Below are positions 1 to 64,000 of a stretch of 64,000 nucleotides of DNA, in pieces. Within the stretch, counting starts at the first letter, position 1. Every line of letters begins with the position of its first letter. The notes beneath the pieces were generated by a model. That model had not been told where the DNA came from, did no database searches, and worked only from the letters and a program-made list of their open reading frames with translations. Source of the DNA: Ciborinia camelliae (lineage: Eukaryota; Ascomycota; Leotiomycetes; Helotiales; Sclerotiniaceae); assembly GCA_025890175.1 (NCBI GenBank), contig JANPYM010000014.1:1192299-1256298 (forward strand), read 5' to 3'. The position numbers and the translations under genes were made by a program.

Positions 1-1218
1 AAAATAAGGTTGAAGCTCGGCAGTATCCTCTTCCCACTTCCAGTGATAATAGCTCTGCACACTTTTTCCAATATGGGCCAAGTCTAGGTCAAACCTTAGT
101 AGGTGACTATAAGCTAGAAGAAAGCGGGGGGATGCGAGGTCCGGCATTTGGTCTGTATCATATGATAATGTTTTGACGTCCATTGCGAGAAAAGTCCCCG
201 TTAATCTGGCGAACCCGTAAAGGAACTGGACTAGTGATTGCGAACGGGGGTTACTTCTTTGCAAAAATTGTCCAAAATAACGACTATAAAGAGTTAGCTC
301 AGAGCGACCTCTGTAATTTCAAGTACTGACGTTCGATAATGTAATGCCCATATCATTTCTGGAAATTCAAGCCAAAAGTCTCGATGCCTGGTGAACGCGG
401 TATGCAAGCGATTATCTGTAACGGCGGAGCGTAGAAAACTATCTATCCAGTCTCGGAGTTCAAGAAACAGAACGTCATCGTCAATGGCTTCTGTGATCGT
501 TGTTAGGCATGTCCAATATCTCATAGTTGCGCAAAAAATTCTTACCGTATTGCAAAATGCGTGTAATCTTCTTGAGTGCATGAACCAAGGTTTCTCCGCG
601 ATTTTGGCAAGGGAAGTGAAGTAGAGGATCGGGAAAAACTTCCTCTTCATCGATAATAGCCAGAGTTGGGCTTCGCTCAGGATCGTCGGAACTGACGGGA
701 ATAACTTCAACCTCCGGACTTCCTTCCGTGGCAGAAGGAGAGGAAGAGGGAGTTTCAATAACTGAAGCTGGAACCGTTGATAAAACATCGCTTTCGGATT
801 CAATACTAATCCTAGCACCTTCTTCTTCCACAGTATCTGTCATCTTCGACGGAGTGTTGGGAGAAGTTGAGGGGGAAGGAATCGATTCTAAAGGAGGCTG
901 AGGGGTTCGCAGATTAATTGTAACTCGACTTGATGTTGGCCCGACTTGGGAATGCGCCGTGCTAGGTCGTGTTGGAGTGCTTGGTGGAAGAGGATCTTGA
1001 ACACCATCAGGTTCATTTTTCTGTGGCGACATCGAATCGGGTGGAATATCTGAATCTTTAGTCGTATCGATCGACCTGCTTCTAGAACCACTTGTGGAAG
1101 TCTTTTGTCGCTTTCTCGCAGAATGTTGATCGTTATCATCAAATGGTAGCGGATGTGTCGAACAAGGCTCTGATGAGACCGTACGTTCTGGCGACGACTC
1201 TACTGGATCTTGGTCCAT
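1..1218 (-). CDS. N-terminal part of large ubiquitin carboxyl-terminal hydrolase-like protein (partial)
   Basis: Three exons can be read: 1218-546, 490-331 and 283-1, running off the left edge. Introns 545-491 (GTAAG...CCTAAC...CACAG) and 330-284 (GTCAGT...GCTAAC...TATAG) keep the frame open to base 1. The first 220 residues are Ser/Pro-rich and look disordered, with a basic ARKRQK stretch near residue 35. The later part (ELRDWIDSF, HRDFWLEFPEMIWAL, RLTGTFLAMDV) resembles the N-terminal region of very large fungal USP-family deubiquitinases related to USP34. The Cys/His catalytic domain would lie outside the window, so the enzyme assignment rests on resemblance of the N-terminal region only. 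Start is the first ATG, with the next divergent gene (POP3) 1.7 kb away. Confidence 0.65.
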
Positions 1219-2964
1219 TTGGCAGGGTTGAGAAATTGAATGAATGAGGTGGAAGCTGTCCAGAACAGCAGGAGCTGTAGGGCAAAAAGCTTTTGTAAAG
1301 CTTTACACAATACCCCCAAGAAAATCGCATGTGGTTATAAATTATTGAATTGTCATTCCCCGCAGAGGAAGTTGAATTTGGTTGAATTAATGGATTTATC
1401 TAGGTACGTATACTCCAGGATGACGGAGTGGAGTAGGGAGGGGTAGATGTTAAATTCGTATGACAAGAATTATAAAGTTGAAGTACCTAGGGAGTTTATG
1501 CGACTAAGATGCAGGTTTGAAAGCTACACCTAACCTAATAGAGTTTTTCCGGTGAATATACCTGATCTTCTTCTTGTTCTTCTTCTGCTTCTTCTTGTTG
1601 TGGAGGTTGATGTTTGGTTGTGGGAGAGAGAAGAGAGAGAAAAAGTTTGTGGTAAAGAAGGGTAAAGGGTACGGTACGTACCTAGTTGAAGGTAAAGGTA
1701 CTGACTCCTACTGGTACTGACTAGGTAGGTAACTGACTCCGAGTTACAATTTGAATTGAATTGGATTGGATTGAATTGAATCGATTGATTAGTAGTAGGT
1801 TAGGTATAGGTTGGAAATGTATTAAATGTGGATGAATATCAAAGGAAAGCTTTCTCATTAAACAAAATCAATTGAAGGCTTTCGAAAGTGATATTGTGAG
1901 AAGATTGAATTGAATTGAATTAATAGAAGAAAGTTTATGTAGGTATGTGTGTGGTAGGTAGTAGGTATTAAATTTTCGAATGAATTTTGATGAGAAGGGC
2001 TGGATCATGAATTTGTGAATTTGATGATTTTATCGAAACTCATAGTAGGTACTATACCTCTGGCTCCCTTTTCGCCCCACTAACGCTATGACGTGTATAT
2101 TAAAGCGGCACTATCAAACAGTGAAGCCAGCAACTCTTTAATGTTTAAATGTTTAGATTAGCTAACCTTGGAAAGATTCAACATTATTGGATTCTACTAC
2201 CTAGATATCTAGATGGACAGTACCTATATGACATTAAATTTATCTTTATATGGCAAATATTTGTATTAATAGAAATAAACAATACCTGGGCGATATGAGT
2301 GTGATTCATATCTTATTAATTCTTATTAATATCTACCGACCTAGGTAGAACGTAGTGAATGAATGAAGTATTATCTACCTACCTAGTACAGTAGCTATCA
2401 ATCGCCTCATTAGGTATCTAGGTAGTACGCTATTATCCAAGTTACCTACAATTATAATTCGATCTTCAATACCATGACCCATTTTACGCTTACGTTCTAC
2501 GTTCTACAGTACACTTCTTGCGGTGGTTGGTATGGATTGTGAAAATTGTATGTAAAAGTGGCCAGGAGTCTAGGTAACCTCCAATGGAAACTTGGAAGTA
2601 AAAGTTCCAAGTTCCAGGTTCACAGACTCTCACAGTAGACTCACAATATTCTTTCGCCTGAGGCATACATACATGAATTTTGCAGAAGGTGCATTTTACT
2701 AAGCCTGATTTGGCTTAGTGCATCTCTATTTTACCCCTCCAGAAATCATTTGCAGATCCAAGGTGGTTCATTGCTTTTCATCAATCTCTTTTAGGTTATT
2801 CTAAATTCTCTCCTCTGACTGGTTCAGCATATTTTATTTTATATTCAATTTCAATATTGTCAGTTAGATCTTTCGGAGCTCATTATCTACATATAAGCAA
2901 ACAGTTTTGATATTTGACAATTCAGTCTACCTCACAGCTTAAAGTGATAGAGAAAGAAAAAAAT
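1219..2964. other. Intergenic region between divergent genes; simple repeats only
   Basis: AT-rich spacer between the divergent hydrolase-like gene and POP3. It contains ATTGA/TTGAA microsatellite runs (about 1755-1795 and 1903-1922), scattered ACCTAGGTA-type motifs, and a small perfect hairpin at 2701-2720 (CTAAGCC loop GGCTTAG). No open frame looks coding. Confidence 0.6.
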
Positions 2965-3989
2965 ATGGATAACAAAAAAACTAAAATCATCTATCAGTTG
3001 GACACACCCTTCACAGCAGTTCAATGGTTGGTGAACCTATAATGCCCACTTTCACCATGGATTGATGCTAATATAAAATCTTAGGCCACAAATATCCCCC
3101 AATGACCTGGAAGAAACCATGATTGAACTTCTATGCAGGTGTGTGATCACATATTTTGATGCATAGAAACCACTGTGATTGATTGTCTTTCAGTCACTAC
3201 TTTCTGCTATAAGAGAATTCTCCTTGGCTTGAAATCATCCAATTGGGGCTTTAAGCCGGAGAGTCCTGCAGTGTCCAACCAGGAATCTTCAATGACAATC
3301 CAAATTTAATGACAATATGAAGACTGATGATTTATTCTAGTATATTATCACCCATTGGAGCATATCGCTCCAATCATATTACTCCTTCTAAGGGAAAGCG
3401 AAGCAAGAAACGCAAGAGAAGAGATACCACGCCAGGAGATGAGAAGTCCTCAGAAACCCCTCCACCACCTGAGATTTCTTCCTATGTCGTTACAGGGCTT
3501 AACAGTATTCATCGGATATTAGAAGAATCATCCAAGAAGATACTCGAGACCAAAGAAACTCTCGGTAGCCCAGAAACCGAAACTAGCCCTCAAACCAATG
3601 AAGTCCTCAGCCCCAACCCTCAAAATCCACCTCAAACCCATTTCTCGGCCATTTTCGTCGCCCGTTCCAACCAGCCCTCAATTCTCAACGCCCATCTTCC
3701 CCAAATCATCGCTACAGCCTCAAAAGCACACCCTGCCAACCCATCCACAAGATTGGTACAACTACCTAAGGGATCCGAAACCCGAATAGCTGCAGCACTC
3801 GGTCTTCCCAGAGTGTCATTCCTCGGAATTCTCGATGATGCACCGCGTTCTAAGGCTCTGATCGATTTAATCCGAAACTCCGTGGAGGAGATTGATATAC
3901 CTTGGCTGGATGAGGCGAAGAAGGCGGAGTATTTGGAGACGAAAATTAATTCGATTCAAACTTCGATAGGTCCAGTGAAGGCGAAATGA
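2965..3989 (+). CDS. POP3: RNase P/MRP subunit Pop3-like protein
   Basis: Spliced model of 254 aa: exons 2965-3026, 3085-3138 and 3341-3989. Pop3 is a small protein of the RNase P and RNase MRP ribonucleoproteins, which process pre-tRNA and pre-rRNA in the nucleus/nucleolus. Exon 1 begins MDNKKTKIIYQLDTPFTAVQW. Exon joins give LEETMIELLCSILSPIGAYR, followed by a lysine/arginine-rich stretch (KGKRSKKRKRR, about residues 55-65) typical of an RNA-binding or nuclear localisation segment. The C-terminal half (FSAIFVARS, IIATASKA, RIAAALGLPRVSFLGI) matches the L7Ae-like fold of the family. Intron 2 is unusually long (202 nt) and holds an earlier acceptor-like site that would shift frame. The ORF starting at 3327 alone would miss the true N-terminus. 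Confidence 0.85.
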
Positions 3990-4697
3990 GGAAGGATAGA
4001 TAGTGAGATCAGAGCCGCCATTTCAATGTCCAGACCGGCTAAAGCAAGTCCGAACTATCGCTGTTGAATCTTCTAGCACGGCTTCCGGTAATAGGAAAAC
4101 ATGGGCATACTCTACGAAATTTGATCCTCAGAGTTTAACAGCATTCACCCGAGAGCCCATAGGTTGCGCGAGGCATAATTCGGTTTCTGAACACAATCTA
4201 AGGATGATCATAGTGCGAGATCCATAAGCCGAGCAAAACATCACCCGGAGATACTCGTAATGAAATAGATACTGCGCTCTAGTTCAGAGATATAGCAAGC
4301 ACAATTGGACCAGAACATTGTAGAAAGGACCGCCAGGAAAACTTGCATACATCCACCTCATTGCATTATACCCTCTATATTATTAATACCGTGCTTTTCA
4401 ATCATTTACCATCTTTTCACACGTGTGATGAACATTTATTTCCTGCTTATCTATTTATTTTCTCGGTCTTCTTAATCCTAGCCTCGGATACTCCTGGGAA
4501 TTTTGTTTACTCAGTTATTCATATATTGCTAGCTATTCACCGATTTGCCTGCCTATCGTCATCTCCCCATCGCTTTGACTTCTATTTCCATATCCCTTAG
4601 CCCAGCATGTATAGCATAAGCCTCTCACCACTCATTCCCCCCACTCAAATATTCCCATCCCATCCAAACCCTCTCCTCTCGAACCCGCCATCTCCTC
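3990..4697. other. Convergent intergenic region (3' ends of POP3 and ECM15-like gene)
   Basis: Holds the presumed 3' UTRs of two convergent genes. Several short ORFs are open but have no recognisable protein or composition bias. No repeat or RNA gene was seen. Confidence 0.5.
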
Positions 4698-5660
4698 CTA
4701 CTGCTTCTCCTCCCCGTCCCTAGCAAGGATACTCTCCACCTTACTGACCTTCTCCGCAAAATGCTGCGTCTTGTCCGTTCGCGTCCCGGCTCGGATATCG
4801 GTCTGCACGCGCAACACTCCATTTTGATGGACCAGCGTGTGCGCTTGTCCTATGAGGCGCATCACTTCGTCCCAGCTCCCTTCTGTGGTGGGAATCCATG
4901 GGTTAGTAGGTGGGTATAGATGATTAGAACGCGTTGCTCGTGGATTGATGCGGTTATGGAAGGACCAGGTTCATGTAGCGTATGCTGGCATTCCATCTGC
5001 GATGCTACTCGTCTCTTTTCATCCATCTCTTCTCCGTATTCTCGACCACGCATGAGTGAGTCATGGATGCTTTTTATCATCACCCGGAAACTTTACCCCG
5101 TGCTCGAAACTTCAAGCCCCAAAGCCTCACTCGTCCTTTCCTGCCCTTGAACTCCAATCCCTTGTCTCTGAATGATTGAAACTCATTTGAAGTAAAGGAA
5201 AGTATACTTACCAACAGTAGTCCCGGCAGAATGCATACTGTAACTCAGTCCACTGGCTTTCATCAATCGCTGGACAGCAGCTACTTCGTTGGATACTGAG
5301 GCTGTAGGGGTGCCGATCTGTGATGTACTGGTTAGCAAGACTTTTTTTGCTTAACTTTTTCTGGGATTGGATTGGGGAAAATAGGAAATGGGGGGATGGG
5401 GAATGGGGAATGGGGAATGGGGAATATGGCGGGGGCGGGTGGATGGATAGGGTGGGGTACGAGAAGGTGAAGGGGAGGAGGGGAAAGGCAGCATGAAAGA
5501 GTGGGAAAAGAGGGCCAGGCGAATGAAATGAAACGAAAAAAAAAAAACAAGGGGAGAGAAAAAAAAGGAGAAATACAGGAATCAAACAAAAATCCGCAAC
5601 GGCTTGTGGGGGCGTAGGAAGATTGACATAGTCGATGGGGACCGCGCTTGACGAGGCCAT
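4698..5660 (-). CDS. ECM15: Thiamine-binding / MTH1187-YkoF family protein (Ecm15-like)
   Basis: Spliced 124 aa protein: exons 5660-5577, 5317-5212 and 4882-4698, with introns of 259 and 329 nt. Joined, it reads VADFCLIPIGTPTASVSNEV, then LMKASGLSYSMHSAGTTVEG, then SWDEVMRLIGQAHTLVHQNG and VLRVQTDIRAGTRTDKTQH. This is the ferredoxin-like MTH1187/YqgV family (yeast Ecm15), small tetrameric proteins that bind thiamine-like ligands. Start chosen at MASSSAVPIDYVNLPTP because upstream codons in the same frame run into low-complexity sequence. Donor of intron 1 (GTATTT) is weak. Intron 1 contains a GGGGAAT-type tandem repeat on the plus strand. Both introns are long compared with others in the window. 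Function in fungi is poorly known. Confidence 0.88.
5386..5436 (+). repeat. G-rich short tandem repeat inside intron 1 of the ECM15-like gene
   Basis: Four consecutive GGGGAAT-type units flanked by further GGGG runs (GGGGGATGGGG and GGCGGGGGCGGG). The opposite strand is the transcribed sense, so the pre-mRNA carries the C-rich complement and the template DNA strand is G-rich. Confidence 0.8.
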
Positions 5661-7006
5661 TGTTTTGACTGTATATCGCGGAGATTGTAATGCTAATTGA
5701 TGGGTTCTGGATAATAGGATTCTTAGAGCGTTGGAACCTCTCGGGATAATCATGGATTTGATTTTGTGGGATAGGGCAGAAGTGTGTGTGTTGATGATGG
5801 GAACGATGGGAACTTTTTTTTGATGATGAGTTTGAGATGGCGTTTGAAAGATGGGAGGTGAGAGGTGAGACACGTGATTTGATGCGGGGTATTCTTTTTT
5901 TCTTGTTTTGGGGTGTGGTGACCCCGCTCGCTCTTCTTTACTTTTGGGAGCTGGCTTGCTGTTCGTAATGGTACCTAATTTGCTAACACGCGCAAACCCC
6001 ATCAACATTCTACTCCCTCCGTAAAATATGGAGAAAATCGATACGCTAGGAATACTACACTGTAGCGTTTTCATGGTTCGCTGATCGTGAAACTTGAGCT
6101 GCCAGTAAGTACTTATATCCTAATGATATAGGTACGTTACGAGATACATACCAGCAATTCGCGCAACAGTATGTAAGATTCTACGAGGTATAGGTATAGG
6201 TATATGATGACGATCATCTCTTTCTTTCTTTCAGTGATGAATACTGACTGCAAGTTGAGAAAGGTCGGATTTCTTTAGCCTCCAAGTACTGTAGACGGCG
6301 ATAGTGAAAGTCTCGATCTAATACATCTGATACTCTAAAAAATATTTGGACATGGCGATGCGATGGTGTTGCTTGATGTATGTATGGTATTGAGGTATGC
6401 GGATCTCTTTCCAGAGATTTATTCCACTCAGTCGATTCCTACGTTGGTTCTGTGTTTCAACCCAAGCTCACTCAGATCAGAGAAATATCTTCGATCATGC
6501 TGGCAGCTGTATGTTTGTGCACGTCTGGAAAGGAATATTGATTCGAAATTCGGAATCTGCAGTGATTTCATTCTCACTCGCAATCTAGTAACTGGCGGGC
6601 TACCTAGGTAGGTATGATTTTTATCTGGGTAATCTTACCAAATTTTAGTATATCATACGAGCTTTGACTACCTACCTACGTATCGTATATCATATTGTAT
6701 ACTCGTTTTACCTATCTAGTACATTACATATAACCAATCTCTTGTCATCATCAACAATCGCTCAACCATCAACCCATACAACCCCAATTCTTAACGATCG
6801 AGATCACCAATCAATTCATCATCGATAACCCCCCTTATTCTCCCTCATTATCTATCTCTACCAAGAATCTCAATCGGAGAAGAGATCTCCCATAATGATC
6901 ACCCAATTATGCGTTCCCTCTATCCCAGCAACCTTTGATATAGCCAATCCCTCCACCTAGGTTAGGTACCTACCCAGTTCCTCCTGTATGTAGCGTTCAA
7001 TCCGAT
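5661..7006. other. Intergenic region
   Basis: Contains the 5' flank of the ECM15-like gene. The long minus-strand frame reaching 6074 is just its exon 1 frame read upstream and is not supported as coding. Small plus-strand ORFs near 6363-6611 overlap each other in two frames and look accidental. Pyrimidine-rich sequence with repeated ACCTACCTA motifs lies around 6600-6730. Confidence 0.4.
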
Positions 7007-7527
7007 ATGATCGGAATTGACGAACGCGTTTTCTATATCGGTGAGAGTGTTCTGCAGAAAAGAAAGAGGTGTCAAGAGAGTTACAACTTACTGGTGAGGC
7101 GGCCACTAGCCACTGTGGAAGATATTCGTGAGTGGGTTTTTGAATGGGAGGGGAAGGATGGGGATATTCCTGTTGATATTATAGAGCATAAAGAGCTAGA
7201 ACGGAAGAAAATGAGGTGGGGAGTCAAGAGAAGAGAACGAGAAGGGAAAGAATGGGAGAGAGATGGCCAGTAGAGAAGTTGAAGGGGAAAAGAAGGCGAG
7301 AGGTTGAGAGAAGGGGAAGGAACATGATGATGAGGTATTGCGGTAAAAGATATGCACAACAAGTGAAGAAGCGTACGGCGGAAGAGATGCATTGGGTGGT
7401 TTCTGAGGATATGGATGTATGGAAGAAGAAACGTGTAACAGTCGACGATCTAATGAATGCTTTCGTAGGGAGGGATGAGTTGGTTTATTGCATTATAGCA
7501 AACATCGATGTAGAATCCAAGACTTAA
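7007..7527 (+). CDS. Possible hypothetical gene in two frames (7007-7273 and 7216-7527)
   Basis: Two overlapping plus-strand frames each look partly protein-like. The first (88 codons) starts MIGIDERVFYIGESVLQKRK and contains ATVEDIREWVFEWEGKDGD. The second continues with YAQQVKKRTAEEMHWVVSED and VTVDDLMNAFVGRDELVYCI. A change of frame somewhere in the purine-rich stretch 7200-7330 would join them, but I could not find a convincing intron of the required length. GTGAGT...TATAG at about 7126-7182 is a plausible intron but preserves frame. It could be a real gene with an unrecognised intron, a decayed gene, or chance ORFs in purine-rich DNA. No family recognised. Confidence 0.3.
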
Positions 7528-9102
7528 TACCACTGTACGGCATATTTATCTTTATGAATCTTAGAGTATACAATGTAATTTTAGGTTGGAGTTCAACGCT
7601 TGACTTGAATTAAGTTGATGGGTATCAGATACACCCACTAGACATACCCATCCAGCATACCTCCAACTTGGAGGATGGGGGTATTAATTTTTGTCTAGGG
7701 ACCAAGAACAATTCATGTAACGGTATAGATATTGAAAAGAATTAAAATCTTGAGATATATTTAAAGATAGATATTGCAACTTACAAAGAAGAATCGTTCA
7801 ACTGGCAAAAATACTGGACATGGTTGATGAGTAGTATACAAATTCACACGTGATAGGGGGTAGAATTCATTTCACTGAACTGACAGGCTAGTGGCCGGCG
7901 GGTGGTCTGTCAGAGTCAATGTTCCGCAACACTAGACGCGCTGCATCTCACTCATCTTTCTCAGGTTCGTCTAGATTCAAACTTATACATTAGGTTACTT
8001 CAGATAACCCTCGTAGATCCAACAGAACATCGTTCATCACGATTCACATACCTGCCACCTCTTCAACCCACGAAAATGAATACAGTAAGTAATACGTCAT
8101 GGAAACTCGAAAGATCTGAAGGAGCTTCTTGTAGCAGATACCTACGTATTGTTTGATGAATTGTGGATTTGTTCCATTCCGGTAAATTCGGAATGAGAGT
8201 GGAGAAAATAGGAGATTTTCAATCTCTTATTGCAATTTTCGATGGGGATAAGTTGTGGTATGTAGTAGGAGATTAATAAAGTTGAGTTTATTGATCTTTA
8301 TCCAGATTCGACATTATTGATTATTGTTTCCCGCGTCTCGACTCTCGACTCTCGACTCTCTACTCACCGGTATTACATTAGGCTTTCAGGGGGTACATAT
8401 TTCCGATGGCTTGGCTTGCTGCTGTTGCAGATGGCGGTGGGATCAACATCTTCAGCCTTTTTCAAGTTTCAACAGCAGATTCATCATCCCACTTGGTTGC
8501 TTGAACAGGTGGGCGCCCCAGACCAGCTGCACCTTTGAAGATCCTTCTCCATCTTTGCTTGATATATAAAGCTTACATTATTGGTCAACTTAATCAATTG
8601 TCCTCGTCATCTTTTGAAATCCTGCGAGGCCGACAGTCCGACTGCACTCTGCTGGTCAATGCATTAATTTTCAACGCCGCCCCCGGCCAACACGGATAAA
8701 AATAGAAATGACTAGGAAGATTTTCACCAGCTCTCGGCTTCCAAGAAGTTCCAGCCAACTATTTTCTCATGTTACATCCTCATCCTCATTCACTCACCAA
8801 CCTCAAACGTCAGTCCCGTACATATAAACGATTTGACTACCGATACTGTACTCGCCCGGTATGCCATCGTCGAACTTAAGACTTTTACGTGGATTGTTTC
8901 ATTCAGATGTAGAAGAAGTACAGTAGGTATTGATTGGAAGTTCTCCTTTATAGCTCTTATTCAAATACGGTTAAGGTCCACTTTTCTAAGACTCGTAATG
9001 TTGTTGGCTTACGACAATCTCAAGGGGAATTGAAAGAGGCAACGGGGCGCAGTATGAGCGAATCGTAAGGTTTCCCGTGAGTTCTCATACTTTGGTAATC
9101 TA
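7528..9102. other. Intergenic region left of the Harbinger element
   Basis: No convincing gene. A short CGACTCT tandem repeat lies at about 8338-8357. Small ORFs (7902-8156, 8317-8569, 8833-9033) overlap in several frames and lack protein-like character. Confidence 0.5.
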
Positions 9103-9125
9103 TTAGAGGGATTTAGCAAAATTTC
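9103..9125 (+). repeat. Left terminal inverted repeat of the Harbinger element
   Basis: Pairs with 12031-12053 in inverted orientation, 21 of 23 positions identical. The mismatches are at positions 8 and 9 of the repeat. Confidence 0.88.
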
Positions 9126-9268
9126 CACGCTAGCTAACTCTAGCGCCATACGCTAATTTAGTGCAGCCCCGCGCAGTAAGCTACCACCAATTTAGTATGG
9201 TACGATGCTGATTAATGCTTCAACTCATTATCAAAATTCGCATTCGGCAAGTGCCGTATTTTTAATTG

Positions 9269-10390
9269 ATGCCCAAAATGGTAGATTTTGAGGATATACT
9301 CTTTTTAGCGATCGCACATGCTACTACCGTAGCTACCGGTGATCCCAATTATAGATACCGGCAACGTCTCCTTTATCAATATCAACGCAATGCCCTCAAT
9401 TTAGAGCTAGTGCCACCAGGAAATGCCTCTAAACTCTTTCGATTCCAAATACCAGAGCTATTGCGATTAGCACCTTTACTTCAACTTCATCTTATCACCT
9501 ATAGAGAGAGGGTCACTACTGATCCTACTACCGCTCTCGCAGTAGTATGCGCACGATTATGCTACCCAATTCGATTAACTACTCTTGCGGATACATTCGG
9601 AAAGAGCCCTAGTTGGCTTTCTATAGTATTTAATGATACTTGCATACATATTGCTACGCATTTTAAAGAGATACTACGATGGCATCCTCAACTTCGAGAT
9701 TATCAACGTCTACAAGAATTCGCTACTAGCATAAAATCTACTGCTCCCGGGATAGATCGTATATATAGTTTCGTAGATAGTACATTCAGAGGGATCTGTC
9801 GCCCAGAGGGGGAGCACTATAATCAGAGAGCTGTATACTCTGGGCATAAACATGCGCATGGGCTAGTGTGGCAAGCAATAGCTACTCCTGATCTCTTGAT
9901 CTCTTCATTATCAGAGCCCTTTCCCGGCTCAGTGAATGATTGGTCGATGTGGCAAAGGAGTGAAGTTGAACAGGATATTCGTAGTACTATGTTCGGAAAG
10001 GACTTATTATATATATATGGGGATCCCGCATATAATAATACATACGGGATATCATGCCCATTTGAAGGGAATAAGAAAGAGGGGGGGCGGCATAGTATCT
10101 CAGATCAAGAAAAGCAATTTAATACGCATCTTGCCTCTGTACGTATCACTGTAGAACAGTGCTTTGGAAGGGTTGAATCATTATGGAAGTTCACTGCCTT
10201 TTCGAAGAGTTTGAGGGCAGGGAGCCAACCTGTGGGTATATACTATGCAGTAGCAGTTTTATTAACTAATTGCTGGGTATGCTTAAGATATAGAGGTGGG
10301 AATGTAGGTCGATTTGGAATCGAACCTCCTATAGTAGAAGAGTATTTAGATACTGATATTATACTAAATGAACAGAGGACTATAGTATAA
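9269..10390 (+). CDS. Harbinger (DDE_Tnp_4 / HARBI1-like) transposase
   Basis: 373 aa from the ATG at 9269, one exon, no internal stop. A helix-turn-helix-like segment (RLTTLADTFGKSPSWLSIVF) lies near residues 103-122. The DDE catalytic triad is visible: Asp in FVDSTFR (about residue 170), Asp in YIYGDPAYNN (about 252) and Glu in RITVEQCFGRVE (about 296). The motif GHKHAHGLVWQAIATPDLLI and GSVNDWSMW between the two Asp residues is characteristic of PF13359. It should cut and join the element ends in the nucleus, together with the partner protein encoded at 10495-11679. Intact triad and uninterrupted frame suggest a young copy. Confidence 0.92.
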   Translation: MPKMVDFEDILFLAIAHATTVATGDPNYRYRQRLLYQYQRNALNLELVPPGNASKLFRFQIPELLRLAPLLQLHLITYRERVTTDPTTALAVVCARLCYPIRLTTLADTFGKSPSWLSIVFNDTCIHIATHFKEILRWHPQLRDYQRLQEFATSIKSTAPGIDRIYSFVDSTFRGICRPEGEHYNQRAVYSGHKHAHGLVWQAIATPDLLISSLSEPFPGSVNDWSMWQRSEVEQDIRSTMFGKDLLYIYGDPAYNNTYGISCPFEGNKKEGGRHSISDQEKQFNTHLASVRITVEQCFGRVESLWKFTAFSKSLRAGSQPVGIYYAVAVLLTNCWVCLRYRGGNVGRFGIEPPIVEEYLDTDIILNEQRTIV

Positions 10391-10494
10391 ATCTATCTAA
10401 TGCCACTAAGAAGATCTGCTATTTGTTTCATCATTTCAGATTTAAGTATATTTAAATCGTCTTTTTTCACCATCTCACTTCTAATTTTATCAAT

Positions 10495-11679
10495 TTAAAG
10501 TTCAAGTTTAACCTCCAAACCCTCCAATTTATCATCCAATTGCCTAGATGATACCGTTCCTGTACGCCCCCCTCCCCCCCTCTCTTCCGAACCCCACTTT
10601 TCTATCATCATATCAGTGAGTTTTTGAAGTGATTTCGCACTTTCGACCTGTGGATTGAACCTCTTTTTGCGAATAGAAGTGATCACATTAAGAGGGTTTC
10701 CATCATTAAGAGGGTTCCCATCGAAATCCTGTACGATCTCATCATCTACGAAGGGATCCTCCTCCTCCTCATCTATTAGGGCCCTCTTTCGACTTATAGT
10801 AGTACATACGTTTCGTCTCCACTGCTTAGTACCCTCAGTCTCTTTCTCCCTCTCCCCAGTGATGTATTTATGTGCGTTTATCTCGTCTTTATGGCATTCT
10901 ATTATAGAAATCCATTCGTCGAGAGCAGCATCAAGAGAGCTATCAAGTCGAATTTCACCTGAATCGTGCTCTGCTAGTACTTTCTTACGTGCCGCTATCC
11001 ATAAATCTACAGCTTTGGTTTGATTCCCTTGTACTTGTGCCCCAGTACCCTTATTATAAAATTTATTAACTTGATTAAAAAATGCGATTTTTGTTCCCGA
11101 TCTCCACGTATTTTTGAACTGAACCATTGTACGTACGTAGCTCGTTTTGCGCGCATTATCCCAATGGTTCCTGCGTTGAGAGGGTGCGGGGGTACCATTG
11201 GGTCCTGGGGTAGGAGTAAATTCGAAAGAGGGGGTAGATTCGAAAGAGGGGGTAGGTTCGAAAGAGGGGGTAGGTTCGATAGAGGGGGTAAGTTCGATAG
11301 AGAGGGTAGGAGTAGAGAGGGTAGGATCGATAGAGAGGGTAGGATCGATAGAGAGGGTAGGATCGATACAGAGGGTAGGATCGATACAGAGGGTAGGATC
11401 GATACAGAGGGTAGGATCGATAGAGGGGGTAGGTTCGGGTTCGATTGAGGCTCGTGGGGGGGCTCTAAAATGATCTGCGGGGCTTGCAGACCATGATATA
11501 TCCCGAATAGAGGGCAATTGGATCGAATCGGGGGTAGATAATGCAGATAATCGTTCAATTGATGGTAGTACTATTGATGATGCTCGTACGTATCCTGATG
11601 CTTGTTCCTCATTGGGTGATTTTGAGGGAACGAGTACATCAAATCGAATGAAACTTGTATTTTCAGAATGAGGGGGCAT
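10495..11679 (-). CDS. Second Harbinger ORF: Myb/trihelix-like DNA-binding partner with SIDPTL-type repeats
   Basis: 394 aa, single exon, convergent to the transposase. Residues about 83-155 are six-residue tandem repeats (SIDPTL/CIDPTL, then SFEPTP-type) encoded by an 18-bp minisatellite. After it comes a conserved-looking helical region (NHWDNARKTSYVRTMVQF to KAVDLWIAARKKVLAEH, about 168-245) as expected for the SANT/Myb or trihelix partner of PIF/Harbinger transposases, which helps the transposase enter the nucleus and bind the ends. It ends with an acidic patch (DEEEEDPFVDDE), a basic IRKKR, and a possible coiled coil. Assignment to the partner role rests mainly on position inside the element. 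Confidence 0.75.
   Translation of the reverse strand: MPPHSENTSFIRFDVLVPSKSPNEEQASGYVRASSIVLPSIERLSALSTPDSIQLPSIRDISWSASPADHFRAPPRASIEPEPTPSIDPTLCIDPTLCIDPTLCIDPTLSIDPTLSIDPTLSTPTLSIELTPSIEPTPSFEPTPSFESTPSFEFTPTPGPNGTPAPSQRRNHWDNARKTSYVRTMVQFKNTWRSGTKIAFFNQVNKFYNKGTGAQVQGNQTKAVDLWIAARKKVLAEHDSGEIRLDSSLDAALDEWISIIECHKDEINAHKYITGEREKETEGTKQWRRNVCTTISRKRALIDEEEEDPFVDDEIVQDFDGNPLNDGNPLNVITSIRKKRFNPQVESAKSLQKLTDMMIEKWGSEERGGGGRTGTVSSRQLDDKLEGLEVKLEL
11215..11437. repeat. 18-bp coding minisatellite within the second Harbinger ORF
   Basis: Two related unit families: TTCGAAAGAGGGGGTAGG-like units (about 11219-11303) and GATCGATAGAGAGGGTAG-like units (about 11323-11437). Unit length is a multiple of three, so copy-number change preserves frame on both strands. 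This explains the parallel ORFs on the plus strand here. Confidence 0.85.
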
Positions 11680-12030
11680 CGTGCTTCAATTTGGTACATT
11701 TTTTATTAAATTATTGATAATAATGGTTGTACAATCGCAAAATGAGGAATGCGCTTTTGGAGGGGATTGAGACTATAAATTTTGCCGACGTTGATAAAAT
11801 TGAAGCTATTCCCAATCTAATTATACGCTATACTAGATTAAGAGATAGCAACTTAAGAAACTTAAGAAACACTCTTGACAACTTATCAATTCCATTTCTT
11901 ACGTCCACTTCGTAGCAACTTCGGCAATTATAAGGGGTTTAGCCCCCTTTTTAGAGTTCGGTACCCACCCTGCTATATTAGGCAGGTTACCTACTGTATT
12001 AGGCATAGCTAGCAATAGATAGCAACGTAA

Positions 12031-12053
12031 GAAATTTTGCTAAAGACCTCTAA
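12031..12053 (-). repeat. Right terminal inverted repeat of the Harbinger element
   Basis: Inverted counterpart of 9103-9125; see the element entry. Confidence 0.88.
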
Positions 12054-12277
12054 TTACTTTGATCGAAAGTTCTTCTTACTTTTGAAACCTCTTTCTGTAT
12101 AAGATTCTTTTATATTCTTGGCATCTGATTTTCCAGATATCTGTTGTTGAGAACTTCTGGTGTTTCCCGTGTGTAATTTCCTCCTGAGATCCAATACGTT
12201 TCATAGCCTTGCCAGTCTTTCGTTCGAAGGATTCTCATCGTCACATATCGTGAAAGCAATCTTTTACTTCATCAATT

Positions 12278-13474
12278 ATGCGGTCATTTCTTACTGCCGC
12301 AACGGCACTTCTTTCTCTGGCTTGCTCTTCGCAGGCCATTCCTCAATATGATGGCCAACAATCGTCATCATCATCATCGATGACTGTTGCAACATCAACG
12401 ACCATTTCCGTGTCTACCGCAGAAGCAGCAGTATCAACAAGCACAGTTGCTTGTAATAATTCACCAGAACTTTGCAACCGGAACTACAACAACATAACAC
12501 ATATGGGAGCTCACGATTCCGCATTTTTACGTGATTCAACAACCGGATTTTCAACAGCAGGAAACCAGTTCTATAACGTTACCGTTGCTCTATCTTCAGG
12601 TATTCGATTACTACAAGCACAAGTTCATGATTACAATGCAACCCTACAACTGTGCCACACATCTTGTCTACTCCTCGACGGCGGTAGTCTTGAAAACTTC
12701 CTTACTGAAGTAAAAACCTGGATGGACGCCAACCCCAACGAAGTCGTCACTCTCCTTCTTGTCAATTCCGATGTTAAATCAGTCGCTACTTTCGGAACTG
12801 CTTTCTCCTCTTCCGGCATCGATACTTACGGTTATACACCTTCATCTACTACCGCACCCATTTCAACCTGGCCTACACTTCAAACACTCATCACTGCCAA
12901 CACAAGATTGATTACTTTCGTCACAAATATAGACTACACTTCCACTTATCCATACCTACTCCCAGAATTCACATACATCTTCGAAACATACTTTGGAGTC
13001 CTCTCCCTTGACGCCTTCAACTGTACCCTTCAACGTCCTACCACCTTGGGTTCTGCCTCCGACGCCGTCTCATCCAGTTACATGGGTCTCATAAATCATT
13101 TCGCCGACAGCGCCCAATCATTTGGTATCATTGTTCCAGATGTAGCAGATATTGAAACAACAAACTCCGCCGATACAAACACGACAGGTGCATTGGGAAC
13201 TCAGGCAGAGCAATGTAAGAGCGAGTGGGGAATCAAGCCAACTTTTATATTGGTCGACTTCTTCAATGTGGGTCCCAGTATTGAGACGGCGGATATTTTG
13301 AATGGGATTTACGGGGAAACGACCGGGAGAACAAATGTTAGCACAGCTATTTTGACCTGGGGTACGGAAACCAGTAGTGGAGCGAGCTCGCTGGGTTTGG
13401 GATTGTGGAAGAATTGGGGATGGATGGGGGTTATGATTGGAATGGTCGCAATGGGGAACTGGATCTGTTTGTAA
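12278..13474 (+). CDS. Secreted, probably GPI-anchored PLC-like phosphodiesterase
   Basis: 398 aa, one exon. Residues 1-20 form a signal peptide (MRSFLTAATALLSLACSSQA), followed by a Ser/Thr-rich linker. The catalytic-type motif NITHMGAHDSAF (His about 78, Asp about 80) and later LLQAQVHDY and DANPNEVVTLLLVNSD match the TIM-barrel of PI-PLC X-like phosphodiesterases found widely in fungi. A second His sits in QLCHTSC. The C-terminus has a Ser/Gly region and a hydrophobic tail (GWMGVMIGMVAMGNW) consistent with a GPI signal. Several N-x-S/T sites are present. Substrate is unknown; family members generally lack the Ca-binding C2 parts of true PI-PLC. The Harbinger right end lies 224 bp upstream of the ATG, so the element may sit in this promoter. 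Confidence 0.85.
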   Translation: MRSFLTAATALLSLACSSQAIPQYDGQQSSSSSSMTVATSTTISVSTAEAAVSTSTVACNNSPELCNRNYNNITHMGAHDSAFLRDSTTGFSTAGNQFYNVTVALSSGIRLLQAQVHDYNATLQLCHTSCLLLDGGSLENFLTEVKTWMDANPNEVVTLLLVNSDVKSVATFGTAFSSSGIDTYGYTPSSTTAPISTWPTLQTLITANTRLITFVTNIDYTSTYPYLLPEFTYIFETYFGVLSLDAFNCTLQRPTTLGSASDAVSSSYMGLINHFADSAQSFGIIVPDVADIETTNSADTNTTGALGTQAEQCKSEWGIKPTFILVDFFNVGPSIETADILNGIYGETTGRTNVSTAILTWGTETSSGASSLGLGLWKNWGWMGVMIGMVAMGNWICL

Positions 13475-14471
13475 TTGAAGGGAAGCAGGATTGCCCTTCT
13501 CATTCTTCGTTGGGGGACTTTCTTATATTTATGGAACTATGATTGAAGACTTACTTTTACGTTTGCATAGCGACGGCGTTCTGGAATTTGGGCAAGGGAG
13601 TAGAATTGTATTTCAATAAGCATAGGAAAGTTGAAGAAAAGACCACAAATGCGTTCAAGAGGATAGATTGAACAAGTTCGCAGTGGCATTCGGAAATAGA
13701 CCTATCTAGACATCAGAGTCCTTGAGTCGTACAGTTATGTACATACAATACTCGGGCGAGAATTACATTTTTTTACCAACAATTTTGACATTCATATATG
13801 ATCGAATTTCTCATAGTTTTCCTTTCTAGCTCTAATGTCTGATTTATCTAAGTATTAAATACCTTATTGATCACTCTTTCCCTCCCTTTTGCAGATGTTC
13901 TAGAAAAATCGACCCGGATATCTCAAATGTTTCGACCAATCATCGATCTCCGGATTCGACCCACTTGAAACGCCCGACAATCTGACACTTCCTGTACGCC
14001 CTAGAACTGACATCACCCATAACTAACATTTTATGCACATTCTCTCTCATCTTCTCTTTCTCAAACAGATAGATAGCAACTGTTTTTCTGTGATTATAGA
14101 CAGCTTCAGGTTTGTCCCCAATGCGGATATACGGAATCAACATGATAACAGACGTGTCATTCAATATACCCCTCGCTGCATACTTACATTTAGATATCGT
14201 CTAATTGAAGCTAAGAGACGCTTTCTTCCTTGTCTTTATGTCCCAAGTTTTCTTCTCGGATATCCTAGGAGATATGCGGGTTATCATATATGGGAGTTGA
14301 GTCTTCAATGTAATCATCAGATAGCTATCTCAAACAATCGATGAGTCATTTCATTGTCTAACTAGGCAGGTAAGTAAGATCAAGAACGATAGGATAGTTA
14401 AGTTCTCAATTTCTTTCTCAATACTTTCCCTTTTCTCTCTTTCCTTTACAATTCTACCAGAACATACAATC
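13475..14471. other. Intergenic region
   Basis: No gene recognised. Two opposing ORFs (13940-14164 minus and 14033-14344 plus) overlap and neither resembles a family. Confidence 0.5.
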
Positions 14472-15288
14472 ATGGCCACAACACCTCCCAGCAGGCCGAC
14501 CACCCAATTCACAGCAGTCGATCTCATCCCCTGGGATCCGGACTCCCCAGCCCACGTCGAGAGACTATTCAACCAACGAGTAGCCTGCACATGGAACTCG
14601 GAATATGTAGAATCATGGCGTGAACAACAGAGACAGGGCGCTATTACCCTTCAATGGATCGTACGTGCTATCTCATCATCTATCTCGACGAAACTAACGT
14701 TGCCCCTCCTAGGTCCTACCAATTACTTCCCCCACCCGCGATAATCTCCATGACCTCCATATAAAACGCTATCCGCTCGAGTCTGAGCCTTTAGTTGATT
14801 CGGCCACGACCTTCAATGCACTCCCTCGTACTCCTCCTGCATCACCACACTCCTTCCTCCCCGTAGGCCACATAGCCCTCGAAGTCCAAGCGCCCTCCCC
14901 ATCATCCTCTCCCTCTCTCACCACCACCACCTCCGCCCCCGCAACCCCTCTCCTCCCCACCTACAAAATCTCCGGCCTCTACATCTCCGGCGCGCTGCGC
15001 AGTTCCGGACTCGGCCGCGCAAGCATGGACACCATCGAACGCCTCGCCTCTTCCCCCCCCATCTCGGCGAAAAAGTTGGTGTTGGAAGTGATGGCAAATG
15101 AATTCCCAGGGAAGACGGAACGCGCCATTGCGTTGAAGGTTCCGCCGCAGGCAATCGAGAGACAGGATTGGTATGCTAGGAGAGGCTATACGAGGGTGGG
15201 ATGGAAGGATGGCATGTGGCCGGAAAAAGATGAGGAGGGCAGGGTGTGGACCGCGAGGTGTGTGTTTATGGAGAAGATTGTTGGTTAG
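14472..15288 (+). CDS. GNAT-type N-acetyltransferase-like protein
   Basis: Two exons, 14472-14660 and 14713-15288, give 254 aa. The 52-nt intron (GTACGT...ACTAACG...CCTAG) is phase 0 and joins ITLQWI to VLPITSPTRDN. N-terminal HVERLFNQRVACTWNSEYVE and the later YISGALRSSGLGRASMDTIE segment resemble the acetyl-CoA-binding motif A of GNAT enzymes (R/Q-x-x-G-x-G/A), here SSGLGRA. The C-terminal RQDWYARRGYTRVGW is typical of the GNAT motif in which a Tyr precedes the last strands. The region about residues 115-145 is a low-complexity Ser/Thr/Pro insert. Acceptor substrate unknown. The antisense ORFs over exon 2 are shadows of its GC-rich composition. Confidence 0.78.
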
Positions 15289-15624
15289 GGGGTAGGGGGT
15301 TGGAGGTTGGAGGTTGGGGAGAATAGAGGGGGATGGGCTGCTTGTATATTGAGTGTGAGTCACCAGTAGATGCATGTATTCGGGATGTATATCATAAAAT
15401 AGATGAGGGTAGACAGGGATAGAAACAAAGACGAGCTGCTGTAGACTAATACAAGACACAAGGAGGTAAATACATCGAATACACTAATTCCATCCCCCCC
15501 GTATTCAGACGCTGTAGTACAGCTGATTCCCAAAGCTGATTAAGCACTCGATTCCTGCGTCGTGACACAGTTAATCCCGTTTGCTTCTCAAGGCGGCGAA
15601 ACACAAAAGAGGAAATGGATGGTG
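15289..15624. other. Short spacer up to the inverted-repeat segment
   Basis: 3' flank of the GNAT-like gene with a GGTTGGA repeat (15298-15320). No other feature seen. Confidence 0.5.
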
Positions 15625-15815
15625 TTAGGAGTGCCAAGTGGCTGTCTAAGGCCTGGAGCTGGAGCTAGAGCTAGGGCTAGGGCAGAAGCTTGGGTAGAAG
15701 CTAGAGGCTATTTATACAATTCCTTTTTTCTTTCGGATCAGAATCCTTTCCTTTTTATAGGTAGGTTACTATAGGTATTACTATTCCGATGCCGAAGATT
15801 CATGATTCCTTTTTA
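15625..15815 (+). repeat. Left arm of long inverted repeat
   Basis: Pairs with 19635-19797. Contains AGCTGGAGCTAGAGCTAGGG-type short repeats absent or reduced in the right arm. Confidence 0.75.
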
Positions 15816-15863
15816 TAGGTTACTATATTACTATTCCGATGCCGAAGATTCATGATTCCTTTT
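15764..15863 (+). repeat. Direct tandem duplication of about 54/46 bp in the left arm
   Basis: GGTTACTATA followed by the ACTATTCCGATGCCGAAG block occurs at 15764-15816 and again at 15818-15863. The right arm has a single copy. Confidence 0.9.
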
Positions 15864-16516
15864 CCTCTTCACTAAACTCCGTGCCAGTATGCGTATCGGA
15901 AGTACAGCGGACCTAAATATTTCCCTGGATATATATCGGCGTCGGTTATTGTTGGTGTCACCTTGGTGGGTTCAAAGTGTAAAGTACTACTTTATGCTAT
16001 GTGTACCTAAGTATGATCCTTCTTGATTCCTATAATGCTATGCTCATGCGATCGATCCCTTATGTTTTAGAGCCTTGACGAAGAAAAGTTGTCCTGCGTC
16101 ACATTTCGTTGTGTGCCGTATAAAGGGGATCAAAATTGGTGGGTCACGTGACTAGATCAAAACTTTGTGCCGCTTTCTTTGGCTCGATGGGGTGGGGAGT
16201 GGGGGAAGGAGGGAAGGGGGGAAGGGGAGCTATACTACATGCAAAAAGGCTCTAAAACACGTGCGTGCCCCGGCGCGCCCTCAATACATGACATGATTTG
16301 CCAGCTCGCGTGCTTGATGCCTCTGCGCTCTTGGCGTAAGACGTTCTCTCTCACTTGTATCATAATCATACACAGTGTGGCTTTGACCTCCGCTGGATGT
16401 GGAAGAGCTAAGTTAGCCGAAGGCGTTTGTCTGTTGACACCTCAGCGGCTATCGAACCCTCTTCTACAAGGCTAGTTTAGTGTAAGCTTGGTATATTTAT
16501 TGCCGGCCCGGATTAT
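15864..16516. other. Interior of inverted-repeat segment, no gene seen
   Basis: Plus-strand ORF 16167-16475 starts in a G-rich run and does not look coding. Confidence 0.5.
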
Positions 16517-16855
16517 TTATATGTGAGGCTCCAGAGGTATATATATACCGGTTTCAATAAATTCTTCAACCGCTTCATGTTCGGCTCCACAATCCTTTGC
16601 TCGTCTTCTGTGTGATGGGCGAAATATGCTGAGCTTTTTACATAGGTATATGTCCGCCTTATTTGATGAATCGGTCCTGCCATGTTCTCGCCATATGTAT
16701 TCTAGCTTTCGGGTAATCTGATCCCAAGTATACCTGTCATATAAACTGCCCGCAGAGCATAAGCGGTCAACATTGTTCTCTTCGTTGAATGGGAAGACAT
16801 GTGCATATTTGATGCAAAAGTAGAGTAATCCAAATAAGGCATATTCGGCTTTCAT
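16517..16855 (-). CDS. Small hypothetical ORF inside the inverted-repeat segment
   Basis: 112 codons. Contains YDRYTWDQITRKLEYIWREH, which looks like a real protein segment, and ends EFIETGIYIPLEPHI. Not recognised. It may be a remnant of another gene captured by the element or a chance ORF. No companion exon was found. Confidence 0.3.
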   Translation of the reverse strand: MKAEYALFGLLYFCIKYAHVFPFNEENNVDRLCSAGSLYDRYTWDQITRKLEYIWREHGRTDSSNKADIYLCKKLSIFRPSHRRRAKDCGAEHEAVEEFIETGIYIPLEPHI

Positions 16856-17475
16856 ATTTCAAAAAGCCCTTTGTCTAACTGGTGCGGATCTTTTTTTCCT
16901 GCCCGTGTGGAAGTACGTTTGTTTCGGGAAAGTATAATATCGAAGAGGCGTGTATGCAATGCCTAGAATAAGATTGTAGAGATTTATAATCGGTATGTCT
17001 CGATTAAAAAGTAGATCGTTGAATCTAGATCATATAAATGCCGGAAACCAAATAAGTGGTGCTCACTATGCGGATGTACTCCTCGTGTGGCTAGGGTGTT
17101 GAAATGCAGGGGGCCGGTGAAATATAAGGCAGACTCGATGCCCTTTATTGTAAAGCGTTAAAACGACTTAACAAAGTGTCAGGGTTTGAGTATAACTATA
17201 CTTCCTGAGAAGGTAGAGAGATGAAATACCTTCTGATTCTATTTTAGATTATTTTGACAGAATTTGCAAGGTTGATACAAGTGGCTGGCGAAGTAATTAA
17301 AGGATTGCATTTTACAGAGGCGCAGCGCCAGTCGAAAGGGCAACCAATTATTATCGTGCGGCTCCGTTTGTATAAATTGCTCACCCTCCTACTATTTTGT
17401 CATATTATTTGACCATGGCCTGGCCTATGCATGAGGTCTTAGCCAGAAATTCAAAACCCTTCCTCCTTCGCCAGT
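16856..17475. other. Spacer upstream of Hsp70-like pseudogene
   Basis: No feature recognised. AT-rich, no repeat noticed. Confidence 0.4.
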
Positions 17476-19606
17476 ATGGGGAGTAACAATCCTGACTTGG
17501 AAATATTTCGACGCGAAGAGCAAGATGGTCTAGCTGGAGAGGAACATCTACACCAAGAAAAACGCTTCATCGTCGCCGTTGATTTTGGCACGACTTTCTC
17601 GTCTGTATCGTTTCTTGCTCGTCCAAGAGATACTAGATCCAACGACGAGTTAAATGCTTATATTTATGTAGATGAAATCTAAAGCATTATTAACTATCCC
17701 CACGAGCCTCGTTCTGTTTGGTATCCAAAAAAGGCATATTTAGATCCAACACCTTTGGGGGCGAGAAAATCGCCCAATCAATGTCATAAATATGAATGAT
17801 TTGGAAAACGATCAAGCTCAAAATAGAGGCGAGAATCCAGACCAAGACGTCGAGATAGATATGGATGAAGATCCTGATGAAGAAGAAGTAAGGATACTTT
17901 CTGGAGTTACGAAGTTCAACAACAACTATCGTATCCAGATACGAATCGCAATCATAACAGGCGCATGGCGAGATTCAAGCTACTTCTGGATGAGAGCAAG
18001 CACACACAAGAAGTCAGACTGGAGCTGGAACCAAATTTCAAAGAACTGAAGCGAAAGAAAATAGTCAAAGATAAAGAGGACGTCATTACAGACTATCTCC
18101 ATTATCTTTTTTGCCCATGCCAAGGATGAACTCAAAAGAAATCATGAATTCATAGATACTTGCCCTGTAGAGTTCGTGCTCTGTGTACCGCCTATATGAA
18201 CACCAAAGGCCAATCGGACAATGCAAATGAATATGGAAAGAGCCATTCGCGAATCCGGATTCGGGGGTGTGGAGAATGATAATGTGGATAATCTCTTCAT
18301 TGTCTTAGAACCTGAAGCTGCTGCCGCTTATATGCTTACAAGCACCACTACAGTTTTGGTAAGTCAATGTTCTCGCCATCAAGACTTTTTGCAACACTGA
18401 CCTTTACAGCCCGGAGAGACATTTCTGCTTATTGATCCTGGTGAAGGTACTGTTGACTCCATAACCTATACCGTTGATAATGCGTACCCACTTAGACGAA
18501 GCCGGAGGTAGGTTTTAAGCTTATACAGGATTACTCCACAATGTACTAAGTGATCTAGGTAACCGCTATGGCTCTAGCTATCTGAATGAAGCTTTCTAAG
18601 AACATCTACGTGCTAGACTTAAAGGTGAAGACTACCTCAAAGTCAACAACATGACGATCGAAGGTATTATAAACGAGGCGGCGACCTCTTTCGAAAACGA
18701 CATAAAAAGATATGTTGATGTGACCGCAGACAACGTTCCAACCGAGATCGTCTTCCTAAAAGGCTTATTGCCTAATCCAAGTCCCGAGAAACGATTCTTG
18801 AGCAATCGAGTTAAGATTGAATGGTTAGTGGCAAGCTGAATTGAGATACTGTGACAAGTTGTTCTAATAGTCAACACAATGCTGATCTGAAGAAAATATT
18901 TGACCCGCTCTTAGAGAGAGTTGCAGTCTTGATGAACGCCCAACTAGAGGATGCAAAGGATAAGGGCCTAAACGTGAAGGTTTGTTACGCCCCCTTCTAT
19001 TACTGAAAAGAAGTAATTTAAAGACTCCAATACTACATAGAAAGTGATTCTAATCGGAGGATTTGCTGAATCTCCTTCCCTTCGATCCTAGCAAAAAAAA
19101 GCTCGCGCCGATGCAAAACTACAAGAATGATGAAATCAAACTAATTCTCCCAGGAGCTACGTGGTTCCCACGAATGACCCACCTGTTATTTAGAACTAAT
19201 CATAGATACAGAAGCGAGACTACTGTCTCTTCTGGAGCAGTTCTTTGAGCTTTGAATAAGAAGGACGGGCCAGAGCGTATCAGCCGATCCAGCTATGGAT
19301 TCTTATGTACCGACGAACATAAACCGGATACATTTCCTGCCCATAGGGGAATACGTCCATTTTTCGAGCCGTTAGACGGCAGAAAGTACTTGAAATATAC
19401 TATTTTCTGGCTCATAAACAAGGTCAGTATTGATTTTTGCGTTTAGCTCGGGGCCTGTTGAGTATTACTGACCACACTCCTAGGGCGACGAGATACCCAC
19501 CGAAAAGAAATATCCAAGACAAGTCTTTTATATCTTTTACGCAGAAGATAACACCGGAACCGGCCCGGGAATCGAAATCCTATTCGACGGCGAAAGTCAT
19601 TGTTGA
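17476..19606 (+). pseudogene. Decayed Hsp70-like (actin/HSP70 ATPase superfamily) gene
   Basis: Pieces of one Hsp70-type ATPase appear in order but in different frames. Phosphate-1 motif FIVAVDFGTTFSSVSFLA at about 17569-17622. NLFIVLEPEAAAAYML at about 18291. Phosphate-2-like LLIDPGEGTVDS at about 18425. A NRYGSSYLNEAF segment at about 18562. An adenosine-motif-like VILIGGFAESPSL near 19040-19082. The tail is GDEIPTEKKYPRQVFYIFYA. The first frame is cut by TAA at 17680-17682 although the same frame continues with SIINYPHEPRSVWYPKKA, so this is a nonsense mutation (CAA to TAA would explain it) rather than an intron. Further stops and frame changes follow. Some short introns may have existed (GTAAGTCAATG at 18360, for example). 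It resembles the divergent fungal Hsp70/HSP12A-like family with many degenerate members, not the cytosolic chaperone. Confidence 0.85.
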
Positions 19607-19634
19607 GATAGTTTATTCTGTTACGGGGTGATGG

Positions 19635-19797
19635 GAAAAAGGAATCATGAATCTTCGGCATCGGAATAGTATTGTATTAAACTATGAGGAAAGGATTCTA
19701 TAAAAGAGAAGCTGTTAAAATACTCTCTAGCTTCTTCCCTAGCTAGGTAGCTCTAGACCATGCCTTAGTCAGTAACCCTGGCAGCTGGAGCTCCTAA
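19635..19797 (-). repeat. Right arm of long inverted repeat
   Basis: Inverted counterpart of 15625-15815. Its outer end is 35 bp from the stop codon of the neighbouring AAA+ ATPase gene. Confidence 0.75.
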
Positions 19798-19832
19798 GAA
19801 TTCCCTATGAGGTAACTCCTATATTCCCCCGC

Positions 19833-22219
19833 TTACAAAAGCGCATCATCACCTCTATCCCCATGAACCTTCGCCTTTATCATTTCGCTCTGACCAGCCA
19901 CCTCCTCACTCCCCACCGTAGCCAGATATTTCTTGAAATTATCACTCATCTCCACCACTTTCTCAAAATGGTCCTGTCTCAACTCCACCTCCAACTTTCC
20001 TTCTTTATCCCCGCCTCTCTTGGTCTCAGCTTCGTATTCCGCCAGAGCAACTGCTGTTTGGAATGCGTTTCGAATCTCACGGCCATTCCACTCGATATCT
20101 TTTAGTACATCGTCTGAGAGAATATATCGTTTCGCCGCACTCTTAATCGTAATTTCATCCGCACGTTCCACTTCCAATTTCTTGAAGAATTGGAGCCAGA
20201 TTCTTTTACGGCCTTCGGGGTCCAATGGTCGATACCCAATGTACACATGAATACGACTGAAGAAAGCAGGATCAAAATGGCCCACGCGGTTAGTAGTTAA
20301 GAATAAGATACCACGGTAATATTCCATTGCGCGTAAGAAGACGGATACGAGTCCATTGCGTGTTAGTTCGGAAACTTCACGACGCTCGAGATAGACATCG
20401 GCTTCGTCGATTAACATGACGGCACCCCAGATTTCAGCCAGTTTGAACCATTGACTGAGGGATTCTTCGACGCGGAATTCGTCGGTTCCGATATCACCGC
20501 AGGTGAGGGAAAGTAGGGGTCGTGATGTGAATTCGGCTACACATTCTGCGGTGTATGTTTTTCCGGCACCTGGAGGACCATGCAACAAGAAGATTTGACC
20601 TTCGCCTTTGTTAGGAATAGGGTCCGCAGACCAGGCCACTTCGCTCTTGCCGGCCTTCTTGGATGATGTGTATTTATGGACGAGGGCTTTGATCATTTCC
20701 TGTTTCTCGTTTGGCAGTACCAAGTTTTCGATGGCTGAGGTGTAGAATTTGGGAGGTTGGCAGCAGTCAACGTCGAGAGCTTGCCATTTCTTCGACTTGA
20801 GATCGAAACCCATGATACGACGAGGACAAAGGAAGTACTTGTGTCGGGAAACAAGGCCATTTGAGTCTGTTACGGAAAGAGACGGGGTTTCGCGTGGGTC
20901 GATGTTCTCGTATTTACCCCAGCGAGTATTGACGGATGCCGCTTGACGCTTGGAATCGCAATCTGAACAATTGCAGCCATAATGCAAATCTGCCAAAATA
21001 CCAGATTCATCATCATCGATACCGAGGACTGGAGCTGGATGTTTCTGTGTTTCTTTCCAGTCGGCATACGTGTAGAAAGCACTTTGATCAACCACGACAC
21101 GACCTTCGTGGAAACGTTTTGGCTTTTGCTCAACTGGCATACTGAATCCTCTATAATCCATTTGTTTGCCCATCAACATACTATAGAATTTCTCTCCGCG
21201 ATCTTCAAGTTGTGTTCGTGGAGAGATGACGGGGTTGTTATCGATGTAATGAGCAGGAACGACTTTCAAAGATGCAATTTCGCGCTCGCCTTCAAAAGGC
21301 GCGATGACAACCTCGTGAGATCGACGTCCAACGAATCGGCCATCAAAATCTAGGTACCACATTTTGACTTTGAGAGGGGAGGGTTGTCCTGGTTTAGTGT
21401 TCTCGGTGGAATTCTCACAACCTTGGAGAATGAACCCAGCGCGTTGCTCGTCAAATTGAGCGTAGACATCCATTCCTGGTTTGAAGAGCATCCATAACAT
21501 CTCAAATGTTACTACTGGAATAGCTCTGGCATGTCTGTCGTCCTCTAACTTTAACTTCTCTTCAAAGTTGTCCTCGAGATACTTTTGAAGGACACTGATG
21601 TGGTGAGCGGCTTCTGCATCATCACAGTTCTCTTTGTATTCTTGAAGCTCCTTTCGGTAGTGAACAAGAATTCCATAAGGTTCCTTGATCGAGATTGTGT
21701 CTCCAAGTAAAGATTGCCCTGGATAATATTCGACAATGGATCTCAAGGCCTTCATAATATGTGGAGAATGAATGATGAGTTCTTTCTCTTCCATTGATCG
21801 TTCATCAAAGTCGTTTTCATCTTTGTTCTCTGATGATACAGCATTATCGTCATCCTTATCCTTCTTACCCCTTTTCTTGCCATAAATGGTAGGGAACCAA
21901 ATAGTGACACTGTATAGGACTTCTAGGATAGGTATTTCTGAATCACGATATCTAGAAGATGTTAATATTTAGTTAGAGAAATAACAATGATACTAACTGA
22001 CGTGGTCTTTTTCAACTTATATGGTGCTGCTAGCTCCTTTGTTCCCTTGATTTCACCACCTATATCCTTGTACTGGACTTTGTATAGAATCTCCGGACAT
22101 TTAATATCTTCGTCCTTGCCGGCATCACTTGACGCTTGGGTGGGGGTGGTAGCTTCTTTCTCGGCTTTGACGACGACATATTGCTCGCCGTCCTTGCTTG
22201 GGGTCTCGTTGGCATGCAT
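19833..22219 (-). CDS. AAA+ ATPase of the fungal DUF7025-AAA family
   Basis: Two exons, 22219-22002 and 21951-19833, give 778 aa. The 50-nt intron (GTCAGT...CTAACTAAA...TTCTAG) joins YKLKKTT to YRDSEIPILEV. Start is MHANETPSKDGEQYV at 22219; codons upstream lack an ATG. The N-terminal half (LLGDTISIKEPYGILVHYRK, FEMLWMLFKPGMDVYAQFDE, YLDFDGRFVGRR) matches the DUF7025-type domain that precedes AAA modules in many filamentous fungi. A CNCSDCDS cysteine cluster lies near residue 400. Walker A GPPGAGKT is at about 531-538 and Walker B VMLIDEAD at about 584-591, followed by sensor-1-like LFLTTNR and an arginine in DPAFFSRIHVYI. Probably a hexameric protein-remodelling ATPase; substrate unknown. 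Lys/Asp-rich stretch GKKRGKKDKDDD lies just after the intron. Confidence 0.9.
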
Positions 22220-24996
22220 GATTGAGGATATCTTGAAGAAATAAGAAGTATGCACTTAATGAGACGAAGAAGAGAAGAGTGAGTGGAAAATGATATGAAG
22301 ATCTGGAAAGAAATGAATACCGCAAAGAATTATATAGATATTCAAATGTAGATGACTCAAGCAAACGAAGATATAGGAATTTTGGTGGAACTTTGGTGTC
22401 ATTTGTGGAGTACAAGAGGTGGTGGTATAGGCAGCACTCGCCTCAGCAGTCAGCCTGCAGATTAGCACGACGCCAGATTTCTCTCATTCGTTAGAGATAG
22501 CAATGCATCGCCGATATACTTTCGCATTGGATATTTTGACTCACCGTGTTGTTGCTGTATACTATAGGCAAAGGACAAACGCTTTGAATGTCGATACTAG
22601 ACATATATGTGGTGGCTCTTTATGTGCAGCTAGTAGCCCTAGAGACTTTATATGCCGTCTGATTGGTTGAAGCTTAGGCAGATAGGTGGATAAGCTGCTA
22701 GGGTCCCCGCAATAGCTCGTCCAGCTGAATATTTACGTGGAGTATCATCTGTGGCACCAAAATTCTTCCTGACGAGTACATCCGGCCAGTGGTAGGTAGA
22801 ATTACGAGGAGGAATGACGGTGGTGTCGATTCATGGAGAATTTATACTATACCAGTATGACTACCTAAGCAAAGAAAGATTGCCATCCAATTCCAAGGAA
22901 CGACATGTATAAGGAATTTTGCGTGATTTCGAATAATTGAGTTCCATCCGAAATTATGAGCGACGAGTATAGATTGTCTAGTTCAATTTTGGAGTATTGG
23001 AAGAACGGTTGGCCTCCTTTCAAACAAACCAGACGATATTGCAGCCTAGGATCTGCTTTTCAGGAACTTTTGGGATCGTGGGTTGTAGAGGAGCCTCCAC
23101 TCAAGATATGTAGAGAGATCCACAATATACAGAAATCAGTCGAAATCAGTCTTGCTGTGCTTCCACTGGTTTCTGTTCCCGTTCCACTTTCATGTTGATA
23201 CTTGCCCGAGCCGTTCAGCGTATGAGTAATATCTGGACATCACGTAAAAGGCTCGGCGAGAATCAAGACAGTCGTTTGCACGGTACAGCATCGGGGTAGT
23301 TTAGTAGTGTTAAGATAATACATTCGCGATTATCAAACGCGTTGTTGCCGTGGCGGACATTTTCTTGTAGACGTGAGGTCGATTTCTTGAGTCCTCTTTA
23401 TCAAGATTGATAATTATCAGCCTGGCAGCCTGGAGTGCCAAGCTGAACGTCGATGTCAAATGTCTATCCTGTACTCGATATATCTCGCCAGGTAGTCCGG
23501 AATCCATTTGTATATCTCAAATACAGGAGATCTAAATCAGACGATGAGCCAACATCCACAAGGGAAGTTTGGCAGGGCAATAAATGTAGGGTTGATCCTC
23601 AAATGATAGGACCATCGGCTGGAAATGAATGGATTTGTCTATTTGTGTCTTTCGAGCAAATGAGAATTAACGCCAGCGTATAATAAGACGAAGTTGCTTT
23701 GAAAGCAAGCCTCCGAGTAAGATTTAACATTATTGTATCGATAAGATTTTATCAACAATCTTATATAGGAATATTAAGCTTGAATAACATCAACATGAGG
23801 TAACGCTGCTGCGAACATGTTAGTTTTTAAATAAATAAAATATTCATGGTGCGAGAAAGAAGAAGATTCAACGACTGTTGATTCAAAATATGGAGGAAAT
23901 CTTCACTAAAGCTGCTTTAGATTGCCGATATGTTGTGGCGGTGTGAAAATGGATGGCTGCAATATTGCCCGAGCTAAAAATAAAGATGATCCGGTGCGGA
24001 TATATATTAATCCGATAGAATCTCACAAATCAAACTCGATTCCTCCCATTCTCCACGTTTCTTACTCACACGCCATTCTTGTGATTACTCCAAAGACCTT
24101 AGAGTTTTATTAGAGATTGATCCCTTTCGCGAATGCCTTCCTTCACGTCTTCCAGTTTATGCAAGCAAAGCAGGCTACCCATTATTTTGTTGCATTTACG
24201 AGCACTCCCGGTGAACATGGAGTTACTGTAATCAAAATGCCTACTTGGGTACCTCTACCTTCAACCTATTACCAACTCCAGATTCCTGCCAGATCTATGC
24301 AAAATCAAAGCCTTCTTATTTCGGTCGCAATTATGGTTACTTATTGGCCTTAGCCGCAATATCGCAAATCCATTAACAGAAAAAGGAAAGACTACCGGAT
24401 TTCTAATATCTATTTTCTCCTTCGAACTATTGATTATCAAATATAACCATATCATCATACATTACGTTACTTCGACTATAGCCTCAAAGTAGCTCTTTCG
24501 GGGAAAAAAGTAACCAAGTTAAGTAAATCTCACCATCTATCCTTAGTAAGCCTTACGGACCGTTCCTCTACAAACTGCTGCATGAATTATTTAGCCTGTC
24601 GTTTATGATGGTTCTTCAACCTTTTACAGATATAAGTAAGGTACGCCAAGTCTGACGTGCAGATACTGCTGCGCCTATAACATTTCTGGGGGGTTTGGCG
24701 AATATCCCACTCTATAAACTCTATTATTGGGCATAAAGTGCATCGAACCGCAGCGAAACGTTTAACCGAATCTTCATGGAGGGGTTATCTTCAAGAAGCT
24801 GGTGGGATGATATCTAGAGATGCTCAGCCAACTTTGATGATATGGTTAATGTTTTTTTACTGTTGCACCATTCTCTTTAATTAATGTTCTTCTTTCTTAC
24901 TTCTCCCTTTCTTGTATGGATTTCCATATCTTAGATTAATTATCTCCTCTTACCACTTGGTTCTTCTTCGATTGAGTATCGTCGTTGAGAGATATC
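22220..24996. other. Long divergent intergenic region
   Basis: 2.8 kb between the AAA+ gene and the haemolysin-III-type gene. Short ORFs (22956-23198, 23453-23683, 23922-24113, 24117-24353) are unrelated to families I recognise. AT-rich in 23.7-24.9 kb. It may hide regulatory DNA, an ncRNA, or a remnant; I see no firm feature. Confidence 0.5.
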
Positions 24997-26208
24997 ATGA
25001 TCTCTACCGAGTCCGGAGCTTCAAGTCTATCATATTCTACCCATGGTTGCGGCAGGAGGGATTCTCCAACATTTATCGATGATACATTCACTCCTATTTC
25101 TGGAATTGGAATTTCCATCCCCTATCCAATTTTACAACGAACATTTCTTTTGGACCCCACGCCCCCACCAAGTCCCGTGGGACCAACATTCAAATGTCCC
25201 TCATCTTCCCCTTCATCAACAATACTGGGACAATACGACCTCATAACATTCGATGAGCTCCCAATATGGAGTCAAGATAATCCTCATATCCAATCCGGAT
25301 ATCGACAAATCTCCCATTCTACCTCCACCTGTCTCCATTCCTGTTTCCAAATCCATAATGAAACTTTCAACATATGGTCCCATTTCATTCCTTGTATTCT
25401 ATTCATGATCCTAGAAGGTGTAATGATATACTATCTCAATGTCCGTTACCCCAATGCCACAATCAAAGATCATATCATCTTTGCATTTTTCATTTTCTGC
25501 GCAACCATTTGCTTGGGCATCTCGGCAATCTTTCACTCCCTCATCTCTCATTCTCGAAAAACCCGCGATCTCTGGTTGAAACTTGATTATGCCGGTATTG
25601 TGTTTTTAATCGTGGGTTGTTTTGTTTCCGCTGTATATATGGCTTTCTTTTGTCAACAAACTTTACAATATGCTTATTGGGGAATGGTCAGTCATGTCTT
25701 TCTCTTCTACATTGTTCTTCTCCGTACTCATGGAATATTCAGATTCTGGCAATGTCAAGCACGGCATTGGTTTTCCTCCTCCTACCAGCATTTCAAGGTC
25801 ATCAATGGCGTTCCTTTCGCGTAGCGGCTTTTTGCGCTACGGGTGTTTCGGTTTTCATACCTTTCATTCATGCAATTGCACAATTTGGTTTTTCTCAGGC
25901 CATGGATCAATCGGGTATGCCATATTATTTCGCCGAAGCATTGTTGCTCCTTATTGGAGTTGTTTGTTTTGCTGTATGTTTATTCTTGCCTGTGCTATCA
26001 ATCTCATTTTCTTCTGGGGGAAGACTAATTAATCGAATAGAAACGATGGCCCGAATCTTGGATCCCTGGGAGTTTCGATCTCCTCGGGAATTCGCATCAG
26101 ATCTTTCATCTTTTGACAGTCCTGGCTTTGGCGTTACATTTCGCGGGGTTATTACAAGCGTTTGATTATAATTATGGGAAAGGAGTATGTACAGGGCGGA
26201 TCTCATAA
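24997..26208 (+). CDS. Adiponectin receptor / haemolysin-III family membrane protein (IZH-like)
   Basis: Three exons, 24997-25686, 25743-25973 and 26041-26208, give 362 aa. Joined sequence runs through the family hallmarks: LPIWSQDNPHIQSGYRQ, then SCFQIHNETFNIWSHFIPCI (conserved H-N-E-x-x-N-x-W-x-H), AIFHSLISHSR (His of the metal site), LDYAGIVFLI (conserved Asp), and the C-terminal GNSHQIFHLLTVLALALHFA (H-x-x-x-H metal ligands). Seven membrane helices are expected. Both introns are phase 0 (56 and 67 nt) and the last exon is read in a different frame from the unspliced ORF, which is why splicing is certain: only the spliced frame restores the HxxxH motif. Homologues (yeast Izh/Pho36) affect zinc and sterol/lipid homeostasis. 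Cytosolic N-terminus of about 85 residues is Ser/Pro-rich. Confidence 0.93.
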
Positions 26209-27271
26209 TATATATAATTTCGACATATATGAGATTGTGGAGATGGACGAATGGATGGGTGGGTGTATATATTGGTACGAAACGGAATGGCTTTCGACTG
26301 TGATTACGAAATTATGATATGATAATGTTGATAAGGGTTTATTGGGAAAAGGAAAAGCATAGGATAGGATTATAAGAAAGAAAAGAAATGGGAAATGGGA
26401 AATCAGAGGCAATGGAGTATGGACGAATATCCAATTGATTGGAAAAGAGGGGGAAAAAGGAAAGGATATACCCGCGAGATATCTCAGATATATTATTTCA
26501 TGAGCAGAGAATCAGAAATAGATATGAAGAAAAATCATTATAAGATACATACGCATATATTTCGAGCTATTGAACACTCATCTCGAAAGTGAACACGCAA
26601 ACACAAATAAATACTACTCACTCTCCATCATTGATACATCGCATCACATCACATCACTAAAACAACATAAAAGTATATAAAAAAATCGATGAAAATTTCC
26701 CCAATGCATGGGGTGGTATCAAGAGTAAAGTAAAATCCGAAAAACAGTCAGTCTCGACTCTCACTGCAGTTCTCCATGACTCCTCTGGCTCCCCATATCC
26801 ATAGCCATCAATAGCCATATCCATCCAAAAACGCAACTGGAAATTTCAACCCCCAAACTCCAAACCCCAAACTCCCAATAAATAGTTACAGAGAAGTTGA
26901 TCGGACTTCGGTCATCAATCATATATGTAACTAACGAACGAACGACCGAACGAATGAACGCCGCTTCCAAATCAAATCGAATCAAACCCAATCAAAAATA
27001 ACCTAGTCTGGCCTGGCCCGGCCCTGAAAATTGTGCCGAGGTGCCTAGGTAGGTATGTTTCTAGCACTTTTCCTTTTCCTTTTCCTTTTCCTTAACTCCT
27101 TTCGTTCGCTTGCTTGCTTGTTTGCTCGCTCGCTTGCTTGTTTCCTTGTTTCCCATTATAACAAAACGTTCCTCTACCATCTCCCTTTCCCTCTCTCTCT
27201 CTCCCATCCTCCTTCTTTTCCTCCCATTTTGCCCATACCTCCCTCCATCCCATCAACGAACCCCCCCCAAC
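26209..27271. other. Intergenic region
   Basis: Contains AT-rich 3' flank and a polypyrimidine tract (CTTTTC and CTTG/CTCG repeats, 27065-27150). No coding feature. Confidence 0.5.
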
Positions 27272-27661
27272 TCAACAAAAACTCGTCAAGCTCTCCGGAT
27301 CCACCTGATCGATCTTGCCCCTCCGACCGCCCAAGATCCGCAAATCCCCACTGTTCATCCAGGGGGTGATGCCGCGCCCGGGCGTGCCCCGTCCGATCGT
27401 GTGGTGCTTTTGTGGCGTGTTGCTGTTGGTGAAGATTAGGGTGGAGAGGATCTTGTAGGGGTGTGGGTTTTGCGTGCCGGCGGGGGATTTGGATGGGGAG
27501 GATGGGGCGAAGGTGCTGTGGGTGAGAGTGGTTAGTTGGTGGGTTGGAGAGACAAGGGGGAAATGGAAAAGGGGGAGGAAGAGGAAAATGGGGAGGAAAG
27601 TAACGTACCTGGAGGATGAATATGAGGATGAGGATGAAGATGAAGATGAAGATTTCGCCAT
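27272..27661 (-). CDS. Small serine-rich hypothetical protein
   Basis: Two exons, 27661-27609 and 27515-27272, give 98 aa; intron 27608-27516 (GTACGT...CCACAG). Exon 1 starts MAKSS and is almost entirely serine, encoded by a TCATCT-type trinucleotide microsatellite, so its length probably varies. Exon 2 encodes NPHPYKILSTLIFTNS, then HTIGRGTPGRGITPWMNSGD and LRILGGRRGKIDQVDPESL. This half looks like a genuine conserved protein segment with glycine/arginine-rich turns, but I do not recognise the family. The larger overlapping frame 27174-27713 is a shadow. Confidence 0.6.
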   Translation of the reverse strand: MAKSSSSSSSSSSYSSSRYVTFLPIFLFLPLFHFPLVSPTHQLTTLTHSTFAPSSPSKSPAGTQNPHPYKILSTLIFTNSNTPQKHHTIGRGTPGRGITPWMNSGDLRILGGRRGKIDQVDPESLTSFC

Positions 27662-29995
27662 GATTACACTTTGCGAATCTAGTATCGTACAACGTGGGTG
27701 TGTTGATATTCAATTGTAAAATCCAATTGAAAAACAGACAGAGTAATCAGATATCCAACGACTTAAATATAGACGATAAATAGGTACCTAAGCAAACACT
27801 CGATAAAAAACTTCGATATAACAAGGTAGGTAGGTAGGTAGATAGGTATTCTGAACTTGTAGTATCAATAACTGGAGATGCTATAATATAACAAGAGCGA
27901 TAAAATATCACCCAGCGTATAATATTCCAGTACTCTCTCTCGAACTTTCACATATCAGATACTGAATAGGTATATAATAAATATGTCATGATGCAGAAAT
28001 GCCCTGTCCTTTATAACTCCACCAATTGGTCACACAAGCAGATCTAGGGGACCCCTGGAACCCCTGCGGTCTCGCGATGCCAAGGCTCTGGTAGGTAAGA
28101 AAAATTGCCCTGAAAAGAGAATTTGGCCACCATACCATACCATGCCCTGCCATGATGAAACCCCAGCCCACAACCCAACGACGTTTCCTAGCTCCAACCA
28201 CTTGGATGATGTGAGAATGAAGTTAGTTGTTCCTCTTTTTGCACCACCCAGGATCCCCAAAAGAAAGGAAGAAAAAGGGGGATTCAGCTGCAGTGCAGCG
28301 CAGTGACTGAAGTATTTGACACGTGTTTGTCGTTTCGCTTATCATGAATTCGTTGGATGAGAAGGGTTTGGCGTGGCATCATTGGCTCCTGGGCAGGATT
28401 GGCATGACATGGCAGGATGTTGGGAAGAAAATCCGGGGTTGCGATACGACTTATAGTGATGTCGTACTTGTGATACCCGAGGGGAAGTTGGGCGTGAATC
28501 ACGAGGAGGGTGGAGGAAGAGGGGATGGGATTGCAAGGAGAGAGGGCGATGTTACCTCGTTACGTAATGCCCATGTCAGATGCTGATGAAACGAAACACA
28601 CGGTTTGGTGGTACTGTTTGTTGATGTGACCTGCATACTTCTTTCTCATGATTGCTGATTGCTTCTCGGCTTTAGTCATTGAAACGAGAATTGATCATAC
28701 TTCCCCTTAGTGTCTAGGTTACCAGAACTTCAAATTTCATGGCCCGCGACGAGATTGGTTCGTTCTATGTAAGGCGTGCTTGTTTGTGCCCTACCTACTC
28801 AAGGTAGCTACCCCTCCTTTCTTCGCTCCATACATACCTAACATACATATGACATGCTGGATAACATGACATGAACGTAACCCGACTAGATGATTTTCTA
28901 GAACGATAATCGAAGTTATCGAACATTGGTTTGAAGAGCATCGGGTTATCTCCATCCTACCTACGAATAAGGTAACCAATGAGTCGCCTCTTTCCCTCCG
29001 AGCCCAATTCCGATACGATCGATGTATGTATGTATGTGTCCCTATATCGTTGGACAAGCACGTAAGAAGTACAACATCCTTACATGCACCTCCTCCGTGT
29101 TTCGTACTCCGTACACTTGATGGTGATACACTGATGGTAATATCCCATCACATGTAGAACCCACCCTACAATGAATACCGTACAGCATCTCGGCTTTAGC
29201 TCAGCTCAACCACAACGCAACACTACATAACCCCCTACAACACATGATAAGGATAAAAACGTGGCAAAACTTCATTTTGCCAGAACACTACACTACTGCC
29301 GGTCTGTAAGACTGCAAGACTGTAACCTCGGTAACCTAACTCCACAGCCTCATCTTATTAACCTATGCGACAAAACGAAAGAAACAGAATGAAAATCATG
29401 AAATGGTCCCCAGAACGGTAATTCATTCTGCATATGGTTGTGTACCCCGCGCGGGGGCGATGGTTCCGTTCGGGTCCTAAGTTACATTTGATATGCGGTT
29501 GGTTGGTCATTGGATATTCTCCGAGGAAAATCGGCGCGAGGACATTCTTGGAGGATGTTTTGTATCTTACGTTTTTATATTGTATTCCGAGGTTAGGATC
29601 CTTTGGAGACTTGGGGTTAAAAGGAAAGCCAATCCAAGCCAAGTTAGGCGTATCATTTGATAGAAGAGATGAAGTTTTTGAATTCATGTGACTGGGCTGA
29701 GTTTTCTTCGCATTGTCGGGGTTGAGATAGTATCTTCTATCAGTCTCATGCTCGGAGTAGATTCGGGATTATGGATGGATGGGTGGATTGGGAAGGGTTC
29801 TATGCACATAACCAACAGCCTCAGAAATCATGAAAGATAATGTTCACTTCACTACATACACCTTTTCCTTCCTCTTTCACTCTCGAAAAAAAACATCGTC
29901 AGTTCGCCTATCGCTCTAAAACCTGAAAACTGCATGCATCGTGCAATGTACTCTTTTCCACAAAGAAGATGAAAAAAGACCTCCACACCGAAACT
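27662..29995. other. Intergenic region
   Basis: TAGG microsatellite at 27825-27847. Opposed ORFs at 28323-28586/28284-28502 and 29434-29691/29358-29687 overlap antisense to each other with no recognised product. Last 200 bp is probably the coronin 3' UTR. Confidence 0.5.
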
Positions 29996-32211
29996 TTAAG
30001 ACTTAGCGGCTTCCAACTCCAGTTCCAACTGTCTAATTCTTTCACTCTGGTCACCAGGACCAACTCTCATCTTCAATGTATCAACTTCTTGAGTCAATAG
30101 CCCAATTTTCTCGGTTTGTGCTGTGATGGTTTTGGTTTGGGCTTCCAAAAGTTTCTTGATTTCTGCTAGAGAATCTTCGACACCAGCAGTAGTTGGGGAT
30201 GGTTGAGGAGCACCAACAGCGGAAATAGATCCAGAGGTGGGAATAGTGGCTGGGGTAGGTTTTGCTGCGGGCTCGAATGATGCTGGTGTTGCTTGAGACA
30301 CAGGAGATGCCTTTGGTGGGGTAGTTTTTGTTGGAACGATTTTGACTGGTTCAATCTTCGCTGCAGCAGGAACTGACTTTTGAATTGGCTTTTGAATCTC
30401 CTCAAAACTAGAATTATCATCCCCTTCTTCCTCGTCATCATCTTGGAATTTAGAGGCCATGGCTGAAATGGAGCCCTTTTGCTCGGACATGGATGGTGGA
30501 GGTGCTCTTTGTGCGACAGGAGCAGGTTCAGGCTCTGCCTTAGGTGGTGCAGTCTTTGTTGGGGATGGAGTTGGAGCTGGTGCAGCTGCGGGTGGTTTAT
30601 AATCGGATGGTACCTCAACTGGGGCATTTCCTTCATATACACTTTCCAAATCGATCTTGGCAGGAATTCCGTCTTTACCAGCGAGCCATTCTTCGGCAGT
30701 TACCGCAGGTTTCAAACCAATAGCAGGTGGGTAGATATCGGATTGGAAGACTTCGGCTCGTCGAGGAACCGTGAAAGAGATAGGTTCAACATATTGGTCG
30801 TTGACGGTCTTGAATCCCTTCATAACTTCGTTCTCATGAACCTGTATACTGTCAGAATAGATGTGCGAAATATATGCAATGATAACTACTCACATTAATA
30901 CCACGTCTTGGAAGGAATGCGATACCACGTTGTTGATCACTGGACTTATATTCAGACAAGAATTCGAACTTGTCATTCTCATATTCGAAGTATCGAATGT
31001 TGCCGTCACTAAACCGTCAGCTAGTTTTCTCTTGAGATCCTCCGAACAACTTACCCCTTGCCTGCCAAGTACAAACATTGTGTTCCATCATCTAAATAAT
31101 AATTAGCATAAATTAAATGCAATCCATAAATGTAACCTACCCCAGAATGGCATGCAAACACCCGAGATCGAGTCCAAAACGGTGAATCCGCCAATTGGTT
31201 CTTTGGCGTTACCAACATCCCACAAAGCTAATTGACGATCACTCATCTTGGAGAATCCAGTGGTAGCCAAGCGGTTATGTTCTCCCATCCATACAACTCT
31301 GCTATTCTTTGCTCCGGTATGTCCAGGTCCTTCATGCGCGGGCCTTTCCTGTCTAGTATCCCAAATTCGCAACTTCTTGTCTCGAGATGTAGTGGCCAGA
31401 AGAGCTCCGTTTGCGCTCCATGATAAACTTTGTACAATATCTCCGTGCTTCAATGTCAAAGGTGCCCTCCCAGTGCCTACATCCCATAATTTAACCGTGT
31501 AATCGCCCGATGCGGATGCGAGGATGTTGTTGGCGGCGGGGTTGAATAGAACTTGTCCGACTTTTCTGCAGATTGTTAAAATCGATTCAAACCTTCTGTG
31601 TAGCTGGGACATACCTAGAATGTCCTGCCAATTTGCTGATAGGCGCAACGTCTACTGGTTCCTCGGAATCCTGATAAAGGGTAAAGCCTTCAGGAACCTC
31701 CCATATAAATACCTTTCCATCATCAGATCCAGAAGCGATAATGCGATCGTTGAAAGGGTTCCTAATCCAAAGGTGAGAGTTTGTTCCATCGATCACTTAT
31801 CAACTACTTACCAATCCGTATCAAGAACCGGTCCAGTATGACCTCGAAACAATGGGATTTGTTCTGGCAGACGACCTTTCTCATGCAAAGGAATAACAGC
31901 GAATGCGCCTCCACCACTAGCTTCCCAATTGACCGAAAGATATTCAGGATTGGCCTATTTCGATGATGAGCTGCCTTATTCCTCGAGTCTATATCATTTT
32001 GCAGGTATTGGGCTTTCCCACCTTGATTAAATTGGTATCCCATGCATTGCGACTGATATGTAAGTTATCGTAACATGCCTCCTTCTTCGATGATTTACCA
32101 AAGACATGTCCTATTTACTCATCAGCGATTGCTCTCGTGCCTCTTTTTGAGGGTTGTGTTATTGTAACAAGGCTTACGATATTTCGACGCGCGCACAAAA
32201 CGACCTGCCAT
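29996..32211 (-). CDS. CRN1: Coronin (actin-binding WD40 protein)
   Basis: Eight exons: 32211-32178, 32110-32022, 31954-31812, 31761-31615, 31565-31141, 31091-31055, 31008-30894, 30841-29996, giving 611 aa. It begins MAGRFVRASKYRHVFGKSSK, the diagnostic coronin N-terminus, followed by WD40 repeats (DTDWNPFNDRIIASGSDDGK, VLFNPAANNILASASGDYTV, LATTSRDKKLRIWDTR, and a Trp-Asp in LALWDVGN) forming the seven-blade propeller to about residue 390. Then comes the coronin C-terminal extension (EVFQSDIYPPAIGLKPAVTA). The linker is Pro/Ala/Lys-rich with an acidic patch (DDDEEEGDD), as in fungal coronins. The last 50 residues form a coiled coil (LLEAQTKTITAQTEKIGLLT). Coronin binds F-actin and regulates Arp2/3 and cofilin at cortical patches. 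All eight joins preserve frame and family sequence. Confidence 0.96.
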
Positions 32212-33002
32212 CGGAGCTCATGTAAAGGTTCGAAAGAAGAAGTTAAAGAGTTATTGAATGTATGTAATTAAGAATGTTGAGGTATTTTCAAAAAAAAAGA
32301 ATGTTTTATTTCGTTGATGTTGTTGGTGGTGTTGTTGTTGTTGTTGTTTGTTTGATTATTACTCTTGTCTTGTGTTTATGCGAAGCTCGGCCAAAAGTCT
32401 TGATGATGCTATCAATGAGTAGGTACCTCTACCTATAGAGATGGTGAAACTCAATTTCTATCGAGTCCCTACTCTGGAGTCTGTAGACGCGAGGCTTTTG
32501 CTGTTCAGTGACTGCGCCCGCCAATGGTTTCACGGTTTCCACGGGTTATAAGGTTATTAAACTCTACTACAATGGGAAGTCACGGCCCACCTGTTCAATA
32601 TCGTTTTATATTAGGAGTTCCTTTGTTTAACCCCTTTTTCTATATTTATATTATGTTCTTTCATGAATTGCATTGGCATTAATTTTATCTACTCCATTCA
32701 ATGTTATCCATACCTACCTACCCAGGTACGATTTATTAGGTGGATGGTATTATTACCAGCCGGGCAACCTTGGAACTTCCAAGTACGGAATAGACGGAGG
32801 ACGGAATACGGAATATTGGTTCATTGCTAATATGCTATGGTTCATTAAAAACCCACCCTCTTCAAGACTCAAGCCCACTTTCCGCTGCATAATTCTCCAC
32901 CCTTTGGTGCGCTTGTACTGTTGAACTGGAGCGGGTGGTGGGACTTGATGTGTATATAGATACTAATAAGAGCGCCTTCTTCAACAAACAACTCTCAAGT
33001 TG
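32212..33002. other. Intergenic region, coronin promoter side
   Basis: GTTGTT microsatellite (32318-32352) just upstream of coronin. ORF 32673-32924 not supported. Confidence 0.5.
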
Positions 33003-33108
33003 AGTTCGATGGTCTAATGGTTATGATATCTCGTTCACATACTGTGAATTCACTCCTGAACTCAGTTCTGGACCGAGATGGTTCCGGGTTCGAGACCCGG
33101 TCGGACTA
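33003..33108 (+). tRNA. tRNA-Val (anticodon CAC) with a 33-nt intron
   Basis: Acceptor stem AGTTCGA (33003-33009) pairs with TCGGACT (33101-33107); discriminator A 33108. D-arm contains GGTCTAATGGTTATGAT (A box). Anticodon stem TCTCG (33029-33033) pairs with CGAGA (33074-33078), loop TTCACA plus C33073, anticodon CAC at 33036-33038. The intron 33040-33072 lies one base 3' of the anticodon, the canonical nuclear tRNA position. T stem CCGGG/CCCGG encloses TTCGAGA (B box). CCA is not encoded, as expected in eukaryotes. Confidence 0.95.
33040..33072 (+). other. tRNA-Val intron
   Basis: 33 nt between A37 and C38 of the tRNA, to be removed by the tRNA splicing endonuclease. Bases CTGTGAA near its start can pair with the anticodon-loop region (TTCACA), as in the canonical anticodon-intron helix. 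Confidence 0.85.
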
Positions 33109-33346
33109 TACACATTCTCAGTAAATGTTCTTTTTGATGTATTTTTTGATGCTTCATATCTTGGTATAGCTTCAACTCCAGATGCCTTTGCTTTTGGGGG
33201 TCTATATAGTTTTTTTTTTGACCTCGAGATGTTCTATTATGTAATCATATACGCACAGACCATAACCTTAAATATTTGGTAGGAACACCAAAACCTTCAA
33301 TCTTTAATTCCAAATAATAAATAGACTTCATCAAATCTCTCTTGTC
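33109..33346. other. tRNA 3' flank
   Basis: A T-rich run at 33210-33220 (TTTTTTTTTT) lies about 100 bp downstream, and a short TTTTT run at 33131-33135 is closer to the tRNA. Either could act as a Pol III terminator. Confidence 0.4.
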
Positions 33347-33751
33347 TGATAAAATGACGCCCGGCATCAATGAACGGGCGTCAGTTTAAATGAATATTTT
33401 AATTATGCCACCAATTCGGTACTAAAGTTAAATGTATAAAAAATAAAGCTAAAGCTTGTGCTACCCTACTTGCCCTCCTGCTCTCCTGCCCTCCTGCCCC
33501 CTACTCATACTAGCTTTTCCGAACCGAATCAGTCGTTCTAGTGATCGATGCGGATCGAATTATAGCTTCCGGGGAGAAGGGAAAGGGAGGAAGGGTAGAA
33601 CGGTTGAAGAGTAGAGCGGTAGAATAAGGAGGATGAAGATAGGGCTTATAACATTTTTTTATACGTTTCGCCTTTGATCCGAATCAGTCCTGCAATTAAA
33701 CCATTCAATTAAACCAACGCCCGCATGGGGGCGGGTGGCGTCATTTTATCA
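33347..33751. repeat. MITE-like element, about 405 bp, with inverted ends and subterminal hairpins
   Basis: Ends are TGATAAAATGACGCC (33347-33361) and its perfect inverse (33737-33751). Just inside the left end GACGCCCG and CGGGCGTC form a perfect subterminal hairpin (about 33356-33382). Inside the right end CGCCCGC and GCGGG pair similarly. No ORF. Flanks show no clear target duplication. Likely a non-autonomous class II element. Confidence 0.7.
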
Positions 33752-34984
33752 CCTACCCTCCCGTCTACACAAAGTAGAATGAAACCCTGGGAAAGGCTAT
33801 CATTCCATCGTCATCGCACCATCTGTTGCTTCAATTTTAAAATTTCTCTTGCAAAGCATTTCCTTCAAGACTTCTGACCAGTATTATGTATGTCAAGGTT
33901 CAAAGTTGAACATCCAATAGCTAATTAGCCATCTGAAGTATATAGCTAGTCTAAGCCGCTGCTGTACAATCTTTTATTACTATCTGCTCGTTGTATCAGA
34001 GAGGATGTCAGATTAATTGTACTGATTTCCTAAGGTCGAATGAGTTCTTGAGTTAAGTTGGTCTTCCCGGCCACCTCCATGAGCGCATCACGCCCAACTA
34101 AAACCTCAAAGTATCAAGTTCCCATCGGGACTTTGTCTTCAATTGCTTGCTTCCTCTCATGGCAGTCACTTGCCGCTCTGAAGTATGCAAAAACTTTCTA
34201 CCATGAAAAATAGCACAAAGTAGTCTATCCCCTCCATCGTCAGGATAGCCAAAAACTAGAATTCTCTTCATAGTAGTTTGAATATCAATATAATAGGTTA
34301 AAAATAATATTCAAGATAATTAAAACTAGAAGACGATGGGAGGGGATAGCACGCATAAATCTACAGTAATAGATTTATCAACATTTATGCGCTAAATTCC
34401 TACACCTGGAAATTCTTCTGTGGACATTCTTCAGGGGCGACAAGTTTGGAGGTAATAGAGAGTCAAATAATGCAAGATCACCAGTATCGAGGTCTACACA
34501 AGAGACTAGACTTCAGTCCGGACCATGATCGCAAGGTAAAGGCAGGTAAGTGGCCAGTAAATTCCCGTCGGGAAAATTCTTATCTATCCCTGTGACTTAG
34601 ATCTCATCAGTGGTTGTGGCGGAAATAATTGTTTCGGCTTGATTATAAGCTTCATTCCTCAGCAAATGTTTTTGTTGATCACTGACATCTTCTCTATGTT
34701 TCCTTGGTCGCCGCGCTCCAAGAATGCTTGGATATCCACATCACATATTTCGCGAAACTGGCGAATATGCACGCGCTTGGGAGAGGGGGGTGGGTTAGGC
34801 GAATACCCTCTGTTTATAACCTGAGTGATCTACTGAAATATGATGAAGTTTTATCCCTAGCAAATTACGGTGCTTCTTGTCCCTTTTGCCCATTGCACTC
34901 TCTCTTTTGCGCCTGTCTTTTCGTAGTCAATCATTCATTCCGCTGCCCTTTTACAGGACTGTTCACAATCTTTTTACATTTATA
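33752..34984. other. Intergenic region upstream of the chitin-binding gene
   Basis: Contains the imperfect inverted repeat described separately (34225-34349). ORFs 34639-34985 overlap the presumed promoter and 5' UTR of the next gene and are not supported. Confidence 0.5.
34225..34349. repeat. Short inverted-repeat element with adjacent hairpin
   Basis: CTATCCCCTCC-ATCGTC (34225-34241) faces GACGATGGGAGGGGATAG (34332-34349); one base is missing in the left copy. Directly downstream a second hairpin GCATAAAT...ATTTATGC (34353-34391) has an inner stem TAAATCTA/TAGATTTA. AT-rich interior, no ORF. It may be a small MITE. Confidence 0.6.
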
Positions 34985-37900
34985 ATGATTTTCCCCAAAG
35001 CAGCAGTGTGGGCTGCGGCTCTGGGTCTTACCGTTTCGACGGTTTTGAGTGAGAGTTCTGGTGGAAATCTTAGTGATAAAGTAGCGAGAGCAGAGGAAGC
35101 GCCTGTCGTGTAAGTTTACTTTTGAATGTCTAAGTTTTGAATGGAGGTATCGATTTCGTTTGAAGGAAATATTCACTAACAACGGCTTCAACTGTACAGA
35201 GCTAAACGACAGTTTTCACCCTCAAATCCTCAAGATGGTCTTTCGATTGCCAATCTCGTGAAATCACGAGGATTGACCGACCGCTCTTCTATCGCTGACT
35301 TCCTAGGCTCGTCAGGTATGGATCATAGCTCAATATCTGATTTCATGTCACAATTATTCGGGGGCAAAGGCGGGAAATCGGGCTTTGGTCCTGGAGGGTC
35401 CAACGGCCTTGGTGGTTCTAGCCAGGGAGGCAGCAATAACTTCCCAGGGGGTTTTGGCCATGCTGGTAATAGCGGTGGACATAAAGGATCAAACGGATTT
35501 CCTAAATTTCCTGGCTTCTCTGATGTCTTTGGAGATGATGATTACCCAAACAACAGCCCAGGGAGTAACTATCCAGGAGGTCATGGGGGCCAAGGAAGTG
35601 GTTCAGGTCAAGGAAGCGGTTCAGGCCTTGGAAGTAATGGATATTGGTCTCCCTACACTCCACTCTTCGAATTTCTACAAGGTTTAGGGGTTGATCCATA
35701 TTATACCTCCCAGTTTCTCTACAGTTTGGATGCTACTGCCGTCGCCCACTTTTTAAAAGGGCCCGGTGACAGTTCCATCTCTGTCTTTATGCGGGAGGCC
35801 GCTGCTGGCGTTTACTCAATCGGCGATTTTCTTACCTATTTGGATGACCTCTCCCGCTATAACTTCTTACAATCGTTGGGTTTCCCTTTGATTAGCGGTT
35901 TTCCAAACCCGCCCGTATCTCCACTCCCACCGAACTTGTTGGTTACTTCAACTTCCGCATCCCAAGTTCTTGTTGGAGGGACTTCGACTACTTCAACTTC
36001 CTCAAGCCAAATTGGTCTTGTAAGCACTCCCACTTCTAGAATAAGCACTCCCACTTCTAGAACATCCACTTCTGCAAGTGGAAATGCTTTTGTAAGCACT
36101 CCAACTTCTAGAACATCCACTTCTGCAAGTGGAAATGCTTTTGTAAGCACTCCAACTTCTAGAACATCCAGTTCTGCAAGTGGAAATGCTTTTGTAAGCA
36201 CTCCAACTTCTAGAACATCCAGTTCTACAAGTGGAAATGCTTTTGTAAGCACTCCAACTTCTAGAACATCCGGTTCTACAAGTGGAAATGCTTTTGTAAG
36301 CACTCCAACTTCTAGAACATCCGGTTCTACAAGTGGAAATGCTTTTGTAAGCACTCCAACTTCTAGAACATCCAGTTCTACAAGTGGAAATGCTTTTGTA
36401 AGCACTCCAACTTCTAGAACTTCAACTTCCTCAAGCCAAATTGGTCTTGTAAGCACTCCAACTTCTAGAATAAGCACTCCCACTTCAAGAACATTCACTT
36501 CTGCAACCGGGAATCCTTTATCGCCCTCAACATCTAGAACTTCAACTTCCTCAAGCCAAATTGGTCTTGTAAGCACTCCAACTTCTAGAATAAGCACTCC
36601 CACTTCAAGAACATTCACTTCTGCAACCGGGAATCCTTTATCGCCCTCAACATCTAGAACTTCAACTTCCTCAAGCCAAGTTGGTCTTGTAAGCACTCCC
36701 ACTTCTAGAACATTCACTTCTGCAACCGGGAATCCTTTATCGCCCTCAACATCTAGAACTTCAACTTCCTCAAGCCAAGTTGGTCTTATAAGCACTTCCT
36801 CATCTACAAGCTCGGTAGCAACTCTGAGAACTTCCAGCACCAGTTCTTCGCCCCGTTCTAGTTCAAGCTCCGTATGATTTCTTAACCCTTTGGTGAACCA
36901 ATGCTAATATTGGAAAGTCCTCGATACTATCACTAGTAGGATCGACTTCGACTTCAAGTTCCTTTACCCGTTCCACTTCTAGTTCTGTATGGTACCCCAG
37001 GCCCAAGATAAATAAATCACTGCTAATCTTGAATAGTCGGTACTATCACTAGTTTCAAGTTCCCCGATCCGTTCCAGTTCTGTATGATTTTCTTATCCCT
37101 AAGATGATTCAATGCTAACAATTTTGGACAGACGTCGGCCCGACCATTAAGCGCGTCAACTTCAAGTTCCTTTACCCGTTCCACTTCTAGTTCTGTATGG
37201 TACCCCAGGCTTAAGATAAATAAATCAATGCTAATTTGGATAGTCGGCACTATCACTAGTTGCATCAACTTCAAGTTCCCCGATCCGTTTCAGTTCCAGT
37301 TCCAGTTCTGTATGATTTTCTTGTCCCTAAGATAAATCAATGCTAATAATTTTGAACAGACGTCGGCCCGACCATTAAGCGCGTCAACTTCAAGTTCTTC
37401 GACCTTAATTTCCTCGATCCGTTCCAGTTCCAGTTCCAGCTCTGTATGATTTCTTGTCCCTAAGATGAACCAATGCTAATAATTTTGAACAGACGTCGGC
37501 CCGACCATTAAGCGCGTCGACTTCAAGTTCTTCGACCTTAATTTCCTCTATCCGTTCCAGTTCCAGTTCTGTATGATTTTCCATGCCTAACATAAATAAA
37601 TCATTACTAATTTGGATAGTCGATATTATCACTAGTTGCATCGACTTCAAGTTCTTTGCCACGTTCTAGTTCTACTTCTAGTTCTGTATGATATTCCTCG
37701 CTCAACATAAATAAATCAATCAATACTAATATTCGATAGTCCTCGGCCCGACCATTAAGCGCATCGACGTCAAGTTCTTTGCCACGTTCTAGTTCTACTT
37801 CTAGTTCTGTATGATATTCCTCGCTCAACATAAATCAGTCAATACTAATATTCGATAGTCCTCGGCCCGACCATTAAGCGCATCGACGTCAAGTTCTTCG

Positions 37901-40900
37901 ACCTCAGGTCCTTTCACCCGTTCCAGTTCCAGTTCTGTATGATTTCCCTCTTAATATAAATAAATTGATGCTAATATTGAATAGTCCTCGGTACTATCAC
38001 TAGTTGCATCGACTTCAAGTTCCTTAACTCGTTCCAGTTCTACCTCTGGTTCTGTATGATTTTTCATGCCTAACAAACAAATTAATGCTAATAATTTTGG
38101 ATAGTCATCGGCCCGACCATTAAGCGCATCGACTTCAAGTTCTTCGACCTCAAGTCCTTCCACTCGTTCCAGTTCTAGTTCTGTATGATATTCCTCGCCC
38201 AACATAAATAGATCAATACTAATTTTGGATACCTTAGTCATCGGCCCGACCATTAAGCGCATCAACCTCGAGCTCCTTGACCCGTTCCAGTTCTAGTTCT
38301 GTATGAATTTCCATGCTTAAAACAAATTAATGCTAATAATTTGGGATAGTCCTCGGTACTATCACTAGTTTCATCGACTTCAAGTTTCTCTGCACGTTCC
38401 AGTTCTAGTTCTAGTTCTGTATGCTTTGCCTTGTTCTAATGGTAGTAAACGCTAATTTGGATAGTCTACAATACGGCCATTAGCCTCATCGAGTTCAACA
38501 AGCTCAACGAGCTTTTCAGTTCGTTCAAGCTCTAGCTCTGTATGTTTTGCCTTGTTCTAATAATAGTAAACGCTAATTTGGATAGTCTACAATACGGCCA
38601 TTAGCCTCATCAAGCTCAACAAGCTCAACGAGTTCTCCAGTTCGTTCAAGCTCTAGTTCCGTACGTCTTTTCTTATATTTTGTATAAGATAATGGGATGC
38701 TAATTTGACTAGTCTTCGATAATATCATTAGCCTCATCGAGTTCAACAAGCTCAACGAGCTTTTCAGTTCGTTCAAGCTCTAGCTCTGTATGTTTTGCCT
38801 TGTTCTAATGGCAGTAAACGCTAATTTGGATAGTCTACAATACGGCCATTAGCCTCATCGAGTTCAACAAGCTCAACGAGCTTTTCAGTTCGTTCAAGCT
38901 CTAGCTCTGTATGTTTTGCCTTGTTCTAATGGCAGTAAACGCTAATTTGGATAGTCTACAATACGGCCATTAGCCTCATCGAGCTCAACGAGTTCCTCGG
39001 TCCGCTCCAGCTCTACCTCCGTATGATTTCTTCCATCCTGGCTATAATAAGTGAATGCTAATGTGTATAGTCTTCCGTACAACCATTAGCCTCATCAAGC
39101 TCAACTAGCTTCTCAATCCGTTCTAGCTCCAGTTCTGGTTCTAGTTCTGTCCGCTCTAGCTCTACCTCCGTATGCTTTCCACCTTGACTATAATAACTGA
39201 ATGCTAATGTGTATAGTCTTCTGTACAACCATTAGCCTCATCAAGCTCAACGAGCTTCTCAATCCGTTCTAGCTCCAGCTCTGGTTCTAGTTCTATCCGC
39301 TTTAGCTCCGTACGTCTTTTTTTGGTATATTGTATATGATGAATCGAGTATTAATTTGTATAGTCTTCCGTACAACCATTAGCTTCATCAAGCTCAACCA
39401 GCTTCTCAATCCGTTCTAGCTCCAGCTCTGGTTCTAGTTCTATCCGCTCTAGCTCCGTATGTCTTTTTTTGGTATATTGTATGTGATGAATCGAGTATTA
39501 ATTTGTATAGTCTTCTGTACAACCATTAGCCTCATCAAGCTCAACTAGCTCCTTAATCCGCTCCAGCTCCAGCTCTGGTTCTAGTTCTATCCGCTTCAGC
39601 TCTAGTTCTGTACGCTTTCTTTCATTATATCTACAATAATTAAATACTAATTTTTATAGTCTTCCGTACAACCATTAGCCTCATCAAGCTCAACGAGCTC
39701 AACAAGCTCTTCAGTCCGTTCCAGTTCTAGTACTAGCTTCGTACTTCCATTGCCTTCATCAAGCTCTAGTTCTGTATGTCTTTTCTGGTATATTGTGTAT
39801 GAATTGAATGCTAATTTGTGTGTAGTCTTCCGTGCGAACATTAGCTTCATTAAGCTCAACAAGCTCAATAAGCTCTTCAGTCCGTTCCAGTTCCAGTACT
39901 AGCTTTGTACTTCCATTGCCTTCATCAAGCTCTAGTTCTGTATGTCTTTTCTGGTATATTGTGTATGAATTGAATGCTAATTTGTGTGTAGTCTTCCGTG
40001 CGAACATTAGCTTCATTAAGCTCAACAAGCTCAATAAGCTCTTCAGTCCGTTCCAGTTCCAGTACTAGCTTTATACTTCCATTGCCTTCATCAACCTCAA
40101 CGAGTTCCTCGGTCCGTTCAAGTTCTAGCTCTGTATGTTTTTTCTGGTATATTATGTGTGTTAAACTGGATGCTAATTTATATAGTCTTCCGTGCAACCA
40201 TTAGCCTCATCAAGCTCAACGAGTTCATCGGTCCGCTTCAGTTCTAGTACTAGCTTCGTACTTCCATTGCCTTCATCAACCTCAACGAGTTCATCGGTCC
40301 GTTCAAGCTCTAGCTCTGTATGTCTTTTCTGGTATATTGTGTGTGATGAAGTGGATGCTAATTTATATACCTAGTCTTCCGTGCAACCATTAGCTTCATC
40401 AAGCTCAACGAGTTCCTCGGTCCGTTCCAGTTCCGTATGCTTTCCCTTATCTTATGTATGGAAAATGCCTTCTAACAGATTGCTAGTCACTGTCTTCATC
40501 CAGTACATCTGCTGTAGGACAGAGTCTCAGCTCTACTTCGTTACGGGTAATAAAATCTTTCCATTTTAAATTTATCCCCAATATGACTATGTAATGCTAA
40601 TAGATGTACAGTCATCCTCTTCCTCCCTCAGTAGCACTTCGGCTTTAGCTCTATCGACAAGCTCTACGTCATCTAGGGTAATAATACTTTCTCCTGTCAT
40701 ATATACACACACATAACTTGATATTTAAATATGAATGCTAAAAGCTTTATAGTTATCGTCATCTTCTTCAAGTAGCACTTCGACTTTGGCTCTAGTGACA
40801 AGCTCCACGTCATCTAGGGTAATAAACTTTTTTCTTATATATATATATGATGTTTGATGGCCATGTTAATGCTAATATTTCTACAGGCATCATCGTCATC

Positions 40901-43575
40901 TTCCTCATCCTCTTCCTCCCCAAGTACCTCAGCCGTAGCTTTATCGACTAGCTCCACCTTGACTCGGGTAAAACATTTCTCTTTCCTATGGTGTGATTTG
41001 CGCCACGAGAATGCAATGCTAATATTTATATAGGCATCCTCTTCTTCTACCTCACCTATCACTTTCGGTGCTAGCTCTACATCATCTAGGGTAAAAGATT
41101 TCTCTTCTTTTTTTTTGCTATTGGGTCACAAGAATGCTAATAAAGGTACCGATATATATAGATATCAAGCACATCCTCTAGTAGCACCACCAGTCCAGGT
41201 CTAGCTGTTAGCTCTACATCGTCAAGGGTAAAATATTCTCTTCTTTTATATATATGGAAATGTAGATTCTAATACTTGTATAGGCATCCTCTTCTACCTC
41301 TAGCAGCCCTACTAGTCCAGTTCTAGCTGTTAGCTCTACTTCTTCTGGAGTAAAATATTCTCTTCCTTATGTTATGGAATGGAAATTTAAATGCTAATAT
41401 TTATATAGACATCAAGTACATCCCCTCGCAGTACATCAACAGTTTCTTTGGGGGCTAGCTCTACATCCTCTTCTTCTCGTAGCACCACCAGCACCACCAG
41501 TCCAGCTCTAGCTTTAAGTTCTACTTCATCTCTGGTAAGATACATCTTTCCATTCCCCCCTAATTTTCATATGTTGAAAAAGTTACACCATTGCTAACTT
41601 GTAATATAGTCATCTTCTTCGAGTGGATCTACATCCAGGTCCACAACAACTCTCTTATCTGTCGTTAGTTCCGGTTCCAGTTCCAGCAGGGTAAATTTTA
41701 ACTTCTCTTTCCCTGGACCCTTTTTATATCATTGATATGTTTTTAATCTATTCTATAGTCATCTTCCTCCAGTTTAAGCTCCTCGTCTTCATCCCAGTTG
41801 GTATGTTTTTCTCTCAATTAATCTCACAAATACCTTTTTTTTACGATGAGTATTAACAAATCATAAAGCCCGTAGTTGCCTCGTCTAGTAGTACCCTTAC
41901 AACATCCACAAGATCCACTTCATCTTCTAGCTCCGTCATCCTGAGCGCAAGTGCAGCCGCCAGTGTAATAATATCGCCCGACTCCACATGCGGCTTCCAT
42001 TCCACCACGAATCTTCAATATACGTGTCAAGGAAGTGTGTACGGAAATTGTTGTTCACGATTTGGATACTGTGGTGCTGCAATCGATTGGTGTGGGGCCG
42101 GCTGTAACCCTCTTTATGGAACCTGTGGATTGGAGCAGTATTCATCGTCATCGTCATCTGCTGCGGTAATTGCTTCTCTCCCAATTCTATCTCATATTTT
42201 CTTCTTTGTAATCCATATTAATATATTTATAGGCTCAGGGACAGAGTACCACTTCAACCATAAGAGTAGTTACACAGAGTACTACTTCGACTACATTACT
42301 CGTTGTAACTTCGAGTTCTAGGTCTTCATCAACAACACTCGTGGTTAGTCTTTCTTTCCCGGGACCATGTTACCTCTCTGCTTTGGTTATGAATATTAAC
42401 AGATCGAATAGGCCCAAAGCTCGAGTACCACCAGTTCGACTGCACGACTCGTTACAACTTCGAGTTCTAGTTCTTCGTCAACAACAGTTGTGGTTAGTCT
42501 TTCTTTCCCAGAATTACATCTTACGTTTGATTTTATGGTGACGGATGTTGATATGATAATAGGCCCAGACATTGAGTACCAGTTCAACTGCAAGAGCAGC
42601 CACTACATCATCTTCCAGTACCAGTTCAACTGCAAGAGCAGCAACTACATCATCTTCCAGTACAAGTTCAACGGCAAGAGCAGCCACCGTAAGCGGAAGT
42701 TCAACAGCATCATTATCAGCCAATCCCTCCGCTAGCGCTTGCAAACCAGTCACGGCCCCTGCCGTAACCCTCGCATTAACCGCCACCGACTGCTGTAAAT
42801 ACTATGTCACAAAAGCCGGTGACACATGTGCGAGCATTGCCGCCCAAGGAATTCTCGGCTTAGATGTCGTTGTTCTAGCTCTTCTGAATCCAGGCTTGAC
42901 ATGTGGAGCGCAAGGGCCCCAAGTCGGCGTCGCCGTTTGTATACAGAATGTACAATTGTCCCTTGCAGGTTCTTTGGTATCAGCTTCTTCCTCTACCGAT
43001 GTATCCTCAGCAGTCGCGACCCCAACCCCATCTCAAGCCGTTCCTCAAAGTTTCTTCATCCAGGCTAGAAATTCTGGAACTGGAGCCGATGGAACTGACC
43101 TCATGATTCAACAAGCCTCGGAATATTTCGCCGGATTTAGACTTACTTATGGTCAACAAGTATTTCCATTTACATATGACCCCGCTACTGGGTATTTGGC
43201 ATCGGGTCTATATATTCTATGGGCGACGGCATCATATGTTCCCCCGTCTATTAAAGTGGCCCCGATAGGCTACACAGGATGGGTGGTGCCGGCTTGGCCA
43301 TTGGTTTGTAGCATAGATGGCAATTTGAAAGTCTCGTGTACGGCCAATGGAAATGTCTATGGCAAATTTTATATCATTAATGGTATGTTATTCCTTTCTT
43401 AGAATCCCCTTCAGCAGTCCAGGGAAATCCAATTAAATGCAACATTCTCACAAATTCAATAGCAAATGGTGATGGACAAACAGAACTTGCCATTGGAAAT
43501 GGTGCGACCACGAGTTCACTCATTGTTGCGCCAGTTGATCTCTACCTTGTTGAAAACATCGAGGAGGATGATTAG
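34985..43575 (+). CDS. Giant secreted chitin-binding protein (CBM18 + LysM) with a 44-exon Ser/Thr-rich repeat stalk
   Basis: Spliced product about 2,045 aa from 44 exons. Exon 1 (34985-35109) encodes a signal peptide (MIFPKAAVWAAALGLTVSTV), and exon 2 (35200-36871) opens with a possible Kex2 site (AKR). Residues about 55-290 are a Gly/Ser-rich region with SIADFLGSSG/SSISDFM/SIGDFLTYL motifs of unknown function, followed by intronless S/T-rich repeats. Exons 3-39 (36918-41800) form the intron-split stalk. Exon 40 (41869-42165) carries a hevein-type CBM18 domain with the expected cysteine pattern (CQGSVYGNCCSRFGYCG, then CGAGCNPLYGTC; about residues 1613-1655). Exon 43 (42563-43382) carries a LysM domain (CCKYYVTKAGDTCASIAAQ, LLNPGLTC, VGVAVCI; about 1812-1865) and a C-terminal domain starting QSFFIQARNSGTGADG. 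Exon 44 (43463-43575) ends the protein at NIEEDD. Likely a cell-wall or secreted chitin binder. The intron count depends on splice sites read by eye. Confidence 0.82.
36052..36871 (+). repeat. In-exon minisatellite: seven 51-bp units then 120-bp units (two identical)
   Basis: Seven 51-bp units encode GNAFVSTPTSRTS plus a variable S/T/A/G tetrapeptide (about 36052-36420). Two 120-bp units follow, at 36421-36540 and 36541-36660. They are identical base for base, and a shortened third copy follows. Unit lengths are multiples of three. Each unit contains GTAAGCACTCC and ACTTCTAG, donor- and acceptor-like strings. Confidence 0.93.
36872..42562 (+). repeat. Tandem array of intron-exon units (41 introns, 40 symmetric phase-0 exons)
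   Basis: Exons (start-end): 36918-36986, 37037-37081, 37132-37194, 37244-37309, 37360-37443, 37493-37570, 37620-37685, 37740-37808, 37859-37936, 37985-38053, 38105-38182, 38238-38300, 38350-38418, 38465-38539, 38586-38660, 38713-38787, 38834-38908, 38955-39020, 39071-39169, 39217-39309, 39364-39456, 39511-39609, 39660-39773, 39826-39939, 39992-40132, 40186-40317, 40375-40434, 40487-40546, 40612-40677, 40753-40818, 40887-40967, 41034-41090, 41162-41227, 41284-41349, 41409-41534, 41610-41690, 41759-41800, 41869-42165, 42233-42343, 42412-42492. Every length is divisible by three and every intron is phase 0. Introns are mostly 46-55 nt on the left and up to about 75 nt on the right, with TGCTAAT/CGCTAAT/TACTAAT-like branch sites and TAG or CAG ends. 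Exons typically start TCN TCN and end CGTTCCAGTTCT-like (R-S-S-S). Confidence 0.85.
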
Positions 43576-44875
43576 ATGTAGAGATAGGATAAATAGATTG
43601 CGTTCAATGAGAGTGTTTGCGGGCGAAAATTGTCTTTTTTTCTTTCTATTTCTAATTTCTCATTTGGGATTTGGTTCTTTCCTTCTTTCTTTTGACTTGG
43701 TTTAGGCTGGTCCGTTTTGTTTTGAGGGAGTACCTATGGCTAGATCATGGATAGAATATGAGTGGATGCCATCTAGGGCTATGGAAGACGATGCATGCAG
43801 ATGTAGGTTGTTTTTGTCAAGTCATCTTAACTTAGGATAGGTAGTTAGTTTTTTTCAAAGAGCTAGATACAAATTCTCTGGCTTGATATCATGATTCCAT
43901 GTTTTTGAAATGTCTCTCATATATTTACCAAAGAAAAAACAATCCTGGTTATATATAACTCAATATAACTTTCCAGTTCTGCCAAGCATAAAGCCAGATA
44001 TGTATGTATGGAGTAAGTTTAAGCTTACCGGGTACCCCGTAATCCACCGAACCTTAAACTATATCTCGCCTCGTACATAAACATCCCGAACAAATGAAAA
44101 TGATCTGTTTATGGGGAGAATCAAGCACGATTTCGGCATGTTCAAAAGCCACGTTCTCACATACTCATTTGAAAACCTGATATTATCATGATCACCATAC
44201 AATACCAAACCCATTTTGAAGTTAAAATAGGAGTATGTACGGGTGCATTTGAGTAATATAATCAAAAATTCAAGTTTTTCGCTTTAGCACAAAACTCCAA
44301 AAAAACAATGTTGTAGCACATAGACAACAAAAAGCGTACGGAAAACTTGGGGTGTTCTTGATAAAATGATAAGTGTATTGAATATTTAGATTGAGGGAGG
44401 GATTCATGACAGCTTGTCTGAAGTTCGGAAGTTCTGAAGATAGGTATTATTGCTTGTTAGAAGAGCAACGAGAAAAAGAAATCTTCTAGAAATATGGAAA
44501 CTTCGTCCAGGTTCTACACCTAGTAGGTTTTCACTAGTATTTGAGAATTCAAATCTCACAGTGGCGATATTAAAACGATAAGGGTTTTTTTGTTTGGAAA
44601 AAGTATATTAAACGTTCCAAAGTTGTTTCCACCAATTATTCGCAAAGAAATGCGTCATCTGAAAAATTTATGTAAAGGAGAGTTAAAGAAATTGTCCAAG
44701 GGGACATTAGAAAATAAAAAAGTACCACTTCAAATCCCACATCAAATTCTCCTCCTCTGTTCTTTCGTCGCCTTCCACCGTTTTTTACTCTCCCCAACTC
44801 CAACCTCCCCTCCATCACATGTCCCATTTTCTCCTCATCATCTCTTCCACTTTCTCACACTCAAGAGATCATCTC
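43576..44875. other. Convergent intergenic region
   Basis: 3' flanks of the chitin-binding gene and the secreted protein gene. ORF 44590-44937 overlaps the latter's 3' end antisense and is rejected. Nothing else seen. Confidence 0.5.
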
Positions 44876-46159
44876 TTATCCGAAGAGGGATCCCCAGAGG
44901 TTACCTGTGGCAGAGGCAGCGGCAGAGACACCTGTAGAGGCAGAGCCGGAGCCGGAGCCAGAGCCAGAAGCAGAGGCAGAGCCAGAGATGTCGAAGGAGA
45001 AAGATTGTGATATGCTCCAGGTACTACCTGCCTGGACACCAGGAGAATAGGTAGCCTGGGAAGGAGAATAAGATTGAGCGAACAAGGAGCAGTAAGTACC
45101 CTGTGGCTGTCCATCCTTTGACAACAGGTAAGCGTTAAAGAACTTGCACTTGTATGGAGCGTAGTTCAAGAACTGATAGACCATTTGCATCCACCAGGAG
45201 ACGAGAGAAAGATTCTTTGCATTCTGAGCCTTGGCATAAGTGGCGCAGACACCTGGGTTGTATGGACCAGGGAAGAAACTTTGTCCCAAGCATGTGTTTG
45301 GGTGAGAGTGAGCCTTGTGTCCTCCATCACCGCATTGTTTGGGTGTATCCCAACCTGATTGAGAATAGCCTGGTTGAGATGGAGAAACGGTCTTGGAGTA
45401 GCCGTTGGAGCCGGTGATGACGACTTGGAATTGATCCCGCCATTGGCCCTGGTTGGTAGCAGAAGCTTTGTCGACACCGGATCCCCAGAGTGTACACTTG
45501 TAGTTAGTGATGGAGGCTGGGTTGGGGCAATCATCGCCTGGGTCAACGGATGGATCACGCTCAACGTAGATGTTGAAACCTGTGCAGAGGTTGGTGTTGT
45601 CACAAAGTTTGCCACATTGGGCAACGTCATAAGAGGTGAAGGTAGTGAGTCCGAGATAGGTGTTGGCACTTACTGCGGCGTTGAGATCGACGAAAGTCTG
45701 CTCATAGCCGGAAGGAGTGACACAATTCTTGGACTCGGAAGCGAACTCGGGATAGGCGAGGAAAGCATCAGTGGTGTCTGGTTGAACCTTTGGTCCATAG
45801 CCATCTGGTTGAACGGCACATGCAACGCTAGGAGCAGCGGGAGCAGCGGGAGCAGCAGGAGCAGAGGTAGCTTGTGCAGCTGAAGTGGTGCAGGCTGAAG
45901 TAGTGGGCTTTGCAGCTCCATATCCTCCCCCACGCTTATTATTTTGGAGGGCTGTTGCCTTAGCTGTAGCAAGAGCAGTTGCCTTAGCGTATCCTGCATC
46001 GTTGTTAACAGTGATAGTTTGCTTGGTGGCTGAGTAGTCTGGGCCTTTATAAGCTGGAGGAGCTGCAGCATTGACTTGGTTAAAATCAATGTTCTGAGGT
46101 GCTGGTATGGCAGCGACAAGGGCGGCAAAGCCTGCAATGAGAACTGTGTGATGATGCAT
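44876..46159 (-). CDS. Secreted cysteine-containing fungal protein, possibly GPI-anchored or wall-associated
   Basis: 427 aa, one exon. Signal peptide MHHHTVLIAGFAALVAAIPA. Next comes an Ala-rich N-terminal region with a dibasic NNKRGGGYG, then an Ala/Pro linker. The central domain has regularly spaced Cys (CGKLCDNTNLCTGFNIYVER, DDCPNPASITNYKCTLWGS), reminiscent of the PAN/apple-type fold in fungal secreted proteins. It then has QVVITGSNGYSK, a long C-terminal region (CLGQSFFPGPYNPGVCATYA, KCKFFNAYLLSKDGQPQGTY) and a Ser/Ala/Gly-rich tail. The codon choice is strongly biased (GTC/ATC/AAG/GGT), suggesting high expression. A TATA-like CTATATATATGA lies about 100 bp upstream of the ATG. Such proteins are common in Sclerotiniaceae and related Leotiomycetes; the function is unknown. 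Confidence 0.85.
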   Translation of the reverse strand: MHHHTVLIAGFAALVAAIPAPQNIDFNQVNAAAPPAYKGPDYSATKQTITVNNDAGYAKATALATAKATALQNNKRGGGYGAAKPTTSACTTSAAQATSAPAAPAAPAAPSVACAVQPDGYGPKVQPDTTDAFLAYPEFASESKNCVTPSGYEQTFVDLNAAVSANTYLGLTTFTSYDVAQCGKLCDNTNLCTGFNIYVERDPSVDPGDDCPNPASITNYKCTLWGSGVDKASATNQGQWRDQFQVVITGSNGYSKTVSPSQPGYSQSGWDTPKQCGDGGHKAHSHPNTCLGQSFFPGPYNPGVCATYAKAQNAKNLSLVSWWMQMVYQFLNYAPYKCKFFNAYLLSKDGQPQGTYCSLFAQSYSPSQATYSPGVQAGSTWSISQSFSFDISGSASASGSGSGSGSASTGVSAAASATGNLWGSLFG

Positions 46160-49100
46160 TTTAAAAGAGTGAATGCGACTTGATTAAAGAATGAATGGAA
46201 AGTGAGGAAGGACTGTAATTGTTGGATGGTGAGAAAAAGAATATGGAGGGGATAATCAACCTATATATATGATTTTGTGAGCTGCGGAAAGGTCTTCGAC
46301 TAACCCTAAAAGTAGACTAATGCATGCAGGCAGAGCAGTATAGCTCTGGTCGGTTTCACCGTGAGCTGAGCTTTCTGTAGGATGGCTCTCGAGCGAATAA
46401 CTCGTACTAGGAATTATGTGGGATACCGGAGAAAGAAATTAACTTTAACCAAATGGCACCCTGCCATCTAGATGGTCTAATCGCTTGAATCTACCTCGAT
46501 TTTCGTATCTTGCCAAGTTATAAAATCCTCCCGCAACATCAAATCATGTAAAAACCAATCAAAGATAACTGACGAGGAAAATAATAAGACGCTTTGAGCA
46601 ATTAGTGCTCATACTATTGGCCTTGCTCGCCTTGGTGATATTAACAATGCATGGTAAATCCCGATGCGAAAGGTACCCGTCGCTTTTAATTTTCTCAAAG
46701 CGGGTACTAGAACACTTCCATGGGGCAATAATAATGTCTGTTTTAGGACAAAAAAAGTTACTAGCTCATACAAACACTTTACCCCCTCGGGTGTTGGTGC
46801 TTCTCTTCGTTGAAGTTCTAGTCAATGTAGCTTAGTGCGCGGGATAAACATTATAGCCATGCTCACATCAAGGAACCTAGCAAGTGCTGGGGATAAACAT
46901 CGTAGTACCCGTGCCAGAACAAGCTTAGTGCTCCGGGTAAATATTAATCATAGGCAATAGCCCCCACTTAACTCCCATCTAACCAACCACACACCTTCAA
47001 ACCTCTAAGAGGGAGTAGACTAGTCTTGTCTCTGTCAAATGTCAACTTATCCGGCATGCAGATTTGATATAATAATCGATCCGGCCAATAAAAACGAAAG
47101 ACTAATCAAGGGACCAAGGGACCCGACTCCCTGTTAAAGGTTGAAGATGTGATGGTGGTAGTATGTGGGTCAAGTGGGGGGTCTAGTCTTACGATTATAG
47201 CCGTGCCCAGAACAAGCTTAAGTTTCTAAGCAAATCATCACATGTGTAGTTGCAGATTTGCAAATTTCGTATTTTAGTCATTTTGATGCAAACGGAGCTC
47301 TGACTATTTGGTGATATCTTTTAGACACAGTAAAAAACCTTTGTGTGTGCATCCCTTGAGATCAACCAATCAAGTTTCTCATGTAGTTTGTGTTGTCTGT
47401 ACAGTCTCTATTTTTGGTAGATAGACATCGGACAATATTGAATTGTGAATATCCTTAATAATCCTGGTTGTGTCTGGCTAAACTTGTAGTTTATATCAGA
47501 ACTTGAGTAATAAGATGAGATGTGAGCATGTATATCAGATGTTTACCTTTATTGCGGTCATTGTCTAATTTAAGTTCAGATAATGACAGGATTCGGCATC
47601 GCAAGCCGAAAATATAGGAAGACTGCTAGAAAAAAATCCCAGTTTTTCAACCCTAAGATGCGCGGAGGATAGGCATAATTGCACTGACCTATACTTCAAG
47701 TAATAGACCGCCCGAGAGGTCACATTGTTGCTGCCAATGCCTACTCTTGTTTCTTAGCCCCCAAGTTAAAAATCACTGGCCGCACGAGTAGTAACAGCGG
47801 AGCTTGCTAAGCTTCCAAATGATTATTGATGATAAATCCAAATATTTTAGGGGAGCGAAAGTATTCGGAGCTAGCAAAAAGTTCATATCAACAATGAAAA
47901 GCCATACTTTTACATACGATATCTTGTGGACACGGATACTAGCATCTATTATGGGGAATGGGTAGCCTGATCTGAAAGACTGAAACAGATCTAATCGTCG
48001 GGCACTAGGCGCAACTCCCTTCAACAGAATCTCTGCTTTCTATTCATGATCGATGCTATGGATTTTGTCAGTATGTATCTTTTTAGTGCGCCCATTAATT
48101 TTACTTCTCATAGGTATGGATAAACTTCGCTGTCGGTAAGCAATTCCGAATGTCTTGAGCTGCGAAGACGGAGCTTGACTAAACAGAGCTAACATCTGTG
48201 ATAATTCATGAACGGCCTAAACCCAACTTCATATTGCACCTCGTCCTTCCAAGCAATCTGTGTCTTCGGTTTAGGTTTTCATGATGATGGGGATGACAGC
48301 ATGTTTGTTGTTCGTTGGTTGCTGATTCCTCCGTTCTCCCGCCTAAAATCGATCACCAGCCACCAAAGACTCAGTCAGATATCCTCGACATCAAGGAACG
48401 TCCTATTGTAATGGCCAAGAATATGAATATGAATCCATAGCACTTTTTGCACTCATAAGCATCTCCAAGCCCTGGAATTCCAAGTTGCGAGATATGAAGT
48501 AGGTCACTTATTACTCGAAAGGGCTTGAGATGAGAGATCATAGATCTGACTCCCCTTGCACTCTGAGTCGTGACCATGAGATTGACACGGACAAAACATT
48601 CTCTTCTCTTCGGCCCACCGATTAAAGTATGTAAAAAGAATAATCCAGTATCCAGAAATGCCCCTTTGTAATTTCGGAGGTGGGTGTTTCCCACAAAATT
48701 ACAACCGTGAGTTCGTATTTTGATGTGGGTGTGTATGTGTGGGGGGTTAGGGGTCTTGCACATTTTAAATTCTTTTGGCCAAAACATGCTGGAGAACCTT
48801 GGTGAAGATCTAAGCTAGTCCGTATTTGGTGTAGCTTATTGTACCTGCACGTGCGTGCTCAGCCAGCCATAAGCTCGTCCAAGCTCCGCACGGGGGGTGA
48901 TTTTCTTCATCCAATATAAAAACTCTTTAATTCCTTCAGGAATAACTTCTAAATTATCTATTCCTGGGTTGGTAATACAATCGTCTGGTTTGCCGATGGT
49001 CTTTCATTTTATACGAGGTTTCGAGATTCACCGTCGTTGGTGACAGTCGACTTCACGCGAATTGCTTGGAGTACAATTACAAACACGAATATCCAAATGG

Positions 49101-50579
49101 TTTGTTGTTTAGATCACCTTGGAATATTCAAGCATCATTCTTCAAATCGAATTTGAATACTGATTGCTGCTTACTGTTCAAATAGAACTAGAGTGAGTAT
49201 TCATGGTTTTTTTTTTTCAGTTGAAGTTGAGGAGTCTTTGACGAAGCTTTTTCAGAGCTACCGCACTACGTGTTTCTGGCATTCTCTCCTCATATCACTT
49301 TTATATGGACGAAGCTGAACATCTTTATTCTAGCTTGGCAAAACATCTGAGAGAACCGGTATCAAGAACAGCTTGATATAAGGGATCTCACCCAAAAAGA
49401 ATTCCCGCGTCATTTCTTGTACCAACTTACACTAGATTCGAATATGCTGCTGTGGAAGGCCATGCTGTAGATAGTGGCAATCTTTGTTTCCTATCACGCT
49501 ATCTACCATTCTCAAAGGATCTTTGGACTTATATTCTTTGCTTTAGTTTTCGTCATTGTGGCATGAGGCATGGTTTGCTTTCTAGAGTTACGGATGAGAT
49601 GAACATTGATAGTTCATTGTTCAAGGTGATTGGTAATAAGGTTGTTTTATTGCTCAGATTAAATATGGGACATTCATATGGATTCGCTTCATCGTCCGCC
49701 CATCAGCCGAAAATTGAAATGGAAAGTTCATCCCGACAACATGTAACCGTGCAGGTGCCTATGTGTAGAATGTGTATAGGTATTGATGAGTATCTAGGGC
49801 GTATTTGGATCGTTGGTTCTTGAGCATCTACTGATATCCTGGGGGTATCATTTGCAGCTTTTTGGGGTGTGCATCAGGAATATATCCATTTTATGGAATC
49901 TATTGGCACTCAACGATCTGTTTGCATGGTGTACGATGCTAGCTGTCAGCTAGAAACATCTGATACAACTGGTGGGATGCGCGCATTACACTTAGAAAAT
50001 CGTACACATTCAAGTGCTTGGTTCGAGTTGTTTTTCTATATTTCAAAAATGTGACGATCCGGGCGGTGAGTTCCACATCAGTAATATTGATGATAAGTTG
50101 GCCGTGGGCGATCAGTTGTACAAGAAGTTATATAGTGCAACTTTTCTACACACTTTTCATCTTGGTAGTGCATTTTCAAGCGTGAGGATTAGTGTACACT
50201 CAAATGGAACGATGTAAAAACTGTACACTTTTACTTATATGGCGCACAATTTATGCAAGTTTCCATCCAACAACTAGCTAATTGAACATGAGGACATACT
50301 CTGAGAGGACTATGTCACGTGGACACACGGTCACTCGACCTAGTATCCTCTACGGTCAGACAGCAAAAAGGTTCACCAATCTATTCATGATAATTTATTC
50401 ATTCATTCCTTATCATCCACTCTAATTAAACCATGCAAAACACTCGCACCCGCAAAAAATCCACCATATCCAACTGATCCATGCTCCTATGATAGCATTT
50501 ACCTTACTACTATTCAGCCTCATCCGATGGAGATATGATCCCAACATTCCCAACAAAAACAACAAGAACAGCACAATAT
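46160..50579. other. Long gene-poor region, 4.4 kb
   Basis: No gene could be supported. Scattered ORFs (46605-46835, 47773-48024, 48208-48411, 48371-48787, 49452-49823, 49869-50217) are not recognised. Those in 49.4-50.2 kb are open in successive frames and could be a decayed gene. AT-rich with GGGATAAACAT-like short repeats near 46838-46940. Confidence 0.45.
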
Positions 50580-51887
50580 CTATAAATATATATATTTAGC
50601 ATACGGAATATAAAGTATCAGAATAAGTATAACATACGCAGCAGCGGCAGCCAGAACTTCGTGACGTTTGGCTCGAGTGAAAAGCGAAATGACCGCGGAG
50701 AAGATAAAGGTAAAGATCAGGAGAACGGCAACAATCACACCAATTCCCGAGCCAGATGTTGAGATATGGCTTAAATACCAAAGAATGTAAACCGGGATGA
50801 TGAGAAGTGCAAGAACTGTAGTGAGAAGAACCGCTGATGCTACTGCATTGACACGGTCGGGGTGGGACAGAAAGATTTTAGTAGTATTAGGGTCTGTTTT
50901 CTGTTTTATTTCCTAGTTTAAGTTAAAATCAGCATGTTCCCCTCTATCTTATGATTGTTGGACGAACTGTAGTACAGAATATATACTATGGAGGGGCGTC
51001 AGTAACGTTCACCACATTGATGGTATAACTCACCCGCGTCAAGCGGCAGGGAAAATTCTGCGGTATCTTTTCGACAACCGTATCCAACCAAGTATTATCT
51101 CTGCTAGGCTTGAGAGTGATAAGATCCTCTTTCTGAAGGATCCATTCTTGCTCGTCGGTACAAAGGGGAGCTTTTCGATCGAAGTAATCCTTCAATCGCA
51201 AATAATCCCCCGTCATAGGCCGATCGAAGTTGGCAAGAGTTTGTGCATGCGTCAGGAGCTGAACTGAATGATAGAACCATTATTAAACCGGTACTCATAT
51301 GCCACCAAACCAGACTTACCGTATTCCTTGTACTTCTCTTCAATCAACGCGAGAACATTTTTATGGTCGTCGCTCTTGGCATTACAAATATCTCGAGAGC
51401 GCAGCCTCGTGGGCCATCTTCTCGCATAAACCTCATCGATGTGACCAAGCCGAGACTCCAACTCTCGCAGTTCGTCTTGTTTGTTGAGAAGAATGCGTGC
51501 TTGCAAATGACCGAATCGTCGATAAAGCATAAATTGTTCGTCGCTATCTATGACTGCCGCGAGCTGCGGATAGCCCTCGGGGTATAGTTCAACTGGGCTT
51601 GCATCAATGTGGGGTTGAGCCCTCGGGATTTATTATTTTCACTCACTGGTGGGAATGATACGATCCTTTGCCTGCTTCTTGTCCTTGATCCCTCGCAAGT
51701 ATTGCAGAAACCGTTCGGTTTTACTATCCGGCAAAGATTGCTTGAACTGTTCGTCCGTGATGCCATCGGGCCTGATCGGCTGTAAAGTTACAGAGTCGAG
51801 ATAAGTATTGATCACCACATCTCGAACTCCAGGATCTCCTTTCTCCATCAAATCTTCATCGGTGTTGTGGGGAGGTGGGGTGTTCAT
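50580..51887 (-). CDS. DUF6594 family membrane protein
   Basis: Four exons, 51887-51647, 51592-51320, 51263-51034 and 50912-50580, give 358 aa. Joins produce ELYPEGYPQLAAVIDSDEQF, then MLYRRFGHLQARILLNKQDE and LRELESRLGHIDEVYARRWP, the characteristic DUF6594 N-terminal block. After exon 3 (YVQLLTHAQTLANFDRP, LKDYFDRKAPLCTDEQEWIL) the last exon encodes three hydrophobic helices (AVASAVLLTTVLALLIIPVY, GIGVIVAVLLIFTFIFSAVI, VLAAAAAYVILILILY) separated by a basic RAKRHE. This soluble-helical N-terminus plus C-terminal membrane segments is typical of the family, which is expanded in filamentous ascomycetes and has no established function. The third intron (51033-50913) is 121 nt; the others are 54-56 nt. 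Confidence 0.87.
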
Positions 51888-52240
51888 CGTGGATAATATG
51901 TAACTTGGAATTGTTGTTGTTGGTTTGAGGATTGGGTTATTGTTTGCAGTTGAAGACTTTTGTTCTTTGCGGTTTGTAGATTTGGCTAACAGAATGACTC
52001 AAGGTTGGGGAGCTTGCGAGTCACTGTATATATTAGTCACCACGAGGCTTTGATGAATCGAGAGCAAACATTTACCTCGCACAGATAAGGCTATGTGCAT
52101 GGCATCTCGACAACATCACAAAAATACCATCCAACCATAATGTGGCTTACACGGGTGGTTGCATCATTACATCGTACAAAGTCAACGATATTCCATTCAT
52201 GTATCTGCGCTAACTAGTGTGGATCATTTGACTGGCTCAT
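51888..52240. other. Short spacer
   Basis: 5' flank of the DUF6594 gene and 3' flank of the next minus-strand gene. TTGTTGTTGTTGG microsatellite near 51911. No other feature. Confidence 0.5.
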
Positions 52241-52586
52241 TCATGCCATAGCTCTCAAATATTGCTCCGGAACAGCCTTGGATTCAACCTTGACTCCTCG
52301 ATTGTCCTCGTACTGAATATCGTAACTGTGGTAGACCCATTTATTGGCCACATTTATGAGCTTCGGCTTATCTTTGAAATGAGGCCCACCAACCACAGTT
52401 GCTTCAACTGCGTTCAGCTCCGAGCCTGTATAGAATACACGCTCTCCAACGTGGAACTTTGCTTTCGGCACATGACTGGGCAGCTGGAACTATGTTAGTC
52501 ACGTGTTAGAGGGTGAATGAATAATTGCAAAGTATTACTCTAGCGTTATATCCGGCAAATGCTTTCTGAGCCTCTATTTCGGTCAT
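52241..52586 (-). CDS. Small SH3/Tudor-like hypothetical protein
   Basis: Two exons, 52586-52539 and 52489-52241, give 98 aa; 49-nt intron with GTAATA donor and CTAACATAG acceptor. Exon 1 is MTEIEAQKAFAGYNAR; exon 2 is FQLPSHVPKAKFHVGERVFY then EATVVGGPHFKDKPKLINVA and WVYHSYDIQYEDNRGVKVES. The pattern (basic strand, VGERVFY, YDIQYED, Val/Lys strand, PEQYLR) suggests a small beta-barrel such as SH3/Tudor/KOW modules. Not tied to a named family. It lies head-to-tail upstream of the DUF6594 gene. Confidence 0.65.
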
Positions 52587-54304
52587 GGTTGAGTTGACCA
52601 GTTACTGATAATAGGATTACGACTTTTTATTAGCTATCTTCCTACACCTAAAAGAGGGGCCAAAAAATGCTCGAATTTATCTGGAAAAGTAAGGGATGAA
52701 TATTCGATACTTACTTGAACAGTACAAGCTTGGAGCGACGGAATGTTCGAAAGAAGTATGGGCAAGAATATACTTTTGAGATGAGGTGCGTTGCCCTCAT
52801 TCTTATAGATGGGCGAGGAAGTGAAAACTCAATAGACATTTGCCTTTTTGGTCGTTGACTCCTCATCTATGTTTGCGGAATGTTTACGGCCAGCGATATA
52901 TGAATGAGTATAGCAGTCGTGAATCACAATAGAAACTGCATTTATACACACTGAAGACGGAGATTGCTGACTTCCTACAGGATCGCGATATGTTGACGGC
53001 GAGGATACCCTCCTTTGATTTTTATCAAATGCCCTGGTTTGGACTTCACGAGACAGATGAATTTCATTATCTTCCCATGTACATTTCATCACTTCTCGAA
53101 ATTCGGAGATACGACTTATTTTTCTCCAAATTCCCCTGAACTATGGATATTAAATTATCACATCCTTCCCTCTGTTCTAAACTATCAAATTCACGAATGA
53201 TGAATATTCATTTTTAAATTTTCCGTGCATGATTGATTGTCAAAAGTTTGCTCTTCATACCACATCCAAACCAAATCATCGCTAGTCATACATACATTCT
53301 TCAATCTCGCCAAACCCCTATAATTCTAGATGGCCCCTCACTCCATGGAAACACCAAACAATTCTTCAAACCTTTTCAAATGATTTATCACGTGTTATCT
53401 GGAGCATAGTAATCGTGTTTCGGCAACTTTTTGTGCATTGCGATTTGTTATTCAGATAGTCTGTAAATGGGGTTGGGGTTTTGTTGTTGTGTTATTCCAT
53501 TCTGGTTCTTCCTAGTGTGATGACATAACTCTTTACCGATGCGATGACCACAACCCTCATTACCAGAAATAAGACGGTTTTGCAAACTTGCGCATCTGTT
53601 ATGCATTGCTCATTGTGAACTAGGCTTGTATCCTAAGATGGTATCAGTCATAAAGTAAGTTGAAAGTATTAAGAATGTATTACTGCCGCATTCGCCCTAT
53701 TACGAGCGAGGGAGACCTCCTCTATAACTCTGAGTAAGAAGCATATCCAATGAGTTTTCTAACCATGAAAGTGCAGCTAGTTTTAGACAAAAAGGTATAG
53801 CCAAACATAAACCATTACGGCCACTGCGTAAATTTCATAAAAACAGTACCTAGTTTGATGACCATTAATTACACCTAGGAGAAACATCAAGCTCATCAAG
53901 TTTTCAGAAACTATATGACGTGAACCAGGACTCATTTCTACACACAGACTGATTATGATTAGGAGATAATTCTAGAAGTTTAGGAGGGACGCAGTATGAC
54001 TCGGAGTCTGGCTTGTAAAATGAATATTGATAATGATGTGTTTACAAACATGATTGATGGCAAGGAAAGAGTCAGCTTTCAAACTCCAAACAATTTTCTG
54101 GGGGTTTTTTTGGGCAATGAAATATTCATTTGTTTGAGATGAGCTCAATACAAACTATTCGTTTATTTTCCATCTATAAATCCCCCGACTTACTTTCAAG
54201 CTCACTTATGAAACGTCGTGGAAAAGTACTAGTGAACTTCGAAGCTGCACTATCAGAGACGTCAAATCATATCTATCACAATATCTCTCCTATCTTAAAT
54301 CATA
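52587..54304. other. Intergenic region
   Basis: No gene recognised. Small ORFs 52829-53092 and 53015-53200 are unsupported. Confidence 0.5.
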
Positions 54305-54734
54305 ATGGGCCAATCTGTTTCCGTATCAGATGGTCGCTCTTCTCCCGTCCATTTACTTCCCCCCATCTTCTATTAATACCCCTCCCAGCCGAATCAATAC
54401 AACCTTCCAATTAACACATCCCGGGTTCCAGCTTCTGCGGAAATCGAGTCCGGCACTCTATTATATTAGACCAGATACAAAGGCACAACCCCACCCCCAT
54501 ATCCTCGCTCCTAGAACCCTAGACCCGAACCCCGTACTCCCACTACAAATAAGCCCGAGGACAATGACGAGAATGGTCGAATTCGCGTCACTATTATCAA
54601 AATCCAGAAAGTTGAAACCATTATTGCAGCACACACCTCGTAGAGAAATATCTCAGACAAGCGAGACTCGCAATAGAAGAATTGCACCCTGGGAGGTTAG
54701 CGTATTTTATGATATACAACGTGAGGGAGGATAA
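54305..54734 (+). pseudogene. Possible frame-interrupted small gene starting MGQ
   Basis: An ATG at 54305 starts MGQSVSVSDGRSSPVHLLPP and stops soon after in its own frame. The neighbouring frame carries on with INTPPSRINTTFQLTHPGFQ, LLRKSSPALYYIRPDTKAQP and ends at 54734 (EVSVFYDIQREGG). The frames meet around a run of six C (about 54360). A single-base change there, an unseen intron, or chance could explain it. The N-terminal Met-Gly could be a myristoylation start. Nothing else supports function. Confidence 0.25.
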
Positions 54735-55515
54735 TGTGGAAATTCTGGAGAGAGTTAATGAGAACGAGTTAAGTTTTACATAATAACTATCTTGGGTTGA
54801 ACGAAAATGCTATGTAGTAGGAAAGGGTAATGGGCAGAGGGAAATTGTCGTTGTAAGATACTACTGTAGGTACGCTTTTCACTTTGAGAGGTAATAAATA
54901 GATATCGTTGGTTTTGCTGTTTTGCTGCATCAAAGTTTGTAAATCTGAGTTCATAGATATGCAGATGTTCCATGATCTGTACTAATTATGATGTAGCTTC
55001 CCCCTAAACACATAGACCCAGGGTAGATTTTCAGCTGTGAGCGTAGAACTGTTATTCTTATAGATGAAAATCAGAGAAATAAATATATATCAGTACCTAC
55101 CTGTACCTACATATGACTATGGTTTTGAAGACATCCACGTTTATGGAAACATTACCGTCAGAATCTATTTAGCAGCAACGATATGATATAAACATTGAGC
55201 CCATGCCAATACAAAATAGGGAAATAGAAACTTATTCAAGAAGAGTGTACAACTCAATCCATTATCATATATGAGCGGAGTATAATACAATCGTGTTTCC
55301 CCCCCATTCGGGTGGTACCTATAACAAGCCAAGAATTGGCCCTCGCTAGTAATTACACCTCCTATCTGTCCGCTGTGTGGTGGATGGGGCCCCGTGAAGA
55401 GTTTCCCACCGATTCCACTTTAAAATGCAAGTACTCTATATAAACGCCTCGAAAATAAAGAGACTGCAGGTTAATATCCATACATTTCTTTACACTCCGT
55501 TTGCCACCTCTGTAT
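54735..55515. other. Intergenic region downstream of MDL1
   Basis: 3' flank of MDL1. No gene recognised; ORF 55425-55670 lies antisense to the MDL1 3' end. Confidence 0.5.
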
Positions 55516-57954
55516 CTACTTCGTTCGGTTATTTGTCTTTTCCAAAACAGCTTCCGCGTTTATCTTATCTTCTTTTCGCTCCTTGGTTCCTTCTTCAACA
55601 GCTTCACCCTTGCTCGCGTCCAATTGATTCATACGAGACAATTCATCAGAGATCTCCTCTGGTTCCGTGAAATGACCTTCTAATTCAACAGGTCTATGGT
55701 CCGCTGAATCACCTCCACTCATTTGCCATTCCATCAATTTAGAAAAGGCGGAATTGGGATTCTTAGATAAAGAGTTATATGTCCCTGTTTCAGCAACCTT
55801 CCCATCATTGCCCAAAACAATAATGTGATCTGAGCGCTTGATAGTTGAGAGACGATGAGCAATTGAAATCGTCGTGTTTTGGCCCCTGAGTAACGCAGCA
55901 AGAGCAGAGTTCACCAGGGTTTCGGATTCGGCATCTAAAGCCGATGTGGCTTCGTCTAGGATGAGAATATCGGGGTTCTTGAGCAATGCTCTAGCAATTG
56001 CAATTCGTTGTTTCTGGCCTCCGGATAATTGAGCTCCACGTGCCCCGACTTGTGTGTCGAGACCTTCGGGGAAGTCGCTAATGAATTGGCAATTTGCCTT
56101 TCGTGCAGCTGCGACAATCTCTGATCTTGATGCATGGGGCTTTCCATAGGCAATATTCTCTGCAACAGAGCCAGACATAAGAACAGGTTCTTGACCAACC
56201 ATTCCAATTCGGCGGCGAAGAGACTTTCCATTCAGCTTTGTTATATCTTGACCGTTGATTGTGATCTTTCCATGTGTGGGGTTATAGAATCTTAGTAAGA
56301 GTGAACCAATGGTAGATTTACCCCCACCACTGGGCCCGACAATTGCCACATTAGTACCAGAAGGGATTTCAAAGTCGAGACCATCGAAGATAGTGACCGC
56401 TGGTCGTGTTGGGTAGGCAAACGAGACATTGTGGAATTTGATAACACCTTGTGCAGATTTAACCTTGGTACCAACAGTCGCAGGAATTGTCGGCTTTCGA
56501 TCCTGAAGCTCAAAAAGACGACTGGCAGCACCAACACCTTTCATGAGTTCCGAGTAAAAGCTAGATACACCAAACAAACTTGACCCCGCATAAGCCGTAT
56601 ACATCAAGAAGGATGTTAATTCACCGATACTTATCATACCATTCTTAACCATAGATCCACCAGTGTAGAGTAAGGCCAAAATAGTCATATTACCAAAGAA
56701 TCCACTCGAACTGAAAAAGGTTGCACTGATAATTGCTTCTCGCTTTCCTAGTGAGAATATTTTCTTGATTTGCTGATTATATCTGCCAACCTCTTGTGTC
56801 TCGCCAGCGAAAGCCTGACTTGTGCGAACATTTCCGAGTCTCTCTTCGGCGATTTTGGTTAAAGTTCCCAAATTCCTTTGGATTTTCCGACTAAGATTTC
56901 TGATAGCTCTTCCATAAAAGAATGCACCGATTGCAACAGGTGGGAACATGAGACACAGAATGCTTGTAAGCTTTAAGCTTACCCAAGCCATAGCTGTGAA
57001 TCCAGCACCTCCACTGACAATGGCACGTAGGCCGTCTGAGAGATTCTGAGTAATACTCTTTCCAACAATAACCGTGTCCGAGCTCAAACGAGAAATAAGA
57101 TCTCCAACTCGGTTGGCGTCAAAGAATTCCGCATTTTGTACATAAGTTCTCCTATATAATTGCGATCGAAGTCTGGCTACAATCCGTTCTCCCACTATTC
57201 TCAGTATGATTATACGTCCGTAGTTAGCCGCCGCGCCCATAGTCAGAACGGCGGCGAGAGCAATAAAGAATTGAGAAATGTCCAGTCCAAAAAGTTTTTC
57301 GCCTTCCGAAGGATCTTTGGTGGCCAGGTCGAGAATTTTTCCAATCGAAAATGGTATTGACATAGTGATTGATGAGGATATCAACAGGAACACAAAAGCC
57401 AAACCGAGCCATTTTGCCTCTGGTCGAGCAATTTTGAGTAACCTCCATATTTCACTAAAAGCAGCTGTATTTCCTTGTTTTTTAGCACTACTCTGTAACC
57501 TTGCGCTCAAGTTGACTTGCGTCGCTTTAGAGGCCTTCTCGCTCCGCGCAAAATCTCCTTGTTCATCGATGTTGTCCTCTTCCTCTTCTTCGCGCCTTTG
57601 TCGTTCTCGTTCGATATGATCCTGTCTATCTGAGGCCCTCGGAGTTTGCAAAGGTAATGCACTGTTAAACGACCGCAATTGAGATATTGCCGGCCGCCAT
57701 GGTGATGATAACCCAATTCTTTTTTGCTGAAGAAGATGTCTGATAGAAAGTTGTGGGGTCTGCTTAGACGCGGGGCTCAATGGCGATGGAGAGCTTTTGA
57801 TGCCGGATGAATATCTTTTCACGGCCTGAAAAGGTCCGGAGGGAGTCCATCTAGAAGCTGCTGGAGCTGGACTGGTTTTCGAAAGGTGCTTGAACGCTAT
57901 ATCGTAAACCGGGGCCCCTCCCCAACCATTGCCTAGAGTCAAAGTGCGCCGCAT
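55516..57954 (-). CDS. MDL1: Mitochondrial half-type ABC transporter (Mdl1-like, ABCB family)
   Basis: 812 aa, one exon. A basic, Ser/Arg-rich N-terminus of about 110 residues fits a mitochondrial presequence. A charged patch (REEEEEDNIDEQ, about 121-132) precedes a transmembrane domain of about residues 170-490, with first helix WLGLAFVFLLISSSITMSI and coupling segments such as ANRVGDLISRLSSD. The nucleotide-binding domain has Walker A GPSGGGKST (540-548), Q-loop GQEPVLMSGSVAENI, signature LSGGQKQR (643-650), Walker B ILILDEATSALD (663-674) and H-loop IAHRLST (His 700). Mdl1 homologues dimerise in the inner membrane and export peptides made by matrix m-AAA proteolysis. The assignment to Mdl1 rather than Mdl2 or Atm1 is by overall similarity. 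The head-to-head neighbour is CDC37. Confidence 0.9.
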   Translation of the reverse strand: MRRTLTLGNGWGGAPVYDIAFKHLSKTSPAPAASRWTPSGPFQAVKRYSSGIKSSPSPLSPASKQTPQLSIRHLLQQKRIGLSSPWRPAISQLRSFNSALPLQTPRASDRQDHIERERQRREEEEEDNIDEQGDFARSEKASKATQVNLSARLQSSAKKQGNTAAFSEIWRLLKIARPEAKWLGLAFVFLLISSSITMSIPFSIGKILDLATKDPSEGEKLFGLDISQFFIALAAVLTMGAAANYGRIIILRIVGERIVARLRSQLYRRTYVQNAEFFDANRVGDLISRLSSDTVIVGKSITQNLSDGLRAIVSGGAGFTAMAWVSLKLTSILCLMFPPVAIGAFFYGRAIRNLSRKIQRNLGTLTKIAEERLGNVRTSQAFAGETQEVGRYNQQIKKIFSLGKREAIISATFFSSSGFFGNMTILALLYTGGSMVKNGMISIGELTSFLMYTAYAGSSLFGVSSFYSELMKGVGAASRLFELQDRKPTIPATVGTKVKSAQGVIKFHNVSFAYPTRPAVTIFDGLDFEIPSGTNVAIVGPSGGGKSTIGSLLLRFYNPTHGKITINGQDITKLNGKSLRRRIGMVGQEPVLMSGSVAENIAYGKPHASRSEIVAAARKANCQFISDFPEGLDTQVGARGAQLSGGQKQRIAIARALLKNPDILILDEATSALDAESETLVNSALAALLRGQNTTISIAHRLSTIKRSDHIIVLGNDGKVAETGTYNSLSKNPNSAFSKLMEWQMSGGDSADHRPVELEGHFTEPEEISDELSRMNQLDASKGEAVEEGTKERKEDKINAEAVLEKTNNRTK

Positions 57955-58475
57955 TGTAAAGTTTTGACGCTCGGATTGTGTGCTACATCCGCTGAATTCA
58001 CCGATGAAGCTGTAAAATATATGGTCGCGGCACTGTCATTATTGCGCAGGATCTAAAAATTAAGAATGACTTGAACGAGGTGAAATATAATTGTCGGTTC
58101 TCAAGATGTTGAGTTCGTTCTGTTCAAAACGGAACATTATTTCCTAGAGCATATTTAGTTTTAGCTTCCGTCATCGCTTCTTCCCTTCATTTTATGTCCT
58201 GACCAATCATAACTTTTGACCACTGCTTATGTCAGCATTATGAAAGCTAGTCATGGTGGGGCTAGATTTGACACTGGGCGCAAAGTATATTACCTAGTAG
58301 CGACCATCAGTCCCTAAGTATTGTTGTAGAACATTCGATTCGATTCAAAGTACAATAAAAGGTTAAATAACAACTTCTTTTAACAAAACAACTCTGAAAG
58401 CAGTCAGCAATACTCAAAATCAACACTCAAAATCTACTTTACGTGTATACGAATATTCTCGAAACTATCGCCAAC
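57955..58475. promoter_or_regulatory. Divergent promoter region MDL1 / CDC37
   Basis: 521 bp between the two start codons, so both genes share one upstream region. It contains CAAT-like CCAATCA at 58202-58208. No TATA box is obvious. Confidence 0.6.
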
Positions 58476-60091
58476 ATGCCGATAAATTATAGCAAATGGG
58501 TAAGTTGATTCTACATCGTCCTCCCCCACTTCGAAAGGCTGAAAGTTCAAGGCTGACAAATTCTCAGGATGCACTCGAGTTGAGTGATGATTCGGACATC
58601 GAAGTTCACCCCAATGTTGATAAGCGCTCTTTCATTCGAGCAAAACAAAACCAAATCCATCAGCAGAGATATGAGAGGAAGAACAAAATAGAAACCTACA
58701 AATACGAGCGAATCGTCAATGATGGACTTCTCAAGAGAATAACCGCCTTACTTACTGCTCTACAATCATACAGTTCCCAGACCGATAAGCGTCCAGATGA
58801 TCTTGCATTCCGAGCATTGATGGAATCAACTGGCGATGATGACTCCCCACCCCCACCACCAGAAGGGGTACATACCCACGTGAAGGAGGCACCTCCAACA
58901 TACTCTAAGATGATGGCGGCGCTTATAGATCAAGTTAAAACAAAGGTCGATGAGGATAAGCCGGACAACCGTTTCGAGGCCTATCTTGCCGAGATCAAAG
59001 TACATCAAGCCAAGGTCGAGGATCTTCAAAAACAACTTGCGGTGGAACTAGAGACTTTAGAGAAAGAAGAGAGCAAGAAGATAACTAGTGAGAGTATACA
59101 CACTGGATTTGACAGCTCTTTCGTGTCAAAAGCGGACCCAAAACCAAAGGTCACAGAATCGAAAAAGGCTAAGGAGAAAGTCCAAGCTGTTGAGGTCCTA
59201 AATCCACATGCCCTCGCGAATAAAGATGGCTCGAAACCAGGTGAACAATCCTCGGGAGCCGATGCAGATGTCGATGAAGATGAAGAAGAAGATGATGATG
59301 ACGTAGAAGCCACCGAGCTTGGGAAGAAATTTGCACAAATCAAGATGGGCGATTATCGTACATGCCTCCAATATATTTCTGCGAATCCGTCAGTACTAGC
59401 AGAAAGAGAAACCGATGGCTTATTGGTTATGGCATTTAACTCTGCAATTGCAGACAAGGATGATTTTGCTAGGCAATGTGTCCATCAAGCTCTTCTACTT
59501 CAATACTGCAGGGCACTGGGAAAGGATGGCGTCGGCTTATTCTTCAAGCGTATCACCACCAAGGGTCACCAAGCCCAAAAAGTCTTCTTTGATGATGTCA
59601 ATTCTACATTCGATAGAGTCCGTACCAGAGCTAGGGAGATTCAGAAGCAAAGAGCAGCCGAGGATGGAACCGAAGGCGGGGTTGAACAAATCCAACTTCA
59701 TGCTGTTGATCCCGGCACCACTATCAACATAACTATTCCGCCAGCTACCAGTGAGGATCCAGAAATAATCAGATCGAGAGAATTGTTCAACGCATTCCCA
59801 CCTGGACTGCAACGTGCTTTGGAGAGTGGTAGCTTGGATGAAGTTAATAAGGTATTAGGCAAAATGAGTGTGGAGCAAGCTGAAGAGGTTGTAGGCCAAC
59901 TCAGCGAGGTAAGCTCAAATCGTGATGACCGTGTTGATTTGGTCTTGCTAACATATATCTAGGGTGGTATGCTCCAACTTGAGGAACAAATTATCGATGC
60001 TACGACCGAGGAAGGACAAGCTGCATTAAAGGAGTTTGAGGAAGAGGAAAGACAACGAGCATTGGCCGAGAATTATGGTGATCCAGAATAA
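58476..60091 (+). CDS. CDC37: Hsp90 co-chaperone Cdc37
   Basis: Three exons, 58476-58499, 58568-59908 and 59963-60091, give 497 aa. The tiny first exon supplies MPINYSKW, joining to DALELSDDSDIEVHPNVDKR SF: the conserved Cdc37 N-terminus including the CK2-target serine in LSDDSD. An N-terminal kinase-binding coiled region follows (IRAKQNQIHQQRYERKNKIE). The middle domain that binds Hsp90 and clients (QIKMGDYRTCLQYISANPSV, LLVMAFNSAIADKDDFARQC, VGLFFKRITTKGHQAQKVFF) and C-terminal helices (AFPPGLQRALESGSLDEVNK) are all present. An acidic insert (VDEDEEEDDDDVE) lies near residue 265. Cdc37 loads protein kinases onto Hsp90. Introns of 68 and 54 nt. It is usually single-copy and essential in fungi. 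Confidence 0.97.
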
Positions 60092-60425
60092 GCGTCAGTG
60101 GATAAGGGGTAGGTGGTCAAGGGGTTAACTAAATAATTTGAAAATAAAAGTAAGCTGTGCGATTTAAGATAGTGGCATTAAAACCATCAATGGTGTTACA
60201 TCGTTCGATGAGTACCTAAATAGTAATCACATTTTCAAGGCCCATGATTAGAAATAATGTCATTATAAACAGATCTTTGTCAGCTATGCGTGTTTGTGCC
60301 ATTCATTTTTAACGCCCCATTGCCCAGAACCTCCGATTAGGCAATTCTTGAACGAAATAAACAACCATCTTGCACGATCTTACAAGTCCATAAAGAGATC
60401 ACCCAACCCGTCCAACCAACGCCAT
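60092..60425. other. Convergent 3' region of CDC37 and CLC1
   Basis: 334 bp, AT-rich, no other feature. Confidence 0.6.
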
Positions 60426-61249
60426 CTAATATCCAGTAGCACCAGGTGCCTTCTCGTCTTTCTTTAAACTCATCAACAGCTCTCGGAACTTCTCCTTTCC
60501 AGTACCATTTCCACCACCTCTAGCACCCTTTCCACTTAAATCAACCAACTTTGCAATACGCTCCCAGCTGGTTCCACCAGAAGAAGTGTCTTCCCTGCCT
60601 GCCAAAAACTCCTCGGCATCACGACGGGTCTGTGCAATGGTCTTCTCTTTTTTGGTGTTGTAGTTCTCGTAGAAATCATCAATGTTCTGTTGAGCAGTCT
60701 TGATGGCCTCCTGCTTTTTTTCTTCGGATCGCTCTTCACGGGATTGGAGTTGGAGGTCTCGACGTTCGCGCCATTGTTTGACGACTTCTGGTTCTTCCTC
60801 GTTGGAAACTTGGGGGTGATAGTTGGTGTATGAGCTGGTGATTTGTCGGCTTGGTGAAATACTCTGAATGTATGAATATTAGTATCTAGAAAATATGGAA
60901 TATGTGATAGGGTAATGGCATACCTCGGTGCGAGTTTCAATGGCAGGGAAAGAGCTCTCAAACTCATGAACCTCCTCTCCACCACCACCCAATAAATCAT
61001 CATCAGCATCTTCTACAAATGCGGCATTGTCGTTTCCAGTAGTAAACTGATCCGCATCATCGCCCAAAAGGGCCTTCTCGCGACTCAAGAAATCATCGGC
61101 TCCGCCTTCGAAAGTAGAGTCGGCTTGTGTTGTTTGAGCTGTAAACCGTGTTGTCAATACGCTGTTACACATTGATTTCCATTTGATTTCCCAAATATAA
61201 ACTTACCACCAGAGTCAAAGTCTTCAAGAGAAGGAAATCTATCAGCCAT
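60426..61249 (-). CDS. CLC1: Clathrin light chain
   Basis: Three exons, 61249-61207, 61138-60924 and 60863-60426, give 231 aa. Begins MADRFPSLEDFDSGAQTTQA, the typical light-chain start with an acidic N-terminal region (ADDFLSREKALLGDDADQF, DADDDLLGG). The centre has VVKQWRERRDLQLQSREERS, the heavy-chain-binding coiled helix, then QNIDDFYENYNTKKEKTIAQ and TRRDAEEFLAGREDTSSGGT SWER, hallmark residues of fungal clathrin light chains. It ends with MSLKKDEKAPGATGY. Light chain stabilises clathrin triskelia on endocytic and Golgi vesicles. Introns of 68 and 60 nt. Divergent from RTT103. Confidence 0.95.
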
Positions 61250-61731
61250 ATTGAAATCTAGAGTATTGGTTATGTGTAACTCTTGATTGGAAATCGCAAG
61301 CTTTCTGTTTCTGATAGGTAGGTATGATGATGCCGGCAGGTCAATACACTTGCGCCTAGGCCGGGGCTTGTGCGGAAGTTACCGAAGCTAAGGATTATTT
61401 ATTAGAGAGCTTGAGAGGAACTCAAGATGCAAACCACATAAGAACTCACAATTCGATTGAACTTTTTTCTAATTTACATCAAAGTCAAAGCAAGTAGGAA
61501 AAAAAGAATCCTCGATATCTGGAGGTTATCTCTGGGAATCATTGTCTTCTTATTGACTGTTTCTTGGGATTTGCTAAGTGATATTTCAACTCTGGTGTAT
61601 AAACCAAGCCATTTATTCTTTCATCTTGTAAATTCAATTGCACAAACACCGGGCAAGCAACAGCATAAAATACAAACAACTTCATTGAATATTATCCCAT
61701 TTCCTTCCATCAACCATTTCAAGCAATAAAG
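61250..61731. promoter_or_regulatory. Divergent promoter region CLC1 / RTT103
   Basis: 482 bp between the start codons. AACACCGGGCAAGCAACAGC and a pyrimidine-rich tract precede the RTT103 ATG. No TATA box obvious. Confidence 0.55.
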
Positions 61732-63217
61732 ATGGCCTACAACGATGATGCCGTTCTCGCAAAACTCTCTGCTTTAAATGAGACGCAGGAGAGTATTGTG
61801 AGTGCCTTTCTAGCATCTCGGGTAATGGATTCCGGACTAACTTGATTTCTAGGTCACTGTCGCCCAATGGATTATGTTCCATAGGTAGGCAAACAATCAT
61901 CATTTCAGAGTTTTCAATGTACTAATCCGTTATTCAGGAGATATGCCGACCGCACTGGACAACTTTGGCTTCAAAAGCTGAAGGATTCCGGAAGTAACAA
62001 GAGATTGAATTTGGTCTATCTTGCAAATGGTGAGATATCTCTGTTATATCCCTGCTGTTCCTCGAGTTTTGGAGTGATAGAACTATTCTTTGTTTACTTG
62101 AGTTCTTGCTAATGGATATGTCTTTCACAGAAGTTGCACAGCAATCGAAAGCTCGGCGCAAGGATGATTTCCTCATCGCATTTTCTCCCGTGATCGCAGA
62201 GGCTACAGCAACTGCCTACAAGGGAGCTACAAGCGACGTCCAGAACAAATTGAAGAGAGTTGTGGAAGTCTGGAGACAGAGGCAGATTTTCGAGATTCCT
62301 ATACAAGATGCGGTTGAGGCTCGAATTGAGGGTAGGTCCATCTGCGAATACAAATTTAGCTTATACTGATTGGCACAGAACTCGAGAAGTCCAGATCTTC
62401 GAGTAGGAAAGGATTAGGCGGATCTTTATTTTCTAGTAATTCATCGTCGGTACCAAGCGAACTTCAACCCCTTGTAGCACCTCAACAAACGATATCCAAA
62501 TTGGTACTTTCTACGAAGACCTCTACAAATTCAGCGACTCATGATTATGAGAAGCTCACAGATCCAAATACGCCAACCCCGTCTGCGCCAGTCCATGCTG
62601 CTCGGCTCAATGGCCTTCTCAAAACTTTGGCAAACGCCGAGGGAGCTGTGGCTGAGGTTATTAAATCACGCAACTTGTTGATTGAAGGATTAGAGAAACT
62701 GCTGGAGACAAACCGTAATGCATTGGCAGAAGAAGAGACGCAACTTGACCTCCTATCCATGCGACGCACCGAAATTGACATGAAGAAGAGAGAGGTAGAA
62801 GACAGTATCATGCGGGGGTTCGCAAACAGCAGCGAAAGCTCACCTGCAGATGGGAGCCCAGGAAATCAAATGGCCACTCCTAAATCTGAACCTGACCGCC
62901 CCGAAGTCGAACCTCTATCACCGCCGTTGCATCCCGCGAAGGAAGAGCCCACCAAGCAGGAGCGACTTCCCGATTTTGACCTTCATACCCTCGCTGCTGT
63001 AACCAATGCTTCACTTTACACATCTCAATCCATGTCACCAACTTCTGGTTTGGATTTGCTAAGTAGTGTTTCTACTAGTTATGGACGGAGCAATTCGATG
63101 ACTAGCGTGAAGAAGAGGAAATTGAACGATGATTTTCCAGAGATGGGTGGTGATGCCATGGAAGGCTTGGATGCCGATGTTGCGGAGATGTTGAGACAGG
63201 ATACCGGTGCTTCCTGA
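61732..63217 (+). CDS. RTT103: CID-domain transcription termination factor Rtt103-like
   Basis: Five exons, 61732-61797, 61853-61884, 61938-62029, 62131-62331 and 62379-63217, give 409 aa. The N-terminus (MAYNDDAVLAKLSALNETQE, then TVAQWIMFHRRYADRTGQLW, LNLVYLANEVAQQSKARRKD, FLIAFSPVIAEATATAYKG, VVEVWRQRQIFEIPIQDAV) is a CTD-interaction domain: an eight-helix fold that reads phospho-Ser2 of RNA polymerase II CTD. Two of the five exon joins lie inside this domain and restore its conserved motifs. A coiled segment (EVIKSRNLLIEGLEKLLETN, EETQLDLLSMRRTEIDMKKR) follows. The tail is Ser/Pro-rich and ends near KKRKLNDDF. Rtt103 helps recruit the 5'-3' exonuclease Rat1 at 3' ends. Confidence 0.92.
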
Positions 63218-64000
63218 GCCGAGTGCCAAGAGGGTGTAAATTGTGAGATATTTGGGGACTTTAACGAATGGGAATTAAATTAGGCTTTTTTAAGGATCCG
63301 GTGTAAGCTAGGGGCTACATATGAGTTTGGGGCTGTAGGATATGTACTGGTGTCAGTGGGGGGGGTGAAGAGATAGCAAAGGGAAATACAAGATGCAAGA
63401 ATGTCGGAAATACCGCATATGCTGGGGAGATGTACTAAATTTAGTGGGATATGGAGCAATCAATTCAAATAAAATAATTTAAGGAAAAGGATTGTGCGAG
63501 ATGAGTTTTGAATGATCAGAGTTTTCAATGCCAATTGTACATGTCTCATCCTCTCCCTCGCCACAATATTTATTAAACGGAACTCCTCAATACGGATTCC
63601 AGAAAAATCGCATCCTGGCATCCTGCGATTTGGTTTAGGGAATAAGATGGTGGGGTTTTAGAGGTTGGAGGCTGGAGGCTGGAGGATAGAGGCGGAAGAG
63701 ATGGTGGCGCGAGAAATGGGAGGGGAGAGTGTAAGTAAGTGTATTGACTGGAAGTTGGAGGTGTGGGAGGTGTGGGTGTGGGTGTGGAGTGGAATGGAAT
63801 GGAAGGGAAGGGAGTGGAGTTATAGTTGTGTAGTGGGTAGGCGGTGGTATCTAGGTGGTGGTGGGTGGAGACGGTGACAGTGACAGTGACAGTGACACTG
63901 GCAGGCACTAGCGAGATCAAAAGCTTAGGGTAGGGTAGTGGGTAGTGGGAAGAGGGAAGAGGGGAGAGGGAGGGGAGGGAATTTGGAGAGGAAGTTGGAG
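63218..64000. other. 3' flank of RTT103 and low-complexity purine-rich DNA
   Basis: G/A-rich simple repeats from about 63660, with a GTGACA tandem run (63871-63898) and GGAAT/GGGAA runs. Minus-strand ORF 63573-63920 reflects this composition and is not called. Confidence 0.6.

Follow-up and report, generated by a model that had tools for sequence, protein, structure and literature searches.

The window considered here is a stretch of 64,000 nucleotides (nt) from the genome of Ciborinia camelliae, which comprises 46.2 Mb in 27 contigs. On its forward strand, on a contig of about 1.7 Mb, lies a predicted gene that reads from an ATG at position 34985 to a stop codon ending at 43575 and that consists, in our curated model, of 44 exons and 43 introns, all of the latter with GT-AG ends. 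Its 6138 coding nucleotides, including the stop, correspond to a protein of 2045 residues, read without internal stops and without a frameshift. Between a long second exon and a long penultimate exon the gene is built as an array in which 40 mini-exons (E3–E42) alternate with 41 short introns (I2–I42). A preliminary description of this DNA had claimed about 43 introns, an exon of 1.67 kb, short exons of 42–297 nt, a regular alternation of GT donors, CTAAT branch motifs and AG acceptors, and one open frame through the whole array, all of which agrees with the curated model.

The gene begins with exon 1 (34985–35109, 125 nt), which encodes a hydrophobic N-terminus, followed by intron 1 (35110–35199, 90 nt; GTAAGT, CACTAAC, CAG), which is in phase 2. 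Exon 2 (35200–36871, 1672 nt) encodes an N-terminal region that is partly Gly-rich and then turns into Ser/Thr tandem repeats, the latter comprising intronless coding repeats at 36042–36796 with periods of 51, 120 and 99 nt, all multiples of three. The array opens with introns 2–29 and exons 3–29 (36872–40486), which form 28 homologous intron-bearing units, those of I2–I28 measuring 95–193 nt, and continues with a second family of seven units, exons 30–36 with introns 30–36 (40487–41408), where the introns are longer (56–75 nt) and have the donors GTAATA or GTAAAA. Exons 37–39 with introns 37–39 follow (41409–41868; I38 is linked to I39 and I37 is unlinked), and then exon 40 (41869–42165, 297 nt), which encodes a hevein-like module of chitin-binding type 1 (CBM18-like). 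A Ser/Thr linker is encoded in the segment of introns 40–42 and exons 41–42 (42166–42562), where I41 is homologous to I42. Exon 43 (42563–43382, 820 nt) contains 42-nt coding repeats, a LysM-like module and a conserved C-terminal domain; intron 43 (43383–43462) is in phase 1, and exon 44 (43463–43575) ends with the stop TAG at 43573–43575.

Exon lengths in the array are strictly regular and intron lengths are not: each of the 40 mini-exons (42–297 nt) has a length divisible by three and all 41 array introns (46–75 nt) are in phase 0, while the intron lengths are distributed 9/16/16 among the three residues modulo 3. In the gene as a whole, 40 of the 44 exons are multiples of three bounded by phase-0 introns, and exons 2 and 43 together account for 2492 of the 6138 coding nucleotides. 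A CTAAT-like branch motif is located 9–15 nt from the intron end in 39/41 array introns, the exceptions being I31 and I34; in five of the 41 (I29, I30, I31, I34 and I41) a single AG intervenes between branch motif and acceptor.

Two other elements were observed upstream of the gene. About 1.2 kb from its start, positions 33347–33751 hold a MITE-like element with perfect 15-bp terminal inverted repeats (TGATAAAATGACGCC / GGCGTCATTTTATCA), of which diverged copies or pieces are present on 12 other contigs. A tRNA-like gene with an intron was recognised by eye at approximately 33006–33108; ARAGORN, run with its bacterial setting, called no tRNA in the window.

The curated model was built from the logic of the repeated units, using the reading frame, and was then cross-checked with a frame-blind splice chain. 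Frame-aware dynamic programming, which produced 59 introns with exons 2 and 43 over-split at low intron cost and 54, 51, 45 and 44 introns at rising cost, was dropped in favour of the curated model. The frame-blind chain combines donor, branch and acceptor scores with weights that were set by hand rather than trained. Applied to positions 36800–42600 at a cost of 7, it places 39 introns and agrees exactly with the curated model on 35 of that model's 41; of the 38 internal exons in the chain, 36 have lengths divisible by three, and its intron lengths modulo 3 are distributed 7/17/15. Over costs of 6 to 8, the number of introns on which the chain and the curated model agree goes from 36 to 35. 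All mismatches fall in I30–I36, where some donors are ambiguous in the chain: another donor is chosen for I30, I33, I35 and I36, and I31 and I34 are missed. The array scores 128.8, compared with means of 33.4, 36.9 and 50.4 for Markov controls of order 2, 3 and 5 (30 sequences each; maximum 69.2) and a top score of 35.4 among those of 42 equal-size stretches of the window, both strands included, that do not overlap the array. The array is thus recovered without knowledge of the frame at a score far beyond the chance controls.

Evidence on translation comes from comparison of the units with one another. For this comparison a unit was defined as half an exon, an intron and half of the next exon, and pairs of units were taken from a minimum spanning tree, so that each divergence is counted approximately once. 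Among 19 close pairs, substitutions at codon positions 1, 2 and 3 number 17/474, 22/473 and 56/472, respectively, and those in intron interiors and at splice sites number 78/748 and 7/170. The third position therefore differs from the first two taken together (56/472 versus 39/947, p=1.2e-7) and does not differ from the intron interior (p=0.45), while splice sites change less than intron interiors (p=0.008). Indels in the same pairs are multiples of three in 34/44 cases in exons versus 7/27 in introns (p=4.8e-5). Two alternative definitions of the unit gave 26/592, 27/592, 85/591 and 31/623, 38/625, 96/624 substitutions at the three codon positions, with indels divisible by three in 27/36 and 21/40 cases in exons and in 13/49 and 15/55 cases in introns. 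The codon-position pattern is significant separately in I2–I14 (p=0.018) and in I15–I28 (p=3.6e-7); I30–I38 and I40–I42 contain no close pairs, and a looser threshold yields p=0.051 and p=0.12, respectively. These tests replace a first comparison of exons and introns over the 45 closest pairs, in which poor alignments and re-use of units were not guarded against (pS 0.35 and pN 0.13; divergence 0.104 in introns and 0.106 in exons; indels divisible by three in 61/121 cases in exons and 32/131 in introns).

Taken together, the way substitutions are distributed over codon positions and splice sites and the prevalence of exon indels in multiples of three make it very likely that translation of the mini-exons follows the predicted frame, which supports the earlier reading of the locus as one translated and spliced gene. 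Retention of any of the 43 introns would break the reading, since an in-frame stop interrupts every one of the ten introns with lengths divisible by three, and those free of stops, likewise ten, all have other lengths; the skipping of any single exon among E3–E42, by comparison, preserves the frame. Every intron is presumably removed by splicing in vivo.

The exact acceptor position deserves separate consideration. In all 27 units I2–I28 (exon starts from 36918 to 40393) a second AG is found 16–20 nt past the acceptor. In 21 pairs, the initial 18 nt of exons have 8/125, 5/125 and 9/124 substitutions at the three codon positions, that is, no clear excess at the third, compared with 10/385, 18/384 and 52/382 in the remainder of the exons; an ungapped test on the first 18 nt of exons 3–29 likewise gave no clear codon signal (17, 9 and 12 of 156 each). 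As the exon heads show no clear codon signal, the acceptor is assigned to the first AG there by frame and motif. If the second AG is used throughout, a stop is encountered in every phase starting from introns 2, 6, 10, 14, 18 and 22, and in two of the three phases from intron 26, the third being open over the two exons examined, whereas with the first AG the frame is open through all 40 exons. On account of these stops we rejected the second AG as the regular acceptor and take the first AG to be the likelier productive one; the second might serve as an alternative acceptor.

The protein starts with what looks by eye like an N-terminal signal peptide. No Pfam match was found in the N-terminal region encoded by exon 2, and none of the 7987 candidates scored was a homolog of exon 2 at E<=1e-3, so that the connection between the 5' region and the array is drawn from this one genome. 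Residues 600–1558 include 533 Ser and 103 Thr among 959 and contain recurring motifs such as SVQPLASSSS and SARPLSAS. The CBM18 and LysM domains named in the preliminary description survive as similarities and not as Pfam assignments: exon 40 scores 22.1 bits against PF00187 (Chitin_bind_1, CBM18; cut-off 27.8) and exon 43 scores 18.5 bits against the LysM model PF01476 (cut-off 20.9), both below threshold, while wheat-germ agglutinins in the PDB match exon 40 with E of about 1e-4. The two modules are here termed hevein-like and LysM-like, respectively, and the protein is probably chitin-binding. Structure prediction for the C-terminal part gave a mean pLDDT of 33.

Relatives, compared as protein sequences only, are recognised from the C-terminal part, which matches four proteins (P0001–P0004) with 63–83% identity in the alignment. 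Among the best 7993 candidates by shared words, the C-terminal region is 78% identical to DID88_009774 (P0005) of Monilinia fructigena (Sclerotiniaceae, Helotiales, Leotiomycetes) and 40% identical to CJF30_00008926 (P0006) of Rutstroemia sp. The M. fructigena protein shares the hevein-like module (24.8 bits against PF00187, cut-off 27.8) and a Ser-rich stretch but is annotated with 523 amino acids and without a long array; the Rutstroemia protein, with a homologous C-terminal region and 18.4 bits against the LysM model PF01476 (cut-off 20.9), is annotated with 632 amino acids, also without a long array. P0005 is collinear with the predicted protein across the six 3'-most junctions, from E38/E39 to E43/E44, intron 43 included, which supports the removal of the last six introns, although the Ser-rich part is weak evidence in this respect. 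In P0004 the Ser/Thr linker that joins the CBM18 part to the LysM part is free of intron-like sequence, and I40–I42 are therefore not common to all relatives.

These comparisons bear on the possibility that the locus holds two genes, one whose product, a short Ser/Thr-rich secreted protein, stops at the TGA at 36875 and another, further downstream, for the CBM18/LysM protein, with the array as a non-coding or transcribed spacer. The first array donor, GTATGA, is indeed an immediate stop when left unspliced, in line with the TGA pointed out at 36875 in the preliminary description; the annotated homolog from M. fructigena corresponds to the 3' part only, and the codon signal is missing from the exon heads. 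However, codon constraint in a constant frame in both I2–I14 and I15–I28, exon lengths divisible by three in 40/40 cases and splice sites that change less than intron interiors are all unexpected for a spacer, and the M. fructigena model, which begins within a Ser-rich stretch, may be a truncated prediction. We consider an arrangement of two genes improbable.

To trace the history of the units, each intron with its flanks was linked to others by BLAST. At E<=1e-6 the units form families of 28 (I2–I29), seven (I30–I36), two (I38–I39) and two (I41–I42), while I1, I37, I40 and I43 have no links, only I37 and I40 of these being array introns. The stricter E<=1e-9 reduces the families to I2–I28, I31–I32, I34–I36 and I41–I42, and intron sequence on its own, at E<=1e-3, links I2–I28 without I24 (26 introns), I32-I33-I35-I36, and I41–I42. 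Average-linkage clustering of intron distances, which merged nearly all introns, was superseded by these links. No exact repeat in the array is longer than one of at least 160 and less than 180 nt, which occurs at 39741 and 39907 and extends from exon 25 through intron 25 into exon 26; TRF calls tandem arrays with periods of 121, 147 and 166 nt, among others. Across introns 2–38 the divergence of the introns correlates with that of the downstream and upstream exon flanks (Spearman 0.35 and 0.18, respectively), and none of 2000 permutations reached as high a value for either flank. Both the links across intron and flanks and the correlated divergence argue that the intron belongs to the duplicated unit, that is, that it travels with the exon sequence. 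This part of the preliminary description stands; its picture of a single uniform minisatellite does not, given families of 28, 7, 2 and 2 units with I37 and I40 unlinked. The array is better described as the product of several layered or nested expansions, and a common origin of all 41 introns is not established by the links. An origin of the introns from exon repeats was considered on the basis of three intron-exon matches of 12–15 nt (E 0.025–0.038), which were judged to be due to chance. With no exact repeat as long as 180 nt, an artefact of assembly seems unlikely in a contig of 1.7 Mb.

Exons 2 and 43 contain separate, intronless repeats in multiples of three (51- and 42-nt units). The 51-nt unit of the coding minisatellite in exon 2 (36042–36470) holds the splice-like words GTAAGC and TTCTAG.

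Searches of the C. camelliae genome itself with queries from the C- and N-terminal parts match only this locus, as expected of a single-copy gene. Seven DNA segments that together span the greater part of the array (38788–39020 and 40521–40818 were not among the queries, and very common words were skipped) match this locus and a single fragment elsewhere. The fragment, on the minus strand of contig C11 (184586–184711), is identical at 123 of 126 bases to positions 36844–36969 of the window; it contains the whole of intron I2 with exon flanks, and no open frame of 150 codons extends over it. With the intron retained, the fragment must have moved as DNA or as unspliced RNA.

Repeated independent insertion of introner-like elements into one gene, in place of duplication of intron and exon together, would also give an array of similar introns, and both the membership of the I2–I29 introns largely in one sequence family and the presence of one unit elsewhere in the genome are in its favour. 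Yet the search with seven segments returned this locus and one 126-bp fragment only, that fragment includes exon sequence as well, intron and flank divergence are correlated, and recent duplicates span intron and exon. At the sensitivity of the search, the array introns are not dispersed introners in this genome, and we regard their origin by repeated insertion as very improbable. Least credible is a decaying gene, in which a formerly coding array has degenerated or is mostly left out in splicing: although some units are highly diverged and exon heads are weakly constrained, 2045 codons are read without a stop or frameshift, GT-AG ends are intact at all 43 introns and the coding pattern of substitution persists among closely related units.

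The explanation that we favour with considerable confidence is a gene for a single, presumably secreted protein of about 2045 residues in which the mini-exon array of the stalk has grown by tandem duplication of introns with exons. The protein would consist of the N-terminal region, a Ser/Thr-rich stalk of more than 1000 residues, the hevein-like and LysM-like end and the conserved C-terminal domain, with most of the stalk encoded by 40 mini-exons split by short phase-0 spliceosomal introns. A unit made of an exon with length divisible by three and a phase-0 intron would be neutral with respect to the frame, so that gain or loss of units would change the length of the stalk and leave the frame intact; for the same reason intron number would rise with stalk length. 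Unequal exchange among the Ser-rich repeats is the presumed recombination mechanism, and it would carry the introns along. In terms of function, we infer a role in wall or chitin binding, in which the stalk could be mucin-like and O-glycosylated and place the chitin-binding head in the wall or away from it.

An extension of this explanation is that the stalk varies in length and composition, with mini-exons gained or lost between strains and skipped in various combinations, and that the locus sheds intron-bearing fragments, of which the one on contig C11 would be an example, able to seed introns elsewhere. We offer it tentatively and consider it rather unlikely; if true, one chitin-binding surface protein would come in many stalk lengths.

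The preliminary description placed the intron number far outside the norm, and published averages bear this out. The averages are 2.9 exons per gene in Monilinia vaccinii-corymbosi (PMC8022979) and 2.7 introns per gene in Phialocephala subalpina (PMC5148876), both related fungi, and 1.6 introns per transcript have been inferred for the ascomycete ancestor (PMC11649378). A literature search, covering few subscription journals, returned no report of a comparable array in a leotiomycete and no printed figure for the maximum number of introns per gene in such genomes. With 43 introns, this gene would be a case in which a growing protein repeat, as opposed to the insertion of introns, drives up the intron number. 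Its 28 related copies of intron plus exon in one molecule would be naturally suited to studying how strongly splice sites are constrained, how tandem duplication adds introns, and how accurately splicing proceeds with dozens of similar donors and acceptors side by side. The case is also a hint that genes of this type may be cut short in automated annotation.

Several known systems were compared with the array. Genes for SP7 effectors possess a conserved intron that precedes the first repeat; the available part of that report describes no such array (PMC11333574); nor is one shown in the available part of PMC3488318. Introner-like elements are families of similar fungal spliceosomal introns that have spread to different genes (PMC4457414), unlike the array introns, which are found in one gene and one stray 126-bp fragment. 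Schistosome micro-exon genes carry much of their coding sequence in very small symmetrical exons that can be skipped in frame (PMC4350168); there the organism is an animal parasite and the exons serve alternative splicing, and the likeness is one of exon symmetry, with no claim of homology. The closest precedent is CNN00420 of Cryptococcus neoformans, in which introns were gained as repeats that contain an intron expanded (Sharpton et al. 2008, PMC2395259). In that single-copy gene, repeats of about 107 nt comprise exon ends and a full intron, short exonic repeats are also present, the six introns have splicing supported by ESTs, and the number of repeats differs among strains (PMC2395259). 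The C. camelliae gene is likewise single-copy, with a repeat unit made of exon ends and a complete intron and with short exonic repeats in addition. It differs in being known from the DNA of one genome, in having 43 introns with 28 units in one family, and in belonging to an ascomycete lineage whose genes have few introns, and by this analogy it would represent an extreme ascomycete case of the same kind.
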